64,000 nt of DNA from positions 28,441 through 92,440 of the forward strand of contig JARLJG010000020.1 of assembly GCA_031291325.1 (NCBI GenBank). The letters run 5' to 3'. The notes below the pieces were generated by a model that did not search any database, was not told where the DNA came from, and worked only from the letters and a program-made list of their open reading frames with translations. This document shows, piece by piece, positions 1 to 64,000 of the stretch (its first letter is position 1; the number at the start of each line of letters is the position of its first letter). The position numbers were made by a program, and so were the translations under genes. This DNA is from Burkholderiaceae bacterium. GTDB lineage: Bacteria > Pseudomonadota > Gammaproteobacteria > Burkholderiales > Burkholderiaceae_D.

Positions 1-49
1 CTGCAAGCCAGCTTCCTTGTCAAAGGATGACTGTCATATTGGGGGATAT

Positions 50-1702
50 ATGAAACCGCTACGGCTTGCTCTGCTGCGCTATGCGATTATCGTGTCGACG
101 GCCGTTGCGGTCAGCGCGCTGCTGGCTTTTCTACTTAATCTCGTAGCGGACACGCTGGTGGGCCCAGGTGTGTCGGCGACGCTGGAGGCATTGTGCAGCG
201 CGGCAATCGTGCTTGTGCTGATGCGGCAGACTACGCGCAACGACGGCGTCACGAAATTGGTGACCAAGGTAGGCAAGACAACCGATCAAATCATGATAGG
301 CGCTGCCGAAACCTCGTATTTCGTCGATTCGGTCAAGAAGAAGATGGAGCAAGATGTGATGACCATCAATGAAGTGGTCGCCGGCTCCGAACAAAACGCC
401 AACACCACGGAACACATTGCCGCCAATGCGGAGCGCGCGTCCCAGGTTGCCGCCGACGTCAGGAGCGAAAGCGTCGCCGGGCGCAGTGAAGTCGACCACG
501 GATTGGAAGGCATCCGCGCTGCCACCAAGGATGCGGAATCGGCTTCGACCGTGATGAGGGGGCTGAAAGAGAAATCGAGCCGCATTCACGTGATCACCGA
601 AGTCATCGAAGAGATTGCCGCCCGCACCAACTTGTTGGCCCTGAACGCGGCGATTGAAGCAGCACGCGCCGGCGAGCACGGGCGCGGCTTCGCGGTGGTG
701 GCGGGTGAAGTGCGGCAGCTCGCGCAGCGCACCAAATCCGCCACCGATGAAATTGGCGTGATGGTGCGCGAAATCAATGAGCAGGCCGAAAAGGCCACCA
801 GCGGCATGAATGCGCTGACCGACAAGGTTAATCACGCGGCACAAAACGTCGAACGCGTGCATGCGATGTTTCGCAATATCGAGCAGTCATCCGGCGTCTC
901 CGAAGAGCAGATTCAGCAGATCGCTGCCGCTGCGCGCGAACACGTCGCCACCACGCGCGTCATTTCCGACGCCATGTTGCGCATTCGCGACAGCATGTTA
1001 TCGACTGAGGTGGAATTGCCGCGTGCCACCAATTCGGCGATGGCCCTGGCCGAATTGGCGGAGGGAATCAGCAATGCGCTGGCCGAATCGAATGTCGAAA
1101 CAATGCATGACCCGATCCGGGTGGCGGCGCAGACTGCCGCGCGGGAAATAGGGCGCATCTTCACCGAAGCCATCGCCAACGGACAAATCAGCCGCGACGC
1201 GCTGTTCGACCGTCAATACAAGCCGATCCCGCACACCAATCCGCAAAAATATACTTCTCGTTTCGACACATTCACCGATCGCGTGCTGCCGCCGGTGCAA
1301 GAAGCGTTGTTGGCTGCCATTCCGCAGATCGCGTTCGCCATTGCAGTCGACGACAAGGGTTATCTGCCGACTCACAACAAGAAATTCTCACAGCCGCTGA
1401 CCGGCGATTACGAAACCGACCTGCTCAATAACCGCACCAAGCGTCATTTCAACGACCGTACCGGGGCGCGTTGTGGATCCAATACCAATGACTTCTTGCT
1501 GCAAACGTATAAGCGCGACACTGGCGAGGTGATGCACGATTTGTCGGCGCCGATTTACGTCGAAGGCAAGCATTGGGGCGGCTTCCGCATCGGTTACCGC
1601 TCTGCAGCGGCTGAAAATTCAGCGCTCGCGTCGACGCAGCCGAGCGCACAAATCGCTGCCAAGCCGGGGGCCGCCAAGCCGCTGAAGCTGACGCGCTCAT
1701 AG
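50..1702 (+). CDS. Methyl-accepting chemotaxis protein with C-terminal sensor region
   Basis: Chemoreceptor that signals to CheA/CheW. I start it at ATG 50 because GGGGGA lies just upstream; a TTG at 17 is in frame but has no such site. Two hydrophobic segments lie near residues 8-30 and 43-60. The conserved signalling hairpin ([20 protein letters not shown]) falls around residues 190-215. The order is unusual: there is almost no periplasmic loop, and a roughly 130-residue region follows the signalling domain (about 385-520). It contains a conserved-looking WGGFRIGY stretch and resembles the cytoplasmic Cache-like C-terminal modules of some soluble-sensing receptors. Known: such receptors sense intracellular cues. 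Inferred: this one does too. No CheR-tether pentapeptide ends the protein. Confidence 0.88.
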
Positions 1703-1726
1703 GGGCAAAGGCCTGCCCCACAATTT

Positions 1727-2248
1727 TTAGATGTGCTCTTGATTTTGCCCGGGTGACGGCAAGTCGACTTGCTTGACACTGCGTTTATTCAAATCGATAA
1801 ATGCTTCCAGTACCTTGAATAAGTCGGCGAAGATCTGCTTGCCGTAAGTCTGCTCGATATAGGAATATTGAAGGTCGATCAAGGGGCCGATTTGGCTCAA
1901 CAGATGGGTTCCCTTTTGCGACAGGCGCACGATGACGCGCCGCTGATCTCCCGCAACGGGGCCGCGCGCAATCAACTCGATTTCTTCCATCCGCGACAAC
2001 ATGCCGGCCATGCTGGGACTCGATATCTGGCACAGTTCGCCGATTTCTTTCGGCTCCAGTTGTCCGTGCTCATCCAAGGCTCGCAAAATGCGCCATTGTT
2101 GTTCGGTGATATCGAAGCGGTTCAGGATGGGCCGAAAATTCGCCATCAAGCTGTCCCTCGCTTTGAGCATGCGCTGCGGCAGATTCGGGTAAGCGATCTG
2201 GTGTTTTTTCAACGGAACCCCCAACGAAATTTCGTATTGTCTCTCCAT
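1727..2248 (-). CDS. MarR-family transcriptional regulator (HpaR-like)
   Basis: Winged-helix repressor of the MarR family, closest by eye to HpaR. The run FRPILNRFDITEQQWRILRA and the wing region (GDQRRVIVRLSQKG) are typical. The start is uncertain: ATG 2248 gives 173 aa, ATG 2278 and TTG 2311 are in-frame alternatives, and none has a strong ribosome-binding site. It is divergent from the CoA-transferase gene, with two palindromic operators and that gene's promoter between them. It therefore probably represses the catabolic genes and perhaps itself, with an aromatic or acyl-CoA-type ligand. The ligand is inference; the family and divergent layout are seen. Confidence 0.88.
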   Translation of the reverse strand: MERQYEISLGVPLKKHQIAYPNLPQRMLKARDSLMANFRPILNRFDITEQQWRILRALDEHGQLEPKEIGELCQISSPSMAGMLSRMEEIELIARGPVAGDQRRVIVRLSQKGTHLLSQIGPLIDLQYSYIEQTYGKQIFADLFKVLEAFIDLNKRSVKQVDLPSPGQNQEHI

Positions 2249-2390
2249 CAATCCATTTAAATCAATGTTAACGATCATATCGCCACGCTGATCGCGATAG
2301 GTATCGAACAACGAGGATATCGCTTGTCCAGCAGACTGAGGAGGAGGGTATCGTCTTTTTGCTCGCCGTGCGCTTGCTTCATCATATCGC

Positions 2391-2420
2391 TTGACTCACT
2401 AACATATTAGTGATTAATAT
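2391..2420 (+). promoter_or_regulatory. Predicted sigma-70 promoter of the CoA-transferase gene
   Basis: TTGACT at 2391-2396 and TAATAT at 2415-2420 (or TTAATA at 2414-2419, 17-bp spacing) read toward the CoA-transferase gene. The spacer is filled almost exactly by palindrome 1. The expected transcription start, near 2427, falls inside palindrome 2. This is a classic repressible arrangement. Confidence 0.65.
2396..2413. promoter_or_regulatory. Palindromic operator 1 (putative MarR site)
   Basis: TCACTAACATATTAGTGA: arms TCACTAA/TTAGTGA are exact inverted repeats around a 4-bp centre. The core matches operator 2 (ACTAACATRTTAGT). It lies between the predicted -35 and -10 boxes, in the MarR/CoA-transferase divergent gap. 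Confidence 0.75.
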
Positions 2421-2421
2421 T

Positions 2422-2435
2422 ACTAACATGTTAGT
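2422..2435. promoter_or_regulatory. Palindromic operator 2 (putative MarR site)
   Basis: ACTAACATGTTAGT is a perfect 14-bp palindrome. Its centre is 24 bp from that of operator 1, and it covers the expected transcription start of the CoA-transferase gene. Confidence 0.75.
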
Positions 2436-2533
2436 GAATATACGTTATCACGTTTATGAATATCTTTCTGTAAATTGTGATTTTTATGGAATGACTTAAC
2501 TTCCACCTACTTTGAAAAATGGAGACAAATCGC

Positions 2534-4060
2534 ATGACCAATTCTGAAGAACGCATTCGCCTGCCCGCTTTGCGGCAGAAAATCACCAATGCAACATTGG
2601 CCGCGCAATGGATACGCGACGGCATGACAGTCGGAATGAGCGGCTTCACACGGGCTGGCGACGCCAAGGTGGTGCCGTTGGCGCTGGCGGAACGGGCCCG
2701 CCAGGAACAGTTGAAAATCACGTTGCTTACCGGCGCCTCGCTCGGCAGCGATGTCGACAAGACGTTGACCGAGGCGGGCGCGCTGGCGCGCCGGATGCCG
2801 TTCCAGAGCGATCCCGTGTTGCGCGCGGCGATCAATCGCGGCGACGTGATGTTCGTCGATCAGCATCTGTCGGAAACGGTGGAACTGTTGCGCACCAAAC
2901 AGATGGCGCCGATCGACGTCGCCATCATCGAAGCAGTCGCCATTACCGAAACCGGCGCGATCGTGCCGACCACCTCGGTTGGCAACAGCGCCAGTTTTGC
3001 GATTCTGGCCGACAAGGTCATCGTGGAAATCAACCTGGCCCAGCCTCTGGCGCTGGAAGGTCTGCACGATATCAACATTCCGAAACACCGGCCCCGGCGC
3101 GAGCCGATCCTGCTGATGTCGCCCAGCGACCGGATCGGCAGCTTCGCCATCGAGATTCCGCCGGAGAAAATTGTCGCCATCGTGATTACGCAAAAGGCCG
3201 ATAGCGCATCGAACATCTTGCCGCCCGACGAGGAAACCGCTGCCATCGCCGGCCATCTGGTGGATTTTTTCAATGACGAAATCAAGGCCGGACGCCTGAC
3301 GGAAAAACTCATGCCGCTGCAAGCGGGGATCGGCACCATCGCCAATGCGGTCATGACCGGCTTTATCGACAGCCCTTTCGAGCATTTGACGATGTATTCG
3401 GAAGTCTTGCAAGACTCGACCTTCGATTTGTTCGATGCCGGCAAACTCGACTTTGCGTCAGGGTCGTCGATCACGCTGTCGCCGCAAAAGAGCAAGCAGG
3501 TTCTCGCCGATATTGAAAAGTACAAGGATCGCCTGGTATTGCGTCCGCAGGAAATGAGCAATCACCCCGAATTGATTCGCCGTCTCGGCATCATCGCCAT
3601 CAATACGGCGCTGGAAGCGGACATTTACGGCAACGTGAATTCGACCCATGTGATGGGAACCGACATGATGAACGGCATCGGCGGATCGGGCGATTTTGCG
3701 CGCAACGCCTATTTGTCGATCTTCGCCACCAAATCGCTGGCCAAGGGCGGTCGCATTTCCAGCATCGTGCCGATGGTGACCCACGTTGACCACACCGAAC
3801 ACGATGTCGACATTCTCGTGACGGAGATCGGTTTGGCCGACCTGCGCGGGCTGGCGCCGCGCGAACGGGCGCAAGTCATTATCGAACACTGTGTTGCCGA
3901 GCCGTACCGGCAAATGCTGTTGAACTACGTCGAAGAGGCGACCCTGCGCGGCGGGCACACGCCGCATTTGTTGGAGCAGGCGTTTGCATGGCATACGCGG
4001 TATCGGGAAACCGGATCCATGTTGGAAGAGCAAAGAACGCTCTATGCCGTGAATAGTTAG
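2534..4060 (+). CDS. Acetyl-CoA hydrolase / succinyl-CoA:acetate CoA-transferase family
   Basis: Class I CoA-transferase of the AarC/YgfH type, 508 aa, the usual length for the single-chain enzymes. It moves CoA between acyl groups such as succinyl-CoA and acetate through a glutamyl-CoA intermediate. Glu290, in the MYSEVLQD motif, is the expected catalytic residue. The C-terminal half has the family motif GIGGSGDFARNA and the MVTHVDHTEHD stretch. The start is ATG 2534, with GGAG at 2521-2524; an earlier in-frame ATG at 2519 lacks a site. It is preceded by the two-operator promoter and followed by a strong hairpin, so it is probably transcribed alone. Substrate specificity cannot be read from sequence alone. 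Confidence 0.9.
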   Translation: MTNSEERIRLPALRQKITNATLAAQWIRDGMTVGMSGFTRAGDAKVVPLALAERARQEQLKITLLTGASLGSDVDKTLTEAGALARRMPFQSDPVLRAAINRGDVMFVDQHLSETVELLRTKQMAPIDVAIIEAVAITETGAIVPTTSVGNSASFAILADKVIVEINLAQPLALEGLHDINIPKHRPRREPILLMSPSDRIGSFAIEIPPEKIVAIVITQKADSASNILPPDEETAAIAGHLVDFFNDEIKAGRLTEKLMPLQAGIGTIANAVMTGFIDSPFEHLTMYSEVLQDSTFDLFDAGKLDFASGSSITLSPQKSKQVLADIEKYKDRLVLRPQEMSNHPELIRRLGIIAINTALEADIYGNVNSTHVMGTDMMNGIGGSGDFARNAYLSIFATKSLAKGGRISSIVPMVTHVDHTEHDVDILVTEIGLADLRGLAPRERAQVIIEHCVAEPYRQMLLNYVEEATLRGGHTPHLLEQAFAWHTRYRETGSMLEEQRTLYAVNS

Positions 4061-4067
4061 ACCAACC

Positions 4068-4117
4068 GTGCAAGGGTTTCCGCGCGGCCCGCGGTCGCGT
4101 CAAAACCCTTGCACTTT
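4068..4117 (+). terminator. Long hairpin after the CoA-transferase gene
   Basis: Arms GTGCAAGGGTTT (4068-4079) and AAACCCTTGCAC (4103-4114) are an exact 12-bp inverted repeat beginning 8 bases after the stop codon. Only TTT follows, so it may act as an intrinsic terminator or as a 3'-end stabiliser. Confidence 0.6.
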
Positions 4118-4250
4118 CCATCTGGATGGATTCAGCTTGCGCGCTTTGAGTCTAGGCATCGCGTGCAGGATCGGTGCCAGGTTCGGCATGGCGGTCGCCA
4201 AATCAACATATGGATATGCAAAAATATTACTTTCTTTGCAATTCCATTGC

Positions 4251-4327
4251 CTCTAGAATCATACGTCTCCCCTCTATCCTCCTAAGGATATAGATTTAGG
4301 CCCGCTATTCGTAGCGGGCTTTTTTTT
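4251..4327 (+). ncRNA. Candidate small RNA with anti-Shine-Dalgarno loop and terminator
   Basis: A short non-coding unit sits between the CoA-transferase and thiolase genes. A TAGAAT box at about 4253 could be a -10, although the -35 is weak. It is followed by a CU-rich stretch and a hairpin TATCC/GGATA (4275-4279 and 4286-4290) whose loop is TCCTAA. An excellent terminator closes it: GCCCGCTA-TTCG-TAGCGGGC (4300-4319) plus eight T. The TCCTCCT-type segment is complementary to ribosome-binding sites, as in known CU-rich-loop small RNAs. A terminator this good with no gene just before it is the main support. Its identity is unknown. Confidence 0.4.
4300..4327 (+). terminator. Rho-independent terminator
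   Basis: A perfect 8-bp GC-rich stem closed by a TTCG tetraloop is followed by eight T residues. It is the strongest intrinsic terminator I saw in the window. It ends the candidate small RNA, or a transcript from upstream. Confidence 0.9.
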
Positions 4328-4428
4328 ACTCCGGCGTTGCCCTACGCAGCGCCAAATGAATTCGCATTCGCGCGGCTGTTATCTTGAAATTCTTTGCTGC
4401 AATGCGGCAGGAAATTAGTAAAAAATTT

Positions 4429-4456
4429 TTGCGAACGACCGTACTAAAATTATGCT
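4429..4456 (+). promoter_or_regulatory. Possible promoter of the thiolase gene
   Basis: TTGCGA (4429-4434), a 16-bp spacer and TATGCT (4451-4456) lie about 115 bp upstream of the thiolase start in an AT-rich stretch after the terminator. The match is moderate; no clear operator palindrome was seen. Confidence 0.35.
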
Positions 4457-4569
4457 ATGCTGATAAATCAATGAGCAAACGACGTATTCCGAATACTTGT
4501 CGAAGCGGGATTTCGGCGATATGGTTTGCGCAAATGTTTTCAATATTTCAATCAAAATAGGAGACTCAC

Positions 4570-5748
4570 ATGGCCGACGCTGTCATCGTATCTACCGCCC
4601 GCACGGGCCTCGCCAAGTCCTGGAAAGGCGCGTTCAACATGACCCACGGCGCCACGCTGGGCGGGCACGTATTGAATGCCGCCATTACGCGCGCGCGCAT
4701 CGAAGCCGGCGAGGTCGAAGACGTGCTGATCGGCTGTGCAACGCCGGAAGGCGCGACCGGCAGCAATATCGCGCGCCAGATTGCGCTGCGCGGCGGCTGC
4801 CCGGTAACTACCGGCGGTGTCACGGTTAACCGTTTTTGCTCATCTGGATTGCAGACTATTGCGATGGCGGCGCAGCGCGTCATCGCTGGCGAAGGCGATA
4901 TCTTTGCCGCCGGCGGCGTCGAATCGATTTCCTGCGTGCAGCAGGAAGCCAACCAGCACATGATCGTCGAAAGCTGGTTGAAGGAAAACAAGCCGGCAGT
5001 CTACTGGCCGATGCTGCAGACAGCCGAAACGGTTGCCAAACGCTATAACATTTCGCGCGAGCGGCAAGACGAATACGGTGTGCAAAGCCAGTTGCGCGCA
5101 GCAGCGGCGCAGGCGGCCGGCAAGTTCAACGACGAAATCGTGCCGATGACCACCATCATGGGCGTGGCGGATAAAGCCAGCGGCATGCTGTTGAGCAAGG
5201 AAGTGACGATTTCCGCCGACGAAGGCATCCGTGCCGACACCACGCTGGAAGCAGTATCGAAGATCCGTTCGGCAGTGCCGGGCGGCGTGATTTCCGCCGG
5301 TAATGCCAGCCAATTCTCGGACGGCGCATCGATTGCGATTGTGATGAACAGCAAGGTCGCCGAAGCGAAGGGCTTGACGCCGCTGGGGATTTTCCGTGGC
5401 TTCGCAATCGCCGGTTGCGAACCGGACGAAATGGGTATCGGCCCGGTGTTTGCCATCCCCAAATTGCTGAAAAAGGCCGGGCTGAAGATCGAAGATATCG
5501 GCTTGTGGGAATTGAACGAAGCCTTTGCGGTGCAGGTGTTGTATTGCGCCGACACGCTGGGCATCCCGTTGGATCGCTTGAACGTCAACGGCGGCGCGAT
5601 TGCCGTTGGACATCCTTACGGCGTATCCGGCGCCCGTCTGACCGGGCATGCATTGATCGAAGGCAAGCGCCGTGGCGTCAAATACGTGGTGGTCACCATG
5701 TGCATCGGCGGCGGCCAGGGTGCGGCAGGCTTGTTTGAAGTAGTCTAA
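4570..5748 (+). CDS. Thiolase (acetyl-CoA C-acyltransferase)
   Basis: Degradative-type thiolase, 392 aa, full length. It cleaves 3-ketoacyl-CoA with CoA to acetyl-CoA and a shortened acyl-CoA. Catalytic residues are visible: Cys90 in NRFCSSGLQ, His348 in [10 protein letters not shown], and Cys378 in [10 protein letters not shown]. The motif NEAFAVQ is also present. AGGAGA lies 5 bases before ATG 4570. It is the first gene of the acyl-CoA dehydrogenase-SDR-thioesterase run, which places it at the last step of a beta-oxidation spiral. FadA and PaaJ/PcaF belong to the same fold; the neighbours favour a fatty-acid-like role, though the exact substrate is unknown. Confidence 0.93.
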
Positions 5749-5786
5749 GCTTGTATTGATGCGTGAGCGGTTGGGTTAGCTTGGTT

Positions 5787-5809
5787 CGCACGATCCGTTT
5801 GGTCGTGCG
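5787..5809 (+). other. Intercistronic hairpin between thiolase and acyl-CoA dehydrogenase genes
   Basis: CGCACGA and TCGTGCG are exact inverted repeats around a 9-base loop in the 120-bp gap. No T-run follows, so it is more likely an RNA-stability or attenuation element than a terminator. Confidence 0.4.
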
Positions 5810-5868
5810 GCTGGACTGTCTCGACCGGCTATTCATTACCCCTATTTGCCACTCTTTGCAGGCCCCTC

Positions 5869-7683
5869 ATGCAATCGAAAATCATTTCCCGGCGTGACCT
5901 CGATTTCCTGTTGTACGAATGGTTGCAGGTCGACACGCTGACGCAGCGCGAACGCTTCGCCGACCATACGCGCGAAACCTTTAGCGCCACACTCGACATC
6001 GCCGAGCAGATCGCCACCGACTTGTATGCGCCGCACAACAAGAAAAACGATCAGCAAGAGCCGCACTTCGACGGCGAAACCGTGCACATCATACCGGAAG
6101 TAAAAATCGCGCTGGATGCGTTTTGCCAAGCCGGTCTGATGGCCGCAGGACAAGACTACGACCTGGGCGGCATGCAATTGCCATCCACGTTGGAAAAGGC
6201 GGCGTCCGCGTATTTTACCGGCGCCAATGCCGGTACCTCGTCGTATACCTTTTTGACCATCGGCAACTCGAATACCCTGCTGAAATACGGCTCGCCGCAG
6301 CAGATCGACACCTTCGTCAAGCCGATGCTGGCGGGCCGTTTCTTCGGCACCATGTGTTTGTCGGAGCCGCAAGCCGGCTCCAGCTTGTCGGATATCACCA
6401 CGAGAGCGGAATTGCAGGAAGACGGCAACTATCGCTTGACCGGCAACAAGATGTGGATATCGGCCGGCGAGCATGAACTGTCGGAAAACATCGTCCATCT
6501 GGTGCTGGCGAAAATCCCCGGCCCCGACGGCAAAACGATTCCCGGCGTCAAAGGCATTTCGCTGTTCATCGTCCCCAAAATCCTGGTCGGCGCCGATGGC
6601 ACGCTGGGCGAGCGCAACGACGTGGTGCTGGCCGGACTGAACCACAAGATGGGCTATCGCGGCACCACCAATTGCCTGTTGAATTTCGGCGAAGGCAAGT
6701 TCAAGCCGCAGGGCAAGGCCGGCGCCATAGGCTATCTGGTCGGCGCGCCGCACAAGGGACTGGGTTACATGTTCCACATGATGAACGAGGCGCGCATCGG
6801 CGTCGGCCTGGGCGCTGTCGTGCTGGGCTATACCGGCTATCTGCATGCGCTCGACTACGCGCGCGACAGGCCGCAGGGCCGCCATCCGCAGGCGAAAGAC
6901 CCGGCGCAGCCGCAGATACCGATCATCGAGCACACCGACGTCAAGCGCATGCTGCTGGCGCAAAAGACTTATGTCGAAGGCGGGCTGGCGCTGATCCTGT
7001 ATTGCTCGCGCCTGGTCGACGAAGAAGAGACCGGCGCGACCGAAGAAGCGCGCCGGCACGCGACCATGCTGCTCGATATCCTGACGCCGATTGCCAAATC
7101 CTGGCCCTCGCAATGGTGCCTGGAAGCCAACAGCCTGGCGATCCAGGTGCATGGCGGTTACGGTTATACGCGTGAATACAATGTCGAGCAATTTTATCGC
7201 GACAACCGGCTCAATCCGATCCACGAAGGCACGCACGGCATCCACGGCCTCGATTTGCTGGGCCGCAAGGTGGTGCTTCTGGACGGCGCCTTGTTCAAGG
7301 CGCTGGGTGGCGAGATTCAAAAGACTATTATCGCGGCGATGGCAGTGCCGGAACTGGCTGGCTATGCCGGCAGCTTGGGTGCGGCATTGCAACGCATCGC
7401 AGCAGTCACGCAAAAGCTGCACGGTGCGGGCGACATGAACAAGACGCTGGCGAACGCCTCGCTGTATCTGGAAGCGACCGGGCATGCGGTGGTCGCCTGG
7501 ATCTGGCTGCAACAAGCGCTGGTTGCGGTCGGTAAAGATGGCGTCGACGCCGATTTCTATCGCGGAAAATTGCAGGCTTGCCGTTACTTCTTCAACTGGG
7601 AATTGCCGAAGGTGCAGCAGCAATTGGATTTGCTGGAAAGCATCGATACCACGACGCTGGATATGCAAGACTCGTGGTTTTAG
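5869..7683 (+). CDS. Acyl-CoA dehydrogenase (600-aa FadE12/DmdC-type)
   Basis: FAD-dependent acyl-CoA dehydrogenase that introduces the 2,3 double bond into acyl-CoA and passes electrons to ETF. At 604 aa it belongs to the long subfamily that carries an extra N-terminal segment and a C-terminal extension, as in 3-methylmercaptopropionyl-CoA dehydrogenase and related long enzymes. The FAD/substrate motif (MCLSEPQAGSSLSD) and the NKMWISAGEHEL region are present. The likely catalytic base is Glu453 in the PIHEGTHGIHGLDLLGRK segment. It lies in the same direction as the thiolase before it and the SDR after it (25 bp). Substrate is not predictable; DmdC-like naming is by architecture only. Confidence 0.92.
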   Translation: MQSKIISRRDLDFLLYEWLQVDTLTQRERFADHTRETFSATLDIAEQIATDLYAPHNKKNDQQEPHFDGETVHIIPEVKIALDAFCQAGLMAAGQDYDLGGMQLPSTLEKAASAYFTGANAGTSSYTFLTIGNSNTLLKYGSPQQIDTFVKPMLAGRFFGTMCLSEPQAGSSLSDITTRAELQEDGNYRLTGNKMWISAGEHELSENIVHLVLAKIPGPDGKTIPGVKGISLFIVPKILVGADGTLGERNDVVLAGLNHKMGYRGTTNCLLNFGEGKFKPQGKAGAIGYLVGAPHKGLGYMFHMMNEARIGVGLGAVVLGYTGYLHALDYARDRPQGRHPQAKDPAQPQIPIIEHTDVKRMLLAQKTYVEGGLALILYCSRLVDEEETGATEEARRHATMLLDILTPIAKSWPSQWCLEANSLAIQVHGGYGYTREYNVEQFYRDNRLNPIHEGTHGIHGLDLLGRKVVLLDGALFKALGGEIQKTIIAAMAVPELAGYAGSLGAALQRIAAVTQKLHGAGDMNKTLANASLYLEATGHAVVAWIWLQQALVAVGKDGVDADFYRGKLQACRYFFNWELPKVQQQLDLLESIDTTTLDMQDSWF

Positions 7684-7708
7684 AAAAAATCAACTACATG
7701 GAGACTTT

Positions 7709-8491
7709 ATGCGCACTACCAAAGAACTATTCGATTTGACCGGCAAGACGGCCTTGGTGACCGGCGGCTCGCGCGGCCTGGGATTGCAGATCGCCGAAGC
7801 CTTGGGCGAGCAGGGCGCGAAGATCGTGATCTCGTCGCGCAAGCAATCCGATCTGGATGAAGCGGTCGAACACTTGAAAAAGCGCGGCATTTCCGCCAGC
7901 GCGATTGCCGCCGATCTGTCGCAGGAAGCGGCAGTAGGCCCGCTGGTTGCAGAAACCTTGAAGCGCCTGGGACACATCGATATCTTGGTCAACAATGCAG
8001 GCGCAACCTGGGGCGCGCCCGCCGAAGATCATCCGGTGGAAGCTTGGGACAAGGTGATGAATCTGAACATCCGCAGCATCTTCTTGCTGAGCCAGGCGGT
8101 CGGCAAGCAATCGATGATTCCACGCGAATATGGCCGCATTATCAACGTCGCCTCGATCGCCGGCCTCTCCGGCAATGCGCCGGGCACGATGAAAACCATC
8201 GCCTACAATACGTCGAAAGGCGCAGTGGTCAACTTTACCCGCACACTGGCCGGCGAATGGGGGCAATACGGGATCACCGTGAATGCGTTGGCGCCGGGGT
8301 TCTTCCCGTCGAAGATGACCAAGGGCGTGCTGGAAGCCTTTGGTCGCGATGAACTGGCAAATCATGCGCCGCTGCAACGGATCGGCGACGACGAAGATTT
8401 GAAGGGTGCGGCGTTATTATTCGCTTCCGATGCTGGCAAGCACATCACCGGCCAGATTTTGGCGGTCGATGGCGGCGTTTCTGCGGTCTGA
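7709..8491 (+). CDS. Short-chain dehydrogenase/reductase
   Basis: Classical SDR oxidoreductase of 260 aa. The coenzyme motif TGGSRGLG is at about residues 16-23, NNAG follows near 92, and the active-site Tyr166-x3-Lys170 lies in IAYNTSKGA. Start ATG 7709 is preceded by GGAGAC; the open frame extends upstream inside the dehydrogenase gene but that part is not used. Given its place between an acyl-CoA dehydrogenase and a thioesterase, it probably oxidises a 3-hydroxyacyl intermediate or reduces a ketone in the same pathway. The stop codon lies 10 bp before the next start, so the genes are almost certainly co-translated. Confidence 0.92.
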   Translation: MRTTKELFDLTGKTALVTGGSRGLGLQIAEALGEQGAKIVISSRKQSDLDEAVEHLKKRGISASAIAADLSQEAAVGPLVAETLKRLGHIDILVNNAGATWGAPAEDHPVEAWDKVMNLNIRSIFLLSQAVGKQSMIPREYGRIINVASIAGLSGNAPGTMKTIAYNTSKGAVVNFTRTLAGEWGQYGITVNALAPGFFPSKMTKGVLEAFGRDELANHAPLQRIGDDEDLKGAALLFASDAGKHITGQILAVDGGVSAV

Positions 8492-8501
8492 GGATAAGCC
8501 C

Positions 8502-8960
8502 GTGAGCGACGCGCAAAAGTCCCCGCCGCCTTCCGTTCCCCCCGTCCCATTCCCCAGCGAGATTCCATTCCTGCACGATCTTGGTGTGGAATTTCTCGGA
8601 ATGGCCGACGGCGAGGCGCAAGTCGCGCTCAATCTTGAGCCACGGCATATGAATAGCTGGCAAGTGGCGCACGGCGGCGTGATCATGACGCTGCTCGATG
8701 TGGTGATGGCGATGGCCGGGCGTTCGCTCGACCCGGACGCGCGCGGCGGCGTGACGATTGAAATGAAAACCAGTTTCGTGCAACCGGGCGGGCATGCCGG
8801 CGGGCGCATCGTCGCCAAAGGCCATGCGTTTCATCGTTCTACCAGCATGTGTTTTTGCGAAGGCGATGTGTGGAACGGCGACAAGCTGGTGGCCAAGGCA
8901 ATGGGCACCTTCAAATACCTGCGGCGTCTGGATGTTGCCAAGAAGCTGGAGCACGAATAG
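8502..8960 (+). CDS. PaaI-type hot-dog acyl-CoA thioesterase
   Basis: Small hot-dog protein, 152 aa, with the PaaI-family pattern NSWQVAHGGVIMTLLDVVMAMA. The HGG and Asp of this segment form the active site in the family. It hydrolyses acyl-CoA esters, typically to release CoA from stalled intermediates. I start it at GTG 8502, with GAGG overlapping the SDR stop codon; the in-frame upstream ATG at 8406 would lie inside the SDR gene. It is the second protein of its fold type in the cluster if the gene at 12829 is counted. Confidence 0.88.
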   Translation: MSDAQKSPPPSVPPVPFPSEIPFLHDLGVEFLGMADGEAQVALNLEPRHMNSWQVAHGGVIMTLLDVVMAMAGRSLDPDARGGVTIEMKTSFVQPGGHAGGRIVAKGHAFHRSTSMCFCEGDVWNGDKLVAKAMGTFKYLRRLDVAKKLEHE

Positions 8961-9021
8961 CACGCGCGGCACGCGTGGAACGAACGACTCCTCGATAAAC
9001 AATTCTTGAAGCGAGATCGAT

Positions 9022-10014
9022 ATGACTACCTTTCAACGCATCGTGCTGGCATCGCGCCCGCACGGAGAAGTAAAGCCCGACAATTTTCGACTGGAAACCG
9101 TCGCGGTTCCAGCGCTGCAAGAGGGCCAGGTATTGGTGCGCAACCATTTCCTGTCGCTCGATCCGTATATGCGCGGACGCATGGAAGATGCCAAGAGCTA
9201 TGCCGCGCCGCAAGCCATCGACGCCGTGATGATCGGCGGCACGGCGGGCGAGGTGGTCGAGTCGCGCAATCCGCATTTCGCAGCCGGCGACAAGGTGGTC
9301 GGCATGCAGGGCTGGGCCGAGATGGGCGTGGCCGAAGGTTCGATGCTGCGCAAGGTCGATACCGCACATGTGCCGCTGTCGGCCTATCTGGGTGCGGTCG
9401 GCATGCCGGGCATGACGGCCTGGTACGGCTTGACCCAGATCATGCTGCCCAAGCCGGGTGAAACCATCGTCGTATCGGCGGCCAGCGGCGCGGTCGGCAG
9501 CGTGGTCGGACAGTTGGCGAAGCTGCGCGGTTGCCGCGCAGTGGGGATTGCCGGCGGCGCCGACAAGTGCGCGTACGTAGTGGACGAATTGGGCTTCGAC
9601 GCCTGCATCGACTACAAGGCCGGCAAACTGGTCGACGATCTGGCGGCGGCAACGCCGGACGGCGTCGATGCTTTGTTCGAGAATGTCGGCGGCCCGGTGT
9701 TCGACGCCGCGCTGGCGCGCATGAATCCGTTCGGACGCATCGCGTTATGCGGTTTGATTTCCGGCTATAACGGCGAGCCGATGGCGCTCAACAATGTGCG
9801 TCAGCTTTTGACCATGCGCCTGACGCTGCGCGGCTTCATCGTATCCGAACACATGGAGTTGTGGCCGCAAGGGCTGACCGAATTGGGCGGCCTGGTGGCG
9901 ACCGGCAAGTTGAAATTTCGCGAGTCGGTGGCGCAGGGATTGGCCGCCGCGCCGGAGGCATTTATCGGCTTGCTGAAGGGGAAGAATTTCGGCAAGCAAT
10001 TGGTCAAGATGTAG
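9022..10014 (+). CDS. NADP-dependent oxidoreductase, MDR superfamily (CurA/YncB-like)
   Basis: Zinc-free medium-chain dehydrogenase/reductase, 330 aa. The N-terminal LSLDPYMRGRM motif and the Rossmann motif SAASGAVGSVVGQLAK are characteristic of the leukotriene B4 dehydrogenase/curcumin reductase group. These reduce conjugated carbon-carbon double bonds with NADPH. In this cluster it could act as a 2-enoyl reductase handling unsaturated intermediates. GAGA lies before ATG 9022. The gap to the preceding thioesterase is 61 bp and the next gene begins 45 bp downstream, so one transcript is likely. Confidence 0.9.
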   Translation: MTTFQRIVLASRPHGEVKPDNFRLETVAVPALQEGQVLVRNHFLSLDPYMRGRMEDAKSYAAPQAIDAVMIGGTAGEVVESRNPHFAAGDKVVGMQGWAEMGVAEGSMLRKVDTAHVPLSAYLGAVGMPGMTAWYGLTQIMLPKPGETIVVSAASGAVGSVVGQLAKLRGCRAVGIAGGADKCAYVVDELGFDACIDYKAGKLVDDLAAATPDGVDALFENVGGPVFDAALARMNPFGRIALCGLISGYNGEPMALNNVRQLLTMRLTLRGFIVSEHMELWPQGLTELGGLVATGKLKFRESVAQGLAAAPEAFIGLLKGKNFGKQLVKM

Positions 10015-10059
10015 TCTCGGTGCAACCAACCAGCATCAACTGAATCGACAGGAGCAAGC

Positions 10060-10998
10060 GTGGCTGACATCATTTTGCATCATTATCGCAATTCGCCGTT
10101 TTCCGAGAAAATCCGCCTCATTCTCGGCTCCAAGAATCTGGCATGGAAGTCGGTCGACATTCCGCCGATCATGCCCAAGCCCGATCTGCTGCCGCTGACC
10201 GGCGGTTATCGCCGCACGCCGGTGATGCAGATTGGCGCTGACATTTATTGCGACACCGCGTTGATGGCCGACGTGCTGGAACGCATCCAGCCAGCGCCGT
10301 CGCTGTACCCACCGGCTTACGCCGGTTTGGACAGGATATTGGCGCAGTGGGCCGATTCGACCTTGTTCTGGACTGCGATCCCCTACAGTTTTCAGCCGCG
10401 AGGGCTTGCCAACATATTCAAGAATATGACGCCCGAACAAATGCAGGCGTTCTCCGCCGACCGCGCGAAATTTCGCGGCAACGCGCCGCGCATGGCGCTG
10501 CCGGAAGCAATCGGGCAGATGCGCGAGTTGGTGATGCGGCTGGAAGGCATGCTGGCCGACGGCAAACCGTATTTGCTCGGCGCGCAGCCAGGCATTGCAG
10601 ACTTTTCCGTCTATCACGCGCTCTGGTTCGTGCACGATCTCGCAGGTTTGGCCGATATGTTGGCTGCAGCGCCAAACGTCGCCGCCTGGAAAGAACGCAT
10701 TGCGGCAATCGGCCACGGCACGTTTGAGAAGATGACCGCCGAACAGGCGTTGACCGTTGCGCGCACCAGCACGCCGGCAGGCTTCGACGGCAGGCAATCG
10801 GACGACGTGTATGCCGCGCATCTGGGCCAACGCGTAACGATACAGCCCTCCGATTACGGCATCGATCCGGTCGAAGGCGAACTGGTATTTGCCGACGCGC
10901 AGGAATTTGCGTTGCGGCGCAGCGACGAGCGGGCGGGAACCGTAGTTGTGCATTTCCCGCGCCTGGGTTATCAATTAAAAAAATGTGAGACGACATGA
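10060..10998 (+). CDS. Glutathione S-transferase-like protein with C-terminal extension
   Basis: 312-aa protein whose first roughly 80 residues form a GST thioredoxin-like domain (LHHYRNSPFSEKIRL, with Ser at the usual catalytic position, and RRTPVMQIG containing the cis-Pro). A helical GST C-terminal domain follows to about 230. The last 80 residues are an extension not found in ordinary GSTs. The start is GTG 10060 with AGGAG upstream. The final codons overlap the next SDR start by four bases (ATGA). A role in detoxifying or isomerising a reactive pathway intermediate is plausible but not shown. Confidence 0.86.
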   Translation: MADIILHHYRNSPFSEKIRLILGSKNLAWKSVDIPPIMPKPDLLPLTGGYRRTPVMQIGADIYCDTALMADVLERIQPAPSLYPPAYAGLDRILAQWADSTLFWTAIPYSFQPRGLANIFKNMTPEQMQAFSADRAKFRGNAPRMALPEAIGQMRELVMRLEGMLADGKPYLLGAQPGIADFSVYHALWFVHDLAGLADMLAAAPNVAAWKERIAAIGHGTFEKMTAEQALTVARTSTPAGFDGRQSDDVYAAHLGQRVTIQPSDYGIDPVEGELVFADAQEFALRRSDERAGTVVVHFPRLGYQLKKCETT

Positions 10999-11894
10999 AA
11001 AATTTCAAAGACAAGGTAGCGGTTATCACGGGCGGCGCCAGCGGTTTCGGCCACGAATTTGCCAAAATCGGCGCGAAGTTGGGCATGAAGCTGGTGCTGG
11101 CCGACGTGCAGCAGGATGCGCTCGACCAGGTGCGCGCCGAATTCGAGGCGCAAGGCGTGCCGGTGCTGGCGCTGCGTTGCGACGTCAGCAAGGCCGAGCA
11201 GGTGCAAGCCCTGGCCGACGCCACGATGGCCAAATTCGGTGCGGTGCATCTGGTATTCAATAATGCCGGCGTCGGCTCCGGCGGCTTGGTCTGGGAAAAC
11301 ACCCAGGCCGATTGGGAATGGGTGCTGGGCGTCAATCTGTGGGGCGTGATCCACGGCGTGCGCATCTTTACCCCGCTGATGCTGGAATGCGCGAAGCGCG
11401 AACCGGGTTACCAGGGGCATATCGTCAATACGGCGTCGATGGCCGGCTTGCTCAATGCGCCGACGATGGGCATCTACAACGTCTCCAAGCACGCCGTGGT
11501 GTCGCTGTCGGAAACCTTGTTCCAGGATTTGAAGCTGGTCGAAGCGCCCATCGGCGCCTCGGTGCTGTGTCCGTATTTCGTGCCGACCGGGATCGCCAAG
11601 TCGCACCGCAATCGTCCCGACGACTTGCAGAATCAAACGCCGACCGCCAGCCAGCGCGCCGCGCAAATCATGTCCGACAAAGCGGTCAACTCCGGCAAGG
11701 TCTCGGCTGCCGAAGTGGCGGAGCGCACCTTCGATGCGATTCGCGCCGATCAGTTCTACATCTACTCGCATCCCGATGCGCTGGGTAATGTGCAAAAGCG
11801 GATGGAAGACATCGTCGCGCAGCGCAATCCCGGCGATCCGTACGAGGCGACGCCGCATGTGCGCGAACGTCTGCAAAACGCGTTGAAGGCGTAG
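10995..11894 (+). CDS. Short-chain dehydrogenase/reductase
   Basis: Second SDR of the cluster, 299 aa, larger than classical members owing to a roughly 40-residue C-terminal tail. It has TGGASGFG at about residues 13-20, NNAGVG near 90, and Tyr161-x3-Lys165 in IYNVSKHAVV. ATG 10995 overlaps the end of the GST-like gene, so translation is coupled. It is followed 28 bp later by the hydrolase gene. Probably an NAD(P)-dependent alcohol/ketone oxidoreductase; the substrate is unknown. Confidence 0.92.
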   Translation: MKNFKDKVAVITGGASGFGHEFAKIGAKLGMKLVLADVQQDALDQVRAEFEAQGVPVLALRCDVSKAEQVQALADATMAKFGAVHLVFNNAGVGSGGLVWENTQADWEWVLGVNLWGVIHGVRIFTPLMLECAKREPGYQGHIVNTASMAGLLNAPTMGIYNVSKHAVVSLSETLFQDLKLVEAPIGASVLCPYFVPTGIAKSHRNRPDDLQNQTPTASQRAAQIMSDKAVNSGKVSAAEVAERTFDAIRADQFYIYSHPDALGNVQKRMEDIVAQRNPGDPYEATPHVRERLQNALKA

Positions 11895-11922
11895 CGTTGC
11901 GGCGCAGCCGAGGAGGGGGCCT

Positions 11923-12819
11923 ATGAGCGTGGAAATCCGCGACAATCAATTCGTCGAACTGTCCAACGGCATGCGCCTGCACTATGCGTCTGCCGGCGAA
12001 CGGGGCAAGCCCTTGATCCTGTTCTTGCACGGCTTTCCGGAATTCTGGTATGCGTGGAATGCGCAATTGGCCGAGTTCGGGCAGGACTATTTTGTGGTGG
12101 CGCCCGATTTGCGCGGTTTCAATTTGTCCGACATGCCGGTCGATGTCGCCGCGTATAAGCCGCGCCATATCATGGAAGACTTGCGCTTGCTGGTTGCGCA
12201 TTTCGGCTATGAAAAATTCGTCCTGGTCGCGCACGACTGGGGTGGCGCGATCGCGTGGAATATCGCCATTGCATTGCCGCAGCTGCTGCATAAGCTGATT
12301 ATCGTCAATTCGCCGCATCCGTATTTATTTGCGCGCGCATTGACGGGCACTGCCAAACAGCAGCAAGCCAGCGAATACATGAACTGGCTGCGCGCCGAAG
12401 GTTCCGAGCAGGCGCTGGAAAAAGACGACTACGCGTTGATGGACGGATTTTTCCAGGGCATGGGCCAGCACGCTGCCACGTGGTACACAACCGAAGTCAG
12501 GCAGAAATATCATCAATGCTGGGCGCGCGGCTTGCGCGGCGGCGTCAATTACTACCGCGCTTCGCCGTTGCATCCGCCAACCGCAGCGCATGCGGGGGCA
12601 TCCAAGCTGGAGATGCAAGCCAAGGATTTTTACGTCAGCGTTCCGACCAGGGTAATATGGGGCGAAGCCGACGTTGCGCTGCCTCCCACCCTGCTGGAAG
12701 GACTGGACGAAGTGGTCGGCGATTTGCAGGTGGAGCGGGTTGCCGGTTGCAACCATTGGATCATTCATGAACAGCCGGAAACGGTGAACCGGCTGTTGCG
12801 CAAATTTCTATCGGAATAG
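11923..12819 (+). CDS. Alpha/beta hydrolase (epoxide hydrolase/haloalkane dehalogenase-like)
   Basis: 298-aa alpha/beta hydrolase. HGFPEFWYAW is the oxyanion-hole motif of epoxide hydrolases. The nucleophile elbow reads VAHDWGG with Asp105 rather than Ser, which points to epoxide or C-halogen chemistry. The catalytic His is probably His278 in GCNHWIIHEQP. GGAGG lies just before ATG 11923. It sits between an SDR and a thioesterase, so it could open an epoxide formed from an unsaturated substrate; that role is inference. Confidence 0.88.
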   Translation: MSVEIRDNQFVELSNGMRLHYASAGERGKPLILFLHGFPEFWYAWNAQLAEFGQDYFVVAPDLRGFNLSDMPVDVAAYKPRHIMEDLRLLVAHFGYEKFVLVAHDWGGAIAWNIAIALPQLLHKLIIVNSPHPYLFARALTGTAKQQQASEYMNWLRAEGSEQALEKDDYALMDGFFQGMGQHAATWYTTEVRQKYHQCWARGLRGGVNYYRASPLHPPTAAHAGASKLEMQAKDFYVSVPTRVIWGEADVALPPTLLEGLDEVVGDLQVERVAGCNHWIIHEQPETVNRLLRKFLSE

Positions 12820-12828
12820 AACCCCGTC

Positions 12829-13266
12829 ATGGCACGCGAAGATTTTGCTTTTTTCCACACCTTGCGGGTGCGCTGGTCCGAAGTCGACATGCAGGCTATC
12901 GTCTTCAACGGCCACTATTTGAATTATTTCGATGTCGCCTTTACCGAATACTGGCGCCATAGCGGCCTGCCGAACGTGTTGCAACAGGCGCGCGAGGGCC
13001 GCGAAATGTTTACCCGCAAGGCGACCGTCGAATACATTGCCCCTGCGCGCTTCGACGACAATCTGGAAATCGGTGTGCGCTGCGCCGGATTCGGTCGCTC
13101 GTCGATGCGTTTTGTCCTGGAAATATTCGTCGGCGACCAGCATTTGATCAGCGGCGAATTGGTCTATGTCTATGCCGAAGTCAGCATCCGCAAGGCGGTT
13201 GCCATTCCCGACGACTGGCGTGCGACAATAGCCGCCATCGAAAAACTTCCTCCATCGCAATCATGA
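12829..13266 (+). CDS. Acyl-CoA thioesterase, YbgC/4-HBT hot-dog family
   Basis: 145-aa hot-dog protein. The segment RWSEVDMQAIVFNGHYLNYF matches the 4-hydroxybenzoyl-CoA thioesterase family, with the catalytic Asp in the EVDMQ part. It begins 9 bp after the hydrolase and overlaps the next gene by four bases. It would release the acid from acyl-CoA end products. Together with the PaaI-like protein it gives the cluster two independent CoA-release enzymes. Confidence 0.9.
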   Translation: MAREDFAFFHTLRVRWSEVDMQAIVFNGHYLNYFDVAFTEYWRHSGLPNVLQQAREGREMFTRKATVEYIAPARFDDNLEIGVRCAGFGRSSMRFVLEIFVGDQHLISGELVYVYAEVSIRKAVAIPDDWRATIAAIEKLPPSQS

Positions 13267-13694
13267 ATATCGAAGTTCGCATCGGCTCCTGGCGCGAGCA
13301 GCAAGCCGTGGCGCAAGCAATTCGCTATGCAGTATTTGTCATCGAGCAGAAAATTCCCGCCAGCCTCGAATGGGACGAGATGGATGCCGTGTGCATGCAT
13401 GCGGTGGCTATCGACGAACAAGGCCACGGATTGGGAACCGGCCGCTTGCTGCCGGACGGCCATATCGGACGCATGGCCGTCAAGAAGGGCGCGCGCGGTT
13501 CCGGCGTCGGCGGCGTCATCTTGGAGGCACTGGTGAAAGCGGCGCAACAGCGCGGCGATACGGTTGTCAAGTTGAACGCACAGACCAGCGCCGAGGGTTT
13601 TTATGCGTCTCACGGATTTTCTCGCGACGGTGAGGAGTTTGTGGAAGCGGGCATTCCACACATCGGGATGCAGCGGGTTTTATCTGCGGAGTAG
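13263..13694 (+). CDS. GNAT family N-acetyltransferase
   Basis: 143-aa GNAT-fold acetyltransferase. The acetyl-CoA binding loop is KKGARGSGVGGVIL (motif A, R/Q-x-x-G-x-G/A). The region VIEQKIPASLEWDEMD resembles the ElaA/YjcF-like subgroup. ATGA overlap with the thioesterase makes it the last gene of the catabolic run. The target of acetylation is unknown; such small GNATs often act on amines or protein N-termini. Confidence 0.88.
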   Translation: MNIEVRIGSWREQQAVAQAIRYAVFVIEQKIPASLEWDEMDAVCMHAVAIDEQGHGLGTGRLLPDGHIGRMAVKKGARGSGVGGVILEALVKAAQQRGDTVVKLNAQTSAEGFYASHGFSRDGEEFVEAGIPHIGMQRVLSAE

Positions 13695-13776
13695 TAGGTT
13701 TTTCCGCAGTCCGATATTGCGTTGACAATTTTCCCGTGGCAGCATACGTTCATGTTTTTGCACGAAAGAAATCGCT

Positions 13777-14172
13777 ATGTCGGTGGCTTCGAGCATTCTT
13801 TTTCTGGCGGTCGCGGCCCAGGCTGGGTGGGTCGAGATCGACTATAAAGATGCCGATGCGAGGTTTTACGTCAACACCGCCAGCATGCGCGTGGCGGGTG
13901 ATAAAGTCTACTACTGGCAAAAGCTCGTCTATGCCCAAGCGCGCACCGTCGACGGCAAGCCGGTGTCGTCGGAATTCAACAATGCAGTGATCGACTGCGT
14001 CGCGGCGACCCAGGCATTCTTGTATCTCTCGTGGTACGAAGACGCGAATGCCAGCGGACCATTGAGCAAATATCAGTTCTTTTCGGAAAAGACGGTGGAA
14101 TATCGTCCTATCGTCGCCGCTTCTCAAGCAGATATCGAACGCAAGCTGGTGTGCGGCGCACAAAATAAATAG
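13777..14172 (+). CDS. Small exported protein, surface-adhesin E-like
   Basis: 131 aa with a short N-terminal hydrophobic stretch ending in AVAAQA, a plausible signal peptide. The mature part has the pattern of the surface-adhesin protein E-like domain: alternating beta strands, Tyr-rich, with conserved Cys residues in VIDCVAATQ and KLVCGA that could form a disulfide. It stands alone, convergent with the hybrid kinase gene 15 bp downstream. The function in this family is unknown outside the Haemophilus adhesin name, which should not be taken as evidence of adhesion here. Confidence 0.7.
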   Translation: MSVASSILFLAVAAQAGWVEIDYKDADARFYVNTASMRVAGDKVYYWQKLVYAQARTVDGKPVSSEFNNAVIDCVAATQAFLYLSWYEDANASGPLSKYQFFSEKTVEYRPIVAASQADIERKLVCGAQNK

Positions 14173-14187
14173 ATCGCTATTCGCACA

Positions 14188-16737
<2,550 letters not shown>

Positions 16738-16859
16738 AGTAACCTTTCCAGGTCTGCGGGAAAAGTGCTTGTCGCATTGTCCATGCACTACGCGCCTGGC
16801 CGCGTTGAAAATACGGATATTATTACAATAGAGGTTAATTAATAGACGTTAATTCAATC

Positions 16860-17588
16860 TCACGGGTGAATCACGTGTTCCAGCAATACCGGTTCGCAAT
16901 CCCGATAAATTTGCACGACACTGGAAGAGCGCGTGCCGTAGGTCGGGGAATCGATGCAGACGGCGGAAAGCATGCGCTCCAGTTCGAGGTCGACTCCGGT
17001 TTTCGGCAGACGGCAATCGGATGCGCGCGTCGTGTCGGCCAACATTTCAAAGTAGGCTTCGCAAGGCGCACCTTGACATAACAGGCTGGCAAATTGCGCC
17101 TTGGTGCGCACCACCTTGGGCCACGACGTATCCAGCGAGCCGTTCGACAAGCCGTAGATGCCCGGCGCCAGCGGCTTGCCGTTGCGGCTGTCTTCAGACT
17201 CGCGGCTGTTGTACCAGATCATGCGTTCCCTTGTTCCGACGATCAGGTTGAAGCCGTTGTAGCGGTCGGCCTCGCCGGCGACTTCGGCAATATACGCCTC
17301 CGGCGTTGCGTCGCCGGTCAAATAGTCGGCCACCAGCATGCCGCGCGAGCGCACGTCGGTGCGGCGCTCGGATGGCGCGCGAATATTCGTCAACGCTGCG
17401 AAGCGGCCATCCCTGGTGATGCCGAGCCAGGTGCCGCCGCCCTCCAGGTCGCGTCCGGCGTACACTTGCGGATGATCTTGCCACCATGCGGCGGGGGCGG
17501 TCGGACGCTGGAAAAATTCGTCGCGATTGCCGGCCAACACAAACGGAATGCCGGGAACGACTTGCCAGGCGAATACGATCAGGCACAT
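16860..17588 (-). CDS. NRDE (TANGO2-like) family protein
   Basis: 242 aa beginning MCLIVFAW and containing the defining AGNRDEFFQRPT motif, so the NRDE/TANGO2 assignment is firm. Eukaryotic TANGO2 proteins have been linked to haem and lipid handling; the bacterial role is unsettled. The Cys2 just after the initiator Met suggests an Ntn-hydrolase-like N-terminal nucleophile, which is a family feature rather than proof. It lies 57 bp after ygfZ in the same direction and could share its transcript. Confidence 0.9.
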   Translation of the reverse strand: MCLIVFAWQVVPGIPFVLAGNRDEFFQRPTAPAAWWQDHPQVYAGRDLEGGGTWLGITRDGRFAALTNIRAPSERRTDVRSRGMLVADYLTGDATPEAYIAEVAGEADRYNGFNLIVGTRERMIWYNSRESEDSRNGKPLAPGIYGLSNGSLDTSWPKVVRTKAQFASLLCQGAPCEAYFEMLADTTRASDCRLPKTGVDLELERMLSAVCIDSPTYGTRSSSVVQIYRDCEPVLLEHVIHP

Positions 17589-17645
17589 ACGCTCATATCC
17601 CCAAAATGCGCGGCCAACGAGCCTGCGCGAACACGTTGGCAGGCT

Positions 17646-18707
17646 TCACGATGCGGGATCCGGCACGGCGTAAGGCAAGACTCCGAATTGCAGTAGCGGC
17701 CCGCTCGCGGAACCCAGATGGATGGCCGCGTCAGCGGCCGCAACCTGCAATTCGACCAGGCAGTCGACCCTGTCGGCAGCGCTGTTTTCGGCATTGACGA
17801 TCATGCCGCACGGTTGGTCGGCGTTGTTGGCGGCAAATACTTCCATGCCTGCTTGCACCTGGCCGCTTGCCACCGACGCCAAGCGCGTCCGGCGCTTCAG
17901 CTTGCCCAGATATTGGCTGCGCGCGACGATTTCCTGGCCCGGATAGCAGCCCTTTTTGAAGTTTACCCCGCCGATCAATTCGAAGTTGATCATTTGCGGC
18001 ACGAATTGTTCTTGCGTCGCCAGCGTGACGGAGGGCTGTCCTGCGCGAATTTCCGCCAGTCGCCAGGCTTGCGGACCCGTCGCCCGCAGGCGCTGCGCCA
18101 ACCGGGGCCATGCTTGTATTGCCGTTGCGAGTGGGGCGATCCATTGAAAACGCGGTGCCTGGCCGGTATCGGCGACCCGGATCAAGGTTCCGGCCTGGCT
18201 ATCGACCTTGTCGAAAGGAGCAGCAGGCAATTGCGCAAACCATGTTTGCAGCACGGTGGCGGCCGACTGTCCGGCCAGTCCGAGGATCGCAAATTCGTCG
18301 CTGGCGTCGCGCGGCTTGGCTTTTGCCCGCAGCACGAACATTTGCAAACGTTTCTGGATCGGCGCAAGGATTTGCTGCGGCAATTGCAGCAGGATCTGGT
18401 TGTCGGCACGCCAATACAGCATGGTAGCGAGCAATCTGCCCTTGGGCGAGCAATAGCCGCCCAGGCGCGCCTGGTCCGCGCCCAGGTTTTCGACATCGTT
18501 GCTTAATTGATTATGCAGAAAGTGCGCGGCCTCGTCGCCGGTCCAGGCGATCAGGCCCAGGTCGGTCAGCGGCGCGATAAAATCGTCCGGCGCGGCAAAA
18601 TCCGCACCCTGTCCATTGAACCCGAGGAGCTGCGGTGCGGTCTCGCTGCTGAAGTCGGCGCCTTGTTGCGCAAGAAATTGCTGCCATTCGGTCATAAAAA
18701 CACTCAT
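17646..18707 (-). CDS. ygfZ: YgfZ/GcvT folate-binding Fe-S cluster protein
   Basis: 353-aa tetrahydrofolate-dependent protein that helps build or repair [4Fe-4S] clusters, for example in radical SAM enzymes. The YgfZ signature K-G-C-Y-x-G-Q-E is present (KKGCYPGQE, Cys254). The N-terminal FNGQGADF and LIAWTGDEAAHFLHNQLSNDV segments match the GcvT-like fold. It is divergent from mltG across about 105 bp. The ygfZ-mltG-tmk-holB neighbourhood is widely conserved in beta- and gammaproteobacteria, which supports the call. Confidence 0.94.
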   Translation of the reverse strand: MSVFMTEWQQFLAQQGADFSSETAPQLLGFNGQGADFAAPDDFIAPLTDLGLIAWTGDEAAHFLHNQLSNDVENLGADQARLGGYCSPKGRLLATMLYWRADNQILLQLPQQILAPIQKRLQMFVLRAKAKPRDASDEFAILGLAGQSAATVLQTWFAQLPAAPFDKVDSQAGTLIRVADTGQAPRFQWIAPLATAIQAWPRLAQRLRATGPQAWRLAEIRAGQPSVTLATQEQFVPQMINFELIGGVNFKKGCYPGQEIVARSQYLGKLKRRTRLASVASGQVQAGMEVFAANNADQPCGMIVNAENSAADRVDCLVELQVAAADAAIHLGSASGPLLQFGVLPYAVPDPAS

Positions 18708-18812
18708 AAAATCAATAAAAGGCTCAGTTAGCTATTATCATTATGGGTCGATTATAGTAGCGCCAGCAAAAAGGCGTCGGACTCCACCAAAAGTACGCAT
18801 CTGGAATCAGCT

Positions 18813-19796
18813 TTGATAAACAAATTATTCGCCTCAGTTGTCATTCTTGCGATCCTCGCCGCCGGCGCATTCGTGTTCTGGGCGCAGCAACCGATACTCG
18901 ATACGGATCAGGCGACGATCAAATTCACGATCGATGCCGGCAGTTCGGTGCGCGGTTCGACGCAGCAGATCGCCAATGCCGGGGTGCCGGTCAATCCGTG
19001 GTTGCTGGCCTGGCTGGCGCGCTTGACGGGAAAGTCGTCCAAATTGAAGGCCGGCAGTTACGAGCTGAAACCGGGGGCGACACCGTTATACCTGATCGAG
19101 CAACTGGTGCGCGGCGAATTTGCCCAGGAGTCCTTGGCGATCATCGAAGGCTGGACTTTCCAGCAAATGCGCCAGGCGATTGCCGCGCATCCCGCCTTGA
19201 AGCATGAAACGGCGCAGTGGACGGAAAAGGAATTGCTCGAAAAAGTGGCCCCCGACTTCAAGATGGCAGAGGGCTTGTTTTTCCCGGATACCTATTTATT
19301 TGCCAAGGGCGCGAGCGATTTGCAGATTTACAAACAAGCCAATGCGCAAATGCAAAAGCGTTTGAACGATGGCTGGAGCCGACGTGACACTTCAGTGCCT
19401 TTCAAGACGCCCTACGAGGCTTTAATCATGGCTTCCATTATCGAAAAGGAAACAGGTCAAAAATCCGAGCGGTCGATGATTGCCGGCGTATTCGCCAACC
19501 GCTTGCGGCGCGGCATGCTATTGCAGACCGATCCGACCGTGATCTATGGCATGGGCAACAAATATCAAGGGCAAATACACAAGCGCGATTTGCTGACCGA
19601 TACGCCTTACAACACCTATACGCGGCTTGGGTTGCCGCCGACGCCGATTGCGCTGCCGGGCGCGGCTTCGCTGGCGGCGGCTTTGAACCCGGCCAAGACC
19701 GATGCGCTGTATTTCGTATCGCGCAACGATGGCACCAGCCAGTTTTCGGCGAATCTCGACGATCACAATCACGCAGTCAATCAATATCAAAAATAA
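18813..19796 (+). CDS. mltG: Endolytic murein transglycosylase MltG
   Basis: 327-aa inner-membrane YceG/MltG protein that cuts nascent glycan strands and so sets their length. It has one N-terminal transmembrane helix (about residues 5-24), a LysM-like region, and the catalytic-Glu motif [10 protein letters not shown]. The family motif QTDPTVIYG follows, then the C-terminal [10 protein letters not shown]. The start is TTG 18813, with GGAA upstream; I found no ATG that keeps the membrane helix. It heads the mltG-tmk-holB-pilZ operon. Confidence 0.95.
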
Positions 19797-19810
19797 AGAA
19801 TCGGCACTTC

Positions 19811-20425
19811 ATGTACCCAGGTAAATTCATCAGCTTCGAGGGCATCGACGGCGCCGGAAAGTCGACCCATATCGCCTATGTCGCCAACTGGCTGCGCGCG
19901 CGCGGCCATAACGTGGTGACGACCCGCGAACCGGGCGGAACCGCGCTCGGCGAGAAATTGCGCGAATTGTTGTTGCATGAAAAAATGCATCTGGAAACCG
20001 AAGCGCTGTTGATGTTCGCGGCGCGCCGCGAACACCTGGCGCAAGTGATCGAGCCGGCTTTGGCGCGCGGCGATTACGTCATCACGGATCGCTTCACCGA
20101 CGCCAGCTTCGCCTATCAGGGCGGCGGGCGGAAACTGGATTTGCGTAAATTGGTTGCTCTGGAGCAATGGGTGCATCCGCATTTGCAGCCCGATTTGACG
20201 CTGTTGTTCGACGTGCCGCTGGAAGTCGCCCGGGCGCGGCTGGCCGCAACGCGGTCGCCGGATAAATTCGAGCAGGAAAAGGAAGATTTCTTTGCCGCCA
20301 CGCGCGCAGAATATTTGCGGCGCGCGGCGGAGTTTCCGGGGCGATTCAGAGTGATCGACTCGACCCTGTCGATTCAAGACGTGGAAGCCGCGCTGGATCG
20401 CATCCTGGAATCGTTAATTGAATGA
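19811..20425 (+). CDS. tmk: Thymidylate kinase
   Basis: 204-aa dTMP kinase making dTDP for DNA synthesis. The P-loop [10 protein letters not shown] is at residues 9-18, [15 protein letters not shown] is the DRY-type substrate motif, and TREPGG contacts dTMP. The LID region has Arg residues typical of the enterobacterial type. It starts 14 bp after mltG, and its stop overlaps holB by four bases. Confidence 0.97.
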
Positions 20426-21474
20426 CTAGTCCTCTCTATCCCTGGCAAGAAACCGCGTGGCTGCAATTGCAGCAAATGCGCGCGCGCTTGCCGCATGCGA
20501 TTTTATTTTATGGCGCGGCTGGCATCGGCAAAACCGCGTTTGCCGAGCATTTCGCCCAATCGTTGTTGTGCCAAACACCGCAGGAAGACGGCCATCCGTG
20601 CGGGCGATGCCTGTCCTGCGGCTGGTTCAGCCAATACGCGCATCCCGATTTCCGGCGTGTGCGCCCGGAAGTGCTGGACGAGGACGGCGCAGAAGAGGGC
20701 GAAGACAGCGATAAGGGCAGTGAAGCGGCGGCGGACGGCAAAAAATCCGGCAAAGCGAGCAAGGCGCCGTCCAAGGATATCAAGATCGATCAAATCCGCG
20801 CCTTGGCCGACTTCATGAATATCTCGACCCATCGGCAAGGCTTGCGCGTGGTCGTGCTGTATCCGGCTGAAGCCTTGAACACGGCGTCAGCCAACGCGTT
20901 ATTGAAGACGCTGGAAGAGCCGCCGCCATCGACGGTTTTTCTGTTGGTCTCGAATAGCCTGGATCGCCTGTTGCCGACGATCTTGTCGCGTTGCCGCAAA
21001 TTCGCGCTCAATATGCCGTCGCGCGAGCAAGCGCTGGCTTGGCTTGACCTGCAAAAGGTCGAGCAAGCCGAAGCGTGGCTGGCCGAACAAGGCGGTGCGC
21101 CGTTGGCGGCTCTGGCGCAAGCGGAGTCCGGCACACAAGAGGCGATGGACGATTTTCTGCGTTATCTGGCGCGCCCCGGCATCGAGGGTGCATTGAAAAC
21201 CGCCGATAAATTTCAGAAAACGGCGGTAATTGATTTGGTATCATGGTTGCAACGCTGGCAATACGACGTGTTTTCGCATAAACTTTCCGGGCATATCCGA
21301 TATTTCCCACGATATCGCGCCGAGTTGACTGCGTTAGCGGGGCGGGTCGAGGTCGCAGCCTTGTTGAAAGCGCTAAAAAGCGCGAATGACCGGCGCGCGA
21401 TAGCCGAACATCCGCTCTCGGCAAAACTCTTTATTGAGGATATGCTGCTTGAATACGCGTTACTTTTTTCCTGA
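20422..21474 (+). CDS. holB: DNA polymerase III subunit delta'
   Basis: 350-aa clamp-loader subunit. Walker A reads GAAGIGKT near residue 32. A four-Cys zinc module lies at about 49-69 ([17 protein letters not shown]). [18 protein letters not shown] is the typical sensor-region sequence, and the SRC motif is in ILSRCRKF. A charged insertion of about 30 residues rich in Asp, Glu, Lys and Ser (about 90-118) is less usual and may be a flexible linker. ATGA overlap with tmk. Confidence 0.95.
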
Positions 21475-21485
21475 AATGGATAGTC

Positions 21486-21854
21486 ATGGCTGAAGTACCC
21501 GCAACTGCGACGGTGGCGCGTCCATCCGTATTGTCCTTGCCGATCAAGGAAAAAGCGGCCTTGTATGCCGCTTACATGCCGTTCCTGCAGAACGGCGGGA
21601 TTTTCGTGCCCACTACCAAGCCGTACAAGATCGGCGACGAAATTTATTTGATTCTGACGCTGATGGAGGACGCCGCCAAATATCCGATCGCCGGAAAAAT
21701 CGCGTGGATTACTCCGGCCGGCGCGAACAATAGCAAGGCGCAAGGGATCGGCGTTCATTTTTCCGCCGATGAAAGCGGTCGCCGGGTCAAGCAGCGGATC
21801 GAAGAAATTCTCGGTGCCGCACTGGGTTCGTCGCGCGCCACGCACACGTTGTAA
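21486..21854 (+). CDS. pilZ: PilZ-domain protein (type IV pilus PilZ-like)
   Basis: 122-aa protein at the conserved position after holB, where Pseudomonas has the type IV pilus gene pilZ. The sequence GGIFVPTTKPYKIGDEIYLILTLME and the later GIGVHFSADE match that group. The c-di-GMP RxxxR/DxSxxG motifs are absent in canonical form, as in P. aeruginosa PilZ itself, which does not bind the nucleotide. It presumably affects pilus assembly through FimX- or PilB-type partners. Confidence 0.9.
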   Translation: MAEVPATATVARPSVLSLPIKEKAALYAAYMPFLQNGGIFVPTTKPYKIGDEIYLILTLMEDAAKYPIAGKIAWITPAGANNSKAQGIGVHFSADESGRRVKQRIEEILGAALGSSRATHTL

Positions 21855-21876
21855 CCGTTTTCTTATCGTTAATTCA

Positions 21877-22374
21877 ATGCCGCCATTGCACCGCCTTGCC
21901 CGTTTCGACGACTTGCCAGCCATCGTCGCCATTTACAACAGCACCATTGCATCGCGCCAAGTCACTGCCGATACCGAGCCGATCAGCGTCGAGTCGCGGC
22001 ACGCCTGGTTTGCCGAGCATACGCCCGAGCGTAGGCCCTTGTGGGTGATCGAAACCGACGGCCAAGTGACCGGCTGGCTGTCGTACTCCAACTTTTACGG
22101 GCGTCCGGCTTACTCGGCAACTGCCGAATTGTCGATTTACCTGCACGAACAGGCGCGCGGCAAAGGCTTGGGGCGCTATTTCCTGGAACAGGCGATTGCC
22201 CATGCGCCGCAGATCGGCATCCACACCTTGCTGGGCTTCATTTTCGGCCACAATGAACCGAGCCTCAAGTTGTTTGAAGCATTTGCCTTCGAGCGGTGGG
22301 CGACGATGCCGCGCGTGGCCACCTTGGACGGCATCGAGCGCGACTTGATTATTCTCGGCAAGCGCGTTGCTTGA
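21877..22374 (+). CDS. GNAT acetyltransferase, phosphinothricin acetyltransferase-like
   Basis: 165-aa GNAT with the Pat/Bar/YncA pattern: an N-terminal IVAIYNSTIASRQVTADTEP stretch, then LHEQARGKGLGRYFLEQ as the acetyl-CoA loop. ATG 21877 is chosen; the open frame extends upstream in pilZ but that part does not look like this family. It is inserted between pilZ and tatD in an otherwise conserved run. Members acetylate phosphinothricin-like amines or methionine sulfone/sulfoximine; the physiological substrate here is unknown. Confidence 0.88.
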   Translation: MPPLHRLARFDDLPAIVAIYNSTIASRQVTADTEPISVESRHAWFAEHTPERRPLWVIETDGQVTGWLSYSNFYGRPAYSATAELSIYLHEQARGKGLGRYFLEQAIAHAPQIGIHTLLGFIFGHNEPSLKLFEAFAFERWATMPRVATLDGIERDLIILGKRVA

Positions 22375-22425
22375 TGGATGAACGGTTTGCTGCAAGCGTG
22401 CGCTTCCCGGCGTACAATGCCGGCC

Positions 22426-23220
22426 ATGTATATCGACTCCCATTGCCATATCGATTTTCCAGAACTCGCGGCGCGACTGCCTGAGGTTCTCGGCAAAATG
22501 CAAGAGAACCATGTCAGCCACGCGTTGTGCGTGTCGGTGGATTTGCCGGACTTTCCACGGGTGCTGGAGTTGGCGGAAAAATATCCGCATATCTACGCAT
22601 CGGTCGGCGTGCATCCCGATTACGAAAATACGCCGGAACCGACGGTCGACGAATTGGTGCGCCTGTCGCAACATCCGAAAATCGTCGCCATCGGCGAAAC
22701 CGGCCTGGACTATTACCGCCTGCAGGGCGATCTGGAATGGCAGCGCGAACGTTTTCGCGTGCATATCCGCGCCTCGCGCGCGACCGGCAAGCCGCTGATA
22801 ATCCATACTCGCGCGGCTGCCGACGACACCCTGCGCCTGCTGCGCGAGGAAGGCGCCGGCAGCGATGCCGGTGGCGCGGCAGGGGTCATGCATTGCTTTA
22901 CCGAGTCGCTGGAGGTTGCCCAGGCCGCCATCGAGATGGGATTTTATATCTCGTTTTCCGGAATCGTTACCTTCAAGAGCGCCAGGCAATTGCAGGAAGT
23001 GGCGCAAGCGGTGCCGCTCGAACGCATGCTGATCGAAACCGACGCGCCGTATCTGGCGCCCGTGCCGCATCGGGGCAAAATGAACGAACCTGGCTTGGTC
23101 ATGCATGTGGCTGAATTTCTGGCGAAGTTGAAGGGCCTGCCGTTAGACGTCGTGGCGCGGCAGACCAGTGAAAATTTCTTTGATCTATTTCGCATCGAAG
23201 AGGGAAACCGTGCTCTATAG
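22426..23220 (+). CDS. TatD-family metal-dependent deoxyribonuclease
   Basis: 264-aa TIM-barrel hydrolase of the TatD/YcfH group. Metal ligands are visible: HxH in DSHCHIDF, Glu in GETGLDYYR, His in IIHTRAA and MHCFTES, and Asp in ETDAPYLAPVPHRG. It is typically described as a 3'-5' DNase in DNA repair or apoptosis-like degradation. ATG 22426 gives the standard N-terminus; a longer frame from 22378 adds 16 unlike residues. It completes the conserved mltG-to-tatD run. Confidence 0.94.
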   Translation: MYIDSHCHIDFPELAARLPEVLGKMQENHVSHALCVSVDLPDFPRVLELAEKYPHIYASVGVHPDYENTPEPTVDELVRLSQHPKIVAIGETGLDYYRLQGDLEWQRERFRVHIRASRATGKPLIIHTRAAADDTLRLLREEGAGSDAGGAAGVMHCFTESLEVAQAAIEMGFYISFSGIVTFKSARQLQEVAQAVPLERMLIETDAPYLAPVPHRGKMNEPGLVMHVAEFLAKLKGLPLDVVARQTSENFFDLFRIEEGNRAL

Positions 23221-23878
23221 CGTGCTTTGCGCCGGTTCGCAGCACGTGCTGCGGCTCTTTCTCTTGCTGTTTGCGCTGATTTCTTGCGCGCCTATTGCGG
23301 TGGCGGACGATGCCGGCGATTTCTTTTTCACCATCGAACGCAACAACGGCTATATGCTTGGAACAATGCTGGCGCGCGGCGTCGATCCGAATTTGAAAGA
23401 GCCAAAGCGGGGCGACCCTGGCCTGGTGCTGGCCTTGCGCGAGCATGCAATGAAATCATTCGCGGTGTTGCTCAACGCGCCGAAAATCGATCTGGAAGCG
23501 CAGTCGAACAATGGCGACACGGCATTGATGATCGCCAGTTATACCGGTAATCTCGATGCTGTGACCGCATTGCTGGACAAGGATGCAGAGGTCAACCGGC
23601 CCGGATGGACTGCGCTGCATTATGCGGCGACCATCGGGGATTGCGCCATCGTCAAGCTCTTGCTGGATCGGTTCGCCTATATCGACGCCGAATCGCCGAA
23701 CAAAACCACCCCGATCATGATGGCGGCCCGCAGCGGCCAGCGCGCGGCGGTCAAACTACTGATGGAGGAGGGTGCCGACATCAGCCTCAAGAACGAACAG
23801 GGACTGAGCGCGACGGATTTTGCGATTAAAGGCGGTTACCGGGAAATCGCCGAAATGCTGCAATCCAAGAAACATTGA
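23210..23878 (+). CDS. Exported ankyrin-repeat protein
   Basis: 222-aa protein with a signal peptide (hydrophobic core LFLLLFALISCAPIAVA, cut before DDAGD) and four to five ankyrin repeats, with units such as NGDTALMIASYTGNLDAVTALL and GWTALHYAATIGDCAIVKLLL. I prefer GTG 23210, because GAGGG lies 5-6 bases before it and it leaves a normal signal peptide; ATG 23168 is the longer alternative inside tatD. It overlaps tatD by 11 bases, so translation is probably coupled. Likely a periplasmic binding or scaffolding protein; the partner is unknown. Confidence 0.87.
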   Translation: MLYSVLCAGSQHVLRLFLLLFALISCAPIAVADDAGDFFFTIERNNGYMLGTMLARGVDPNLKEPKRGDPGLVLALREHAMKSFAVLLNAPKIDLEAQSNNGDTALMIASYTGNLDAVTALLDKDAEVNRPGWTALHYAATIGDCAIVKLLLDRFAYIDAESPNKTTPIMMAARSGQRAAVKLLMEEGADISLKNEQGLSATDFAIKGGYREIAEMLQSKKH

Positions 23879-24242
23879 TTTTGGGCAATTAAAGTTTCAA
23901 TATCGTAAGGATACAAGCATGTAATGGCAGAGATCAATGCACTTGCCATGTCTTAAATTTAGTTAATGATCTTTGATATTCGATTGCCAGATTTTGCGAA
24001 TGATTAGAATAGCCCTCAAGACGCTAGGCGACACCAATATCTGCAATTTTGCGTTTTTGTTTCGCAATTTGACTGTTACACTGAATAGCCTTTTTGTTGC
24101 ATTATTCAATTTGCGTCGTTTGGATTGCATCGTATAGATCGTGTTGGTTAAAGCGGCGTGCCTGCGTCGGTTTCCTGAGCGAAACGAGAGCAAGGAAGAA
24201 TACTGCAGAAGGTTTGTTGGACTTGTCTAGCTGGGGGAAATC
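23879..24242. other. 364-bp intergenic region before the LuxR gene
   Basis: AT-rich non-coding stretch. No convincing small gene, RNA hairpin-terminator pair or lux-box palindrome was seen. GGGGGAAATC at its end is the ribosome-binding site for the LuxR-type gene. Confidence 0.5.
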
Positions 24243-24962
24243 ATGAAATCATGGCAAGAAGACCATCTCAATTCGTTGCTGGCCATTGAATCTGAACAAG
24301 AATTATTCAATGAAATTGCCATACTCGCCAAAGATATGGGATTCGATTATTGCGCCTATGGCATTCAAATGTCGGTGCCGATTTCGCGGCCATTTGTCGC
24401 CTCGTTCAATAATTTCTCGAAGGACTGGCAAGTCTGTCAGCAGGAATACACTCCCTACATGGATGCGGAATCTGCCCCGCAGCCGGACATCAAGACGCCG
24501 CACGACAGCTTGATTGCGCTCAACGAAGTGTTCGTCGACGCTCCTGAGTTGTGGAACGAAGCGCGCACGCAAGGCTTGCATTACGGATGGACCCAATTTT
24601 CGCGCGATGCCAGCGGGTCGGTCGGCATGCTGACGTTGGCGCGCACGGTCGCGCATATGAGCGAATACGAGTTATTCGAAAACAAGATGAAGATGGTGTG
24701 GCTGGCGCAGTTTTCACATGCGACCATGTCGCGCCTGCTGGTTCCCAAGTATGCGCCCGAGACCTTGATTACCATGACCCTGCGGGAAAAGGAAGTCTTG
24801 CGCTGGACCGCCGAGGGCAAAACCGCCTACGAAATCGGGCAAATCCTGGACGTTTCCGAACGTACCGTCAATTTTCACATCAACAACGTGGTGACCAAGC
24901 TGGGCGCGTCGAACAAGACGCAGGCGGCGGTCAAGGCTGCGACGCTGGGCATGCTGGCTTGA
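24243..24962 (+). CDS. LuxR-family regulator with autoinducer-binding domain (LuxR solo)
   Basis: 239 aa: an N-terminal autoinducer-binding-type domain (about 15-160) and a C-terminal GerE/LuxR helix-turn-helix (about 175-235) with LREKEVLRWTAEGKTAYEIG and VNFHINNVVTKLGA. No LuxI-type synthase gene is in the window, so it is a solo here. Of the residues that are nearly invariant in AHL receptors, Trp and Asp are kept (DWQVCQ, YMDAE), but the WxxxY Tyr, the Pro of DP and the later Trp are not. The ligand may therefore not be a classical AHL. Assignment of the family is firm; ligand inference is tentative. Confidence 0.9.
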   Translation: MKSWQEDHLNSLLAIESEQELFNEIAILAKDMGFDYCAYGIQMSVPISRPFVASFNNFSKDWQVCQQEYTPYMDAESAPQPDIKTPHDSLIALNEVFVDAPELWNEARTQGLHYGWTQFSRDASGSVGMLTLARTVAHMSEYELFENKMKMVWLAQFSHATMSRLLVPKYAPETLITMTLREKEVLRWTAEGKTAYEIGQILDVSERTVNFHINNVVTKLGASNKTQAAVKAATLGMLA

Positions 24963-24988
24963 CGCTTATTGCATCGGGTGTGTGATTC

Positions 24989-25150
24989 AAAGTCGGGAGG
25001 AACTATCATTATTCCTCCGTCGTTCCCGCGAAGGCGGGAACCCATAGTGAGCCGCCTCGGGCGAATTCCCTATGGATCCCCGCCTTCGCGGGGACGACGG
25101 AGGGTTGTGCTGGCGTCTCCACCCACAAAATACTCGGATGAACCAAATTT
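24989..25150 (-). repeat. Palindromic dRS3-like repeat element, copy A
   Basis: The core is 25014-25103: two inverted arms of about 34 bp (CCTCCGTCGTTCCCGCGAAG... and its near complement) around a 22-bp centre. On the minus strand the outer sequence (GGTTCATCCGAGTATTTTG, 25125-25143) and about 95 nt running into the core match copy C closely. At the other end AAAGTCGGGAGGAAC (24990-25004) resembles the AAAAGTCGGAACAAC end of copy C. See copies B and C. Confidence 0.85.
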
Positions 25151-25232
25151 CTTGGGCTTGATGGGAAAAATATTCAAGTTCGCAGCCTGTATCACACTTG
25201 GCATACTCCCTCAGCCTACGCGGCCCGCCCCG

Positions 25233-25257
25233 CCCCTCTCCCGCTTGCGGGCGAGGG
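25233..25257. repeat. GC-rich hairpin repeat
   Basis: CCCCTCTCCCGC and GGGCGAGGGG form an imperfect stem around a GCTTGC loop. Similar hairpins are common intergenic repeats in Burkholderiales genomes. It lies between copy A and the orphan half-element. Confidence 0.5.
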
Positions 25258-25294
25258 GTGACGTACGCCACTTCAAGATGTGGGTAACGATTAG

Positions 25295-25317
25295 CGCCTT
25301 CGCGGGAACGACGGAGG
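25295..25317 (+). repeat. Orphan half of the dRS3-like repeat
   Basis: CGCCTTCGCGGGAACGACGG plus AGG repeats one arm of the palindromic core of copies A and C without its partner. It is followed by a T-run, and lies just past the 3' end of the TraM-like gene. Confidence 0.7.
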
Positions 25318-25362
25318 TTTTTTACATTGAGTTGATATTTCCCGCACCGTTTGAATTACACC

Positions 25363-25899
25363 CTATTGCGTCAACGCCTTGATTTTTTCCTGTGTCTTGG
25401 CGTCGAGCTTGGGCCACATCTTGGCAAATTTTGCGCCGTTTTGCAGCAGGATCGTTTGCTCGGGTGTGGGTGCAGGGGCAACTGTGGTATTTGGGGCGGC
25501 GACCACGACCGGCGCCGGAATGCGCGGATAACCCAAAGCCGCCTGCCCGCCTAGCACCAGCAGGGAACTGCATAAGGAAATCGCGCCGGCTGCGCCGATC
25601 CAGCGCCAGGGCAGGGCGATTTTCTCCGGTGTGGCGGTCTTTATACTGGCGGCGCTCGGCTCTTCGACGGTTTGTCCCATCTGCAGCAGCAATTTCTTGA
25701 CCCGATCGCCAGCTTCGATCAAGTGCGTGGTTTGCTCCTTGAGCTGGTCGGCTGCGCCTTGCAGATTGGCAATGTGTTGTTCCACGCATTCCGCCAAGAC
25801 CGCTTCATTCAACGCCACCAGCGCAAAGATCGGGTCGCCGGTGTCGATCTTGATGCCGGTCTTGTCGAATACCAGGGTCCTTAGCTTGTTGAGATCCAT
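25363..25899 (-). CDS. TraM-like membrane-anchored protein (plasmid transfer/stability type)
   Basis: 178 aa. A helical N-terminal half (about 1-85, coiled-coil-like IANLQGAADQLKEQTTHLIE) precedes one transmembrane segment (about 100-125) and a Pro/Ala-rich linker with a short C-terminal helix. By itself it is poorly recognisable. Its place 10 bp after a TraL-like ATPase gene, its size and its single helix match the TraL-TraM pair of IncP plasmids, related to StbB-StbC. GAGG lies before ATG 25899. The TraM name is inference from context. Confidence 0.6.
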   Translation of the reverse strand: MDLNKLRTLVFDKTGIKIDTGDPIFALVALNEAVLAECVEQHIANLQGAADQLKEQTTHLIEAGDRVKKLLLQMGQTVEEPSAASIKTATPEKIALPWRWIGAAGAISLCSSLLVLGGQAALGYPRIPAPVVVAAPNTTVAPAPTPEQTILLQNGAKFAKMWPKLDAKTQEKIKALTQ

Positions 25900-25909
25900 G
25901 CAGCAGCCC

Positions 25910-26638
25910 TCACCAGTCGACTTCGTCGAGCTGCGCGAAAATATCGCGGTAGACGACTTTGATGCGTTGTTTTTCCATGATGTTGAACTTGTCGCTTTGC
26001 ATGACTTCGTCCAGCGTCAGGCGCGCGGTATTCATCTTCTTGATGTCGGCGCCGAAGGTGTCCGAATTGCGTTGAGCCAGTTTGATGCGGCCTTTGACCT
26101 TGTCGCTATGGTCGTTGAAGCTTTGCGAGTCGATAAACGCCTTGCCGCTCGGCGTTTGCAGCAAGCCGAAGTATTCGTTTTCCCACAGGATCAGCGGAAC
26201 CGGCGTCGACATGGCAGTCGAAATGAAACCGGACGCCGTGTCGTGCAAGGTGTCGCCGCCACCGACGATGCTGTGGATATAGACGGTGCGATTGGATTCG
26301 CGCAGCAATTCGAAGCAGGCATTTTCGATCAGATATGCCATCAAGGGCGAGAAGGTATTGGCGCCATTGTCGATCACGCAATTGCCATCGGATTCCAGGA
26401 TGTCCAGCATCAACGCATCGAAACGCTTGGGGTCGATGGTGCGCGCATCCGTCATTACCGGCACGTGCTTGACATTCATCGCCTTGTAGCGGGAAAAGGT
26501 CGTGTTTTCTTGATCGGTATCGTAGCAACGCAAAAATTCCGGGTTCTTGCTTTTCATCCATTGCGCAATGATCGATGAGATAAAAGTTTTTCCGATTCCG
26601 CCTTTGCCCTGCAGAATGAAATGAACGGTGTTTTGCAT
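25910..26638 (-). CDS. TraL/StbB-like ParA-family ATPase
   Basis: 242 aa, almost the length of IncP TraL. A deviant Walker A, LQGKGGIGKT, is at residues 9-18. CYDTDQENTTFSRYKAMNV corresponds to the TraL segment CIDTDPVNATFEGYKALNV as I recall it. The pattern VIDNGANTF is also shared. I start at ATG 26638; the frame opens at a TTG at 26665 but that adds nine unlike residues. In plasmids such ATPases aid transfer or positioning. Here there is no relaxase, oriT or mating-pair gene nearby, so it is a chromosomal outlier, perhaps a remnant or a reused positioning system. Confidence 0.8.
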   Translation of the reverse strand: MQNTVHFILQGKGGIGKTFISSIIAQWMKSKNPEFLRCYDTDQENTTFSRYKAMNVKHVPVMTDARTIDPKRFDALMLDILESDGNCVIDNGANTFSPLMAYLIENACFELLRESNRTVYIHSIVGGGDTLHDTASGFISTAMSTPVPLILWENEYFGLLQTPSGKAFIDSQSFNDHSDKVKGRIKLAQRNSDTFGADIKKMNTARLTLDEVMQSDKFNIMEKQRIKVVYRDIFAQLDEVDW

Positions 26639-26754
26639 GTGAATATCCGTATTCGACGATTCCAAGAAGATTGTGTCAGATTTTAATCTGGCGCCCGTGG
26701 TCGCGGTACACTTTTCGTGAATAAAAATTGCGGTTTGATAATTTATTCCGGGTT

Positions 26755-26791
26755 GAGCGAATTCCTGAGCGAATTGCGCAGGAATTGCGCA
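26755..26791. repeat. Short direct repeats in the TraL-like/RluF-like divergent gap
   Basis: GAGCGAATT occurs at 26755 and 26767 (12 bp apart). GAATTGCGCA occurs at 26771 and 26782 (11 bp apart). That gives three in-phase GAATT units at about one helical turn, as expected of a binding site for a small regulator. Confidence 0.5.
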
Positions 26792-26843
26792 ATACTTCGG
26801 ACAACATGTTTAGAATGCATTAACGAATCGAAAAAGGCGTCTT

Positions 26844-27557
26844 ATGTCCGAATCAACCCGCCTGCTGAAGCGGCTCGCAGACCAACTACCCTGTTCCCGT
26901 AGCGAAGCGGAGCAATATATCGTCGGTGGCTGGGTTAGCGTGGATGGCAGCGTGGTCGAAGCGCCGGGTTTTCGCGTGCAAGCGCAACAGACCGTCGCCT
27001 TATCCGAAAACGCCAGCCTGGAAGCGCTTGCGCCGGTTACCATTCTCTTGCACAAGCCCGCCGAGGTCGATGCTGCAGAGGCGTTGGAATTGGTCGTTGC
27101 CGAAAACCGGCTGGCGGACGATCGTTCCGGCCTTCGTTTCCTGCAGCGTCATCGCCACGAATTGCATTCGACCATACCGTTGGAAAAGACCGCCAGCGGT
27201 TTGCTGGCGCTGACCCAGGATTGGCATGTCAACCGCAAACTGGTGGAAGACGGCGCCCGGGTCGAAACCGAATACGTGGTCGAGGTGGCCGGCGAATTGG
27301 CGCCGGATGGATTGGCCGCGCTCAATAGCGGCTTGAGTTACAACGGCAGCCGCCCAGCCGCGATCAAGGTCAGCTGGCAAAACGAGACGCGCTTGCGCTT
27401 TGCCATCAAAGGCGTGCAAGCCGGACAGATCGAGCATCTGTGCAAAGTGGTCGGATTGACGGTATTGTCTGTCAAACGCATTCGTATCGGGCGCGTGCCG
27501 ATGGCGGCGTTGCCGGTTGGACAATGGCGTTATCTGCTTGGCTATGAGCGTTTTTGA
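26844..27557 (+). CDS. RluF/RsuA-like pseudouridine synthase fold protein, active site degenerate
   Basis: 237 aa with an N-terminal S4 RNA-binding domain (about 5-60, LADQLPCSRSEAEQYIVGGW) and a pseudouridine-synthase domain. The end LCKVVGLTVLSVKRIRIGRV is typical of the RsuA/RluB/E/F group. The catalytic motif, normally GRLDxDTSGLLLLT, reads IPLEKTASGLLALT: the Arg and both Asp are replaced, with Glu where the catalytic Asp should be. It is probably not a normal synthase, although the full length and intact S4 domain suggest it is a working RNA-binding protein rather than a pseudogene. Confidence 0.82.
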   Translation: MSESTRLLKRLADQLPCSRSEAEQYIVGGWVSVDGSVVEAPGFRVQAQQTVALSENASLEALAPVTILLHKPAEVDAAEALELVVAENRLADDRSGLRFLQRHRHELHSTIPLEKTASGLLALTQDWHVNRKLVEDGARVETEYVVEVAGELAPDGLAALNSGLSYNGSRPAAIKVSWQNETRLRFAIKGVQAGQIEHLCKVVGLTVLSVKRIRIGRVPMAALPVGQWRYLLGYERF

Positions 27558-27617
27558 AACGCGCTTTTCCCGCATAGGCGGCCGGCGTTCCGCGCCAGCA
27601 GGGACCTGGAGGCGTAG

Positions 27618-30600
27618 ATGATGGCAGTCGTCGGCACCAAAGACACAGTCAAGTGGTTGGCAGGCGTGGCGGGATTGGCTGTGATCTATTACGCTGCCGC
27701 GCGCCTGGGCTTGCTGTTCGCCTTTGCGAGCATCAATGCATCGTCGGTCTGGCCGCCTTCGGGCATCGCGCTGGCGGCGATTTTGTTGTTCGGATTTCGT
27801 CTGTGGCCGGGCATTTTCATCGGCGCATTTGCGGCCAATATTGCGGTTTTCATTGCCAATCACGTTGCCGGCAGCTTGACCACTTTCATCGTTTCGTTGG
27901 CGATTGCAAGTGGTAATACGCTCGAAGCCGTGGTATGCGCATTGCTGGTTCGCTATCTGATAGGCCGCCCGCTCGGCCTTGCGAAGCCGACCGATATCTA
28001 CAAATTCGTGCTGACCGCTGTGCTCGCCGCAGCCCTCAGCGCCGGCATCGGCGCCGCCAGCTTGCGTCTGGGGCAGATCGCGCCGCCAGGCATCGCGTCG
28101 TGGACAATTGCCAGCATCTGGTGGGTCGGCGACACGTCGGGCATATTCGTGGTGACGCCCCTGCTGTTGGCGTGGGGGCGCGGCGCGTTGCCGCGGCCGT
28201 CCGTCCGATCCGCGATCGTCGTTGCCGCGTCGGCGCTGGTGACGGGGCTGATACTTGCGCTCATCTTCGGGCAGCATTTTGCTGCCGACGGCAGCAACCG
28301 TTGGTTAGCCTATCTGCTGCTGCCGTGCATAGGCTGGGCAGCCTATCGTTATGGTCAACGCGGCGTGACGCTGGTGGTGGCGGCGGTGGCCGGGACGGCG
28401 GTGTGGGCCACCACGCGCGGCCTGGGGCCATTTGCCTGCGGCACCTTGCACGATTCCCTGATTACGCTGGAAATATTCATTGCCATATGCAGTGTGGTCG
28501 GCATCGTGCTGGCCGCCGATATTAGCGAGAGAATCCGCATTCAACGCAGTTCTTCATCTGGCAAGCATGCGCAATCGCTGTTGCACTGGGCCAGCATGTT
28601 CGTGTTTCTGGGTATGACGATTGCGGCCTGGCACTTCATTTCCATAAGCACCGAACGACGTGCCGAGGATCGTTTCAATTTCATCGCGAACGACGTCAAG
28701 CAACGCATCGACGAACGCATGAATGCCTATGAGGGACTGTTGCATGCCGGGCAGGGGCTGTTCAGCGCGTCGTCAGGCGTGGAGCGCGGCGAATGGACGC
28801 AGTTTGTCGAGCATTTGAGGATCGATCGGGATTTCCCTGGCGTGCTCGGCATGGGCTACGGAAAGCGGATCGGTGCGGGCGAGATCTCTGCGCTTGTAGC
28901 CGATGCGCGCGCGGATGGCTTGAAAGATTTTCATGTCTGGCCGCCAGGCGAGCGGGAAGAATACGTCCCGGTATTCTACACTGAACCATTGTCGGCCAAG
29001 AACAGGCGGGCATTCGGCTACGACATGTTTTCCGAGCGGGTGCGGCACGCCGCAATGATCAAGGCCAGGGATAGCGGCGATGCGGCGATTTCCGGGAAAG
29101 TCACGTTGGCGCAGGAGGACAGTAACGACGCGCCGCCCGGATTTTTGATGTACGTGCCGGTGTATCGCAATGGCGCTGCCGTCTCCACGCGAGAGCAACG
29201 CATCGCGGCCCTGGAGGGGTACGTGTATTGCCCGTTCCGCATGAACGACTTGATGACCGGCATCATTGGCGGATCGTTGCCCGAAGTGGCGCTGCGAATT
29301 TATGACGGCGACAACGAAGACGATGCCGCGTTGATGTATGCCAGCGAACCCGGATCGGCGCATGGCATTGCCGACTACCCGAACGCTTTCACGTTGCGCA
29401 AATCGATCTCGGCAGTCAACGACGAGAAAAATTGGACTCTCAGGATCACCACGCTGCCGGCCTTCGAAGCGTCGATAGACCGGGATAAATCGCATATCGT
29501 CTTGATTGCCGGCGCCATGATAAGCCTGCTGTTTTTCGGTGTGGTCGGCAATTTGACCGCTACCCGCGACACCGCCAAGACGCTGGCCGACGAAATGACC
29601 GCCGCGCTGGAAGATACCAATCGCACCTTGCACCAATCCGAACAACGGTTTCGCCTGCTCACTTCCAGGGTGAAGGACTATTCGATCCTGTTGCTCGATC
29701 CCAAAGGCATTGTGTTGACCTGGAACGAAGGCGCCGAGCGATTGACGGGCTACTCGGAAGGTGAAATTATCGGCCGCTCGTTTGTATGCTTTTACACGGA
29801 CGAGGATATTGCGGCCGGCAAGCCGGAAAAAGTGCTCGAACATGCCAGACGCGCGGGGCAAGACGAAAGCACGGGCTGGCGCAAGCGCAAGGATGGCAGC
29901 ATGTTTTTTGCCGATACGCTGATGACGGCACTGCGCGACGATCAACAACGACTGATCGGCTTTGCCAAGATCACGCGCGACATCACGCAGGAAAAGCGCG
30001 TCGAGCAAGAGTTGCGCAGCGCGATCGAACAGGCCGAATCGGCCAGCCGCGCCAAGAGCGAATTCGTCGCCAACATGAGCCACGAATTGCGCACGCCGAT
30101 GAACGCCGTGCTGGGCATGACTTACCTGCTGGGAAGTTCCAGGCTGTCGTCCGATCAGCGCAAATACCTGGACATGATCCGCGCATCGGGGCAGTCCTTG
30201 CTCGATATCTTGAACGACATTCTGGATTTTTCGAAGATCGAAGCGGGGCGCATGGAATTGTCGAATGCCGAATTTCGCCTGGGCGATGTGCTCGACGCCA
30301 TTGCAACCATCATGAGCGTCAATGCCGGCGAAAAGGACCTGGAATTGGCCATCGGCATCGAGGCCGCCGTGCCGCAGATGCTGGTCGGCGATGCGCTGCG
30401 GCTGCAGCAGATCATGATTAATCTGGTCGGCAATGCGATCAAGTTTACCGAGAGCGGCGAGGTCAGCGTGCTGGTCGACATCGCCGAGCGGACAGGCGAT
30501 GTCGTGAAGCTGCGCTTGCGGGTCCGCGATACCGGCATCGGCATGAGTCCCGAGCAGCAGGCACGTCTGTTTTCTCCGTTTACGCAGGCCGATTCTTCGA

Positions 30601-32060
30601 CCACTCGCCGCTTTGGCGGCTCCGGCCTCGGATTGACGATTTGCCGGCGTCTGTGCGATTTGATGGATGGCGGCATCGAGTTGTCCAGCGCTTTGGGCGT
30701 GGGCAGTGAATTTTGCGTCAGCATTCCGCTGCGGATTGCCGGCGATCAGGAAGACCCGAAACGCTCGCGAAATGCGATGGGCGATCTGCGCATCTTGGTA
30801 GTCGACGACAACCGGACCAGCCGCGATTGTCTGCAGAAGACAGCCCAGGCATTGGGCTGGCAAGCCGATAACGCAGCTTGCGGCGCCGACGCGGTCGAAC
30901 TAGTGCGCATGGCCGAGCGCACCGGGCTTGCATTCGACGCGGTACTGGTCGATTGGCAGATGCCGGATATGGATGGCATTGCGACCATGCAGGCAATCCG
31001 CGCAATACTGCCGCCGGGGTCCTGCATGCCGATCATCTTGATGGTCAGTGCATTCGGCCGCGGCAAGTTGATGAATCTGACCGATGCGCCGCAAGCGGAT
31101 TTCATCTTGATTAAGCCGGTCACCACATGCAGCCTGTTCGATACGCTCCACGAATTGTTGACGCAAGGATCGAGTGGCAAGCAGATGGCCGCAGCCGATA
31201 GCGGCAAGCATGTGATGGAGCATCACCTGGAAGGTGTCAAAATACTGCTGGCCGAAGACAATACGATGAATCAGATTGTCGCAAAAGGAATGCTGGAGCA
31301 AGCCGGCGCCAGCGTCGATATCGTTGAAAACGGCCAATTGGCGGTCGATCTGCTGCGCGCCGCCCCCGAGCGCTATGCGATCGTGCTGATGGACGTGCAA
31401 ATGCCGGTGATGGATGGATTCGCCGCCACGCGATTGATCCGTAGCGCGCTTGGATCGACTGTGCCGGTGCTGGCCATGACCGCCGGCGTCACCGAGTCCG
31501 AACGCAAGCAATGCATCGCGGCTGGAATGGACGATTTCATTGCCAAGCCGATCGATCTTGGGCAAATGTTTGCAACCATTGCGCGCTTTCTGCCGGTGCG
31601 CAGGATTTCTGCATCGGTCATCGCGACGTCAGCAAGCGACCCGCGGCCGAATCGTCCCTCCGAGGGCGAACATACGGTGCTCGCCCTCGATCAATTGATC
31701 GAGGTTGCGGTCGGCAATGCCGCTTACCGGGATACGATCCTGGACTTGTTGCGGCGCATCGTCGACCGGGGCGCAGCGCCCATCGACGCGACGCGCCGTG
31801 CCTGGCGTGAGGGGCGCACGGCCGAAGCCGCGCGCATTTTGCACTCGCTCAGGGGCGAAGTGGGCACCTTGGGAGCCGAGCGCTTTGCGCAAGCCACGCG
31901 CGATGCCGAGCGGGCGATTGCGAACAACGACGCGCAACACATTGAGTCATTGCTGGACGCTGCCGAACGGGAACTGGAGGTGGCGTTGTCCGCCACCCGC
32001 GATTGGCTTGATCGGCATGTGGATGCCAATGGGGAGGCGGACGGCGAACAGGTGTCATAA
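27618..32060 (+). CDS. Large hybrid histidine kinase: MASE1-CHASE-PAS-HisKA-HATPase-REC-REC-HPt
   Basis: 1480-aa membrane phosphorelay kinase. Residues 1-300 form an eight-helix MASE1 domain (ASINASSVWPPSGIALAAIL is typical). A CHASE-type periplasmic sensor follows at about 350-600, flanked by membrane helices, then a PAS domain at about 670-790. HisKA has His822 in MSHELRTPMNA. The HATPase shows DTGIGM and GGSGLGL. The first receiver has Asp1112 (VDWQMPDMDG), the second Asp1259 (LMDVQMPVMDG). The HPt carries His1409 in LHSLRGEVG. GGAGG precedes ATG 27618. No output regulator lies beside it. Confidence 0.93.
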   Translation: MMAVVGTKDTVKWLAGVAGLAVIYYAAARLGLLFAFASINASSVWPPSGIALAAILLFGFRLWPGIFIGAFAANIAVFIANHVAGSLTTFIVSLAIASGNTLEAVVCALLVRYLIGRPLGLAKPTDIYKFVLTAVLAAALSAGIGAASLRLGQIAPPGIASWTIASIWWVGDTSGIFVVTPLLLAWGRGALPRPSVRSAIVVAASALVTGLILALIFGQHFAADGSNRWLAYLLLPCIGWAAYRYGQRGVTLVVAAVAGTAVWATTRGLGPFACGTLHDSLITLEIFIAICSVVGIVLAADISERIRIQRSSSSGKHAQSLLHWASMFVFLGMTIAAWHFISISTERRAEDRFNFIANDVKQRIDERMNAYEGLLHAGQGLFSASSGVERGEWTQFVEHLRIDRDFPGVLGMGYGKRIGAGEISALVADARADGLKDFHVWPPGEREEYVPVFYTEPLSAKNRRAFGYDMFSERVRHAAMIKARDSGDAAISGKVTLAQEDSNDAPPGFLMYVPVYRNGAAVSTREQRIAALEGYVYCPFRMNDLMTGIIGGSLPEVALRIYDGDNEDDAALMYASEPGSAHGIADYPNAFTLRKSISAVNDEKNWTLRITTLPAFEASIDRDKSHIVLIAGAMISLLFFGVVGNLTATRDTAKTLADEMTAALEDTNRTLHQSEQRFRLLTSRVKDYSILLLDPKGIVLTWNEGAERLTGYSEGEIIGRSFVCFYTDEDIAAGKPEKVLEHARRAGQDESTGWRKRKDGSMFFADTLMTALRDDQQRLIGFAKITRDITQEKRVEQELRSAIEQAESASRAKSEFVANMSHELRTPMNAVLGMTYLLGSSRLSSDQRKYLDMIRASGQSLLDILNDILDFSKIEAGRMELSNAEFRLGDVLDAIATIMSVNAGEKDLELAIGIEAAVPQMLVGDALRLQQIMINLVGNAIKFTESGEVSVLVDIAERTGDVVKLRLRVRDTGIGMSPEQQARLFSPFTQADSSTTRRFGGSGLGLTICRRLCDLMDGGIELSSALGVGSEFCVSIPLRIAGDQEDPKRSRNAMGDLRILVVDDNRTSRDCLQKTAQALGWQADNAACGADAVELVRMAERTGLAFDAVLVDWQMPDMDGIATMQAIRAILPPGSCMPIILMVSAFGRGKLMNLTDAPQADFILIKPVTTCSLFDTLHELLTQGSSGKQMAAADSGKHVMEHHLEGVKILLAEDNTMNQIVAKGMLEQAGASVDIVENGQLAVDLLRAAPERYAIVLMDVQMPVMDGFAATRLIRSALGSTVPVLAMTAGVTESERKQCIAAGMDDFIAKPIDLGQMFATIARFLPVRRISASVIATSASDPRPNRPSEGEHTVLALDQLIEVAVGNAAYRDTILDLLRRIVDRGAAPIDATRRAWREGRTAEAARILHSLRGEVGTLGAERFAQATRDAERAIANNDAQHIESLLDAAERELEVALSATRDWLDRHVDANGEADGEQVS

Positions 32061-32076
32061 GCGTGCGCCGCCGCTA

Positions 32077-34323
32077 TCATTTGCGCCCGCCGCGCAGCGC
32101 CTGCGCGGTCAACTTGCGCGGATTGCTTGGTCGCGTCGATGCGCGCGCAGGCGTGCGCACGACTGCGGCGCCCGGACGCGGCTTGTTTTGCCCGAATTTC
32201 TTCGCCAGTTTATCGGGGCCGGGTGTTTCCTTGCGCCGTTCGACCGCTGCCAGTGACGCGCTCGGCGTGTGACGCGGCACCAGATGCCGCTCGCTGCTGC
32301 CGATCAAATCGCCGCGTCCCATGCGCAGCAAGCCTTCGCGCAGGATTTCCCAGTTTTCCGGATCATGGTAGCGCAGGAAGGCCTTGTGCAGACGGCGAAT
32401 TTTGCCGGTGCGCACGGTTTCCACCGCTTCCGAATCGGCAGTCACCTTGTGCAGCGGATTCTTGCGGCTGTGATACATCGCGGTCGCCAGCGCCATCGGC
32501 GTCGGCATGAAATTCTGCACCTGATCGAGGCGAAAATTGTTTTTCTTCAGCCACAGCGCCAGGTTCAACATATCTTCATCGGTGGTGCCGGGGTGCGCCG
32601 CGATGAAGTACGGAATCAGGTATTGCTCCTTGCCGGCTTCTTTCGAATAGCGGTCGAACAATTCCTTGAATTGATCGTAGGCGCCCATGCCGGGCTTCAT
32701 CATCTTCGACAGCGGCCCGGCTTCGGAATGCTCGGGTGCGATCTTCAGCAGGCCGCCGACATGGTGGGTCACCAGTTCCTTCACGTATTCGGGCGAGCGC
32801 ACCGCCAGGTCGTAGCGCAGCCCGGAACTCACCAGGATCTTTTTGATGCCGGGAATCGCCCGCGCCTTGCGGTACAACTGGATCAGCTTGCTGTGATCGG
32901 TGCCGAGATTGGAGCAGATGCTCGGATATACGCATGACAGGCGGCGGCAGGATTGCTCGATCTTCTTGTCCTTGCACGCCAGTCGGTACATGTTGGCGGT
33001 CGGGCCGCCCAGGTCGGAAATGGTGCCGGTGAAGCCTTTTGTTTTATCGCGGATCAGTTCGATTTCGCGCAGGATCGACGGTTCCGAACGGCTCTGGATG
33101 ATCCGTCCCTCATGTTCGGTAATCGAGCAGAACGTGCAGCCGCCGAAACAGCCGCGCATGATATTCACCGAGAAACGAATCATTTCCCAGGCCGGGATAG
33201 CCGCCTTGCCATAGCTTGGATGCGGCGCGCGCGCATAGGGCATGTCATACACGCCATCCATCTCGTCCATCGCCAGCGGCAACGGCGGCGGATTGAGCCA
33301 GACGTCGCGTTCGCCATGCGCCTGCACCAGCGCGCGCGCGTTGCCGGGGTTCGATTCCAGATGGAACACCCGCGATGCATGCGCGTACAGCACCGGGTCG
33401 TCCTTGATTACATCATAAGAGGGCAGGCGCACCACGGTTTTTTCGCGCTGTTCCTGCAATGCGGCCTGCCGCTCTTCGCGGCTCAAGATCGACACCGGCT
33501 TTGCGACCGGCGCGGCGGCATTGCCGCTGTCGGTGGCGCAGGTGGCAACTTCCTTCGACTTCATTTCATACGGATCCGGGTGCGGCTCGATGCGGCCCGG
33601 CGTATCGACGCGGGTCGAATTGGCTTCGCTCCAGTCGGCAGCGGGTTTCCAGCCGGACGGCACCATGAAAGCGGTGCCGCGCAGATCGCGGATGGCCTTG
33701 ATCGATTCGCCGGCGGCAACGCGGTGCGTCAACTCGACCAACGCGCGTTCGGCGTTGCCGAACAACAGGATATCGGCTTTGGAATCCGGCAATACCGAGC
33801 GCCGCACCTTGTCGGACCAGTAATCGTAATGGGCGATGCGGCGCAGGCTGGCCTCGATGCTGCCGATCACGATTTGGCTGTCCGGATAAGCTTCGCGTGC
33901 GCGCTGCGCATACACCACCAACGCGCGGTCGGGCCGCTTGTGCGGATCGCCGTTCGGCGTATAGGCATCCTCCGAGCGGATTTTGCGTTCCGAGGTATAG
34001 CGATTGACCATCGAATCCATATTTCCGGCGGTGATGCCGAAATACAAATTCGGCTTGCCGAGCGCGCGGAAAGCATCGGCCGACAGCCAGTCCGGCTGGC
34101 TGATGATGCCAACCCGGAAACCTTGTGCTTCCAGCAAGCGCCCCACCAGCGCCATGCCGAAGCTTGGATGGTCGATATAGGCATCGCCGGTCACCAGGAT
34201 CACATCGCAACTATCCCAGCCGAGCGCGTCCATTTCTGCCTTCGACATAGGCAAAAAGCGCGCCGGTTTGACCATGTCCGGTCGGTGGCGGGGATAGGAA
34301 AACAGGTTTTTAGGCGATTGCAT
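32077..34323 (-). CDS. YgiQ-family radical SAM protein
   Basis: 748-aa UPF0313/YgiQ protein, full length. The radical-SAM cluster motif is CFGGCTFC within [20 protein letters not shown]. The N-terminus has [20 protein letters not shown] and the middle [20 protein letters not shown], both family hallmarks. The C-terminal tail is basic and Pro/Arg-rich. The reaction is unknown. It is convergent with the large kinase and divergent from the SOS cassette. The gene carries strong antisense open frames, which I treat as shadows. Confidence 0.93.
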
Positions 34324-34457
34324 GATGACAGAATAGTCCAGGTGACCCGTCGAGCAAGAGCGGGTGAAGCGAACCCATCAGTATGACAGGTTTTGCTTTA
34401 GCATGCATTTGGCGTTGAATTGCGATTCTTGATTTAAACGTGCATTCGTCCAAAATA

Positions 34458-34477
34458 TACTGTATATTTATCCAGTA
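34458..34477 (+). promoter_or_regulatory. LexA box upstream of imuA
   Basis: TACTGTATATTTATCCAGTA matches the Escherichia coli-type consensus (TACTGTATATATATACAGTA) at 18 of 20 positions, including CTGT and CAG of the two half-sites. It lies 50 bp before imuA, as expected for SOS control of imuA-imuB-dnaE2. Confidence 0.9.
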
Positions 34478-34527
34478 TAAAACAACCAAAAACGATCAAG
34501 TGATCCATTACTCTAGCCGAGATTGCC

Positions 34528-35334
34528 GTGCCATCTTACCCATCCACATCCTCGCCGGAGGAGCGCCGTTCCTCCGCGCATTTGCTGGCGGCATCGCTGC
34601 CGCATGCGCTGTGGCGCGGCGATACGATGGGGTCTTACCGCGCCAGTGGCCGGTCGACCGGCTACGCGGCGCTGGATAAGGAGTTGCCTGGCGGCGGCTG
34701 GCCGCCTTCGGTATTGACCGAGTTGCTATGGTCGCAACAGGGCAGCGGCGAATTCCGCTTGCTGGCCCCGACTTTGCGGGCCTTGTCGGCGGCTGGCGAA
34801 ACGATCGTGCTGCTGGCGCCGCCGCATCGGGTGTTTGCCCCGGCCTTGGCGCAAATCGGCATCGATATCCGACACTTGCTGCTGGTGCAGTCGGAGAAAC
34901 CTGCGGATCGCCTGTGGGCGGTCGAGCAAGTGTTGAAAAGCGCCAGTTTCGGCGCCTTGCTGTGCTGGTTGCCGCAAGCCCGGCCAGATCACTTGCGGCG
35001 CTTGCAATTGGCGGCTGGCAATAGCGAAGGCCTGGCTTTCGTGTTCCGTCCGGCGGCGGCGCAACTGGAATCGTCGCCCGCGCCGTTGCGCCTGCTCTGC
35101 AAGGCAGCGCCTGCGGGGCAGATTTCCTTGGAGATATTCAAGCGGCGCGGGCCGGTCGCGGCAGCGCCCGTATTGGTGACGCCGCAATTGCCGGCGGTCA
35201 TTGTGCATGCGCTGCAGCGGCGGCAAGCGCCTGCGCCTTCTTCATCTACCTTGCCTAAAGAATTTTCTCATGTTGTGGATCGCCCTTTATCTGCCGCAAT
35301 TGCCGCTGGACCTGGCATATCGTCGCTGGCCTGA
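34528..35334 (+). CDS. imuA: Translesion synthesis-associated protein ImuA
   Basis: 268-aa RecA-fold/SulA-related protein that works with ImuB and DnaE2 in SOS mutagenesis. The pattern STGYAALDKELPGGGWPPSVLTELL is characteristic of the proteobacterial ImuA N-terminus. The core keeps LLAPPHRVFAPALAQ and LLCWLPQARPDHLRRLQLA. The start is GTG 34528. The gene is 50 bp downstream of the LexA box and overlaps imuB by 65 bases, so expression is damage-induced and co-translated. Confidence 0.92.
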   Translation: MPSYPSTSSPEERRSSAHLLAASLPHALWRGDTMGSYRASGRSTGYAALDKELPGGGWPPSVLTELLWSQQGSGEFRLLAPTLRALSAAGETIVLLAPPHRVFAPALAQIGIDIRHLLLVQSEKPADRLWAVEQVLKSASFGALLCWLPQARPDHLRRLQLAAGNSEGLAFVFRPAAAQLESSPAPLRLLCKAAPAGQISLEIFKRRGPVAAAPVLVTPQLPAVIVHALQRRQAPAPSSSTLPKEFSHVVDRPLSAAIAAGPGISSLA

Positions 35335-36766
35335 GGCTTTGCACGATAGCCTCGATCGCACTGTGCGGATCGTGGTGGCCGAAGCCAAGCGCATCCGCTG
35401 GGCGAATCCCTGCGCGCGCGATGCCGGGATCGCCATCGGCATGCAGGAAAGCAGCGCCCACGCGCGGGCGGGCGATGTCGTCGTCGTGGCGCGCGACCTT
35501 GCTGCCGAAGCGCGCGCGGTGATCGAAGCGGCATTGTGGACGCTGCACTTCACGCCGCAAGTAAGCTTGCAGGCGGAGGGCGTGCTGCTGGAAGTGGCGG
35601 CCAGCGTGCGCCTGTTCGGCGGGCGCGACAACCTGCTGCAAAGCGTGCGCGCAGGCGTTTATGAGCTAGGTCTGACCCCGCAACTGGCGCTGGCGCCGAC
35701 CGCGACCGCTGCCTGGCTGTTGGCGCAACAGGCCGATGCGCTGTATGCCGACGCGGAGTCGTGCGCCGCCATGCTGGATCGCTTGCCGGTGCATCTGCTG
35801 CAATCGGTGCAGGCGCATCTGGATACGCTGCAAGCAATCGGCTGCCAACAGATCGGGCAATTGCGCAATTTGCCGCGTCCCGGCATTACGAGGCGCTTCG
35901 GCGCGGCGGTGCTGACCGAGCTCGATACCGCCTTCGGCAGCGAGCCGGAAGCGCGGGCCTGGTACGAGCCGCCCGAGACCTTTTTTGCGCGGCTGGAGTT
36001 GCCGGCGCGGGTCGATAGCACCGAGGCCTTGCTGTTTGCAGCGCGCCGCCTGCTGCTGCAAATGACCGGCTGGCTGGTGGCACGGCATGCTGCGGTAGCG
36101 CGCTTTTCCCTGCTGCTGCATCACGAAACGCTGCGCCATCGCGAGAACACCACCACCACGGTGACCATTGCGCTGGGCAGCGCCAGCCGCGACCTCGCGC
36201 ATTTGACGCTGCTGCTGCAAGAGCATCTGGCCAAGCTGACGCTGGCCGCATCGGTCATTGAATTGAGCCTGCAAGCCGAACAAATCGTGCCACTGGCCGC
36301 GCCGAATAGCGAATTATTCCCGACCACGGCGAGCCAGACCGAATCGCTGGGGCGCTTGATCGAGCGCCTGGCCAGCCGCCTGGGAGAAGACGCGATCAGC
36401 CGCTTTGCGCTGGCCGCCGACCACCGCCCGGAACGCAGTTCGACGCGCAGTCCGGCCCTCTCCGCGACGCCATCCCGCAATGCCCGTTCCGAGGCGTTGA
36501 ACGCAGCTTTCCCGACGCGCCCAAGCTGGCTGCTGGCGCAACCGATCCCTTTGCTGATCCGCCAGCACAAGCCGTTCTATCAAAGCAGCTTGAGCCTGCT
36601 GGCCGGGCCGGAACGGATCGAAGCCGGCTGGTGGGACGATGCGCTGGCCACGCGCGACTATTTCATCGCCCGCAACGACGCGCATCTGCTGTTGTGGATT
36701 TACCGCGAAAGGCAGGTGACGCAAGAGGGCGAGCCTGTCTGGTTTTTGCATGGATTTTTTGCTTGA
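35270..36766 (+). CDS. imuB: Y-family polymerase-like protein ImuB
   Basis: 498-aa Y-family polymerase homologue that acts as the hub of the ImuA-ImuB-DnaE2 mutasome. The N-terminus LWIALYLPQLPLDLAYRR and the segment LLEVAASVRLFGG lie where true Y-family enzymes carry metal-binding acidic residues. These are missing, as in other ImuB proteins, so it is expected to be catalytically inactive. The C-terminal GPERIEAGWWDDA motif is conserved. ATG 35270 lies inside imuA; the frame opens earlier at 35201 but the extra residues are not family-like. Confidence 0.93.
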   Translation: MLWIALYLPQLPLDLAYRRWPEALHDSLDRTVRIVVAEAKRIRWANPCARDAGIAIGMQESSAHARAGDVVVVARDLAAEARAVIEAALWTLHFTPQVSLQAEGVLLEVAASVRLFGGRDNLLQSVRAGVYELGLTPQLALAPTATAAWLLAQQADALYADAESCAAMLDRLPVHLLQSVQAHLDTLQAIGCQQIGQLRNLPRPGITRRFGAAVLTELDTAFGSEPEARAWYEPPETFFARLELPARVDSTEALLFAARRLLLQMTGWLVARHAAVARFSLLLHHETLRHRENTTTTVTIALGSASRDLAHLTLLLQEHLAKLTLAASVIELSLQAEQIVPLAAPNSELFPTTASQTESLGRLIERLASRLGEDAISRFALAADHRPERSSTRSPALSATPSRNARSEALNAAFPTRPSWLLAQPIPLLIRQHKPFYQSSLSLLAGPERIEAGWWDDALATRDYFIARNDAHLLLWIYRERQVTQEGEPVWFLHGFFA

Positions 36767-36784
36767 GCAGCATGATGTTTTCTG

Positions 36785-36981
36785 TTTATCCGAGTATTTT
36801 GTGGATCAAGATAATTTGGCTCGTGGCACAAATCTCCGTCATTCCCGCGCAGGCGGGAATCCATAGAGAGGTAATTGATGACACTGGCTTATGGATTCCC
36901 GCCTGCGCGGGAATGACGGAGGGATGATTTTTGCCAAACCTGCGTAAATGAGTCCTTTTTTCTATAAAAAATCGGAACAAT
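36785..36981 (+). repeat. Palindromic dRS3-like repeat element, copy B (imuB-dnaE2 gap)
   Basis: The core 36834-36921 is a long inverted repeat. Each arm contains a perfect dRS3 unit, ATTCCC-N8-GGGAAT, at 36841-36860 and 36895-36914. The left flank GTTTATCCGAGTATTTTGTGG and the right flank AAAAAATCGGAACAATC match the ends of copy C. The two ends are themselves imperfect inverted repeats (GTTC/T..CCGA..TTTT against GTTCCGATTTTT). It fills almost the whole gap between imuB and dnaE2. Confidence 0.85.
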
Positions 36982-36982
36982 C

Positions 36983-39900
36983 ATGTACTCCATACTGCCG
37001 GCCTATGCCGAATTACACTGCTTGTCCAATTTCACTTTTCTAAGAGGCGCATCGCACCCCGAAGAACTGGTCGAACGCGCCTTCAATCTCGGATACGGCA
37101 GCCTGGCGATCACCGACGAGTGCTCGCTGGCCGGCGTGGTGCGCGCGCATGTCGAAGCCAGGAAGCAGGGTTTGCACCTGATCCTCGGCAGCGAGATGAT
37201 CTTGTCGTGTGGTTTGAAGCTGGTGCTGCTGGCGATGCATCGGGACGGTTACGGCAACCTGTCCGAATGGATCACTCTCGGGCGCTGCCGCACCGTCAAA
37301 GGCAGCTACGATGTGCGGCGCGCCGATATCGGCGCACCCTTGACGCCTGGCGAGCCGTGCGGCTCCGCGCATCTGCGCGGCTTGCCGGATTGCATTGCGC
37401 TGTTCGTGCCCGATCATCGCGCCGACGAGGCAAGCTTGCATGAGCAAGCGGGCTGGGTTGCCGCCACCTTTCCGGGGCGTGCCTGGATCGCGCTGGAGTT
37501 GCTGCATCGGCTTGACGACGATTGCCGGCAAGAGCGCTTGACTGCGTTGTCGCAACGGCACGGCTTGCCGCTGGTCGCCAGCGGCGACGTCCACATGCAT
37601 GTGCGCTCGCGCAAGCCCTTGCAGGATACGCTGACCGCGATCCGGTTCGGCCAACCCTTGAGCGAATGCGGACTGGCCTTGCAGCCGAATGCCGAGCAGC
37701 ATTTGCGGCAGCGCCTGCGCCTGGCGCAAATTTATCCGCCCGCTTGCCTGCAGCAGACGCAGGCAATCGCCAAGCTATGCACATTCTCGCTGGAGGAATT
37801 GCGCTACCAATATCCCGAAGAAATCGTGCCGGTCGGCGAATCGATGAGCGCCTATTTGCGCCGCCTCACCTACGAAGGCGCGGTGACGCGCTTCCCGCTG
37901 GGGATACCGGCCAATGTGCAAGAGCAGGTCGAGAACGAACTGGCGCTGATCGCCGATCTGTCTTACGAGCCGTACTTCCTGACCGTGCACGACATCGTGC
38001 GCTTTGCGCGCAGCCAGCGCATCCTGTGCCAGGGGCGCGGCTCGGCGGCCAATTCGGCAGTGTGCTATTGCCTCGGCATTACCGAAGTCGATCCGGCCCG
38101 CACCCAGGTCTTGTTCGAGCGCTTTATTTCAAAGGAGCGCAACGAACCGCCGGATATCGATGTCGATTTCGAGCACGAGCGGCGCGAAGAAGTGATGCAA
38201 TACATCTACCGAAAATATGGCCGCCATCGGGCCGCGTTGACAGCGGCCTTGATTACCTACCGCCCGCGCTCCGCGCTCAAGGATGTCGGCAAGGCGCTGG
38301 GCATGGATTTCGACAGCCTGAACCGGCTCTCGAAATTGCATCAATGGTGGGATGGCCGCAAACTCAGCAGCGAGCGCCTGCAGGAAAACGGCCTCGACCC
38401 GGACGCGCCGATAGTGCAAAAACTGCGTGAGTTGACGCAAACCCTGATCGGCTTTCCGCGCCACCTGTCGCAGCACAGCGGCGGCTTCGTGATCGCGCGC
38501 GACAGCCTGGCGCGCCTGGTGCCGATCGAAAACGCGGCAATGGCCGAGCGCAACGTGATCCAGTGGGACAAGGACGATCTGGATGCGATGGGCTTGCTCA
38601 AGATCGACGTGCTGGCGCTGGGCATGCTGTCGGCAATCCGCCGCGCGCTCGACCTGATCGGCATGCGGCGCGGCGAAACATTCGGCATGCAGGACGTGCC
38701 GGCGGAGGACCTCGCCACCTACAAGATGATTTCCAAGGCCGATACGGTCGGCGTATTCCAGATCGAATCGCGCGCGCAAATGTCGATGCTGCCGCGTCTG
38801 CGGCCGGAGAAATTCTACGACCTGGTGATCGAAGTCGCCATCGTGCGGCCAGGGCCGATCCAGGGCGGCATGGTGCATCCCTACCTGAAGCGGCGGCAGG
38901 GATTGGAGCCGGTCGATTACCCCAGCGCGGCAGTGCAGCAGGTGCTGGAGCGCACGCTTGGCATCCCGATTTTTCAGGAACAGGTGATGCAGATCGCGAT
39001 GGTGGCCGCCGGCTTCAGCGGCGGCGAGGCCGACGATTTGCGCCGTTCGATGGCAGCCTGGAAGCGCAAGGGCGGGGTGGAGAAATTCCACGACAAGCTC
39101 ATCAACGGCATGCTGGAGCGCGGTTATCAAGAGGATTTCGCCAAGCGCATCTTCAAGCAGATCGAAGGCTTCGGCGAATACGGTTTCCCGGAATCGCATG
39201 CCGCCAGTTTTGCGCTGCTGGTGTATGTCTCGGCGTGGATCAAGCGGCACGAACCGGCGGCATTCCTGGCGGCGCTGCTCAATTCGCAGCCGATGGGTTT
39301 TTATTCGCCGTCGCAACTGGTGCAGGACGCCAAGCGGCACCAGGTCGAAGTGCGCGCCGCTGATGTGACGATCAGCGATTGGGATTGCACGCTGGAAGAA
39401 ATCGCGACCGCAGCGCAGCCCGCCGTGCGGCTCGGGTTGCGCCTGCTGAAAGGCTTGGCCGGCGGCGCGGTGGAACGCATCGCCGATGCACGCGCGATGC
39501 GGCCATTCGACAGCGTCGACGACTTGAGGCGGCGCGCCGAATTATCGTCCGACGATTTGCAGGCCCTGGCGCGCGCCAACGCGCTGCTGTCGTTAAGCGG
39601 GCATCGACGCCAGGCCGCCTGGCAAGTGGCCGGCATGCAGGCGATGCCGGCCTTGCTCAAGGACGCGCCGATAGAAGAAGCGCCGCTCATCCTGCCGCCC
39701 GCCTCGGAAGGGCAGGAAATCGTCGCCGACTACGCCAACCTCGGCCTGACCCTGCACCGCCATCCGCTGGCCTTGCTGCGCCCGCAGTTGCGCAAGATGA
39801 ACCTGTCGAGCGCGCTGGAACTGCGATCCTTCCCCGACCGCAAGCTGGCCCGCACCACAGGCCTGGTCACCGTGCGCCAGCGCCCGCAAACTGCCAACGG

Positions 39901-40123
39901 CACGCTATTCGTGACCCTGGAAGACGAAACCGGCAACACCAACGTCATCGTCTGGCCGGCGCTATTGGAGCAGCAGCGCAAGGAGATATTGAATGCGCGC
40001 CTGATGACGGTCTACGGCATCTGGCAGCGCGAAGGAAGCGTCACCCATCTGGTGGCGAAACGGGTGGTCGATCATTCGGCGATGCTGGGGATGTTGAGCG
40101 TGGGGGCGCGGAATTTTCATTGA
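36983..40123 (+). CDS. dnaE2: Error-prone DNA polymerase DnaE2 (ImuC)
   Basis: 1046-aa C-family polymerase that performs SOS translesion synthesis. The PHP domain begins YAELHCLSNFTFLRGASHP, the DnaE2-type N-terminus. The palm carries catalytic acids in PPDIDVDFEHERREEV. The fingers show PIFQEQVMQIAM, and an OB-fold segment occurs at the end (TTGLVTVRQRPQTANGTLFVTLED). It lacks the long C-terminus of replicative DnaE. It follows imuB after 216 bp occupied by repeat copy B; its ribosome-binding site CGGAACAATC is the repeat's terminal sequence. Transcription is presumably still driven from the LexA-regulated imuA promoter. Confidence 0.95.
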   Translation: MYSILPAYAELHCLSNFTFLRGASHPEELVERAFNLGYGSLAITDECSLAGVVRAHVEARKQGLHLILGSEMILSCGLKLVLLAMHRDGYGNLSEWITLGRCRTVKGSYDVRRADIGAPLTPGEPCGSAHLRGLPDCIALFVPDHRADEASLHEQAGWVAATFPGRAWIALELLHRLDDDCRQERLTALSQRHGLPLVASGDVHMHVRSRKPLQDTLTAIRFGQPLSECGLALQPNAEQHLRQRLRLAQIYPPACLQQTQAIAKLCTFSLEELRYQYPEEIVPVGESMSAYLRRLTYEGAVTRFPLGIPANVQEQVENELALIADLSYEPYFLTVHDIVRFARSQRILCQGRGSAANSAVCYCLGITEVDPARTQVLFERFISKERNEPPDIDVDFEHERREEVMQYIYRKYGRHRAALTAALITYRPRSALKDVGKALGMDFDSLNRLSKLHQWWDGRKLSSERLQENGLDPDAPIVQKLRELTQTLIGFPRHLSQHSGGFVIARDSLARLVPIENAAMAERNVIQWDKDDLDAMGLLKIDVLALGMLSAIRRALDLIGMRRGETFGMQDVPAEDLATYKMISKADTVGVFQIESRAQMSMLPRLRPEKFYDLVIEVAIVRPGPIQGGMVHPYLKRRQGLEPVDYPSAAVQQVLERTLGIPIFQEQVMQIAMVAAGFSGGEADDLRRSMAAWKRKGGVEKFHDKLINGMLERGYQEDFAKRIFKQIEGFGEYGFPESHAASFALLVYVSAWIKRHEPAAFLAALLNSQPMGFYSPSQLVQDAKRHQVEVRAADVTISDWDCTLEEIATAAQPAVRLGLRLLKGLAGGAVERIADARAMRPFDSVDDLRRRAELSSDDLQALARANALLSLSGHRRQAAWQVAGMQAMPALLKDAPIEEAPLILPPASEGQEIVADYANLGLTLHRHPLALLRPQLRKMNLSSALELRSFPDRKLARTTGLVTVRQRPQTANGTLFVTLEDETGNTNVIVWPALLEQQRKEILNARLMTVYGIWQREGSVTHLVAKRVVDHSAMLGMLSVGARNFH

Positions 40124-40251
40124 GATGCCGATTTGCCGGCATTGCTCCCGCCATTGGAAGAAATTTTGCTAGTCGTCCCGTATTTTACGGACCGCGCGAC
40201 GGAGTTTGTCGAAGCGGTCCGCAAATTGACATTGCGCGAGACGGTATCGGC

Positions 40252-40983
40252 TCAGAATGTCTTCGAGAGAGATAAGACCAAGCGCGATTTGCCCAGGTCT
40301 TTTCGATCGGGGCCCGGGCCGACGTAGGCGTGGCTGTTCGTTCCGACGGCGGCGATGCCGACCGAAGCGAATTCAAAGTTCCTGGTCACGCCGATTTTCC
40401 AGTCGGTGTAATCGAACGCAGAATCATTGCGCACGCTTTGATGGCCGACATGCAGATTCAATTGCGTTTGCCGGGCAATGTCCCAATTCGCTCCAAGATC
40501 AAAGTAGCCGCTATTGCGGCTGTCGGCAAAGCCGAACAGGTTCGTCATCGACTGCGAATACTTGGCATAGATGGCCTTGTAGCTTAGCTGTCCGTACAAT
40601 TCGGTCGTGTTGGCATTGGGATTGAGTGCATTGCCCGCATAAACGTAGGACAGGACACCAACGTCGTAAGCCACATCGGCAGTAAGGTCGCCGCGCCTCC
40701 CTGCATACAGATCCCATTCCACGCTCCCGCTGCCGCCTTGGTCGGTGATCCATTTGATCGTCGAGAGCCACGTGCCGGCATACAGGCCGGTCGGGTTGTT
40801 GATGTAGTCGGCGCCGCCTTGCAATGCCGGTTGCAACCGTGTCTGTGAGATGCCGCGATAGCTATAATCCGACACCAGGGCAGCGTTGCCGCTCCATTCG
40901 TTGTCCGGCTTGCTTTCCTGCGCTTGATTTGATGCGCTGGTCATGGCGATGACGGCAGCCAGGATCAAGTGGTATTTATTCAT
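40252..40983 (-). CDS. TorF-family putative outer-membrane porin
   Basis: 243-aa protein with a cleavable signal peptide (LILAAVIAMTSASNQAQ) and alternating amphipathic strands ending in VLSLSKTF, a typical C-terminal Phe of outer-membrane barrels. The N-terminal WSGNAALVSDYSYRGISQT motif identifies the TorF-type family. The function in transport is not defined. AAAGGAAAATA precedes ATG 40983. It lies 65 bp after the chemoreceptor gene in the same direction and may be co-transcribed with it, though the functions look unrelated. Confidence 0.85.
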   Translation of the reverse strand: MNKYHLILAAVIAMTSASNQAQESKPDNEWSGNAALVSDYSYRGISQTRLQPALQGGADYINNPTGLYAGTWLSTIKWITDQGGSGSVEWDLYAGRRGDLTADVAYDVGVLSYVYAGNALNPNANTTELYGQLSYKAIYAKYSQSMTNLFGFADSRNSGYFDLGANWDIARQTQLNLHVGHQSVRNDSAFDYTDWKIGVTRNFEFASVGIAAVGTNSHAYVGPGPDRKDLGKSRLVLSLSKTF

Positions 40984-41048
40984 TATTTTCCTTTCGGTAT
41001 TATGTGAGCGCATGCGCCGGCGGCTTTGGCCGCCCGAGCGGCATGCGC

Positions 41049-42770
41049 TTAGAATGATTCCCAGTCTCCGCCGACCGGCGCGTTGATGGCCAACTTTGTC
41101 CGACTGTCGCCGCCCGTCGGTTGTTTTGCGGTGCGGATCGCGGCGATCGAAGTAACGCGCGGTTTTGCCGCAACGTCGGCGCGCGCATTTTGCTGCTTTG
41201 CGGGCGCCGCAGCGTGGTGCCCATTGTCGGTCTTGAACATGGACACCGCCTGCACCAGGTTGGTTGCCTGCTCCTGCATAGAACCGGCTGCAGCAGCAGC
41301 TTCCTCCACCAACGCAGCGTTTTGCTGCGTGACTTGATCCATTTGCGTGATTGCCTGATTGATCTGTTCGATCCCTGTGGTTTGTTCATTGCTGGCAGCG
41401 GTGATCTCGTGGATGATGTCGCTCACCCGCTTGACGCTGGACACAACGTCCACCATCGTGGCGCCGGCTTTTTCGACCAGCTTGCTGCCGGCATCGACTT
41501 TTTCGACAGAATCGCCAATCAGCGTCTTGATCTCCTTGGCCGCACCGGCGCTGCGCTGGGCCAGGTTGCGCACCTCGGCCGCCACCACGGCAAAGCCGCG
41601 GCCTTGCTCGCCGGCACGGGCCGCTTCGACGGCGGCGTTGAGGGCGAGAATATTGGTTTGGAATGCAATGCCGTCGATTACGCTGATGATATCGACGATT
41701 TTCTTGGCTGAATCGTTGATCGCGCTCATGGTGCCCACCACCTGCGAGACAACTTCCCCTCCTTGTGTGGCGACCGCCGACGCGGTCTGCGCGAGCTGGT
41801 TCGCCTGACGCGCATTCTCGGCATTTTGTTTGACGGTCGACGTCATCTCTTCCATCGACGAAGCTGTTTCCTCCAGCGATGCGGCCTGCTGTTCGGTGCG
41901 CGAGGAAAGATCCAGATTGCCGGCGGCAATTTCCCCCGAAGCGGTGGCAATCATGTCGGTGCCGATTCGCACTTCACCGACGATGTTTTTCAAGCTGTCA
42001 TTCATATCCTTGAGCGCCTGCAGCAACTGGCCGGTTTCGTCTTTTGATGTGACTTCGATGCGGTTGGTCAAATCACCCGATGCGACGCTTTGCGCGATCC
42101 GAACGGCTTGCATGATCGACCGGACGATCTTTCTGACCAGCAGCACACCCGTTGCGGCGATGAAGGCTATCGTCATCAGCGCGATGGCGATGGCAAACCA
42201 ATTGGACTGCTTCAATGTCGCAGCAGCATCCTCCGATGCTTTCGTGCCGAGGTCGGCGTTATACTTTCGATGCGCTTCCAGTGCGTCGACGAGATTGTTG
42301 ACCAACGCTTGATTGGCCGCAGAAAGATCGCGCGCTTCGTCAGGTTTGCCGTTTCTTGACAGCTCCAGCACTTGCTCGCGTTTGGCGTCATATGCCGCCA
42401 CGGCGGTGCGATCGGCATCGAGCAGGGCCTTGTCGCGGGCAAGTTGCTCCGGCGGTTCATCACCCATATCCTCTTTTTCATACTTCTGCAGACCTGCCAG
42501 AATACTGTCGCGCGCGGCGGTGATGCCTTTTTCAATTTCTGCCTTCTTGTCATGGTCGGTCGTCAGGATATGTTGCAAGACGCCGACGCGCAACAGGTTG
42601 ATCGGACGGGCTGCTTCATCGAGCGTCAGGATGCTGGGAACCGTGTTGATGTTGGTAAAATTTGTGGCTGTGTAGACTTTGTCCATTTGGTACATGCCGG
42701 CTGCTGCCAGCAACACCAAGCCCAAGACTGCGACGAAGATCAAGCCATATAAACGTTGTGCGATAGTCAT
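41049..42770 (-). CDS. Methyl-accepting chemotaxis protein with periplasmic four-helix sensor
   Basis: 573-aa transmembrane chemoreceptor. Helices at about 8-30 and 190-212 bracket a 4HB-type periplasmic sensor. A HAMP domain is at about 213-265, and the signalling hairpin contains [23 protein letters not shown]. The protein ends DWESF, close to the NWETF pentapeptide that tethers CheR/CheB, so it is probably a high-abundance, adaptation-competent receptor. It lies 27 bp after cheW in one transcript. The ligand is unknown. Confidence 0.94.
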
Positions 42771-42797
42771 GATAAATTCTCCAATGCGTTGCTGGCG

Positions 42798-43301
42798 TCA
42801 GGCCGCCAATTTTTCGGTGCTGTTGAGTTCGGCGCCTGCGAGCAGTGCGGTCGTGTCGATCAGGATCAGCATGCGCTGGTCGATGGTTCCGAGTCCGATG
42901 ACATAATTGGACTCTGCGGCAACGCCTAATGCCGGCGCAGCCTTGATTTGATCGTCGGCAAGACCGATCACGTCCGATACACTGTCGACAACGAGTCCGA
43001 CGACGCGATTGGCGAGGTTGACCACGATCACGACAGTGAATTGATCGTAGGTAGGATCGCTGAGCTGCATCTTGATCCGCATATCGACGATAGGGACAAT
43101 GACGCCGCGCAGGTTGATGACGCCCTTGATGTAGTCTTCTGCAGTGGCGATGCGGGTTACAGAATCGTATCCGCGCAATTCCTGGACGCCTTGGATGGCG
43201 ATGCCATACTCTTCTCCACCAAGGGCAAAGGTGAGGAATTCCTTGAGCACGTTTTGGGTTTGCGGCCCCGAACCGATTGCTTGTTGCGCTACGTTTGACA
43301 T
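42798..43301 (-). CDS. cheW: Chemotaxis coupling protein CheW
   Basis: 167-aa CheW that links receptors to CheA. The sequence EFLTFALGGEEYGIAIQGVQEL at the start, GVINLRGVIVPIVDMR in the middle and VVDSVSDVIGL are diagnostic. AAGGAAGA lies before ATG 43301. It is upstream of the receptor at 41049, which suggests a dedicated receptor-adaptor pair. No cheA or cheY is in the window. Confidence 0.95.
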   Translation of the reverse strand: MSNVAQQAIGSGPQTQNVLKEFLTFALGGEEYGIAIQGVQELRGYDSVTRIATAEDYIKGVINLRGVIVPIVDMRIKMQLSDPTYDQFTVVIVVNLANRVVGLVVDSVSDVIGLADDQIKAAPALGVAAESNYVIGLGTIDQRMLILIDTTALLAGAELNSTEKLAA

Positions 43302-43919
43302 GATTCTTCCTTTCAGTTGCGAAGAATGTCAAAGCAGATGCAGTTGGCTATGCGCACAGGATAAACTGGCCCGATGCACAGCGCTATTGGCGCACACTGA
43401 ACGCGAGCGCGCCTTCCCTCATCGATTCGACTATTCCTCAGCGTTTGTCATTGCATTGCGAGCAAAAGACAAAACGACAAAAATATTTGAAATTGAAAAA
43501 TCGGCGTGGGTTTGGCCGAGGAATTACTAGCTGAAGCGCTGCGAATCAGGGCAGCGGAGGGCGAGAACTATTGAAGTGCAAATTATCTTCGGCACTTACG
43601 CCGTCGAAATAGAAGTCTCTAAAAGGGCGCAGTTCACACCAAATCATTCTACACCTTAATTGATGTAGGGCAAGATTTTTCTGAAATATTTCACTTTTAT
43701 TTTCGTTGTTCTTAAAGTATCTATCAAGAAGATCAAGGCTGCTCGGCTGCAAAAGTGATTTCTGTATTTCAAAGTAATTAATATTTCGGCTCTACTTGAG
43801 TTCTTGGAACTATGGCATAGTCTGGGCACGAAAAAAATCGCTCGAGGTTTTGTCGATGCGACCAACAGAACACATACGGCGCGCAGCGTGGATACAATCG
43901 AGGAAGGGAGAGCAAGAAT
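43302..43919. other. 618-bp intergenic region between cheW and the GFA gene
   Basis: Divergent, AT-rich stretch (lowest GC at about 43460-43800). I see no convincing gene: a 68-codon minus-strand frame at 43546-43752 has no ribosome-binding site or family pattern. A perfect 13-bp dyad ACTATGGCATAGT lies at 43809-43821, about 100 bp before the GFA gene, and may be an operator. No flagellar sigma-28 promoter was recognised for cheW. Confidence 0.45.
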
Positions 43920-44366
43920 ATGGATTTGCATGAATTGAGCGGTGGCTGTCACTGCGGCAACATTCGTTTCAAGCTGACGCTGACCGGCACGCTTGCGCAG
44001 CGCCATCCGCGCGCCTGCGATTGCGATTTTTGCCGCAAGCACGGCGCTTCTTATATTTCCGATCCGCAAGGCACGCTACGAATCGATGTCGCCGACGAAA
44101 GCCTCCTGCAGAAATACAAACAGGGCAGCGGAATTGCCGATTTTCTGATTTGCAAGGCGTGCGGCGTGCTGGTGGGCGTCAGCTATCAGGAAGAAGGGCG
44201 GGTCTATGCAACCGTCAACAGCAAGGCGATCGACGCCGGCCCGCAGTTCGCGCAAGAAACTCCCGTCTCGCCCAAACTGCTTGCAACAAGCAAAAAGCTG
44301 GAGCGCTGGCAGGAAAACTGGTTTCACGATGTCGTCTTGAAGGTCAATCGGAGCGTCGCGGATTGA
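43920..44366 (+). CDS. GFA/CENP-V domain protein
   Basis: 148-aa zinc-binding protein of the glutathione-dependent formaldehyde-activating-like family. Cys ligands are visible in GGCHCGNIRF (CxC), CDCDFCRKHGA (CxxC) and CKACGV (CxxC), which would hold two Zn ions. GGGAGAGC precedes ATG 43920. Family members include S-(hydroxymethyl)glutathione synthase and many of unknown function; the name does not fix a reaction here. It is followed 85 bp later by a small gene in the same direction. Confidence 0.88.
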   Translation: MDLHELSGGCHCGNIRFKLTLTGTLAQRHPRACDCDFCRKHGASYISDPQGTLRIDVADESLLQKYKQGSGIADFLICKACGVLVGVSYQEEGRVYATVNSKAIDAGPQFAQETPVSPKLLATSKKLERWQENWFHDVVLKVNRSVAD

Positions 44367-44451
44367 GCCAGTTCCCTTTATCCCGGAAAGTTGCCACGGT
44401 TGCGATATCATGTACAGCAATTGACATGCATATACAAACACGGGATTGACG

Positions 44452-44811
44452 ATGGACAATGGATTGACGAACGACGAGTACGACGCGCTGGGACAAATCG
44501 CGAAAGGGCAGAAAACCGCCAGGCTGTCGGCCTGTGTGGCGCGCAATGCCAAACGCTTGAGCGGATTGAAGCTGGCCGCTTACGGCAAGGACGGCAGCCT
44601 CAGCTTGACCGAAAAGGGCCAGCAAACCTTGTTTATCAAAAACTGCATCGACGGTCTGCGCGCGGTGGCAACCGATCCGCACGCGCCGCTGGACTCCACA
44701 GTCGTCACTTTTCTGCGCAAGAAGGCGCATATCGATGTCGACGCCGGCGGCGGATTTGCGCTGACCGAGCGCGGACGTGAGACGCTGGCCGATATCGATG
44801 CGCAGAAGTAG
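44452..44811 (+). CDS. Small protein with two winged-helix-like repeats
   Basis: 119 aa, no family recognised. Two similar segments, SLSLTEKGQQTLF (about 60-72) and GFALTERGRETLA (about 103-115), each look like the end of a winged-helix unit (L-T-x-x-G-x-x-x-L). The protein may therefore be an internal duplication with a nucleic-acid-binding character. ATG 44452 is preceded by a weak site. Codon use resembles its neighbours. Function unknown. Confidence 0.65.
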   Translation: MDNGLTNDEYDALGQIAKGQKTARLSACVARNAKRLSGLKLAAYGKDGSLSLTEKGQQTLFIKNCIDGLRAVATDPHAPLDSTVVTFLRKKAHIDVDAGGGFALTERGRETLADIDAQK

Positions 44812-44922
44812 CGACGGACTCTAGCGTTGAAATGAGAAAGCTTAGGCGGTTGGACAATTGAAAACGCATTTACCTTCTATCCGGTTTTCGTGTTCTTTAT
44901 GCATTGACTTGCCGCAAAACGC

Positions 44923-44953
44923 TTGACCCTGACGTAGTGTTAGGCTTTATAGT
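44923..44953 (+). promoter_or_regulatory. MerR-type promoter with 19-bp spacer (merR-ABC operon)
   Basis: TTGACC (44923-44928), a 19-bp spacer and TATAGT (44948-44953). The spacer holds the dyad CCTGAC-GTAGT-GTTAGG (one mismatch). Overlong spacers with a central dyad are the hallmark of promoters activated by MerR-family proteins through DNA untwisting. The MerR-TipAS gene begins 24 bp downstream, consistent with autoactivation. Confidence 0.8.
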
Positions 44954-44976
44954 CTGACATTGAAGGAGGGTTGGCG

Positions 44977-46020
44977 ATGCTGTTGAAAATCGGCGAATTG
45001 GCGAAGCGGATCGGCTTGACGGTCCGCACCCTGCATCATTACGACGCGATCGGGCTGGTGAAGCCTTCGACCCGCTCGGACGCCGGATATCGGCTCTACA
45101 ATCGGAACGACGTTGCCCGCCTGCATCGGGTTCAAGCCTTGCGCGGCCTGGGCTTGTCGCTGTCCGAGACTGGCGACATGCTGGCAGGCGACGGCGCCGA
45201 ATTGCATTCTGTCATTCGGCAACAGATTACCTCGCTGCAGCGGCAGATTTCGCAAGCCGTCGATTTGCGCGACCGGCTGCAAGCGATGGAAGCGCAACTG
45301 GCCGGGCCCGACGAACCCGATCTCGACGAATGGCTGTCGACGCTCGGCTTGATGACCACGCATCGCAAGTATTTCACCCCGGAAGAATTGGACATCCTGT
45401 ATCGGCGCAAGGATATCGGCAACGAGCTTGCGCAATGGACGCTTACAGTGGCCAAGATACGCGACCACATGGATCGCGGAATAGCGCCGCAAAGCAAAGC
45501 GGCGCAAGCGTTGGCTGCGACCTGGCTGGATTTGCAAAGGCGCATCACGGGCGACGACCCGCGCTTCTTCGTCAAACTGAGCACCATGCATCGGACCGAA
45601 TTCGACGTGCAGGCGTTGACTGGCGTCGATGGCGCCATGCTCGATTACGTGACGGCGGCGGTGCATGAATCGCGCTGCGAGAGCTACGCGCAGTATCTCG
45701 ACGCGCATGAGCTTCTCCACTACCGCCGCAATTTTCCCAAATGCATGCACAAGTGGCTGGAGATTTTTGCCGAAGCGCGGCAAATGCTGGAACAGCGCAT
45801 AGCGCCGGCAAGCGCCGACGCGCAGGCCATGTTCCACCGTTGGGAATTGCTGGCGCAGGCGACCTGGGGCAACGACCCGGTAACCCGGCACAAGGTGCGC
45901 GAGGCGCACCGGCTCGATTCGAGCCTGCTGGCCGGCTCCGGGATGACGCCGGACTTGCAGGCCTACGTCTCTCAAGGCATGGCCGTCTATACATCCAATT
46001 CAATGTCGAAAATGAAGTGA
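44977..46020 (+). CDS. MerR-family regulator with TipAS-type ligand domain
   Basis: 347-aa activator. The N-terminal MerR helix-turn-helix reads KIGELAKRIGLTVRTLHHYD (about 4-23), with wing residues AGYRLYNRNDVARL. A coiled coil is at about 75-110. The C-terminal region (about 120-330) resembles TipAS/antibiotic-recognition domains in length and position (a KYFTPEELDILY-like start), duplicated in part. AAGGAGG lies before ATG 44977. It is the first gene of a five-gene run, 15 bp ahead of the ABC ATPase, so it likely switches on its own operon when it binds a drug-like or peptide-like ligand. Confidence 0.88.
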   Translation: MLLKIGELAKRIGLTVRTLHHYDAIGLVKPSTRSDAGYRLYNRNDVARLHRVQALRGLGLSLSETGDMLAGDGAELHSVIRQQITSLQRQISQAVDLRDRLQAMEAQLAGPDEPDLDEWLSTLGLMTTHRKYFTPEELDILYRRKDIGNELAQWTLTVAKIRDHMDRGIAPQSKAAQALAATWLDLQRRITGDDPRFFVKLSTMHRTEFDVQALTGVDGAMLDYVTAAVHESRCESYAQYLDAHELLHYRRNFPKCMHKWLEIFAEARQMLEQRIAPASADAQAMFHRWELLAQATWGNDPVTRHKVREAHRLDSSLLAGSGMTPDLQAYVSQGMAVYTSNSMSKMK

Positions 46021-46035
46021 TTTTTTGGAGGCAGC

Positions 46036-46743
46036 ATGTACCCAGTCGTTCTCAAGCATGTCGGCAAGACCTATCACCTGGACGCCGTCGATGTGCCGGC
46101 CTTGGTCGATATCAACCTGGAAATCCGCTCCAATTGCTTTACCGTGATCTCGGGGCCGTCCGGCAGCGGCAAGACCACGTTGCTGAACCTGATCGGCTGC
46201 ATCGATCGGGCTAATCAGGGCGAGATCGTGGTGGCGGGGCAGGAAGTGCAAAAGATGTCGGACGATGCGTTATCCGATTTTCGCGCGCGCCACCTCGGCT
46301 TCATTTTTCAGAATTTCAACTTGCTGCCGGTGTTGAGCGCCTATGAAAACATCGAATACCCATTGTTGCTGACTAAAATTCCCGCTGCCGAACGCAAGCA
46401 GCGCGTGCTGGCATTGCTGGATGCGGTCGGTCTGGCGGATCGGGCGCAGAACCGTCCCGGTCAACTATCCGGCGGGCAGCGGCAGCGGGTGGCGATTGCG
46501 CGCGCGTTGGCGACCGAGCCGAAACTGGTGCTGGCCGACGAGCCGACCGCCAACCTCGACAGCCACACCGGCGCGGCGATCATCGCGCTGATGCGCAAGA
46601 TGCAGCGCGAGCATCATGTGTCCTTCGTGTTTTCGTCGCACGATCCGCAGGTGCAGGCTGAAGCCGACGATGCGATCTTTATCCGCGACGGTCGTATCAC
46701 GCATGTCGAACGCCGCACCGACAACGTGGAGCTTACTGCATGA
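46036..46743 (+). CDS. ABC transporter ATP-binding protein, LolD/MacB-type
   Basis: 235-aa ATPase with Walker [10 protein letters not shown], the Q-loop in [20 protein letters not shown], the signature [14 protein letters not shown], Walker [13 protein letters not shown] and the switch His in SSHDPQ. This composition is typical of the MacB/LolD group that powers mechanotransmission rather than direct translocation. GGAGGC precedes ATG 46036. The stop overlaps the permease start by four bases. Confidence 0.94.
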
Positions 46744-48128
46744 AAACCATTTCCCTCGCACTGCGCAATCTGTTGCGCAATCGGCGCCGTTCGCTGACTA
46801 CGCTATTGGCGATGACCATCGGCCTGGTGGCGATCCTGGTGTTCGGCGGGTACAAGTCCAATATCACTTACGGCACCGAGACCGGCTTCGTGCAAGCCTA
46901 TGGTCATTTGCAAATTCAGCACAAGGACTATTTCATCGAAGGCGGCGACAATCCGACTGCCTACGGCATCGCCGATTACCAGCGCATCATCGATGCGGTC
47001 AAGCGCGATCCGGTTCTGGCGCCGATGTTGACGGTGGTCACGCCAGCCTTACAATTGGGCGGCATTGCCGGCAACTTTTCCGCCGGCGTTTCGCGCTCGG
47101 TGATGGCTTCGGGCGTGGTTGTGGAGGATTACAACCAAATGCTGTTATGGAACGATTACGGCCTGAAAAGCTATGCGCTGCCGCTGCCGCTGGTCGGTTC
47201 CAGCCCGGACGCGGTGGTGATCGGCACCGGCGTTGCGCGCAAGTTGAAACTGTGCAATGCGCTCCAGGTCCCGAACTGCACGCAAACCGCAACGGTCGCC
47301 GTCGCCGAAGGCAAGTCGGCGCCGGACGATATCGCCGCCTTGTCCGCGCAGGAAAAAGCTGCCGCGCCGGCCCAGGATGACAACCGCATCGAGATGTTGG
47401 CGGCGACCGCGCATGGCGCCCCCAATGTCGCCAGCCTATCCGTGGTCAAGGCCAAGAACATGGGCTACAAAGCGGTCGACGACATGTATCTGGCAATGCA
47501 CTTGGCGCAGGCGCAGAAGCTGATCTACGGTTCCGAGCAGCCGCAGGTCACAGCTATTGACATACAATTGCGCCATACCGACCAGATGCCCGTGGCGCGG
47601 GGACGCCTGACGCAGCTGCTGGCGACGCAATTCCAGGACCAGCCGCTGGAAGTGCTGGATTTTCGGAAGCTTAACCCGATGTTTGGGCAGACCGAGCAAT
47701 TCATGAATTCGATGTTCGGATTCATTTCGATCCTGATCGGCGTCATTGTGTTGTTCACGATCGGCAATACGATGAGCACCGCCGTGGTGGAGCGCACGGT
47801 TGAGATCGGCACCTTGCGCGCGATCGGTTTGCGGCGCTCCGGCATCCGGCGTTTATTTCTGTGCGAGGGCGTGCTGTTGGGCTTGATCGGTTCGATATCC
47901 GGCGTGTTGTGCGCATCGTTCATCGCCTACTTGATCAACCATAGCGGCTTGTCGTGGACGCCGCCCGGCTACTCGTATGCCTACCTCATTCTGGTTAACG
48001 TATGGCAAGATCCGCATTTGGTCTTCGGCAGCGTGGTCGGATTGATTATCGTGACCGTCGTCTCCGCCGGGATGCCGGCCAACCGCGCGTCGAAGCTGAT
48101 GATCGTCGATGCATTGCGTCACGTTTAA
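46740..48128 (+). CDS. FtsX-family ABC transporter permease (LolC/E-like)
   Basis: 462-aa inner-membrane permease: one N-terminal helix (about 18-40), a periplasmic domain of about 280 residues, and a C-terminal FtsX domain with three helices that includes VERTVEIGTLRAIGLRRSGI. The periplasmic part contains a Cys pair (KLCNALQVPNC), perhaps a disulfide, and a long Ala/Asp-rich loop. MacB and LolC/E have this topology. With the ATPase it forms a homodimeric or single-permease mechanotransmitter. It overlaps the ATPase gene and is 12 bp from the LolA-like gene. Confidence 0.92.
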   Translation: MKTISLALRNLLRNRRRSLTTLLAMTIGLVAILVFGGYKSNITYGTETGFVQAYGHLQIQHKDYFIEGGDNPTAYGIADYQRIIDAVKRDPVLAPMLTVVTPALQLGGIAGNFSAGVSRSVMASGVVVEDYNQMLLWNDYGLKSYALPLPLVGSSPDAVVIGTGVARKLKLCNALQVPNCTQTATVAVAEGKSAPDDIAALSAQEKAAAPAQDDNRIEMLAATAHGAPNVASLSVVKAKNMGYKAVDDMYLAMHLAQAQKLIYGSEQPQVTAIDIQLRHTDQMPVARGRLTQLLATQFQDQPLEVLDFRKLNPMFGQTEQFMNSMFGFISILIGVIVLFTIGNTMSTAVVERTVEIGTLRAIGLRRSGIRRLFLCEGVLLGLIGSISGVLCASFIAYLINHSGLSWTPPGYSYAYLILVNVWQDPHLVFGSVVGLIIVTVVSAGMPANRASKLMIVDALRHV

Positions 48129-48140
48129 GAGGAAATATTG

Positions 48141-48920
48141 ATGAAACCCTGGATCAAAAATTTGGCTGCATTTGCTGTTTTCGGCATGGCGATCGGCTTG
48201 GCAAACGCCACCCCGTCGGCGCAGGAAATTCTCGCCGCCAGCGATTTGGTGCGCAACCCCGATTTTCCGTTCGGCATGACCAATACCCTGGTCGAATACC
48301 GCAACGGCAAACAAACCGACAGCAGCACCTTGGGCATCTATTCCAAGGCGGATAACAAGAGCGGGCAGTTCCGCAGCCTGATCCGCTATCTGGCGCCGGT
48401 GCGCGACGCCAACAAGCTGATCCTGTACAGCGGCAAGGATTTGTGGTTCTACGACCCGTCCAGCAAGGCCAGCATCCGCCTGTCGCCGCAACAGCGCCTG
48501 CTCGGCCAGGCTTCCAACGGCGACGTGGTGACCATCAACCTGGCCAAGGATTACCAAGCCACCGCCGCAGTGGAAGAAGATACGCAAGACGGCGATCGGC
48601 AAACCAAGCATTGCTACAAGTTGACGCTGGGCGCCGCCACGCCGGACGCGACGTATCATCATATCGACATGTGGGTCGAAGTGGCGAATACGCATCCGGT
48701 CAAGGCGCGCTTCTATACAGAAAGCGGCAAGCTGTTGAAGAGCGCCTATTACCGTCATTATCAGAATGTGCTGGGCAGCGATCGTCCGACCGAAACAGTC
48801 ATCATCGACGGCCTCGACCCGAATTGGGTCACGGTGATGCGTTTCTCCGACTGGATCAAGCGCGACGTGCCGGAAACCTGGTTGCAACGCGATTATCTGC
48901 CGCACTTCAAGCCCGAATGA
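48141..48920 (+). CDS. LolA-like periplasmic lipoprotein-sorting-type protein
   Basis: 259 aa with a signal peptide (NLAAFAVFGMAIGLANA). The mature part has the half-barrel pattern of the outer-membrane lipoprotein-sorting family (LGIYSKADNKSGQFRSLIRY and ILYSGKDLWFYDPSSK). True LolA is shorter, and its gene is usually not in an ABC operon, so this is a dedicated paralogue. It probably carries a hydrophobic cargo across the periplasm from the FtsX-type permease. AAGAGGAAATATTG precedes ATG 48141; the next gene overlaps its stop. Confidence 0.85.
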   Translation: MKPWIKNLAAFAVFGMAIGLANATPSAQEILAASDLVRNPDFPFGMTNTLVEYRNGKQTDSSTLGIYSKADNKSGQFRSLIRYLAPVRDANKLILYSGKDLWFYDPSSKASIRLSPQQRLLGQASNGDVVTINLAKDYQATAAVEEDTQDGDRQTKHCYKLTLGAATPDATYHHIDMWVEVANTHPVKARFYTESGKLLKSAYYRHYQNVLGSDRPTETVIIDGLDPNWVTVMRFSDWIKRDVPETWLQRDYLPHFKPE

Positions 48921-50221
48921 TGCGCCGCCCGATGACCTGGAAGCGGGCTGCCATCGCAGCGGCGATCCTGCTGGCGACCGGCGCGGCGCAGGCCGCCGAA
49001 GACCCCGATGCCGGCGCGTTGATGCTGGCCGACCAGACGCCGACCACGGTCGAAAAAAGCAGCGATTGGAGAGTCTTCGTCGAAGGCGCCTACGGCGGCG
49101 ATACCGTGCGCAACCAGTCGACGGGGCAAGAGACGCGCCAGTCGAATCATCGGCTGTCGTTCGACGCGCAACTCGACGATACTTTCGCGCCGGGCTGGCG
49201 CGCCGTATTGTCCGACCGCCTGGACGTCGATTGGCCGCCGCAAAGCGGGGAGCAGAACAGCATCAACACGATCCGCGAAGCCTATCTCAGTTGGCAGCCG
49301 CAGAGCAACGAGATCGTCGATTTCGGTCGCATCAATCCGCGTTACGGCGTTGCCACCGGCTATAATCCGACCGACTTTTTTCGCACCGGCGCGGTGCGCT
49401 CCGAGGTGTCGGTCGACCCCAACAGCTTGAAGCAAAACCGCCAGGGCAGCGTGATGTTGCGCGGGCAAACCTTGTGGGAAGGCGGTTCCTTGACGGCGCT
49501 GTATGCGCCGAAACTGAGCAAGCAGCCGGACGCCAACGACTTCAATCCCGACTGGGGCGCAACCAACAATCAAAACCGCGTGCTGGTCGCATTGAGCGAA
49601 AAATTCAATGACCACGTCAATCCGCAATTCCTGATATACAAGGCGCAGGATGCGTCGACCCAGCTCGGCTTCAACCTGACCGACTTGCTCAACGACAGCA
49701 CGGTGGTGTTCGTCGAATGGTCGGGCGGGCACAGCGCGACGCTGCTAACGCAAGCGTTCGATCAGCACGGATTGCAGCGCGCCGACGATAACGCATTCCG
49801 TAATCGTTTGTCGACCGGATTGACCTATACCACTGCCAACAAGATTTCGTTGACCGGCGAACTCGAATACAACGGCGCAGGTCTCGACCAAAGCGACTGG
49901 ATTGCATTGGGTCACGGCTCGCTGCCGGTCTACGGGCTGTATCGCAACTGGCTGCAGATCGGGCAAGAGTCGCCGACCAAGCCGGCGCTATTCTTTTACG
50001 GCATGTGGCAAGACGCGCTGATCAACCATCTCGACCTGAGCGCGATGGAACGCTATGACGCGGCAGACTACAGCCGCTTGACCTGGCTGGAAGCGCGCTA
50101 CCACGACAAGCATGCCGAGTATGCATTGCAGTGGCAGCGCTACAGCGGCAAGGTTTGGAGCGATTATGGCGCAGTGCCGCAGGTCACGGGCTGGGATGTG
50201 GTGGCGCGCTACTACTTTTGA
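48917..50221 (+). CDS. Predicted outer-membrane beta-barrel protein of the ABC operon
   Basis: 434 aa with a signal peptide (AAIAAAILLATGAAQAAED). Alternating strands continue to a C-terminal DVVARYYF, with a terminal Phe as in outer-membrane barrels. The region INPRYGVATGYNPTDFF resembles DUF1302-type and other alginate/lipid-transport barrels; I do not recognise the family firmly. It overlaps the LolA-like gene (ATG 48917 around the TGA), so the two are co-translated. By context it is the outer-membrane exit or receptor of the transport route. The open frame extends far upstream in the wrong frame of the LolA-like gene and is not used. Confidence 0.8.
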   Translation: MMRRPMTWKRAAIAAAILLATGAAQAAEDPDAGALMLADQTPTTVEKSSDWRVFVEGAYGGDTVRNQSTGQETRQSNHRLSFDAQLDDTFAPGWRAVLSDRLDVDWPPQSGEQNSINTIREAYLSWQPQSNEIVDFGRINPRYGVATGYNPTDFFRTGAVRSEVSVDPNSLKQNRQGSVMLRGQTLWEGGSLTALYAPKLSKQPDANDFNPDWGATNNQNRVLVALSEKFNDHVNPQFLIYKAQDASTQLGFNLTDLLNDSTVVFVEWSGGHSATLLTQAFDQHGLQRADDNAFRNRLSTGLTYTTANKISLTGELEYNGAGLDQSDWIALGHGSLPVYGLYRNWLQIGQESPTKPALFFYGMWQDALINHLDLSAMERYDAADYSRLTWLEARYHDKHAEYALQWQRYSGKVWSDYGAVPQVTGWDVVARYYF

Positions 50222-50291
50222 GCGCTTGAACAGATTCATGCATGTGCGCAATGCTGAAATGTAGCGATTTCAGCATTGCGCTGGTTCTTTA

Positions 50292-50927
50292 CTAAATCCA
50301 GCCCAAGACCCCGGCAAACAGTGCCAGCGCGACGCCGACCCCGCCAGCCAGCGACGCCACGACCGTGATTTGCGATTTGCGCGAGCGCATATCGTGCACC
50401 CAGTAGGCGACGACGAAGAACGGCAGGTAGCCGATCAAGAAAATCAGCCAAGGTGCGCCGGCATTCCAGCCGCGCCAATCCCAGGTCAGTGCGCCGATAT
50501 GATTGAGCCAGACTTCGACGCAGACGCACAGGATCGAATTGACGACCGCCATCACCCAGCGATTGTCGATCCCGGCAATCTTGAGATTGCGGTCGGGCGG
50601 CAACATGCGCACGGTGGCCAGCCCCATGAGCGCAAACATGAAACTGATTTCGATATTCAGCCCAATCAAAATCGTATAGGCCGAGCCGCCGGGCGTTCCC
50701 CAAACCGGGGCGAATCCGGAAAAGTGGAACACCAGGCCGTTCCAGATTTCATTGACCCAATCCATCAGCCAGAAAGCGAGTCCGGCCAGCACGACATTCC
50801 AGCGCTTTTCTGCGGCCTGTTCCGCGTAGGCGTAGACGACGATCAACAGCAGCGCGATCGCATACCATTGAAAATGCGACGAATCGCGAACCAATTGCTG
50901 CGCTTGTGCAGCCGATGCTGTCATCAT
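50292..50927 (-). CDS. Polytopic membrane protein of unknown function
   Basis: 211 aa with about six predicted transmembrane helices (for example AIALLLIVVYAYAE, YTILIGLNIEISFMFALMGL, LIFLIGYLPFFVVAYWV, VVASLAGGVGVALALFAGVL). Trp-rich loops (WVNEIWNGLVFHFSGF, LTWDWRGWN) recur. I do not recognise a family. GGAGACTTC precedes ATG 50927. It stands alone, convergent with the barrel gene, and its function cannot be inferred. Confidence 0.75.
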   Translation of the reverse strand: MMTASAAQAQQLVRDSSHFQWYAIALLLIVVYAYAEQAAEKRWNVVLAGLAFWLMDWVNEIWNGLVFHFSGFAPVWGTPGGSAYTILIGLNIEISFMFALMGLATVRMLPPDRNLKIAGIDNRWVMAVVNSILCVCVEVWLNHIGALTWDWRGWNAGAPWLIFLIGYLPFFVVAYWVHDMRSRKSQITVVASLAGGVGVALALFAGVLGWI

Positions 50928-51141
50928 GAAGTCTCCGTGGTATCGTTATTTTGGTATTTTGCCGCGCGCGGCTGCGGCGGGCAGGGGACACCATTGTAGG
51001 CGCAGGCGTGTTGCCGGGTCACGTGCAAGCGCCGATATTGGAGGACTTCCTCGAATATCGTTTGGTCGGCATTTGCGAGGAGGTCGCCCGCAGCGCAAGC
51101 TGCGGGGAAGGGCGGGACGAGGTTCGTCCGCGTCTGCTTTC

Positions 51142-51324
51142 TTATTGTCGGAAGCGCTCGTCGGCAGATTGCGCGGCAAATTTGATGTCTTCGATCATGC
51201 GTCGCACTTCGGTGCGGCGGCGCTGCACCGCAGCGTGCACCTCGGCCGACATCGGGGAAGTGGTCATCAACTCCGCCAGCTTCCTGTGATTGTGGATATT
51301 GTTTCTGATCTTTGGATTATTCAT
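51142..51324 (-). CDS. Small hypothetical protein
   Basis: 60 aa from ATG 51324, basic and helical (VHAAVQRRRTEVRRMIEDIK), with GAAAG upstream. The frame continues upstream to 51417 but those residues look non-coding. Codon use is compatible with a gene. No family is recognised, so it may also be chance. It is the only plausible gene in the 1.1-kb gap. Confidence 0.4.
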   Translation of the reverse strand: MNNPKIRNNIHNHRKLAELMTTSPMSAEVHAAVQRRRTEVRRMIEDIKFAAQSADERFRQ

Positions 51325-52074
51325 TGCTTGCTTTCGATTCAAAATATTCCCGGTTTGCTTGCTCTCGCTATTGCTGCCACGTTGACGTTCAACAGCGCTC
51401 GCCCGGAAACGGTGCATCGATTCTCTTCTCGTCGGCGCTGCGCGCCATTTCGATCAATTCCCAACCCAATTGGCGCCGTAATTCGTTATTTGACAGATGT
51501 GCAGTGCGGCGTATCGACTGCGGCCCGGTAATTGCAGATGGGCTATGGCTTGGATGCTCGTTATCGTCTCTATGCATAGTGGTCCACACGGTTGGCTTGC
51601 GGGAAGTCGACGATCAAATCCAAGCAATATCCTTGCCAAGCTTGCGCATTCCCTGGAAGCGAGTCCTCGACGTTCAATGCAAGATTAATCAAGTTCGCTT
51701 ATGTTGCCAACGAATAAAAACGCAGTCTGATATTTGAATTTTGTTGATAGGCGATTCTGCGGCGCGATCAAACGCCAGGATTCCCTGCTTGGTCTGCGTC
51801 CGGCGTAAACGAAAGTGGATAGGCAAAAAAGAAGCCGCCGGCAGCGGCGCCGACAGCAAGAAACGCCACGGTCAAGCCAAGCTGCTTGCCAACCCACAGA
51901 CTGCTGAACCAGTCGTCCATTTCCGGTGCGGGCAATCGTATCGAAAATTGGAAGCCCTTGGCGCTTTCGGGTATGCTGCCTCGACGACGCATGCGGACTT
52001 CGTCGGGACAAGCTGATCGCCCAGACTTTGCTCCACCGCATGCACAATTCATTTCCCAACCATAGGGGTCATTC
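51325..52074. other. 750-bp region without a convincing gene
   Basis: Low-complexity, partly AT-rich spacer before the CaiB-type gene. A possible 49-residue membrane peptide on the minus strand (51771-51920, one hydrophobic helix) has no ribosome-binding site. I leave it uncalled. No strong terminator or RNA structure was seen. Confidence 0.45.
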
Positions 52075-53493
52075 GTGACTGAGCAAGCAAATTCGGCGAC
52101 GGCGCATTTGGGTTTCGATACCAGCGCGTTCGCTTTCTTGCGCGAAATCTGGCAAGCCGTCGGCGGCGATGCCGATTTTGTGCGTCATCTGACGTTCGGC
52201 AGCGTCGTGCAATTGCGCTCGGTATTTGCGGTGAGCGACCTGGCGGCGGCTTCGATCGGCGCCGCAGGATTGGCCATCGCCGAATTGGTCGCGCAACTTG
52301 ACGGCAAAATGCCTACGGTCACGGTCGACCGGCGCTTGTCGTCCTTTTGGTTTCAGACGTCGTTACGTCCGATTGCGTGGGAAGTTCCGCCCGCCTGGGA
52401 TGCGGTCGCCGGCGATTATCGCAGCGCCGACGGCTGGATTCGATTGCACACCAACGCGCCGCATCACCGCGCAGCGGCGCTGGCGGTGCTGGGCGCAACT
52501 GCCAGCAAGGAAGAAGTCGCCAAGGCCGTCGCCAACTGGCGCGCGGTCGAACTGGAAAGTGCCATCGTCGCGGGCGGCGGTTGCGCGGCGGCGATGCGCA
52601 CGCAGCAGCAATGGGCAGTGCATCCGCAAGGGCAAGCGGTCGCCGCCGAACCCTTGCTGCACATCGCATCGTTCGCCGATGCGGCAAAACCGTCGTGGCC
52701 GGGCTTAGGCGACGCCCATGCGCGACCGCTCGCCGGTATCCGCGTGCTGGATTTGACGCGGGTGCTTGCCGGCCCTGTGGCGACGCGTTTTCTTGCCGGT
52801 TACGGCGCCGAGGTGTTGCGCATCGATCCGCCAAGCTGGGACGAACCCGGCGTGGTGCAGGAAGTTGCGCTGGGCAAGCGTTTGGCGCGCCTCGATCTGC
52901 GCCAGGCGCAGGGGCGGGCAACGCTCGAGGCGCTGTTGCGCGAGGCCGACGTGCTGGTGCATGGCTACCGGGCCGACGCCTTGAGCCGGCTCGGCTTCGA
53001 CGAGCAGGCGCGGCGGCGTCTCAATCCCGCTCTGATCGACGTTTGCCTGAATGCGTACGGCTGGAGCGGGCCTTGGCTGGGGCGGCGCGGTTTCGACAGT
53101 TTGGTGCAAATGAGTTGCGGCATCGCCGATGCCGGCATGCAGTGCTGGCAGCGCGAGCAGCCGACGCCGTTGCCGGTGCAGGCGCTCGATCATGCTACCG
53201 GTTATCTGATGGCGGCAGCGGCGATTCGGGGATTGACGCGCCGCTTGCAATCTGGCGCCGGCAGCGCAATGCGGGCGTCGCTGGCACGCACGGCGTTGTT
53301 GCTGACGCAGCATCCGGCGCCGACTGACCATGTGGATTTCGACGCGGAAAACAGCGGCGATTGCGCCGCCGTTATCGAAGCGACTGCATGGGGCGATGCC
53401 CGTCGCCTCAAAGCGCCGGTTACGGTCGCCGGCGTGCCGATGCAATGGGAGCGCGCGGCAGCACAGCTCGGCAGTTCGCCGCCAGCGTGGTGA
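52075..53493 (+). CDS. CaiB/BaiF-type CoA-transferase family III protein
   Basis: 472-aa class III CoA-transferase. The second half holds the defining RPLAGIRVLDLTRVLAGPVATRFLAGYGAEVLRID segment, in which the Leu-Thr-Arg-Val-x-Ala-Gly-Pro run is typical, and the later NAYGWSGPW-RRGFDSLVQ motif. An extra N-terminal region of about 200 residues precedes this, longer than in standard enzymes; some family members are likewise extended. It transfers CoA between carboxylic acids. The start is GTG 52075. It is a single gene, so the substrate is unknown. It is separate from the catabolic block at 2.5-13 kb. Confidence 0.88.
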   Translation: MTEQANSATAHLGFDTSAFAFLREIWQAVGGDADFVRHLTFGSVVQLRSVFAVSDLAAASIGAAGLAIAELVAQLDGKMPTVTVDRRLSSFWFQTSLRPIAWEVPPAWDAVAGDYRSADGWIRLHTNAPHHRAAALAVLGATASKEEVAKAVANWRAVELESAIVAGGGCAAAMRTQQQWAVHPQGQAVAAEPLLHIASFADAAKPSWPGLGDAHARPLAGIRVLDLTRVLAGPVATRFLAGYGAEVLRIDPPSWDEPGVVQEVALGKRLARLDLRQAQGRATLEALLREADVLVHGYRADALSRLGFDEQARRRLNPALIDVCLNAYGWSGPWLGRRGFDSLVQMSCGIADAGMQCWQREQPTPLPVQALDHATGYLMAAAAIRGLTRRLQSGAGSAMRASLARTALLLTQHPAPTDHVDFDAENSGDCAAVIEATAWGDARRLKAPVTVAGVPMQWERAAAQLGSSPPAW

Positions 53494-53511
53494 TTGCAGT
53501 GGTGTAGACCG

Positions 53512-54366
53512 TTATGCGCGAAGCCTGGTTTTGATGGCTTCGCACAGTTCGTCGGCCTGCTCGTTTGAAATTCCCAACGCCTGCGTGGCTGCGACGCCGC
53601 CCTCGATCCATTCGAGCGATTCGAGTTCGCCACGAAATTTCTGAATCGCCCGTTCCACCAGATAATTCAGCGCCGCCAAGGTGCGCGTGGTGGCGGGGAT
53701 GGTTTCGTCATACAGGATATCGTGATTGTGATGCATGCTGATGGCCGCCACCACATCGTCGGAAATCGACCATTGTTGCGCCAGCAATGCGCCGACATAG
53801 GCATGGTGTAGTCCATGCCGTTCGTGTTCCACTTCAAGGAATTTGATGTCGCCCATAAGATTGGCGATGGATAGCGTTTCCAGATAAGCGGGAAAGGCCG
53901 CTTTCAGCAATGGGATGCCGATATCGCAAAACAGGCCGAAGCTGTAGGCGATTTCAGGCTTTGCGGCGCGCAATTCCTTGGCCAGGTAACTCATTCCCTT
54001 GGCGCGCTTCTCCGACACGTCCCAGAAGCGGGCCATCATCATGGCTCCCGAAGCGAGCGTCTTTTTCGTGATGAAGCCGGTCATGACGGCGGTGCATTGA
54101 TCCATGCCGATCATCGCGATCGCATCTTGCACCGTGGTGATTTGGCGTCTGGTGTTGAAAAAGGCCGAATTGCTGGTTTCCAGAAGGCGGCTGGCCATCG
54201 CCACATCGCGATTGATCAATTCGGCGATTTTCCTGACGTCCGGTTCTTCCCTTTGAATTTCTCGTTGCAGTGCCATGAAAAGTGCCGGACGCGGGGGAAT
54301 ATTGACCGACAGGGCAATTTTGTTTGGTTCCGCGAGCGCGGAAGGATTAGTCGGATTCTCGAGCAT
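53512..54366 (-). CDS. HDOD-domain signalling protein
   Basis: 284 aa with an HDOD domain over most of its length: PPRPALFMALQREIQREEPD, INRDVAMASRLLETSNSAFF and the later VEHERHGLHHAYVGALLA. HDOD proteins act in stress and signalling and usually lack the metal-binding HD pair; the partial His pattern here fits that. It is convergent with the CaiB-type gene and divergent from the DUF1579 gene. No output domain is fused to it. Function in this organism is unknown. Confidence 0.88.
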   Translation of the reverse strand: MLENPTNPSALAEPNKIALSVNIPPRPALFMALQREIQREEPDVRKIAELINRDVAMASRLLETSNSAFFNTRRQITTVQDAIAMIGMDQCTAVMTGFITKKTLASGAMMMARFWDVSEKRAKGMSYLAKELRAAKPEIAYSFGLFCDIGIPLLKAAFPAYLETLSIANLMGDIKFLEVEHERHGLHHAYVGALLAQQWSISDDVVAAISMHHNHDILYDETIPATTRTLAALNYLVERAIQKFRGELESLEWIEGGVAATQALGISNEQADELCEAIKTRLRA

Positions 54367-54569
54367 GATGCCTCTATATTACATGGCGGCAGCTACAACG
54401 CCAAAGACAGAAACGGGTGGTGGTCGATCATGCAAGGCAATGACGGATTCCCCGACATTCAATTCATCGCGGGCATCGGCTTTGCTTTGGATCATACACG
54501 CATATCGGCAATTGTTCAGCGCAGGTTGCGGTCGCCATCCTGAAGGCGCCGCCTCGCATCGCAAACTCC

Positions 54570-54600
54570 TTGACCCTTCCGCAACGTGAGGCCCTACACT
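54570..54600 (+). promoter_or_regulatory. MerR-type promoter with 19-bp spacer upstream of the DUF1579 gene
   Basis: TTGACC (54570-54575), a 19-bp spacer and TACACT (54595-54600). The spacer carries CCTTCCG...CGTGAGG, an imperfect dyad whose half-sites (CCTnnCG) resemble those at 44923. It is 73 bp before the DUF1579 start. It is the second promoter of this kind in the window and may be activated by the same MerR-TipAS protein. Confidence 0.65.
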
Positions 54601-54673
54601 GCATGAATCGAGGAAACGCATCGATTCCCTCCATTTCCTCCGACGGCTGAATAATCAAATAAAGGGATAAGTC

Positions 54674-55210
54674 ATGACGGAACAGGCCAAGCAAGCGCCG
54701 CAAATTCCCCCTGAAGTATTGCGCTATCTCAACGGTGCGCCGCCCGAAAGCCGGCAATTCGATTTCCTGATAGGCGATTGGAATGTCGCGAGTACGCGCT
54801 ATCACGCGGATGGCTCGGTCCTGATGCAATACAACGCGAGATGGAGCGCCAAACACCTGAACGGCGGCAGCATGATCGTCGACGATTTCCAGATGCTCGC
54901 GCCGACCGGGCAGGAGGTATCGTCCTATGTTACTCTGCGTACCTATTGCGAATCGACCGGGCGGTGGGAAATGGCAGGGTTATCCGCGCTGCAACCGGCA
55001 GTCAATGCGGAGTGGTATGGACAATGGCAAGACGGCGAGATGCGCGTGGATGTCGTTGGCGCCGCGCCCGACGGTGGTATTTATAGAAACCGGATTCTTT
55101 TTTTCAATATCCAGGAAAGCAGCTTCGAATGGGAAAGCAATATCAGTCGGGACGACGGCGTTACGTGGCTGGGTGCAGTTTTAATGCTTGCAACTCGAGC
55201 AATGCTATAG
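54674..55210 (+). CDS. DUF1579-family protein
   Basis: 178 aa. FLIGDWNVASTRYHADGSVL and later WESNISRDDGVTW identify the DUF1579/beta-barrel-like family of unknown function, often found in detoxification or regulatory neighbourhoods. No signal peptide is seen, so it is likely cytoplasmic. AAGGGATAAGTC precedes ATG 54674. The upstream promoter has MerR-type 19-bp spacing, which suggests ligand-induced expression together with the 45-50 kb operon. It overlaps nothing; the HD-domain gene starts 22 bp downstream. Confidence 0.8.
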   Translation: MTEQAKQAPQIPPEVLRYLNGAPPESRQFDFLIGDWNVASTRYHADGSVLMQYNARWSAKHLNGGSMIVDDFQMLAPTGQEVSSYVTLRTYCESTGRWEMAGLSALQPAVNAEWYGQWQDGEMRVDVVGAAPDGGIYRNRILFFNIQESSFEWESNISRDDGVTWLGAVLMLATRAML

Positions 55211-55231
55211 CTCTGTTTTGGTGAATTGCCG

Positions 55232-55858
55232 ATGAACTGGAAGTCGCAACTGATCTCGATCGCTAGTGCCGACGGGCACGACGATGGCGCGCACGACCTG
55301 CAGCATTTGCATCGTGTCTGGCGGCTGGCGCAAGCGCTGCTGGCGGAATATCCGCAAGCGGATGCGATGATCGTGCAAGCGGCTTGTTATTTGCACGATT
55401 TGGTGAATGTTCCGAAGGATCATCCCGACCGCGCGCAGGCTTCCACCCTGGCAGCAGGTCTTGCCTGCGCAAAATTGGAGCGAATCGGCTTTCCGTCGGA
55501 AAAACTGGCGGGCGTTGCGCATGCGATCGAAGCGCATAGTTTTTCCGCTTCGATCGCGCCGACAACGATTGAAGCCAGGATTGTGCAGGATGCGGATCGC
55601 CTCGACGCGCTCGGCGCGGTCGGGCTGGCGCGCCTGTTCTATACTGCCGGACGCATGGGGTCGGCGCTCGCGCATCCGACCGACCCGCTGGGCGCACAAC
55701 GCGCCCTCGATGATCGTCAATTTGCGCTTGACCATATCGAAGTCAAGCTGGCCAAGCTTCCTGGCAGCATGCAAACTGCCGCCGCCCGCAAGATCGGCGC
55801 GGCGCGATTGGATCAATTGAGAAGGTTTCGCGAGGATTTCGTCGATGAATGGTCGTAG
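55232..55858 (+). CDS. HD-domain phosphohydrolase
   Basis: 208-aa HD superfamily protein. The metal-binding motif is spread over AHDLQHLHRVWRLAQ and the HD pair in ACYLHDLVN. The later AHAIEAHSFS and DADRLDALGAVGLAR match the YedJ-type group, which includes predicted nucleotidases. ATG 55232 is used, since the TTG two codons before is less likely. The substrate is unknown. It follows the DUF1579 gene closely and may share its MerR-type promoter. Confidence 0.87.
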   Translation: MNWKSQLISIASADGHDDGAHDLQHLHRVWRLAQALLAEYPQADAMIVQAACYLHDLVNVPKDHPDRAQASTLAAGLACAKLERIGFPSEKLAGVAHAIEAHSFSASIAPTTIEARIVQDADRLDALGAVGLARLFYTAGRMGSALAHPTDPLGAQRALDDRQFALDHIEVKLAKLPGSMQTAAARKIGAARLDQLRRFREDFVDEWS

Positions 55859-56114
55859 CCCGAAAGCCACATCTCGTTTGGCGGGGCGATTGATTTAAAT
55901 GCAAGTCCGATACAGGGGCTTTTCATAGGAGGAGATCAAGCGATGCGCACATACCGACCTACTGGCAACAGATTCTGATCGTGCCGGCAGACCCTCAATG
56001 ACTTCGGCGCATAGCTCGCTTATAATGATCTGATACCCGGCGCGCGCCAATGGCGGCGTTTAGCGCATGTTCGCTTGTATTGCAGTTCGCCCATTCACCT
56101 TGTGGTATCAGCCA

Positions 56115-57131
56115 ATGACTATTTCCTTGCCCGTTTATCAGCATCCGACTTCGGTGGTCTTGGTCGACGATAGTGCGTCGTTCATTGCCAGCGTCGAATA
56201 CCAGTTGAATCCGAACCTGGCCGTCAAGAGTTTTCAAGACGCGCACGAGGCCCTAGGCTGGTTGGGCAGCTTGTATCATGCAGACGACGGCAAATGCCTG
56301 CCGATCCGCGTCGGTTACGACGAACAGACTTTTTCATTCGAGCGCCGCACGATTGCGCTCGATGTCGATCAAGTCTATCGCATCGTGCTCGACGCCGAAC
56401 GCTTCAATACCGCTGCGGTGGTGGTGGTCGATTATGCGATGTCGGTCATCAACGGGCTCGATTTTTGCCGCGCGCTGCGGGGCTTGCCGTGCAAGAAGAT
56501 CCTGTTTACCGGCGAAGCGAATGAAATGATCGCGGTCGAAGCGTTCAATCAGGGCTTGATCGATCGCTATCTGAAAAAGAGCGATCCGAGCGCGATGGAT
56601 AGGCTGGAGTCCGAAATCGCGGTGCTGGAGCGCGAATACTTTATCGAAAAGTCCGGCACCTTGAAGGACTTGCTGGTGCAGCATACCTATTCCTTCGTCT
56701 CCGACGAGGCGTTGGTCAAATTGGTCGATACCCTGATCGCACGGCACGGTTTCGTCGAGTATTACCTGTTCCCCGATCCCGCCGGCATCTTGTTTTTCGA
56801 CGCCGACGGCAAGCCGACGCTGATGGTGGTCGAAACCCGCGCCGGACTGATCTCGCATCTGGAAACGGCGCAGGACTACAGCGCGCCGCCGGAATTGAGA
56901 GCGGCATTGCGCGATGCGCAAGTAGTGCCGTTCTTTTGGAAGAGTGGCGGCATGTATACCGAAAAGAGTATCAATTGGGAACAATTTTGCCTGCCGGCGC
57001 AAATTTGCACCGGACGGGAAAACTATTACTGGGCTTTATTCGATTTGCCGGAGGGCTTTTTGCAGGGGCCGGTTTATTCGTATAACAAATTCATGGCCGA
57101 TCGCCTGGCGGCACCGAACAAGAATGGGTAA
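56115..57131 (+). CDS. Receiver-domain protein with split receiver and novel C-terminal domain
   Basis: 338 aa. A response-regulator receiver is visible but enlarged: VVLVDDSASF (acidic pair), then about 45 extra residues between the second helix and VVVVDYAMSVINGLDFCRAL (phospho-Asp), then ILFTGEANE and LKKSD (conserved Lys). The C-terminal 180 residues match no DNA-binding output that I know. ATG 56115 is used; the frame opens at 56067. Homology to LqsR-type regulators is conceivable by architecture, but I cannot confirm it. It lies just upstream of a YjfB motility gene, so a role in motility or quorum signalling is possible. Confidence 0.75.
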   Translation: MTISLPVYQHPTSVVLVDDSASFIASVEYQLNPNLAVKSFQDAHEALGWLGSLYHADDGKCLPIRVGYDEQTFSFERRTIALDVDQVYRIVLDAERFNTAAVVVVDYAMSVINGLDFCRALRGLPCKKILFTGEANEMIAVEAFNQGLIDRYLKKSDPSAMDRLESEIAVLEREYFIEKSGTLKDLLVQHTYSFVSDEALVKLVDTLIARHGFVEYYLFPDPAGILFFDADGKPTLMVVETRAGLISHLETAQDYSAPPELRAALRDAQVVPFFWKSGGMYTEKSINWEQFCLPAQICTGRENYYWALFDLPEGFLQGPVYSYNKFMADRLAAPNKNG

Positions 57132-57211
57132 ATTTGCTGCTTCCCGTAGATTCAAGATATCCGCGCCGATGCCGTAGATTGAGGAAGGGCGTTATTTCGA
57201 GGAGCGATGCG

Positions 57212-57412
57212 ATGTCAGTCAATAGTATAGCCAGTTTGTCAACGGTAATGGCTGCGACCCAGACCAACCAGGATATTGGCGTGGCGATGCTCAAGAAGTC
57301 CATCGATGCCGCCAGCAACAGCGCGTCCGAACTCTTATCCGCGATTGCGGCCCCAGTGCCGGCAAGCAATTTGCCCGCCAATCTTGGTCAAAATATCAAC
57401 ACGATCGCTTGA
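57212..57412 (+). CDS. YjfB-family putative motility protein
   Basis: 66 aa with the YjfB pattern: MSVNSIASLSTVMAATQTNQ at the start and IGVAMLKKSIDAASNSASEL in the middle. The family is small, helical and often found near flagellar or chemotaxis genes. GGAGCGATGCG precedes ATG 57212. The preceding receiver-domain gene ends 80 bp upstream. Function unproven. Confidence 0.8.
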   Translation: MSVNSIASLSTVMAATQTNQDIGVAMLKKSIDAASNSASELLSAIAAPVPASNLPANLGQNINTIA

Positions 57413-57698
57413 AAACGTCGAAATGATCAAATTGTCCCCTGTCAAATCTGACAGTGGTGCAATTGCCAATTTGCAAGTATCATTATTTTATCGGTAATGC
57501 CATTATTGTTGAGCATCCTTGCTTGGCATTCAGGCAATTTCGTCATTTCTAAATGCAAAACATTGTTTCTTGACGAAAAAATACCTTATTTATGGGATGG
57601 CGCTGCGTGGCGCATAGGTGTCAAATAGTTTGCAGTTTGCCGCAGGATGTCGATGTCACGCGGTTGTGCATTGATTCATTGCGCTGAAGAGGTTTTAG

Positions 57699-58043
57699 AT
57701 GTCATATGCTCGCTACAAATTCAATAAGGCCGTGCAATCCCTGCGCGAAGCCGGCGCCAGGCGGCGCGAGTGGCTGGCCAGCGATCACGCCTACCGATTG
57801 TTACGCTTGACTTCGGCGGATATCCCGGTCGAGCTGGAACACGAATTTCAATTGTTCGTGCGAGAAATAAAACCTATCCTGAGCGCCAGCGAAACGGGCG
57901 CACGTCAATGGGATACCGTGTGGTCGGTGGACGAGGCGACGGTCGGCAGGATTATCGACCGCATCATGTATATGCATGAAGTGATCGAGTCGAAGGGCGA
58001 ACGCAAGCAGGTCGTGCCAGATTGCTTCTCCGACGATACGTAG
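57699..58043 (+). CDS. Hypothetical protein
   Basis: 114 aa, helical and rich in Arg and Glu, no recognised family. The pattern FNKAVQSLREAGARRREWLA and the C-terminal MYMHEVIESKGERKQ suggest a small soluble protein. GAAGAGG lies about 10 bases before ATG 57699. Codon use is normal. It stands between YjfB and the penicillin-binding protein without clear operon partners. Confidence 0.65.
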   Translation: MSYARYKFNKAVQSLREAGARRREWLASDHAYRLLRLTSADIPVELEHEFQLFVREIKPILSASETGARQWDTVWSVDEATVGRIIDRIMYMHEVIESKGERKQVVPDCFSDDT

Positions 58044-58246
58044 CCACTGGAAAACGTCATTTCTTGTCGATTGCACATGACGCAGGCTTTGGCTCGCAAC
58101 GGGCCTTGGAATTGTCGTATACTTCCTCACTGTCTCTCGTTCGATAAGACCGAGAACTCTTCGTTTCCCCCGTCGTTTCCCGAATTTGAATAGGGCTTCA
58201 CCATGTTTGTTTCCTTGCGGCCACTTGCGCCTGCGAAAGGTCTTTC

Positions 58247-60664
58247 TTGAGTGGCGTTTCGCAACGCTTGTTGCGCAAGCGGGTTGTATTGTGGGGGCTG
58301 GGCATCGGCGCGAGCGGCGTCGCGTTGCTCTTGCTATTTGTCGGTTACGTGTATTTGCTCGTGATACCGAGCCTGCCGACGCTGGAAGCGCTGACCGATT
58401 ATCGGCCGAAAATACCGTTGCGGGTGTACACCGCCGACAATGCATTGATCGGCGAATTCGGCGAAGAGCATCGCAATTTCGTGCCGATCAAGCAAATGCC
58501 GGACGTGATGAAGAAGGCGTTGCTGGCGGCGGAAGATGCGCACTTCTACGAACACGGCGCTATCGATCCGAAAGGTGTCGTGCGCGCGCTCGCAGCCGAT
58601 GTCGTGTCGCTGTCGTTCAAGCAAGGGGCCGGCACCATCACGATGCAGGTGGCGCGCGAGTTCTTCCTGACCCGGCAAAAATTTCTGTTCCGAAAACTGA
58701 TCGAAATCCTGTTGTCGTATCGGATCGAAGCGGCGCTTTCCAAGGACCAGATTCTTGAACTGTACATGAATCAGATGTATCTGGGCGAGCATACGTATGG
58801 CTTCGGCAGCGCGTCGCAAGTGTATTTCGGCAAGCCCATTGCGGAAGTGACGCTGGCAGAAGCGGCGATGCTGGCCGGCTTGCCGCAGGGGCCGTCGAAG
58901 AACAATCCGATTGTCAACCCGAAACGCGCCAACCAACGGCAGCAACATATTTTGGCGCATATGCACGATCTCGGATGGATTACCGATGCGCAATTCGCGC
59001 AAGCCGCGCAGGAAGCGGTGCGCGTAAAAACCGGCGGCCAAGTCTTCAGCACGCACGCCGAATATGCGGCGGAGCTGGTGCGCCAGCAGATCTACAAGCA
59101 GTTCAAGGACGATGCCTATACCCACGGTTACATCGTCTACACAACGCTCTCCAAGGCGGCGCAGGACGCGGCCTACGACGCGGTGCGCCGCAACGTGATC
59201 GAATACGACCATCGCCACGGATATCGCGGCCCGGAAGCCACCATCGATTTGCCTACCGGCGAGCAGGAGCGCGAAGATGCGATCGACGAAGCGCTGGGCG
59301 ATCATCCCGCCAGCGACAACTTGTTGCCAGCGGTCGTCTTGGCGGCGTCGCCGAAGCAGGTGCGTGCAGAACTGGCCAGCGGAGAGACCATCGAAATCGG
59401 CGGCGACGGTTTGCGTTTCGCAGCGGCAGGCCTCGGCGTCAATGTTGCAGAGCAAAAGCGGATACGGCCCGGCGCGCTGATTCGCGTGAGCCAGGATGGC
59501 AAAGGCAAATGGTCGATCAGCCAGTTGCCGGAAGTCGCTGCCGCCTTCGTCTCGATCGATGCGGACGACGGCGCGTACAAGGCCTTGGTCGGCGGCTTCG
59601 ATTTCAATCTCAATAAATTCGATCACGTCAGCCAGGCCTGGCGTCAGCCGGGATCGTCGTTCAAGCCTTTCGTGTATTCGGCGGCGCTGGAAAAGGGATT
59701 CTCTCCGGGAACCTTGATCAACGATGTGCCGCTCACTGTGACCACGGCGGAAAGCGGCGGCCCGCTATGGCAGCCGCAAAACGACGAGCCGTTTGAAAAT
59801 CGTCCGGTCACGCTGCGCTACGCGTTGGCGAAGTCGATGAACGTGCCGGCGGTGCGCATCTTGCGCGCGATCACGCCGGCCTATGCGCAGCCGTATGTGA
59901 CCCGCTTCGGCTTCGATCCGGCCAAGCAGCCGCAGAACCTGACGATGGCGCTGGGCACCGGCTCGGTGACGCCGCTGCAAATGGCGGGGGCCTACGCGAT
60001 ATTCGCCAACGGCGGCTTCCAGATTCCGCCTTACCTGGTGCAAAAAGTGGTCGATATCCACGGCACAGTCATTTCCGAAACCAAGCCCACCCATGCTGGG
60101 CAAGAGAGCGAGCGCGCCATCGACCCGCGCAATGCGTTCATCATGGATAGCCTGCTGCATCAAGTGGTGGTGAGCGGCACCGGCGCGGCGGCGACGCAAA
60201 AATTGGGACGCCCCGACCTGGCCGGCAAGACCGGCACCACCAGCGACGCGGTCGACGGCTGGTTTGCCGGCTACAGCGGCAACCTGGTGGCGGTGTCGTG
60301 GATGGGTTACGACGATCCGAAGTCGCTGGGCAGCCGCGAATTCGGCGCGACCTTGGCGTTGCCGGCCTGGATCGACTTTATGCGCGTGGCCTTGAAGGGC
60401 AAGCCGATTTTTCAGCGCGCCGCGCCGGACGGCGTCGTGCAAAACGACGGCGACTGGATGTATAGCGAATTCGTCGCGCAAGGCGCAGTGAAATCGCTGG
60501 CGATGGACGAAGCGCCGGCGACCGACAATTCAGGCAATGCCACACCAGCGCCAGTCGCGCCGGCTCCTGGCGCGCCTCCAGGCAATCCGCCGTCTCCGGC
60601 AAATCCGCCTCCGGCCAATGACTCCGAACGGCAGAAGGCGATCGACATGTTCAAGAACGGCTAA
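58247..60664 (+). CDS. Class A penicillin-binding protein (PBP1A-type)
   Basis: 805-aa bifunctional peptidoglycan synthase, anchored by one N-terminal transmembrane helix (about 20-45). The glycosyltransferase Glu lies in EDAHFYEHGAID. Transpeptidase motifs are SSFK (QPGSSFKPF), SMN (AKSMNVP) and KTGT (AGKTGTTSDAVD). The tail is Pro-rich. The start is TTG 58247 with AAAGG 6 bases upstream; no nearer ATG keeps the membrane helix. It is not beside pilM-pilQ, where the usual mrcA of this group lies, so it may be a second PBP1A. Confidence 0.93.
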   Translation: MSGVSQRLLRKRVVLWGLGIGASGVALLLLFVGYVYLLVIPSLPTLEALTDYRPKIPLRVYTADNALIGEFGEEHRNFVPIKQMPDVMKKALLAAEDAHFYEHGAIDPKGVVRALAADVVSLSFKQGAGTITMQVAREFFLTRQKFLFRKLIEILLSYRIEAALSKDQILELYMNQMYLGEHTYGFGSASQVYFGKPIAEVTLAEAAMLAGLPQGPSKNNPIVNPKRANQRQQHILAHMHDLGWITDAQFAQAAQEAVRVKTGGQVFSTHAEYAAELVRQQIYKQFKDDAYTHGYIVYTTLSKAAQDAAYDAVRRNVIEYDHRHGYRGPEATIDLPTGEQEREDAIDEALGDHPASDNLLPAVVLAASPKQVRAELASGETIEIGGDGLRFAAAGLGVNVAEQKRIRPGALIRVSQDGKGKWSISQLPEVAAAFVSIDADDGAYKALVGGFDFNLNKFDHVSQAWRQPGSSFKPFVYSAALEKGFSPGTLINDVPLTVTTAESGGPLWQPQNDEPFENRPVTLRYALAKSMNVPAVRILRAITPAYAQPYVTRFGFDPAKQPQNLTMALGTGSVTPLQMAGAYAIFANGGFQIPPYLVQKVVDIHGTVISETKPTHAGQESERAIDPRNAFIMDSLLHQVVVSGTGAAATQKLGRPDLAGKTGTTSDAVDGWFAGYSGNLVAVSWMGYDDPKSLGSREFGATLALPAWIDFMRVALKGKPIFQRAAPDGVVQNDGDWMYSEFVAQGAVKSLAMDEAPATDNSGNATPAPVAPAPGAPPGNPPSPANPPPANDSERQKAIDMFKNG

Positions 60665-60692
60665 CCGCGTAGCGCAGACGATGCCGGGAATT

Positions 60693-60720
60693 GCCGGTAC
60701 GCCTTGCAATGCGTACCGGC
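60693..60720. terminator. Hairpin between convergent PBP and copper-receptor genes
   Basis: GCCGGTACGC and GCGTACCGGC are a perfect 10-bp inverted repeat around CTTGCAAT, in the 84-bp gap between two convergent genes. No T-run follows, so efficiency as a terminator is uncertain; it may serve both strands. Confidence 0.6.
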
Positions 60721-60748
60721 TCAAGGTTCAATACTTAAAATCCAAGAC

Positions 60749-63010
60749 TCAAAACTTGATGGTCACGGCGGTGTTGATCGAACGTCCCATGCCCGGAACT
60801 TGTATGCCCCACGGAATGCTGTTGATTCCCATCGTCATCCCTTGTCCGACATAAGCTCCGCCGAGCGGCAACGAGTAAAACTTGTTGAAAAGATTGTCGA
60901 TGCCGATGTCGACGCGCACCTGTTTCCATACATAGCTGCTGCGCAGATTGAACAGTCCATAACCGCCGGTCTGGTTTTCATCCCTGACTTGGGAGACGTT
61001 GTTCTTGGCTGCGACCAGTTGTGCCTCCGCAGTATTGGTCCAGTTGCCGATGCTTTGTACGACGGCAAGCTTGGCATCGAGCGGCATGACGTTGTACAAA
61101 TTGTCGCCGGTGGTCAGATTTTCGCCCCGCACGTAACTCAGCACGCCGGTTCCGGTGAAATTGCCGTAGTCGGCGGTCTTCGCTAACAGCATATGGCCGG
61201 AAATATCGATGCCGTACAGTTGCGCGGATTGATTCACGTACTGGAGATTGACGAAACCCGTGGTCGCGCTCTGGTTCTTGAGCACGGCGGCACTGCTGCC
61301 ACAGACCGAAAGCGGGCAACGCTGCGCATCGATGTAGTCCGATACGTAGGTATAGTACGGGGTGATTTTCAGATCCCATTTTTCCTGGTCGGCATCATGC
61401 CAATCGGCAGTGGCGCTGAGGGTATGTGCCACTTCGGGTTTCAGGTTGATATTCCCGATATAGCTGTTGCCGTCGCCGACGAAATTGTTCATGATGGTCG
61501 CCATCGAACTGGTCGACCAGGTGTAGCGCTCGTACAGGTTGGGCGACCGGGTCTTTTGCGCATACCCTGCCTCGAACGATCGCGTGGCCCCCGGCGTGTA
61601 GCGGGCCAATGCGGTCAGATCCCAATTGTGATCGGTGCGCTGGTGGTTCTGGTTGTCGAAGGTGCTTGCCGGATGGATCGGCGCCGGATCGTACATCATG
61701 CTATAGCCGTGCACCGCGCCGGTATTCATGTCGACCGTATCGCTGCGCAAGCCAAGCTGGCTTAACCATTGGGGACTCCAGCGCGCCTCCCATTCGCCGA
61801 AGACATCGAATCGATTTCGCTTGCCATCGTTGATGTTTTGGAAGGTATTCGGCCCCATGCCCTCCATTCCTGTGTAGCCTGGCGGCGGAACGGAAGGCGA
61901 GGGCGGCCACCAATCGTTGAGCCGGTAGTCTTGGAGTTCTGCGCCAACCCGCAGAATATCCCGCTCCGACAACACGATGTTGCCCTTGACCGAGGCCCCG
62001 GTCGTTTTGCCATCCGTATTCATTGGCATGCCGGGCGCCAGCAGCGTGGCGGCCGAACCGTACCAGTATTGCTTGTCGTCGCCGAAATTCATGCTGTGAT
62101 TGGTGGTCTGATAGTACGCGCGCGCTTCCAGATTGCCCCATCCGAACTGGCCCGTGTAGCGCAGATTGACGTTGGTATCGGTGTTGGCCGTCATATCCAT
62201 GCGCTGATTCGGGAACCCTTCGTACGGAACGTCTTGCACGCCGACTTGCAGCTCCAGCAAATGGCTGTCGTGGCGCAGCGCCAAGCCGAGTGCCTGATTT
62301 TCCGACTTATAGGCGGTCGAGCCGACCGCATCGCCGTCCAACCAGCCTTGACCCATAGCCGCCAGTCCCGCCTGCTTGAAACTTTCTGCCGCCTTGTAAT
62401 TGTCCGATTGTGCAGTGGAACCGTTGTAGGTCACATTCAGGTTCTCGCTGGCATAGCTTGCAAAGAGATTGGCGCCATAGCCGTCGCCGTTGCTGCGATA
62501 AAATGCCCCGGCCTGTCCAGTGAAAAGGTTCGGCTGTCCGGCTTGGGCAAATTGCGGCGCAGCCGAATTCACTTGTATGGTGCCGCCGATGCTGTCGCCG
62601 CCGACGCTGACAGGGGTGATGCCGGCAAATACCTTGATGCTGTCCACGTTGGTCGGATCGATATACGACAGCGGCGAATTCATATGGTTGGGGCAGGCCG
62701 GCATCAAGGTCATGCCATCGACTTGTACACGCACGCGGTCGTCGGCCATGCCATGCAGCGCAGGCAGGCTCGAGACGCCGCCGGCACCGTACAGGCTGAC
62801 TCCGGCGATGTCTTGGAGCAGGCGCGCAGTATCGCTGCTTGAGAGACGCCGCGAGGCCACGCCCGCTGCGTCGGAATTGGATGAATCGAGCAATTGGACA
62901 TCTGCTTTCTGCGCGGTGATGACCACTGTCGGTAGCGCCGTTTCCTGGGCCAGTGCGACAAACGGCGCGGCGGCCAGCAGAGCAGCGATAGGTTTTAGAG
63001 GGAATTTCAT
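60749..63010 (-). CDS. oprC: TonB-dependent copper receptor, OprC-type
   Basis: 753-aa outer-membrane receptor with a signal peptide (LKPIAALLAAAPFVALA), a plug domain and a 22-strand-type barrel ending in VTIKF. The OprC copper site can be read: Cys106-x3-Met110 in ACPNHM and His305-x-Met307 in NHSMNF correspond to the CxxxM and HxM ligands that I recall for Pseudomonas OprC. The start is ATG 63010, with AGGAAAAA upstream. A DUF2946 protein, often linked to copper, is encoded 212 bp upstream, which supports the substrate. Confidence 0.9.
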   Translation of the reverse strand: MKFPLKPIAALLAAAPFVALAQETALPTVVITAQKADVQLLDSSNSDAAGVASRRLSSSDTARLLQDIAGVSLYGAGGVSSLPALHGMADDRVRVQVDGMTLMPACPNHMNSPLSYIDPTNVDSIKVFAGITPVSVGGDSIGGTIQVNSAAPQFAQAGQPNLFTGQAGAFYRSNGDGYGANLFASYASENLNVTYNGSTAQSDNYKAAESFKQAGLAAMGQGWLDGDAVGSTAYKSENQALGLALRHDSHLLELQVGVQDVPYEGFPNQRMDMTANTDTNVNLRYTGQFGWGNLEARAYYQTTNHSMNFGDDKQYWYGSAATLLAPGMPMNTDGKTTGASVKGNIVLSERDILRVGAELQDYRLNDWWPPSPSVPPPGYTGMEGMGPNTFQNINDGKRNRFDVFGEWEARWSPQWLSQLGLRSDTVDMNTGAVHGYSMMYDPAPIHPASTFDNQNHQRTDHNWDLTALARYTPGATRSFEAGYAQKTRSPNLYERYTWSTSSMATIMNNFVGDGNSYIGNINLKPEVAHTLSATADWHDADQEKWDLKITPYYTYVSDYIDAQRCPLSVCGSSAAVLKNQSATTGFVNLQYVNQSAQLYGIDISGHMLLAKTADYGNFTGTGVLSYVRGENLTTGDNLYNVMPLDAKLAVVQSIGNWTNTAEAQLVAAKNNVSQVRDENQTGGYGLFNLRSSYVWKQVRVDIGIDNLFNKFYSLPLGGAYVGQGMTMGINSIPWGIQVPGMGRSINTAVTIKF

Positions 63011-63221
63011 GAGCGTTTTTCCTAAGAAGTGAATGCGCTGCGAATGCGTTAAGAGCGTCTTCAGCGAGCGCACAAATGCGCGCGACCGCACCGCTATTCG
63101 GGGCGGAGGCGATTGCTAACCTGGTTGACGGAACAATCTTTTGTGTCGAATGACGATGGCAGAGGCGCGAGCGAACTCAGCGCCGCCGACCGCCGGCAAC
63201 ACCTATAAAAATCGGCGGAAA

Positions 63222-63635
63222 TCAGGAAGCGATAGGAGGAGCGCGGGACTGCGCAGCGGCCCATATGAAAAGCGGGCGCGGTGCTTGGTAGAAAAGAGCG
63301 GGCGACAGGACCGACCTGCTTGCGGCGGGGATGGAAAATACTGCGGTCGGCAGCAAACCGAAGGACCCGGCATGGGTGAAGCAGAAGGGGCAATGCTCGG
63401 AGTGGGTCGCCGTTCCCGCTGGGGTAGACGGCTTGGCCGGGGCGCGGTTGTCGGACACTTTACCAACAACCTTGATCGACTTGAGACCTGCTACCGAGCA
63501 TATCTCGAACTCGGAAATATCGGAACCTGCGCTCGCTGCCAATGCATAGGAAATCGAGGGGGCAAGCGACGCCAGAAGAATCGCCAAACATGCGATCCAT
63601 GCGGTAAAACGTCGCGCAGCCTTGTTCATTCCCAT
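63222..63635 (-). CDS. DUF2946-family protein, copper-associated
   Basis: 137 aa with an N-terminal hydrophobic segment (AWIACLAILLASLAPSISYALA) and a conserved HCPFCFTHAGS motif whose His and two Cys residues could bind metal. DUF2946 proteins often flank copper receptors and P-type copper transport genes. It lies upstream of and in the same direction as the OprC-type receptor. The translation start is uncertain (ATG 63635 or 63629). It probably helps copper handling; this is from context. Confidence 0.78.
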   Translation of the reverse strand: MGMNKAARRFTAWIACLAILLASLAPSISYALAASAGSDISEFEICSVAGLKSIKVVGKVSDNRAPAKPSTPAGTATHSEHCPFCFTHAGSFGLLPTAVFSIPAASRSVLSPALFYQAPRPLFIWAAAQSRAPPIAS

Positions 63636-63793
63636 AGGAGAATGGTATCACAGAGGCCTATCGAAATGAAGCCGTTGCATGAACGAATTGGGGAATGCGC
63701 AACACATTCGTCGCGCTTGAATCATCTGGAATCAGAGTGATTCTCTTGCCACGTTTTTCATCCGAGGAGGCAAATTTCTGCGACGCGGTATTG

Positions 63794-64000
63794 AAATTTT
63801 GGTTCATCCGAGGATTTTGTGGGTAGAAACGCTAGCATAACCCTCCGTCGTCCCCGCGAAGGCGGGGACCCATAGGGAATTCGCTCGAGCTATGTCACTA
63901 TGGATTCCCGCGGGGCGGCCTCCCGCCTTCGCGGGAACGACGAGGTTTTTGCATAACTTGCGCGAACGCGTTTCCTTACCCACAGAAAAGTCGGAACAAC
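63794..64000 (+). repeat. Palindromic dRS3-like repeat element, copy C (reaches the window end)
   Basis: The core is 63842-63954, with a small insertion in the right arm. The left flank GGTTCATCCGAGGATTTTGT matches copies A (reversed) and B; the right flank AAAAGTCGGAACAAC at the window end matches copy B. About 95 nt from the left flank into the core also matches copy A. Its 3' limit may lie beyond the window. Confidence 0.85.

What the first reader, a model, noticed from the sequence alone, without database searches (positions are those of the whole stretch)
44923..50221. MerR-TipAS-controlled envelope transport operon: ATPase, FtsX permease, LolA-like carrier and outer-membrane barrel
Five tightly packed genes give every step of a route from the inner membrane through the periplasm to the outer membrane. 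A dedicated LolA-like protein and beta-barrel sit beside a LolCDE/MacB-like transporter, under a ligand-sensing MerR-TipAS activator with a MerR-type 19-bp-spacer promoter. Classical Lol systems are housekeeping and are not drug-regulated. The cargo may be a lipid, lipoprotein or toxic amphiphile.
Basis: partly seen in the sequence, partly recalled or inferred. Interest (0 to 1): 0.72.

Follow-up and report, generated by a model that had tools for sequence, protein, structure and literature searches.

The report
Drug-sensing switch on Lol-like exporter
Five adjacent bacterial genes, likely one operon, join a relative of a known antibiotic-capturing switch protein to an ABC-type pump, a LolA-like carrier and a predicted outer-membrane barrel, which together would likely move a greasy small molecule out of the cell when the switch senses it.

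Summary
Window 44977-50221 carries five same-strand genes with gaps of 15, -4, 12 and -4 bp: a MerR-TipAS regulator, an ABC ATPase, an FtsX permease, a LolA-like protein and a protein predicted to be an 18-strand outer-membrane barrel.

The regulator is AlbA-type (tandem TipAS; E 1.3e-23 to the albicidin-binding AlbA) with AlbA-type promoter geometry: 19-bp spacer and palindromic operator, found before 71 of 84 such regulators. Only 7 of 19 albicidin-contact residues are kept, so its ligand is probably not albicidin.

The four transport genes are an older unit: all four are found in 48 of 51 loci. Other copies lie beside AraC- or LytTR-type regulators, and a minority lie in polyketide or nonribosomal-peptide clusters. 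The permease carries an insert with an invariant cysteine pair at the position of LolC's hairpin. The genome has separate housekeeping Lol genes.

Best reading: ligand-induced export of an amphiphilic small molecule, working like Lol without being Lol. Cargo, ligand and direction are inferred. New variant of a known kind.

The parts
44923..44953 (+). MerR/AlbA-type promoter: -35 TTGACC (44923-44928), 19-bp spacer, imperfect palindrome CCTGACGT-A-GTGTTAGG (44928-44944), -10 TATAGT (44948-44953), 23 bp before the start codon
   Evidence: Sequence; pattern before 71 of 84 AlbA-type regulators; A and T of the -10 at 19-bp spacing invariant in those 71
44977..46020 (+). AlbA-type MerR regulator with tandem TipAS drug-binding domain (347 aa)
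   Evidence: Pfam MerR and TipAS; PDB 6h95 AlbA over residues 125-338, E 1.3e-23
46036..46743 (+). ABC ATPase, LolD/MacB-like, below the LolD equivalog cut-off (220.4 of 307.75 bits)
46740..48128 (+). Type VII (FtsX/MacB/LolE-fold) permease, 4 long predicted helices of TM type and a large periplasmic domain
47253..47390 (+). Permease insert (residues 172-217) with Cys172, Cys180 and DIAALS at 197-202, at the position of LolC's hairpin: candidate carrier-docking arm (inferred)
   Evidence: Both Cys in 31 of 31 cassette permeases aligned, absent from 4 of 4 distant ones; alignment with own LolC/E
48141..48920 (+). LolA-like periplasmic carrier (PF17131), signal peptide by look
   Evidence: PDB 3buu (NE2245) E 4.6e-34
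48917..50221 (+). Predicted 18-strand outer-membrane barrel, OprD/AlgE-like fold, signal peptide by look, C-terminal Phe
50246..50281 (.). 15-pair inverted repeat, candidate terminator between the operon and the convergent gene 50292-50927(-)

Best explanation
This is an AlbA-type, ligand-sensing regulator placed in one likely operon with a four-gene Lol-like cassette, and it would likely switch on export of an amphiphilic small molecule across the whole envelope. Proposed steps: (1) the molecule enters the Trp-lined tunnel of the regulator (inferred from AlbA); (2) the bound regulator activates its own 19-bp-spacer promoter and so raises itself, as a sponge, and the four genes behind it (promoter shown by conservation, activation inferred); (3) the ATPase and a homodimer of the permease extract the molecule from the inner membrane by the type VII mechanism (fold predicted, action inferred); (4) the LolA-like protein docks on the permease's insert and takes the molecule in its greasy cavity (inferred); (5) it hands it to the OprD/AlgE-like barrel, which lets it into or through the outer membrane (inferred). 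The cassette goes with different regulators in other bacteria and in some of them lies in polyketide or peptide gene clusters (neighbourhood shown, service inferred).
For: Regulator: AlbA match; conserved operator; in the own genome no second site with fewer than 2 mismatches. An MFS gene 53-64% identical to that behind L119's regulator follows 7 of the 80 scanned regulators (L007, L008, L009, L013, L015, L020, L021); L119's is MFS by Pfam. These regulators lie near the cassette-headed ones in the tree, so in this group the partner is repeatedly an exporter. Window, L090, L005 and L006 regulators form a set with SH-aLRT 99.

Cassette: all four genes in 48 of 51 loci (window); two of the other three are cut by contig ends. 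Insert marker in 31 of 31 aligned.

Cargo: biosynthetic neighbours in G180 and G137 (HpaB close upstream, PLP enzyme overlapping downstream) and G417 (two NRPS proteins about 100 bp upstream); on plasmids of Paraburkholderia ginsengisoli (PKS, P450, PPTase) and Aliiroseovarius (KS, ACP, AMP-binding), and, with more distant cassettes, of E. coli G8, Rahnella, Klebsiella and Enterobacter.

Housekeeping Lol genes are separate. Type VII transporters are described as extracting membrane-embedded molecules for periplasmic partners (PMC12646458, passages).
Against: No biosynthetic genes lie by the window operon (neighbours include GFA, CheW and CoA-transferase genes). Among 50 Burkholderiales cassette loci a marker search found clear biosynthetic genes in only 3, and the marker set held proteins of two of those three loci, so it is no independent test of enrichment. 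Most of the 80 scanned regulators have neither cassette nor that MFS gene (71 of 80). The regulator is absent from both same-genus genomes sampled (G065 and G037, 68% and 86% complete). The permease fold is nearer LolE than MacB, which suits lipids or lipoproteins as well. Of the six plasmid cassettes with biosynthetic neighbours, four lack the two-cysteine insert. Nothing here shows cargo, ligand or direction; one transcript is read from gaps alone.
Confidence: 0.53

Rival explanations
1. Envelope-repair route: the cassette carries a lipid or a special lipoprotein to the outer membrane, and the AlbA-type sensor turns it on because the sensed drug damages the envelope.
Against: ATPase and permease fail the LolD and LolC/E equivalog cut-offs; biosynthetic neighbours in several lineages; related regulators precede MFS genes; housekeeping Lol genes exist separately.
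Confidence: 0.26
2. The regulator works only as a self-induced sponge, as AlbA does in Klebsiella, and the cassette behind it is a passenger expressed by read-through.
For: The pairing is seen in only five genomes; AlbA is described as a self-regulatory sponge (PMC10189885, passages).
Against: Short gaps in four of five cases (15 bp in the window; about 30, 50 and 80 bp in L090, L005, L006), with no terminator-like site in the window gap; tree neighbours of the regulator precede an exporter gene.
Confidence: 0.12
3. MacAB-TolC-like tripartite efflux pump that borrows a TolC and an adaptor encoded elsewhere, the LolA-like protein being an accessory.
For: ATPase scores 210.5 bits to MacB and the fold family is shared.
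Against: No adaptor or TolC gene among the five window genes; ATPase and permease are separate proteins; carrier and barrel are found together with them in 48 of 51 loci.
Confidence: 0.05

Closest known systems
AlbA of Klebsiella (PMC6078987, PMC10189885; passages read)
   Same: MerR HTH plus tandem TipAS-like ligand domain; own promoter with 19-bp spacer and palindrome; tunnel Trp 27, 56, 133 and 162 (AlbAS numbering) kept in the window protein
   Different: AlbA's operator was found once in the K. oxytoca genome, at its own gene; here the regulator heads a transport cassette. Only 7 of 19 albicidin-contact residues are kept.
LolCDE-LolA-LolB lipoprotein route
   Same: [quoted passage not shown] a single permease gene, as in LolF-type systems
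   Different: Family cut-offs not reached; no LolB-type gene among the five; a dedicated barrel; a ligand-domain regulator
Borrelia BBJ23-29 (PMC13078400; abstract and passages read)
   Same: Homodimeric type VII ABC transporter, LolA-like carrier and outer-membrane barrel in one cluster; non-polar cargo proposed, not identified
   Different: Omp85-type barrel and TPR proteins there; OprD/AlgE-like barrel here; other regulation
Aryl polyene ApeL/M/N route (PMC8253772; passages read)
   Same: LolA-like carrier proposed to serve transport of a specialised metabolite to the outer membrane
   Different: Energised by an RND protein, with a LolB-like protein; no ABC transporter or barrel in the part of the gene table that I saw
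MacAB-TolC
   Same: Type VII ABC transporter that exports drugs
   Different: Adaptor and TolC duct instead of soluble carrier and barrel

Membership tests
AlbA-type MerR-TipAS regulators | MerR HTH plus tandem TipAS-like ligand domain | tested here: met
   MerR_1 E 4e-18; TipAS, two stretches; AlbA over 214 residues, E 1.3e-23
AlbA-type MerR-TipAS regulators | Own promoter with 19-bp spacer and palindrome | tested here: met
AlbA-type MerR-TipAS regulators | Residues that contact albicidin | tested here: not met
   7 of 19 identical in the window; F16, N24, N75, Y169, W195 and Q205 kept in 0 of 5 cassette-headed regulators. AlbA-type by architecture, not an albicidin protein by contacts
AlbA-type MerR-TipAS regulators | Binds a drug and activates transcription | not testable with these tools
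   -
Lol (LolCDE) | Scores over LolD and LolC/E equivalog cut-offs | tested here: not met
   LolD 220.4 of 307.75 bits; LolCE 63 of 362.45 bits
Lol (LolA) | PF03548 LolA | tested here: not met
   Carrier hits PF17131 and no PF03548; the genome's one PF03548 match is on C41
Lol (LolCDE) | LolE-like permease fold | tested here: met
   [not shown]
Lol (LolCDE) | Transports lipoproteins | not testable with these tools
   -
MacAB-TolC | MacA-type adaptor and TolC in the operon | tested here: not met
   No such family among the five proteins
AlgE / OprD barrels | 18-strand barrel fold | tested here: met
   [not shown]
AlgE / OprD barrels | Sequence match to a curated family | tested here: not met
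   No Pfam or NCBIfam hit up to E 1
Borrelia BBJ23-29-like clusters | Omp85-type barrel | tested here: inconclusive
   Model matches OprD/AlgE-type barrels; an Omp85 match was not sought by itself

The most novel reading that the evidence does not exclude
The cassette is a dedicated carrier-relay route for amphiphilic antibiotics and other natural products: a type VII ABC pump that hands its cargo to a soluble LolA-type carrier and then to an OprD/AlgE-like barrel, instead of pushing it through an adaptor and TolC. Producers keep it inside biosynthetic clusters; the window bacterium has put it under an AlbA-type sensor as an inducible defence against someone else's compound.
Probability: 0.32. 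Interest if true: 0.82.

Novelty: new variant of a known kind. Interest (0 to 1): 0.6.

Why it matters
The well-known drug pumps of Gram-negative bacteria cross the periplasm by a continuous duct. A ligand-controlled pump-carrier-barrel relay would be a second way to do it, and this operon joins sensor and route in five genes, so it can be tested. It also offers the AlbA family a transport partner, a structural marker (the two-cysteine insert) for finding more cassettes, and a pointer to cargo through neighbouring biosynthetic clusters.

Tried and rejected
Thiopeptide (TipA) reading: dropped because the ligand domain aligns over its length with AlbA. Albicidin as ligand: not supported by contact residues. 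Phage origin: no match of the carrier in phages. Anti-phage system: PADLOC gives a MerR-HTH match (mad1) and matches to the membrane part of CARF-LolE models, read as shared domains. Zeamine cluster as a known example: its listed transport genes are HlyD-, macrolide- and ABC-2-type, and the word lipoprotein does not occur in the text (PMC3547906, passages). All five cassette-headed regulators as one clade: not rejected (p-AU 0.128) and not shown. In the permease tree AlbA-headed cassettes lie among others. Biosynthetic linkage as a general rule: rejected for Burkholderiales (3 of 50). Order sample: 20 of 22 non-own places fetched; G447:C10 and G300:C9 left out. No barrel comparison beyond Foldseek's and VIA-align's lists was made.

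Print: ten searches. In their listings (69, 93 and 113 capped at 15 of 32, 12 of 58 and 20 of 71 papers) I saw no paper that joins an AlbA/TipAS regulator to such a cassette; I read passages of seven papers only (PMC10189885, PMC12144233, PMC6078987, PMC13078400, PMC8253772, PMC12646458, PMC3547906), and the library holds open PMC papers only.

Mended on checking: promoter coordinates, the MFS count, the number of uncalled regulators, and the Omp85 row; best explanation set from 0.55 to 0.53 and novel case from 0.33 to 0.32 because the marker search is partly circular; first rival from 0.25 to 0.26 for the same reason.
Full report
What is there. Five genes lie on the + strand from 44977 to 50221, with gaps of 15, -4, 12 and -4 bp. 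They encode a MerR-TipAS regulator, an ABC ATPase, an FtsX-type permease, a LolA-like protein and a protein without any Pfam or NCBIfam match. A 15-pair inverted repeat follows the last stop, and the next gene is convergent. One transcript is inferred from spacing.

Regulator. Residues 125-338 align with AlbA, the albicidin-binding protein of Klebsiella (E 1.3e-23). AlbA is described as a self-regulatory sponge whose promoter has a 19-bp spacer and an 8-1-8 palindrome found nowhere else in its genome (PMC10189885 and PMC6078987, passages read). The window promoter has this layout: TTGACC at 44923, 19 bp, TATAGT. The operator pattern stands before 71 of 84 AlbA-type regulators examined (shuffle rate 6e-5), and in those 71 the A and T of the -10 are invariant at 19-bp spacing. 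One of the 13 misses, L119, differs from the pattern by one base; the other 12 I did not look into.

Ligand. Of 19 residues named in the AlbA passages, 7 are identical in the window protein. Trp56, 133 and 162 are kept in 5 of 5 cassette-headed regulators and Trp27 in 4 of 5; F16, N24, N75, Y169, W195 and Q205 are kept in none (read without L119, which the script had grouped with them before its neighbourhood was known). The tunnel is likely kept and its ligand changed.

Regulator neighbourhoods. Two, a Burkholderiales MAG (L005) and Undibacterium sp. TS12 (L006), have the cassette directly behind the regulator; 78 do not. Seven others have an MFS gene behind (L007, L008, L009, L013, L015, L020, L021; 53-64% identical to that of L119; L119's scanned by Pfam). 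My gene finder called 69 of the 80 regulators; 24 of these 69 have a same-strand frame within 150 bp behind, some of them doubtful frames. In the regulator tree the window, L090, L005 and L006 proteins form a set with SH-aLRT 99, next to MFS-preceding ones; L092 lies apart.

Cassette. In 245 genomes of the family, 57 have a LolA-like match; close ones (53% identity or more) are at 29 places in 28 genomes. Of the 28 places besides the window, 26 have all four genes; L085 and L108 are cut by contig ends. The AlbA-type regulator is adjacent at L090 and at L092 (there after about 318 bp). In 399 genomes of the order, 20 have a match at E up to 1e-60, at 24 places; of 22 non-own places 20 were fetched, 19 have all four genes, L148 lacks a barrel match, and none has the regulator. 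With L005, L006 and the window this makes 48 of 51. At E up to 1e-80 the regulator is in 2 of those 399, the own genome and G515. The two same-genus genomes, both incomplete, lack the regulator; one of them (G065) has a cassette, nearest to the second one of the window genome on C17.

Other regulators of the cassette. Divergent AraC-type genes lie at L130, L131 and L137 (L097 only below the cut-off), and a LytS-type kinase with a LytTR regulator behind the barrel at L143. Similar pairs are seen by look at L136, L139, L141 and L142 and annotated in Plesiomonas and Vibrio HDW18. AlbA-headed cassettes are mixed with others in the permease tree.

Housekeeping Lol. The genome has one PF03548 LolA (C41) and one LolC/E over the cut-off (C73); the window, C17 and C58 permeases score 62, 76 and 107 bits against a cut-off of 362. 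LolB was not searched.

Cargo clues. In G180 and G137 the cassette lies between a HpaB hydroxylase (about 12 bp or less upstream) and a PLP enzyme (overlapping downstream). Within about 15 kb lie a UvrA-like gene, a methyltransferase and a tetrapyrrole-methylase-like gene (scanned in G137) and a B12 radical-SAM gene (scanned in G180). In G417 it lies about 100 bp behind two NRPS proteins. On plasmids, 27 records match the LolA-like protein. I read ten of the 27: one (E. coli 64A:C) had no annotation; of the other nine, six have polyketide- or fatty-acid-synthase-type genes beside the cassette (Paraburkholderia, Aliiroseovarius, Enterobacter, E. coli G8, Rahnella, Klebsiella) and three do not (Plesiomonas, Vibrio HDW18, Bdellovibrio). 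Enterobacter, Rahnella and Klebsiella look like one cluster type. Of the six, only Paraburkholderia and Aliiroseovarius share the two-cysteine insert. A marker search over 50 Burkholderiales cassette loci and 78 control loci gave clear hits in 3 (L111, L112, L148) and 0, and generic-looking hits in 2 and 5; the markers included proteins of L111 and L148 themselves, so this counts how common such neighbours are and does not prove enrichment. The window operon has no such neighbours.

Reading. An inducible export route for an amphiphilic small molecule explains the drug-type sensor, the exporter habit of its tree neighbours, the Lol-like mechanics and the biosynthetic neighbours elsewhere. Lipid or lipoprotein traffic under envelope stress remains the main rival. 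The nearest published parallel that I saw, Borrelia BBJ23-29 (PMC13078400), has another barrel type and an equally unknown cargo.

Noticed in passing
window 54570-54600: A second MerR-type promoter (TTGACC, 19-bp spacer, TACACT) before a 178-aa gene at 54674-55210 without Pfam match; 2 mismatches to the operator pattern, the best other match in the genome. It may belong to the same or another MerR regulator.
   Followed up: partly
G000:C17:127236-131383 (L104) and G000:C58 (L113): Two more ABC-FtsX-LolA-barrel cassettes in the same genome: C17 close (LolA 67%), C58 distant, without the two-cysteine insert.
   Followed up: partly
L104 4709-5605: The C17 cassette is preceded about 130 bp upstream by a 298-aa protein without Pfam match that looks like a second outer-membrane barrel.
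   Followed up: no
L092 4566-4732: The gap between regulator and ATPase holds a long inverted repeat (GGGCCCGCGCAGGAATAA ... TTATTCCTGCGCGGGCCC), overlapping an 85-aa frame, like a small mobile insert.
   Followed up: no
L114 and L115: Distant loci with two FtsX-permease-like stretches side by side next to a LolA-like gene.
   Followed up: no
L088 near 8528-9233: In G042 the cassette starts about 25 bp behind a gene that looks like tatC.
   Followed up: no
L170 42054-45485: The Aliiroseovarius plasmid carries, besides the cassette, a second LolA-like gene next to an MMPL transporter, close to the same biosynthetic genes.
   Followed up: no
L124, L125, L127, L111: The G137/G180 region (HpaB, a weak Trp-dioxygenase-like match below cut-off, B12 radical SAM, UvrA-like, tetrapyrrole-methylase-like) looks like a natural-product cluster with a UvrA-type self-protection gene.
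   Followed up: partly
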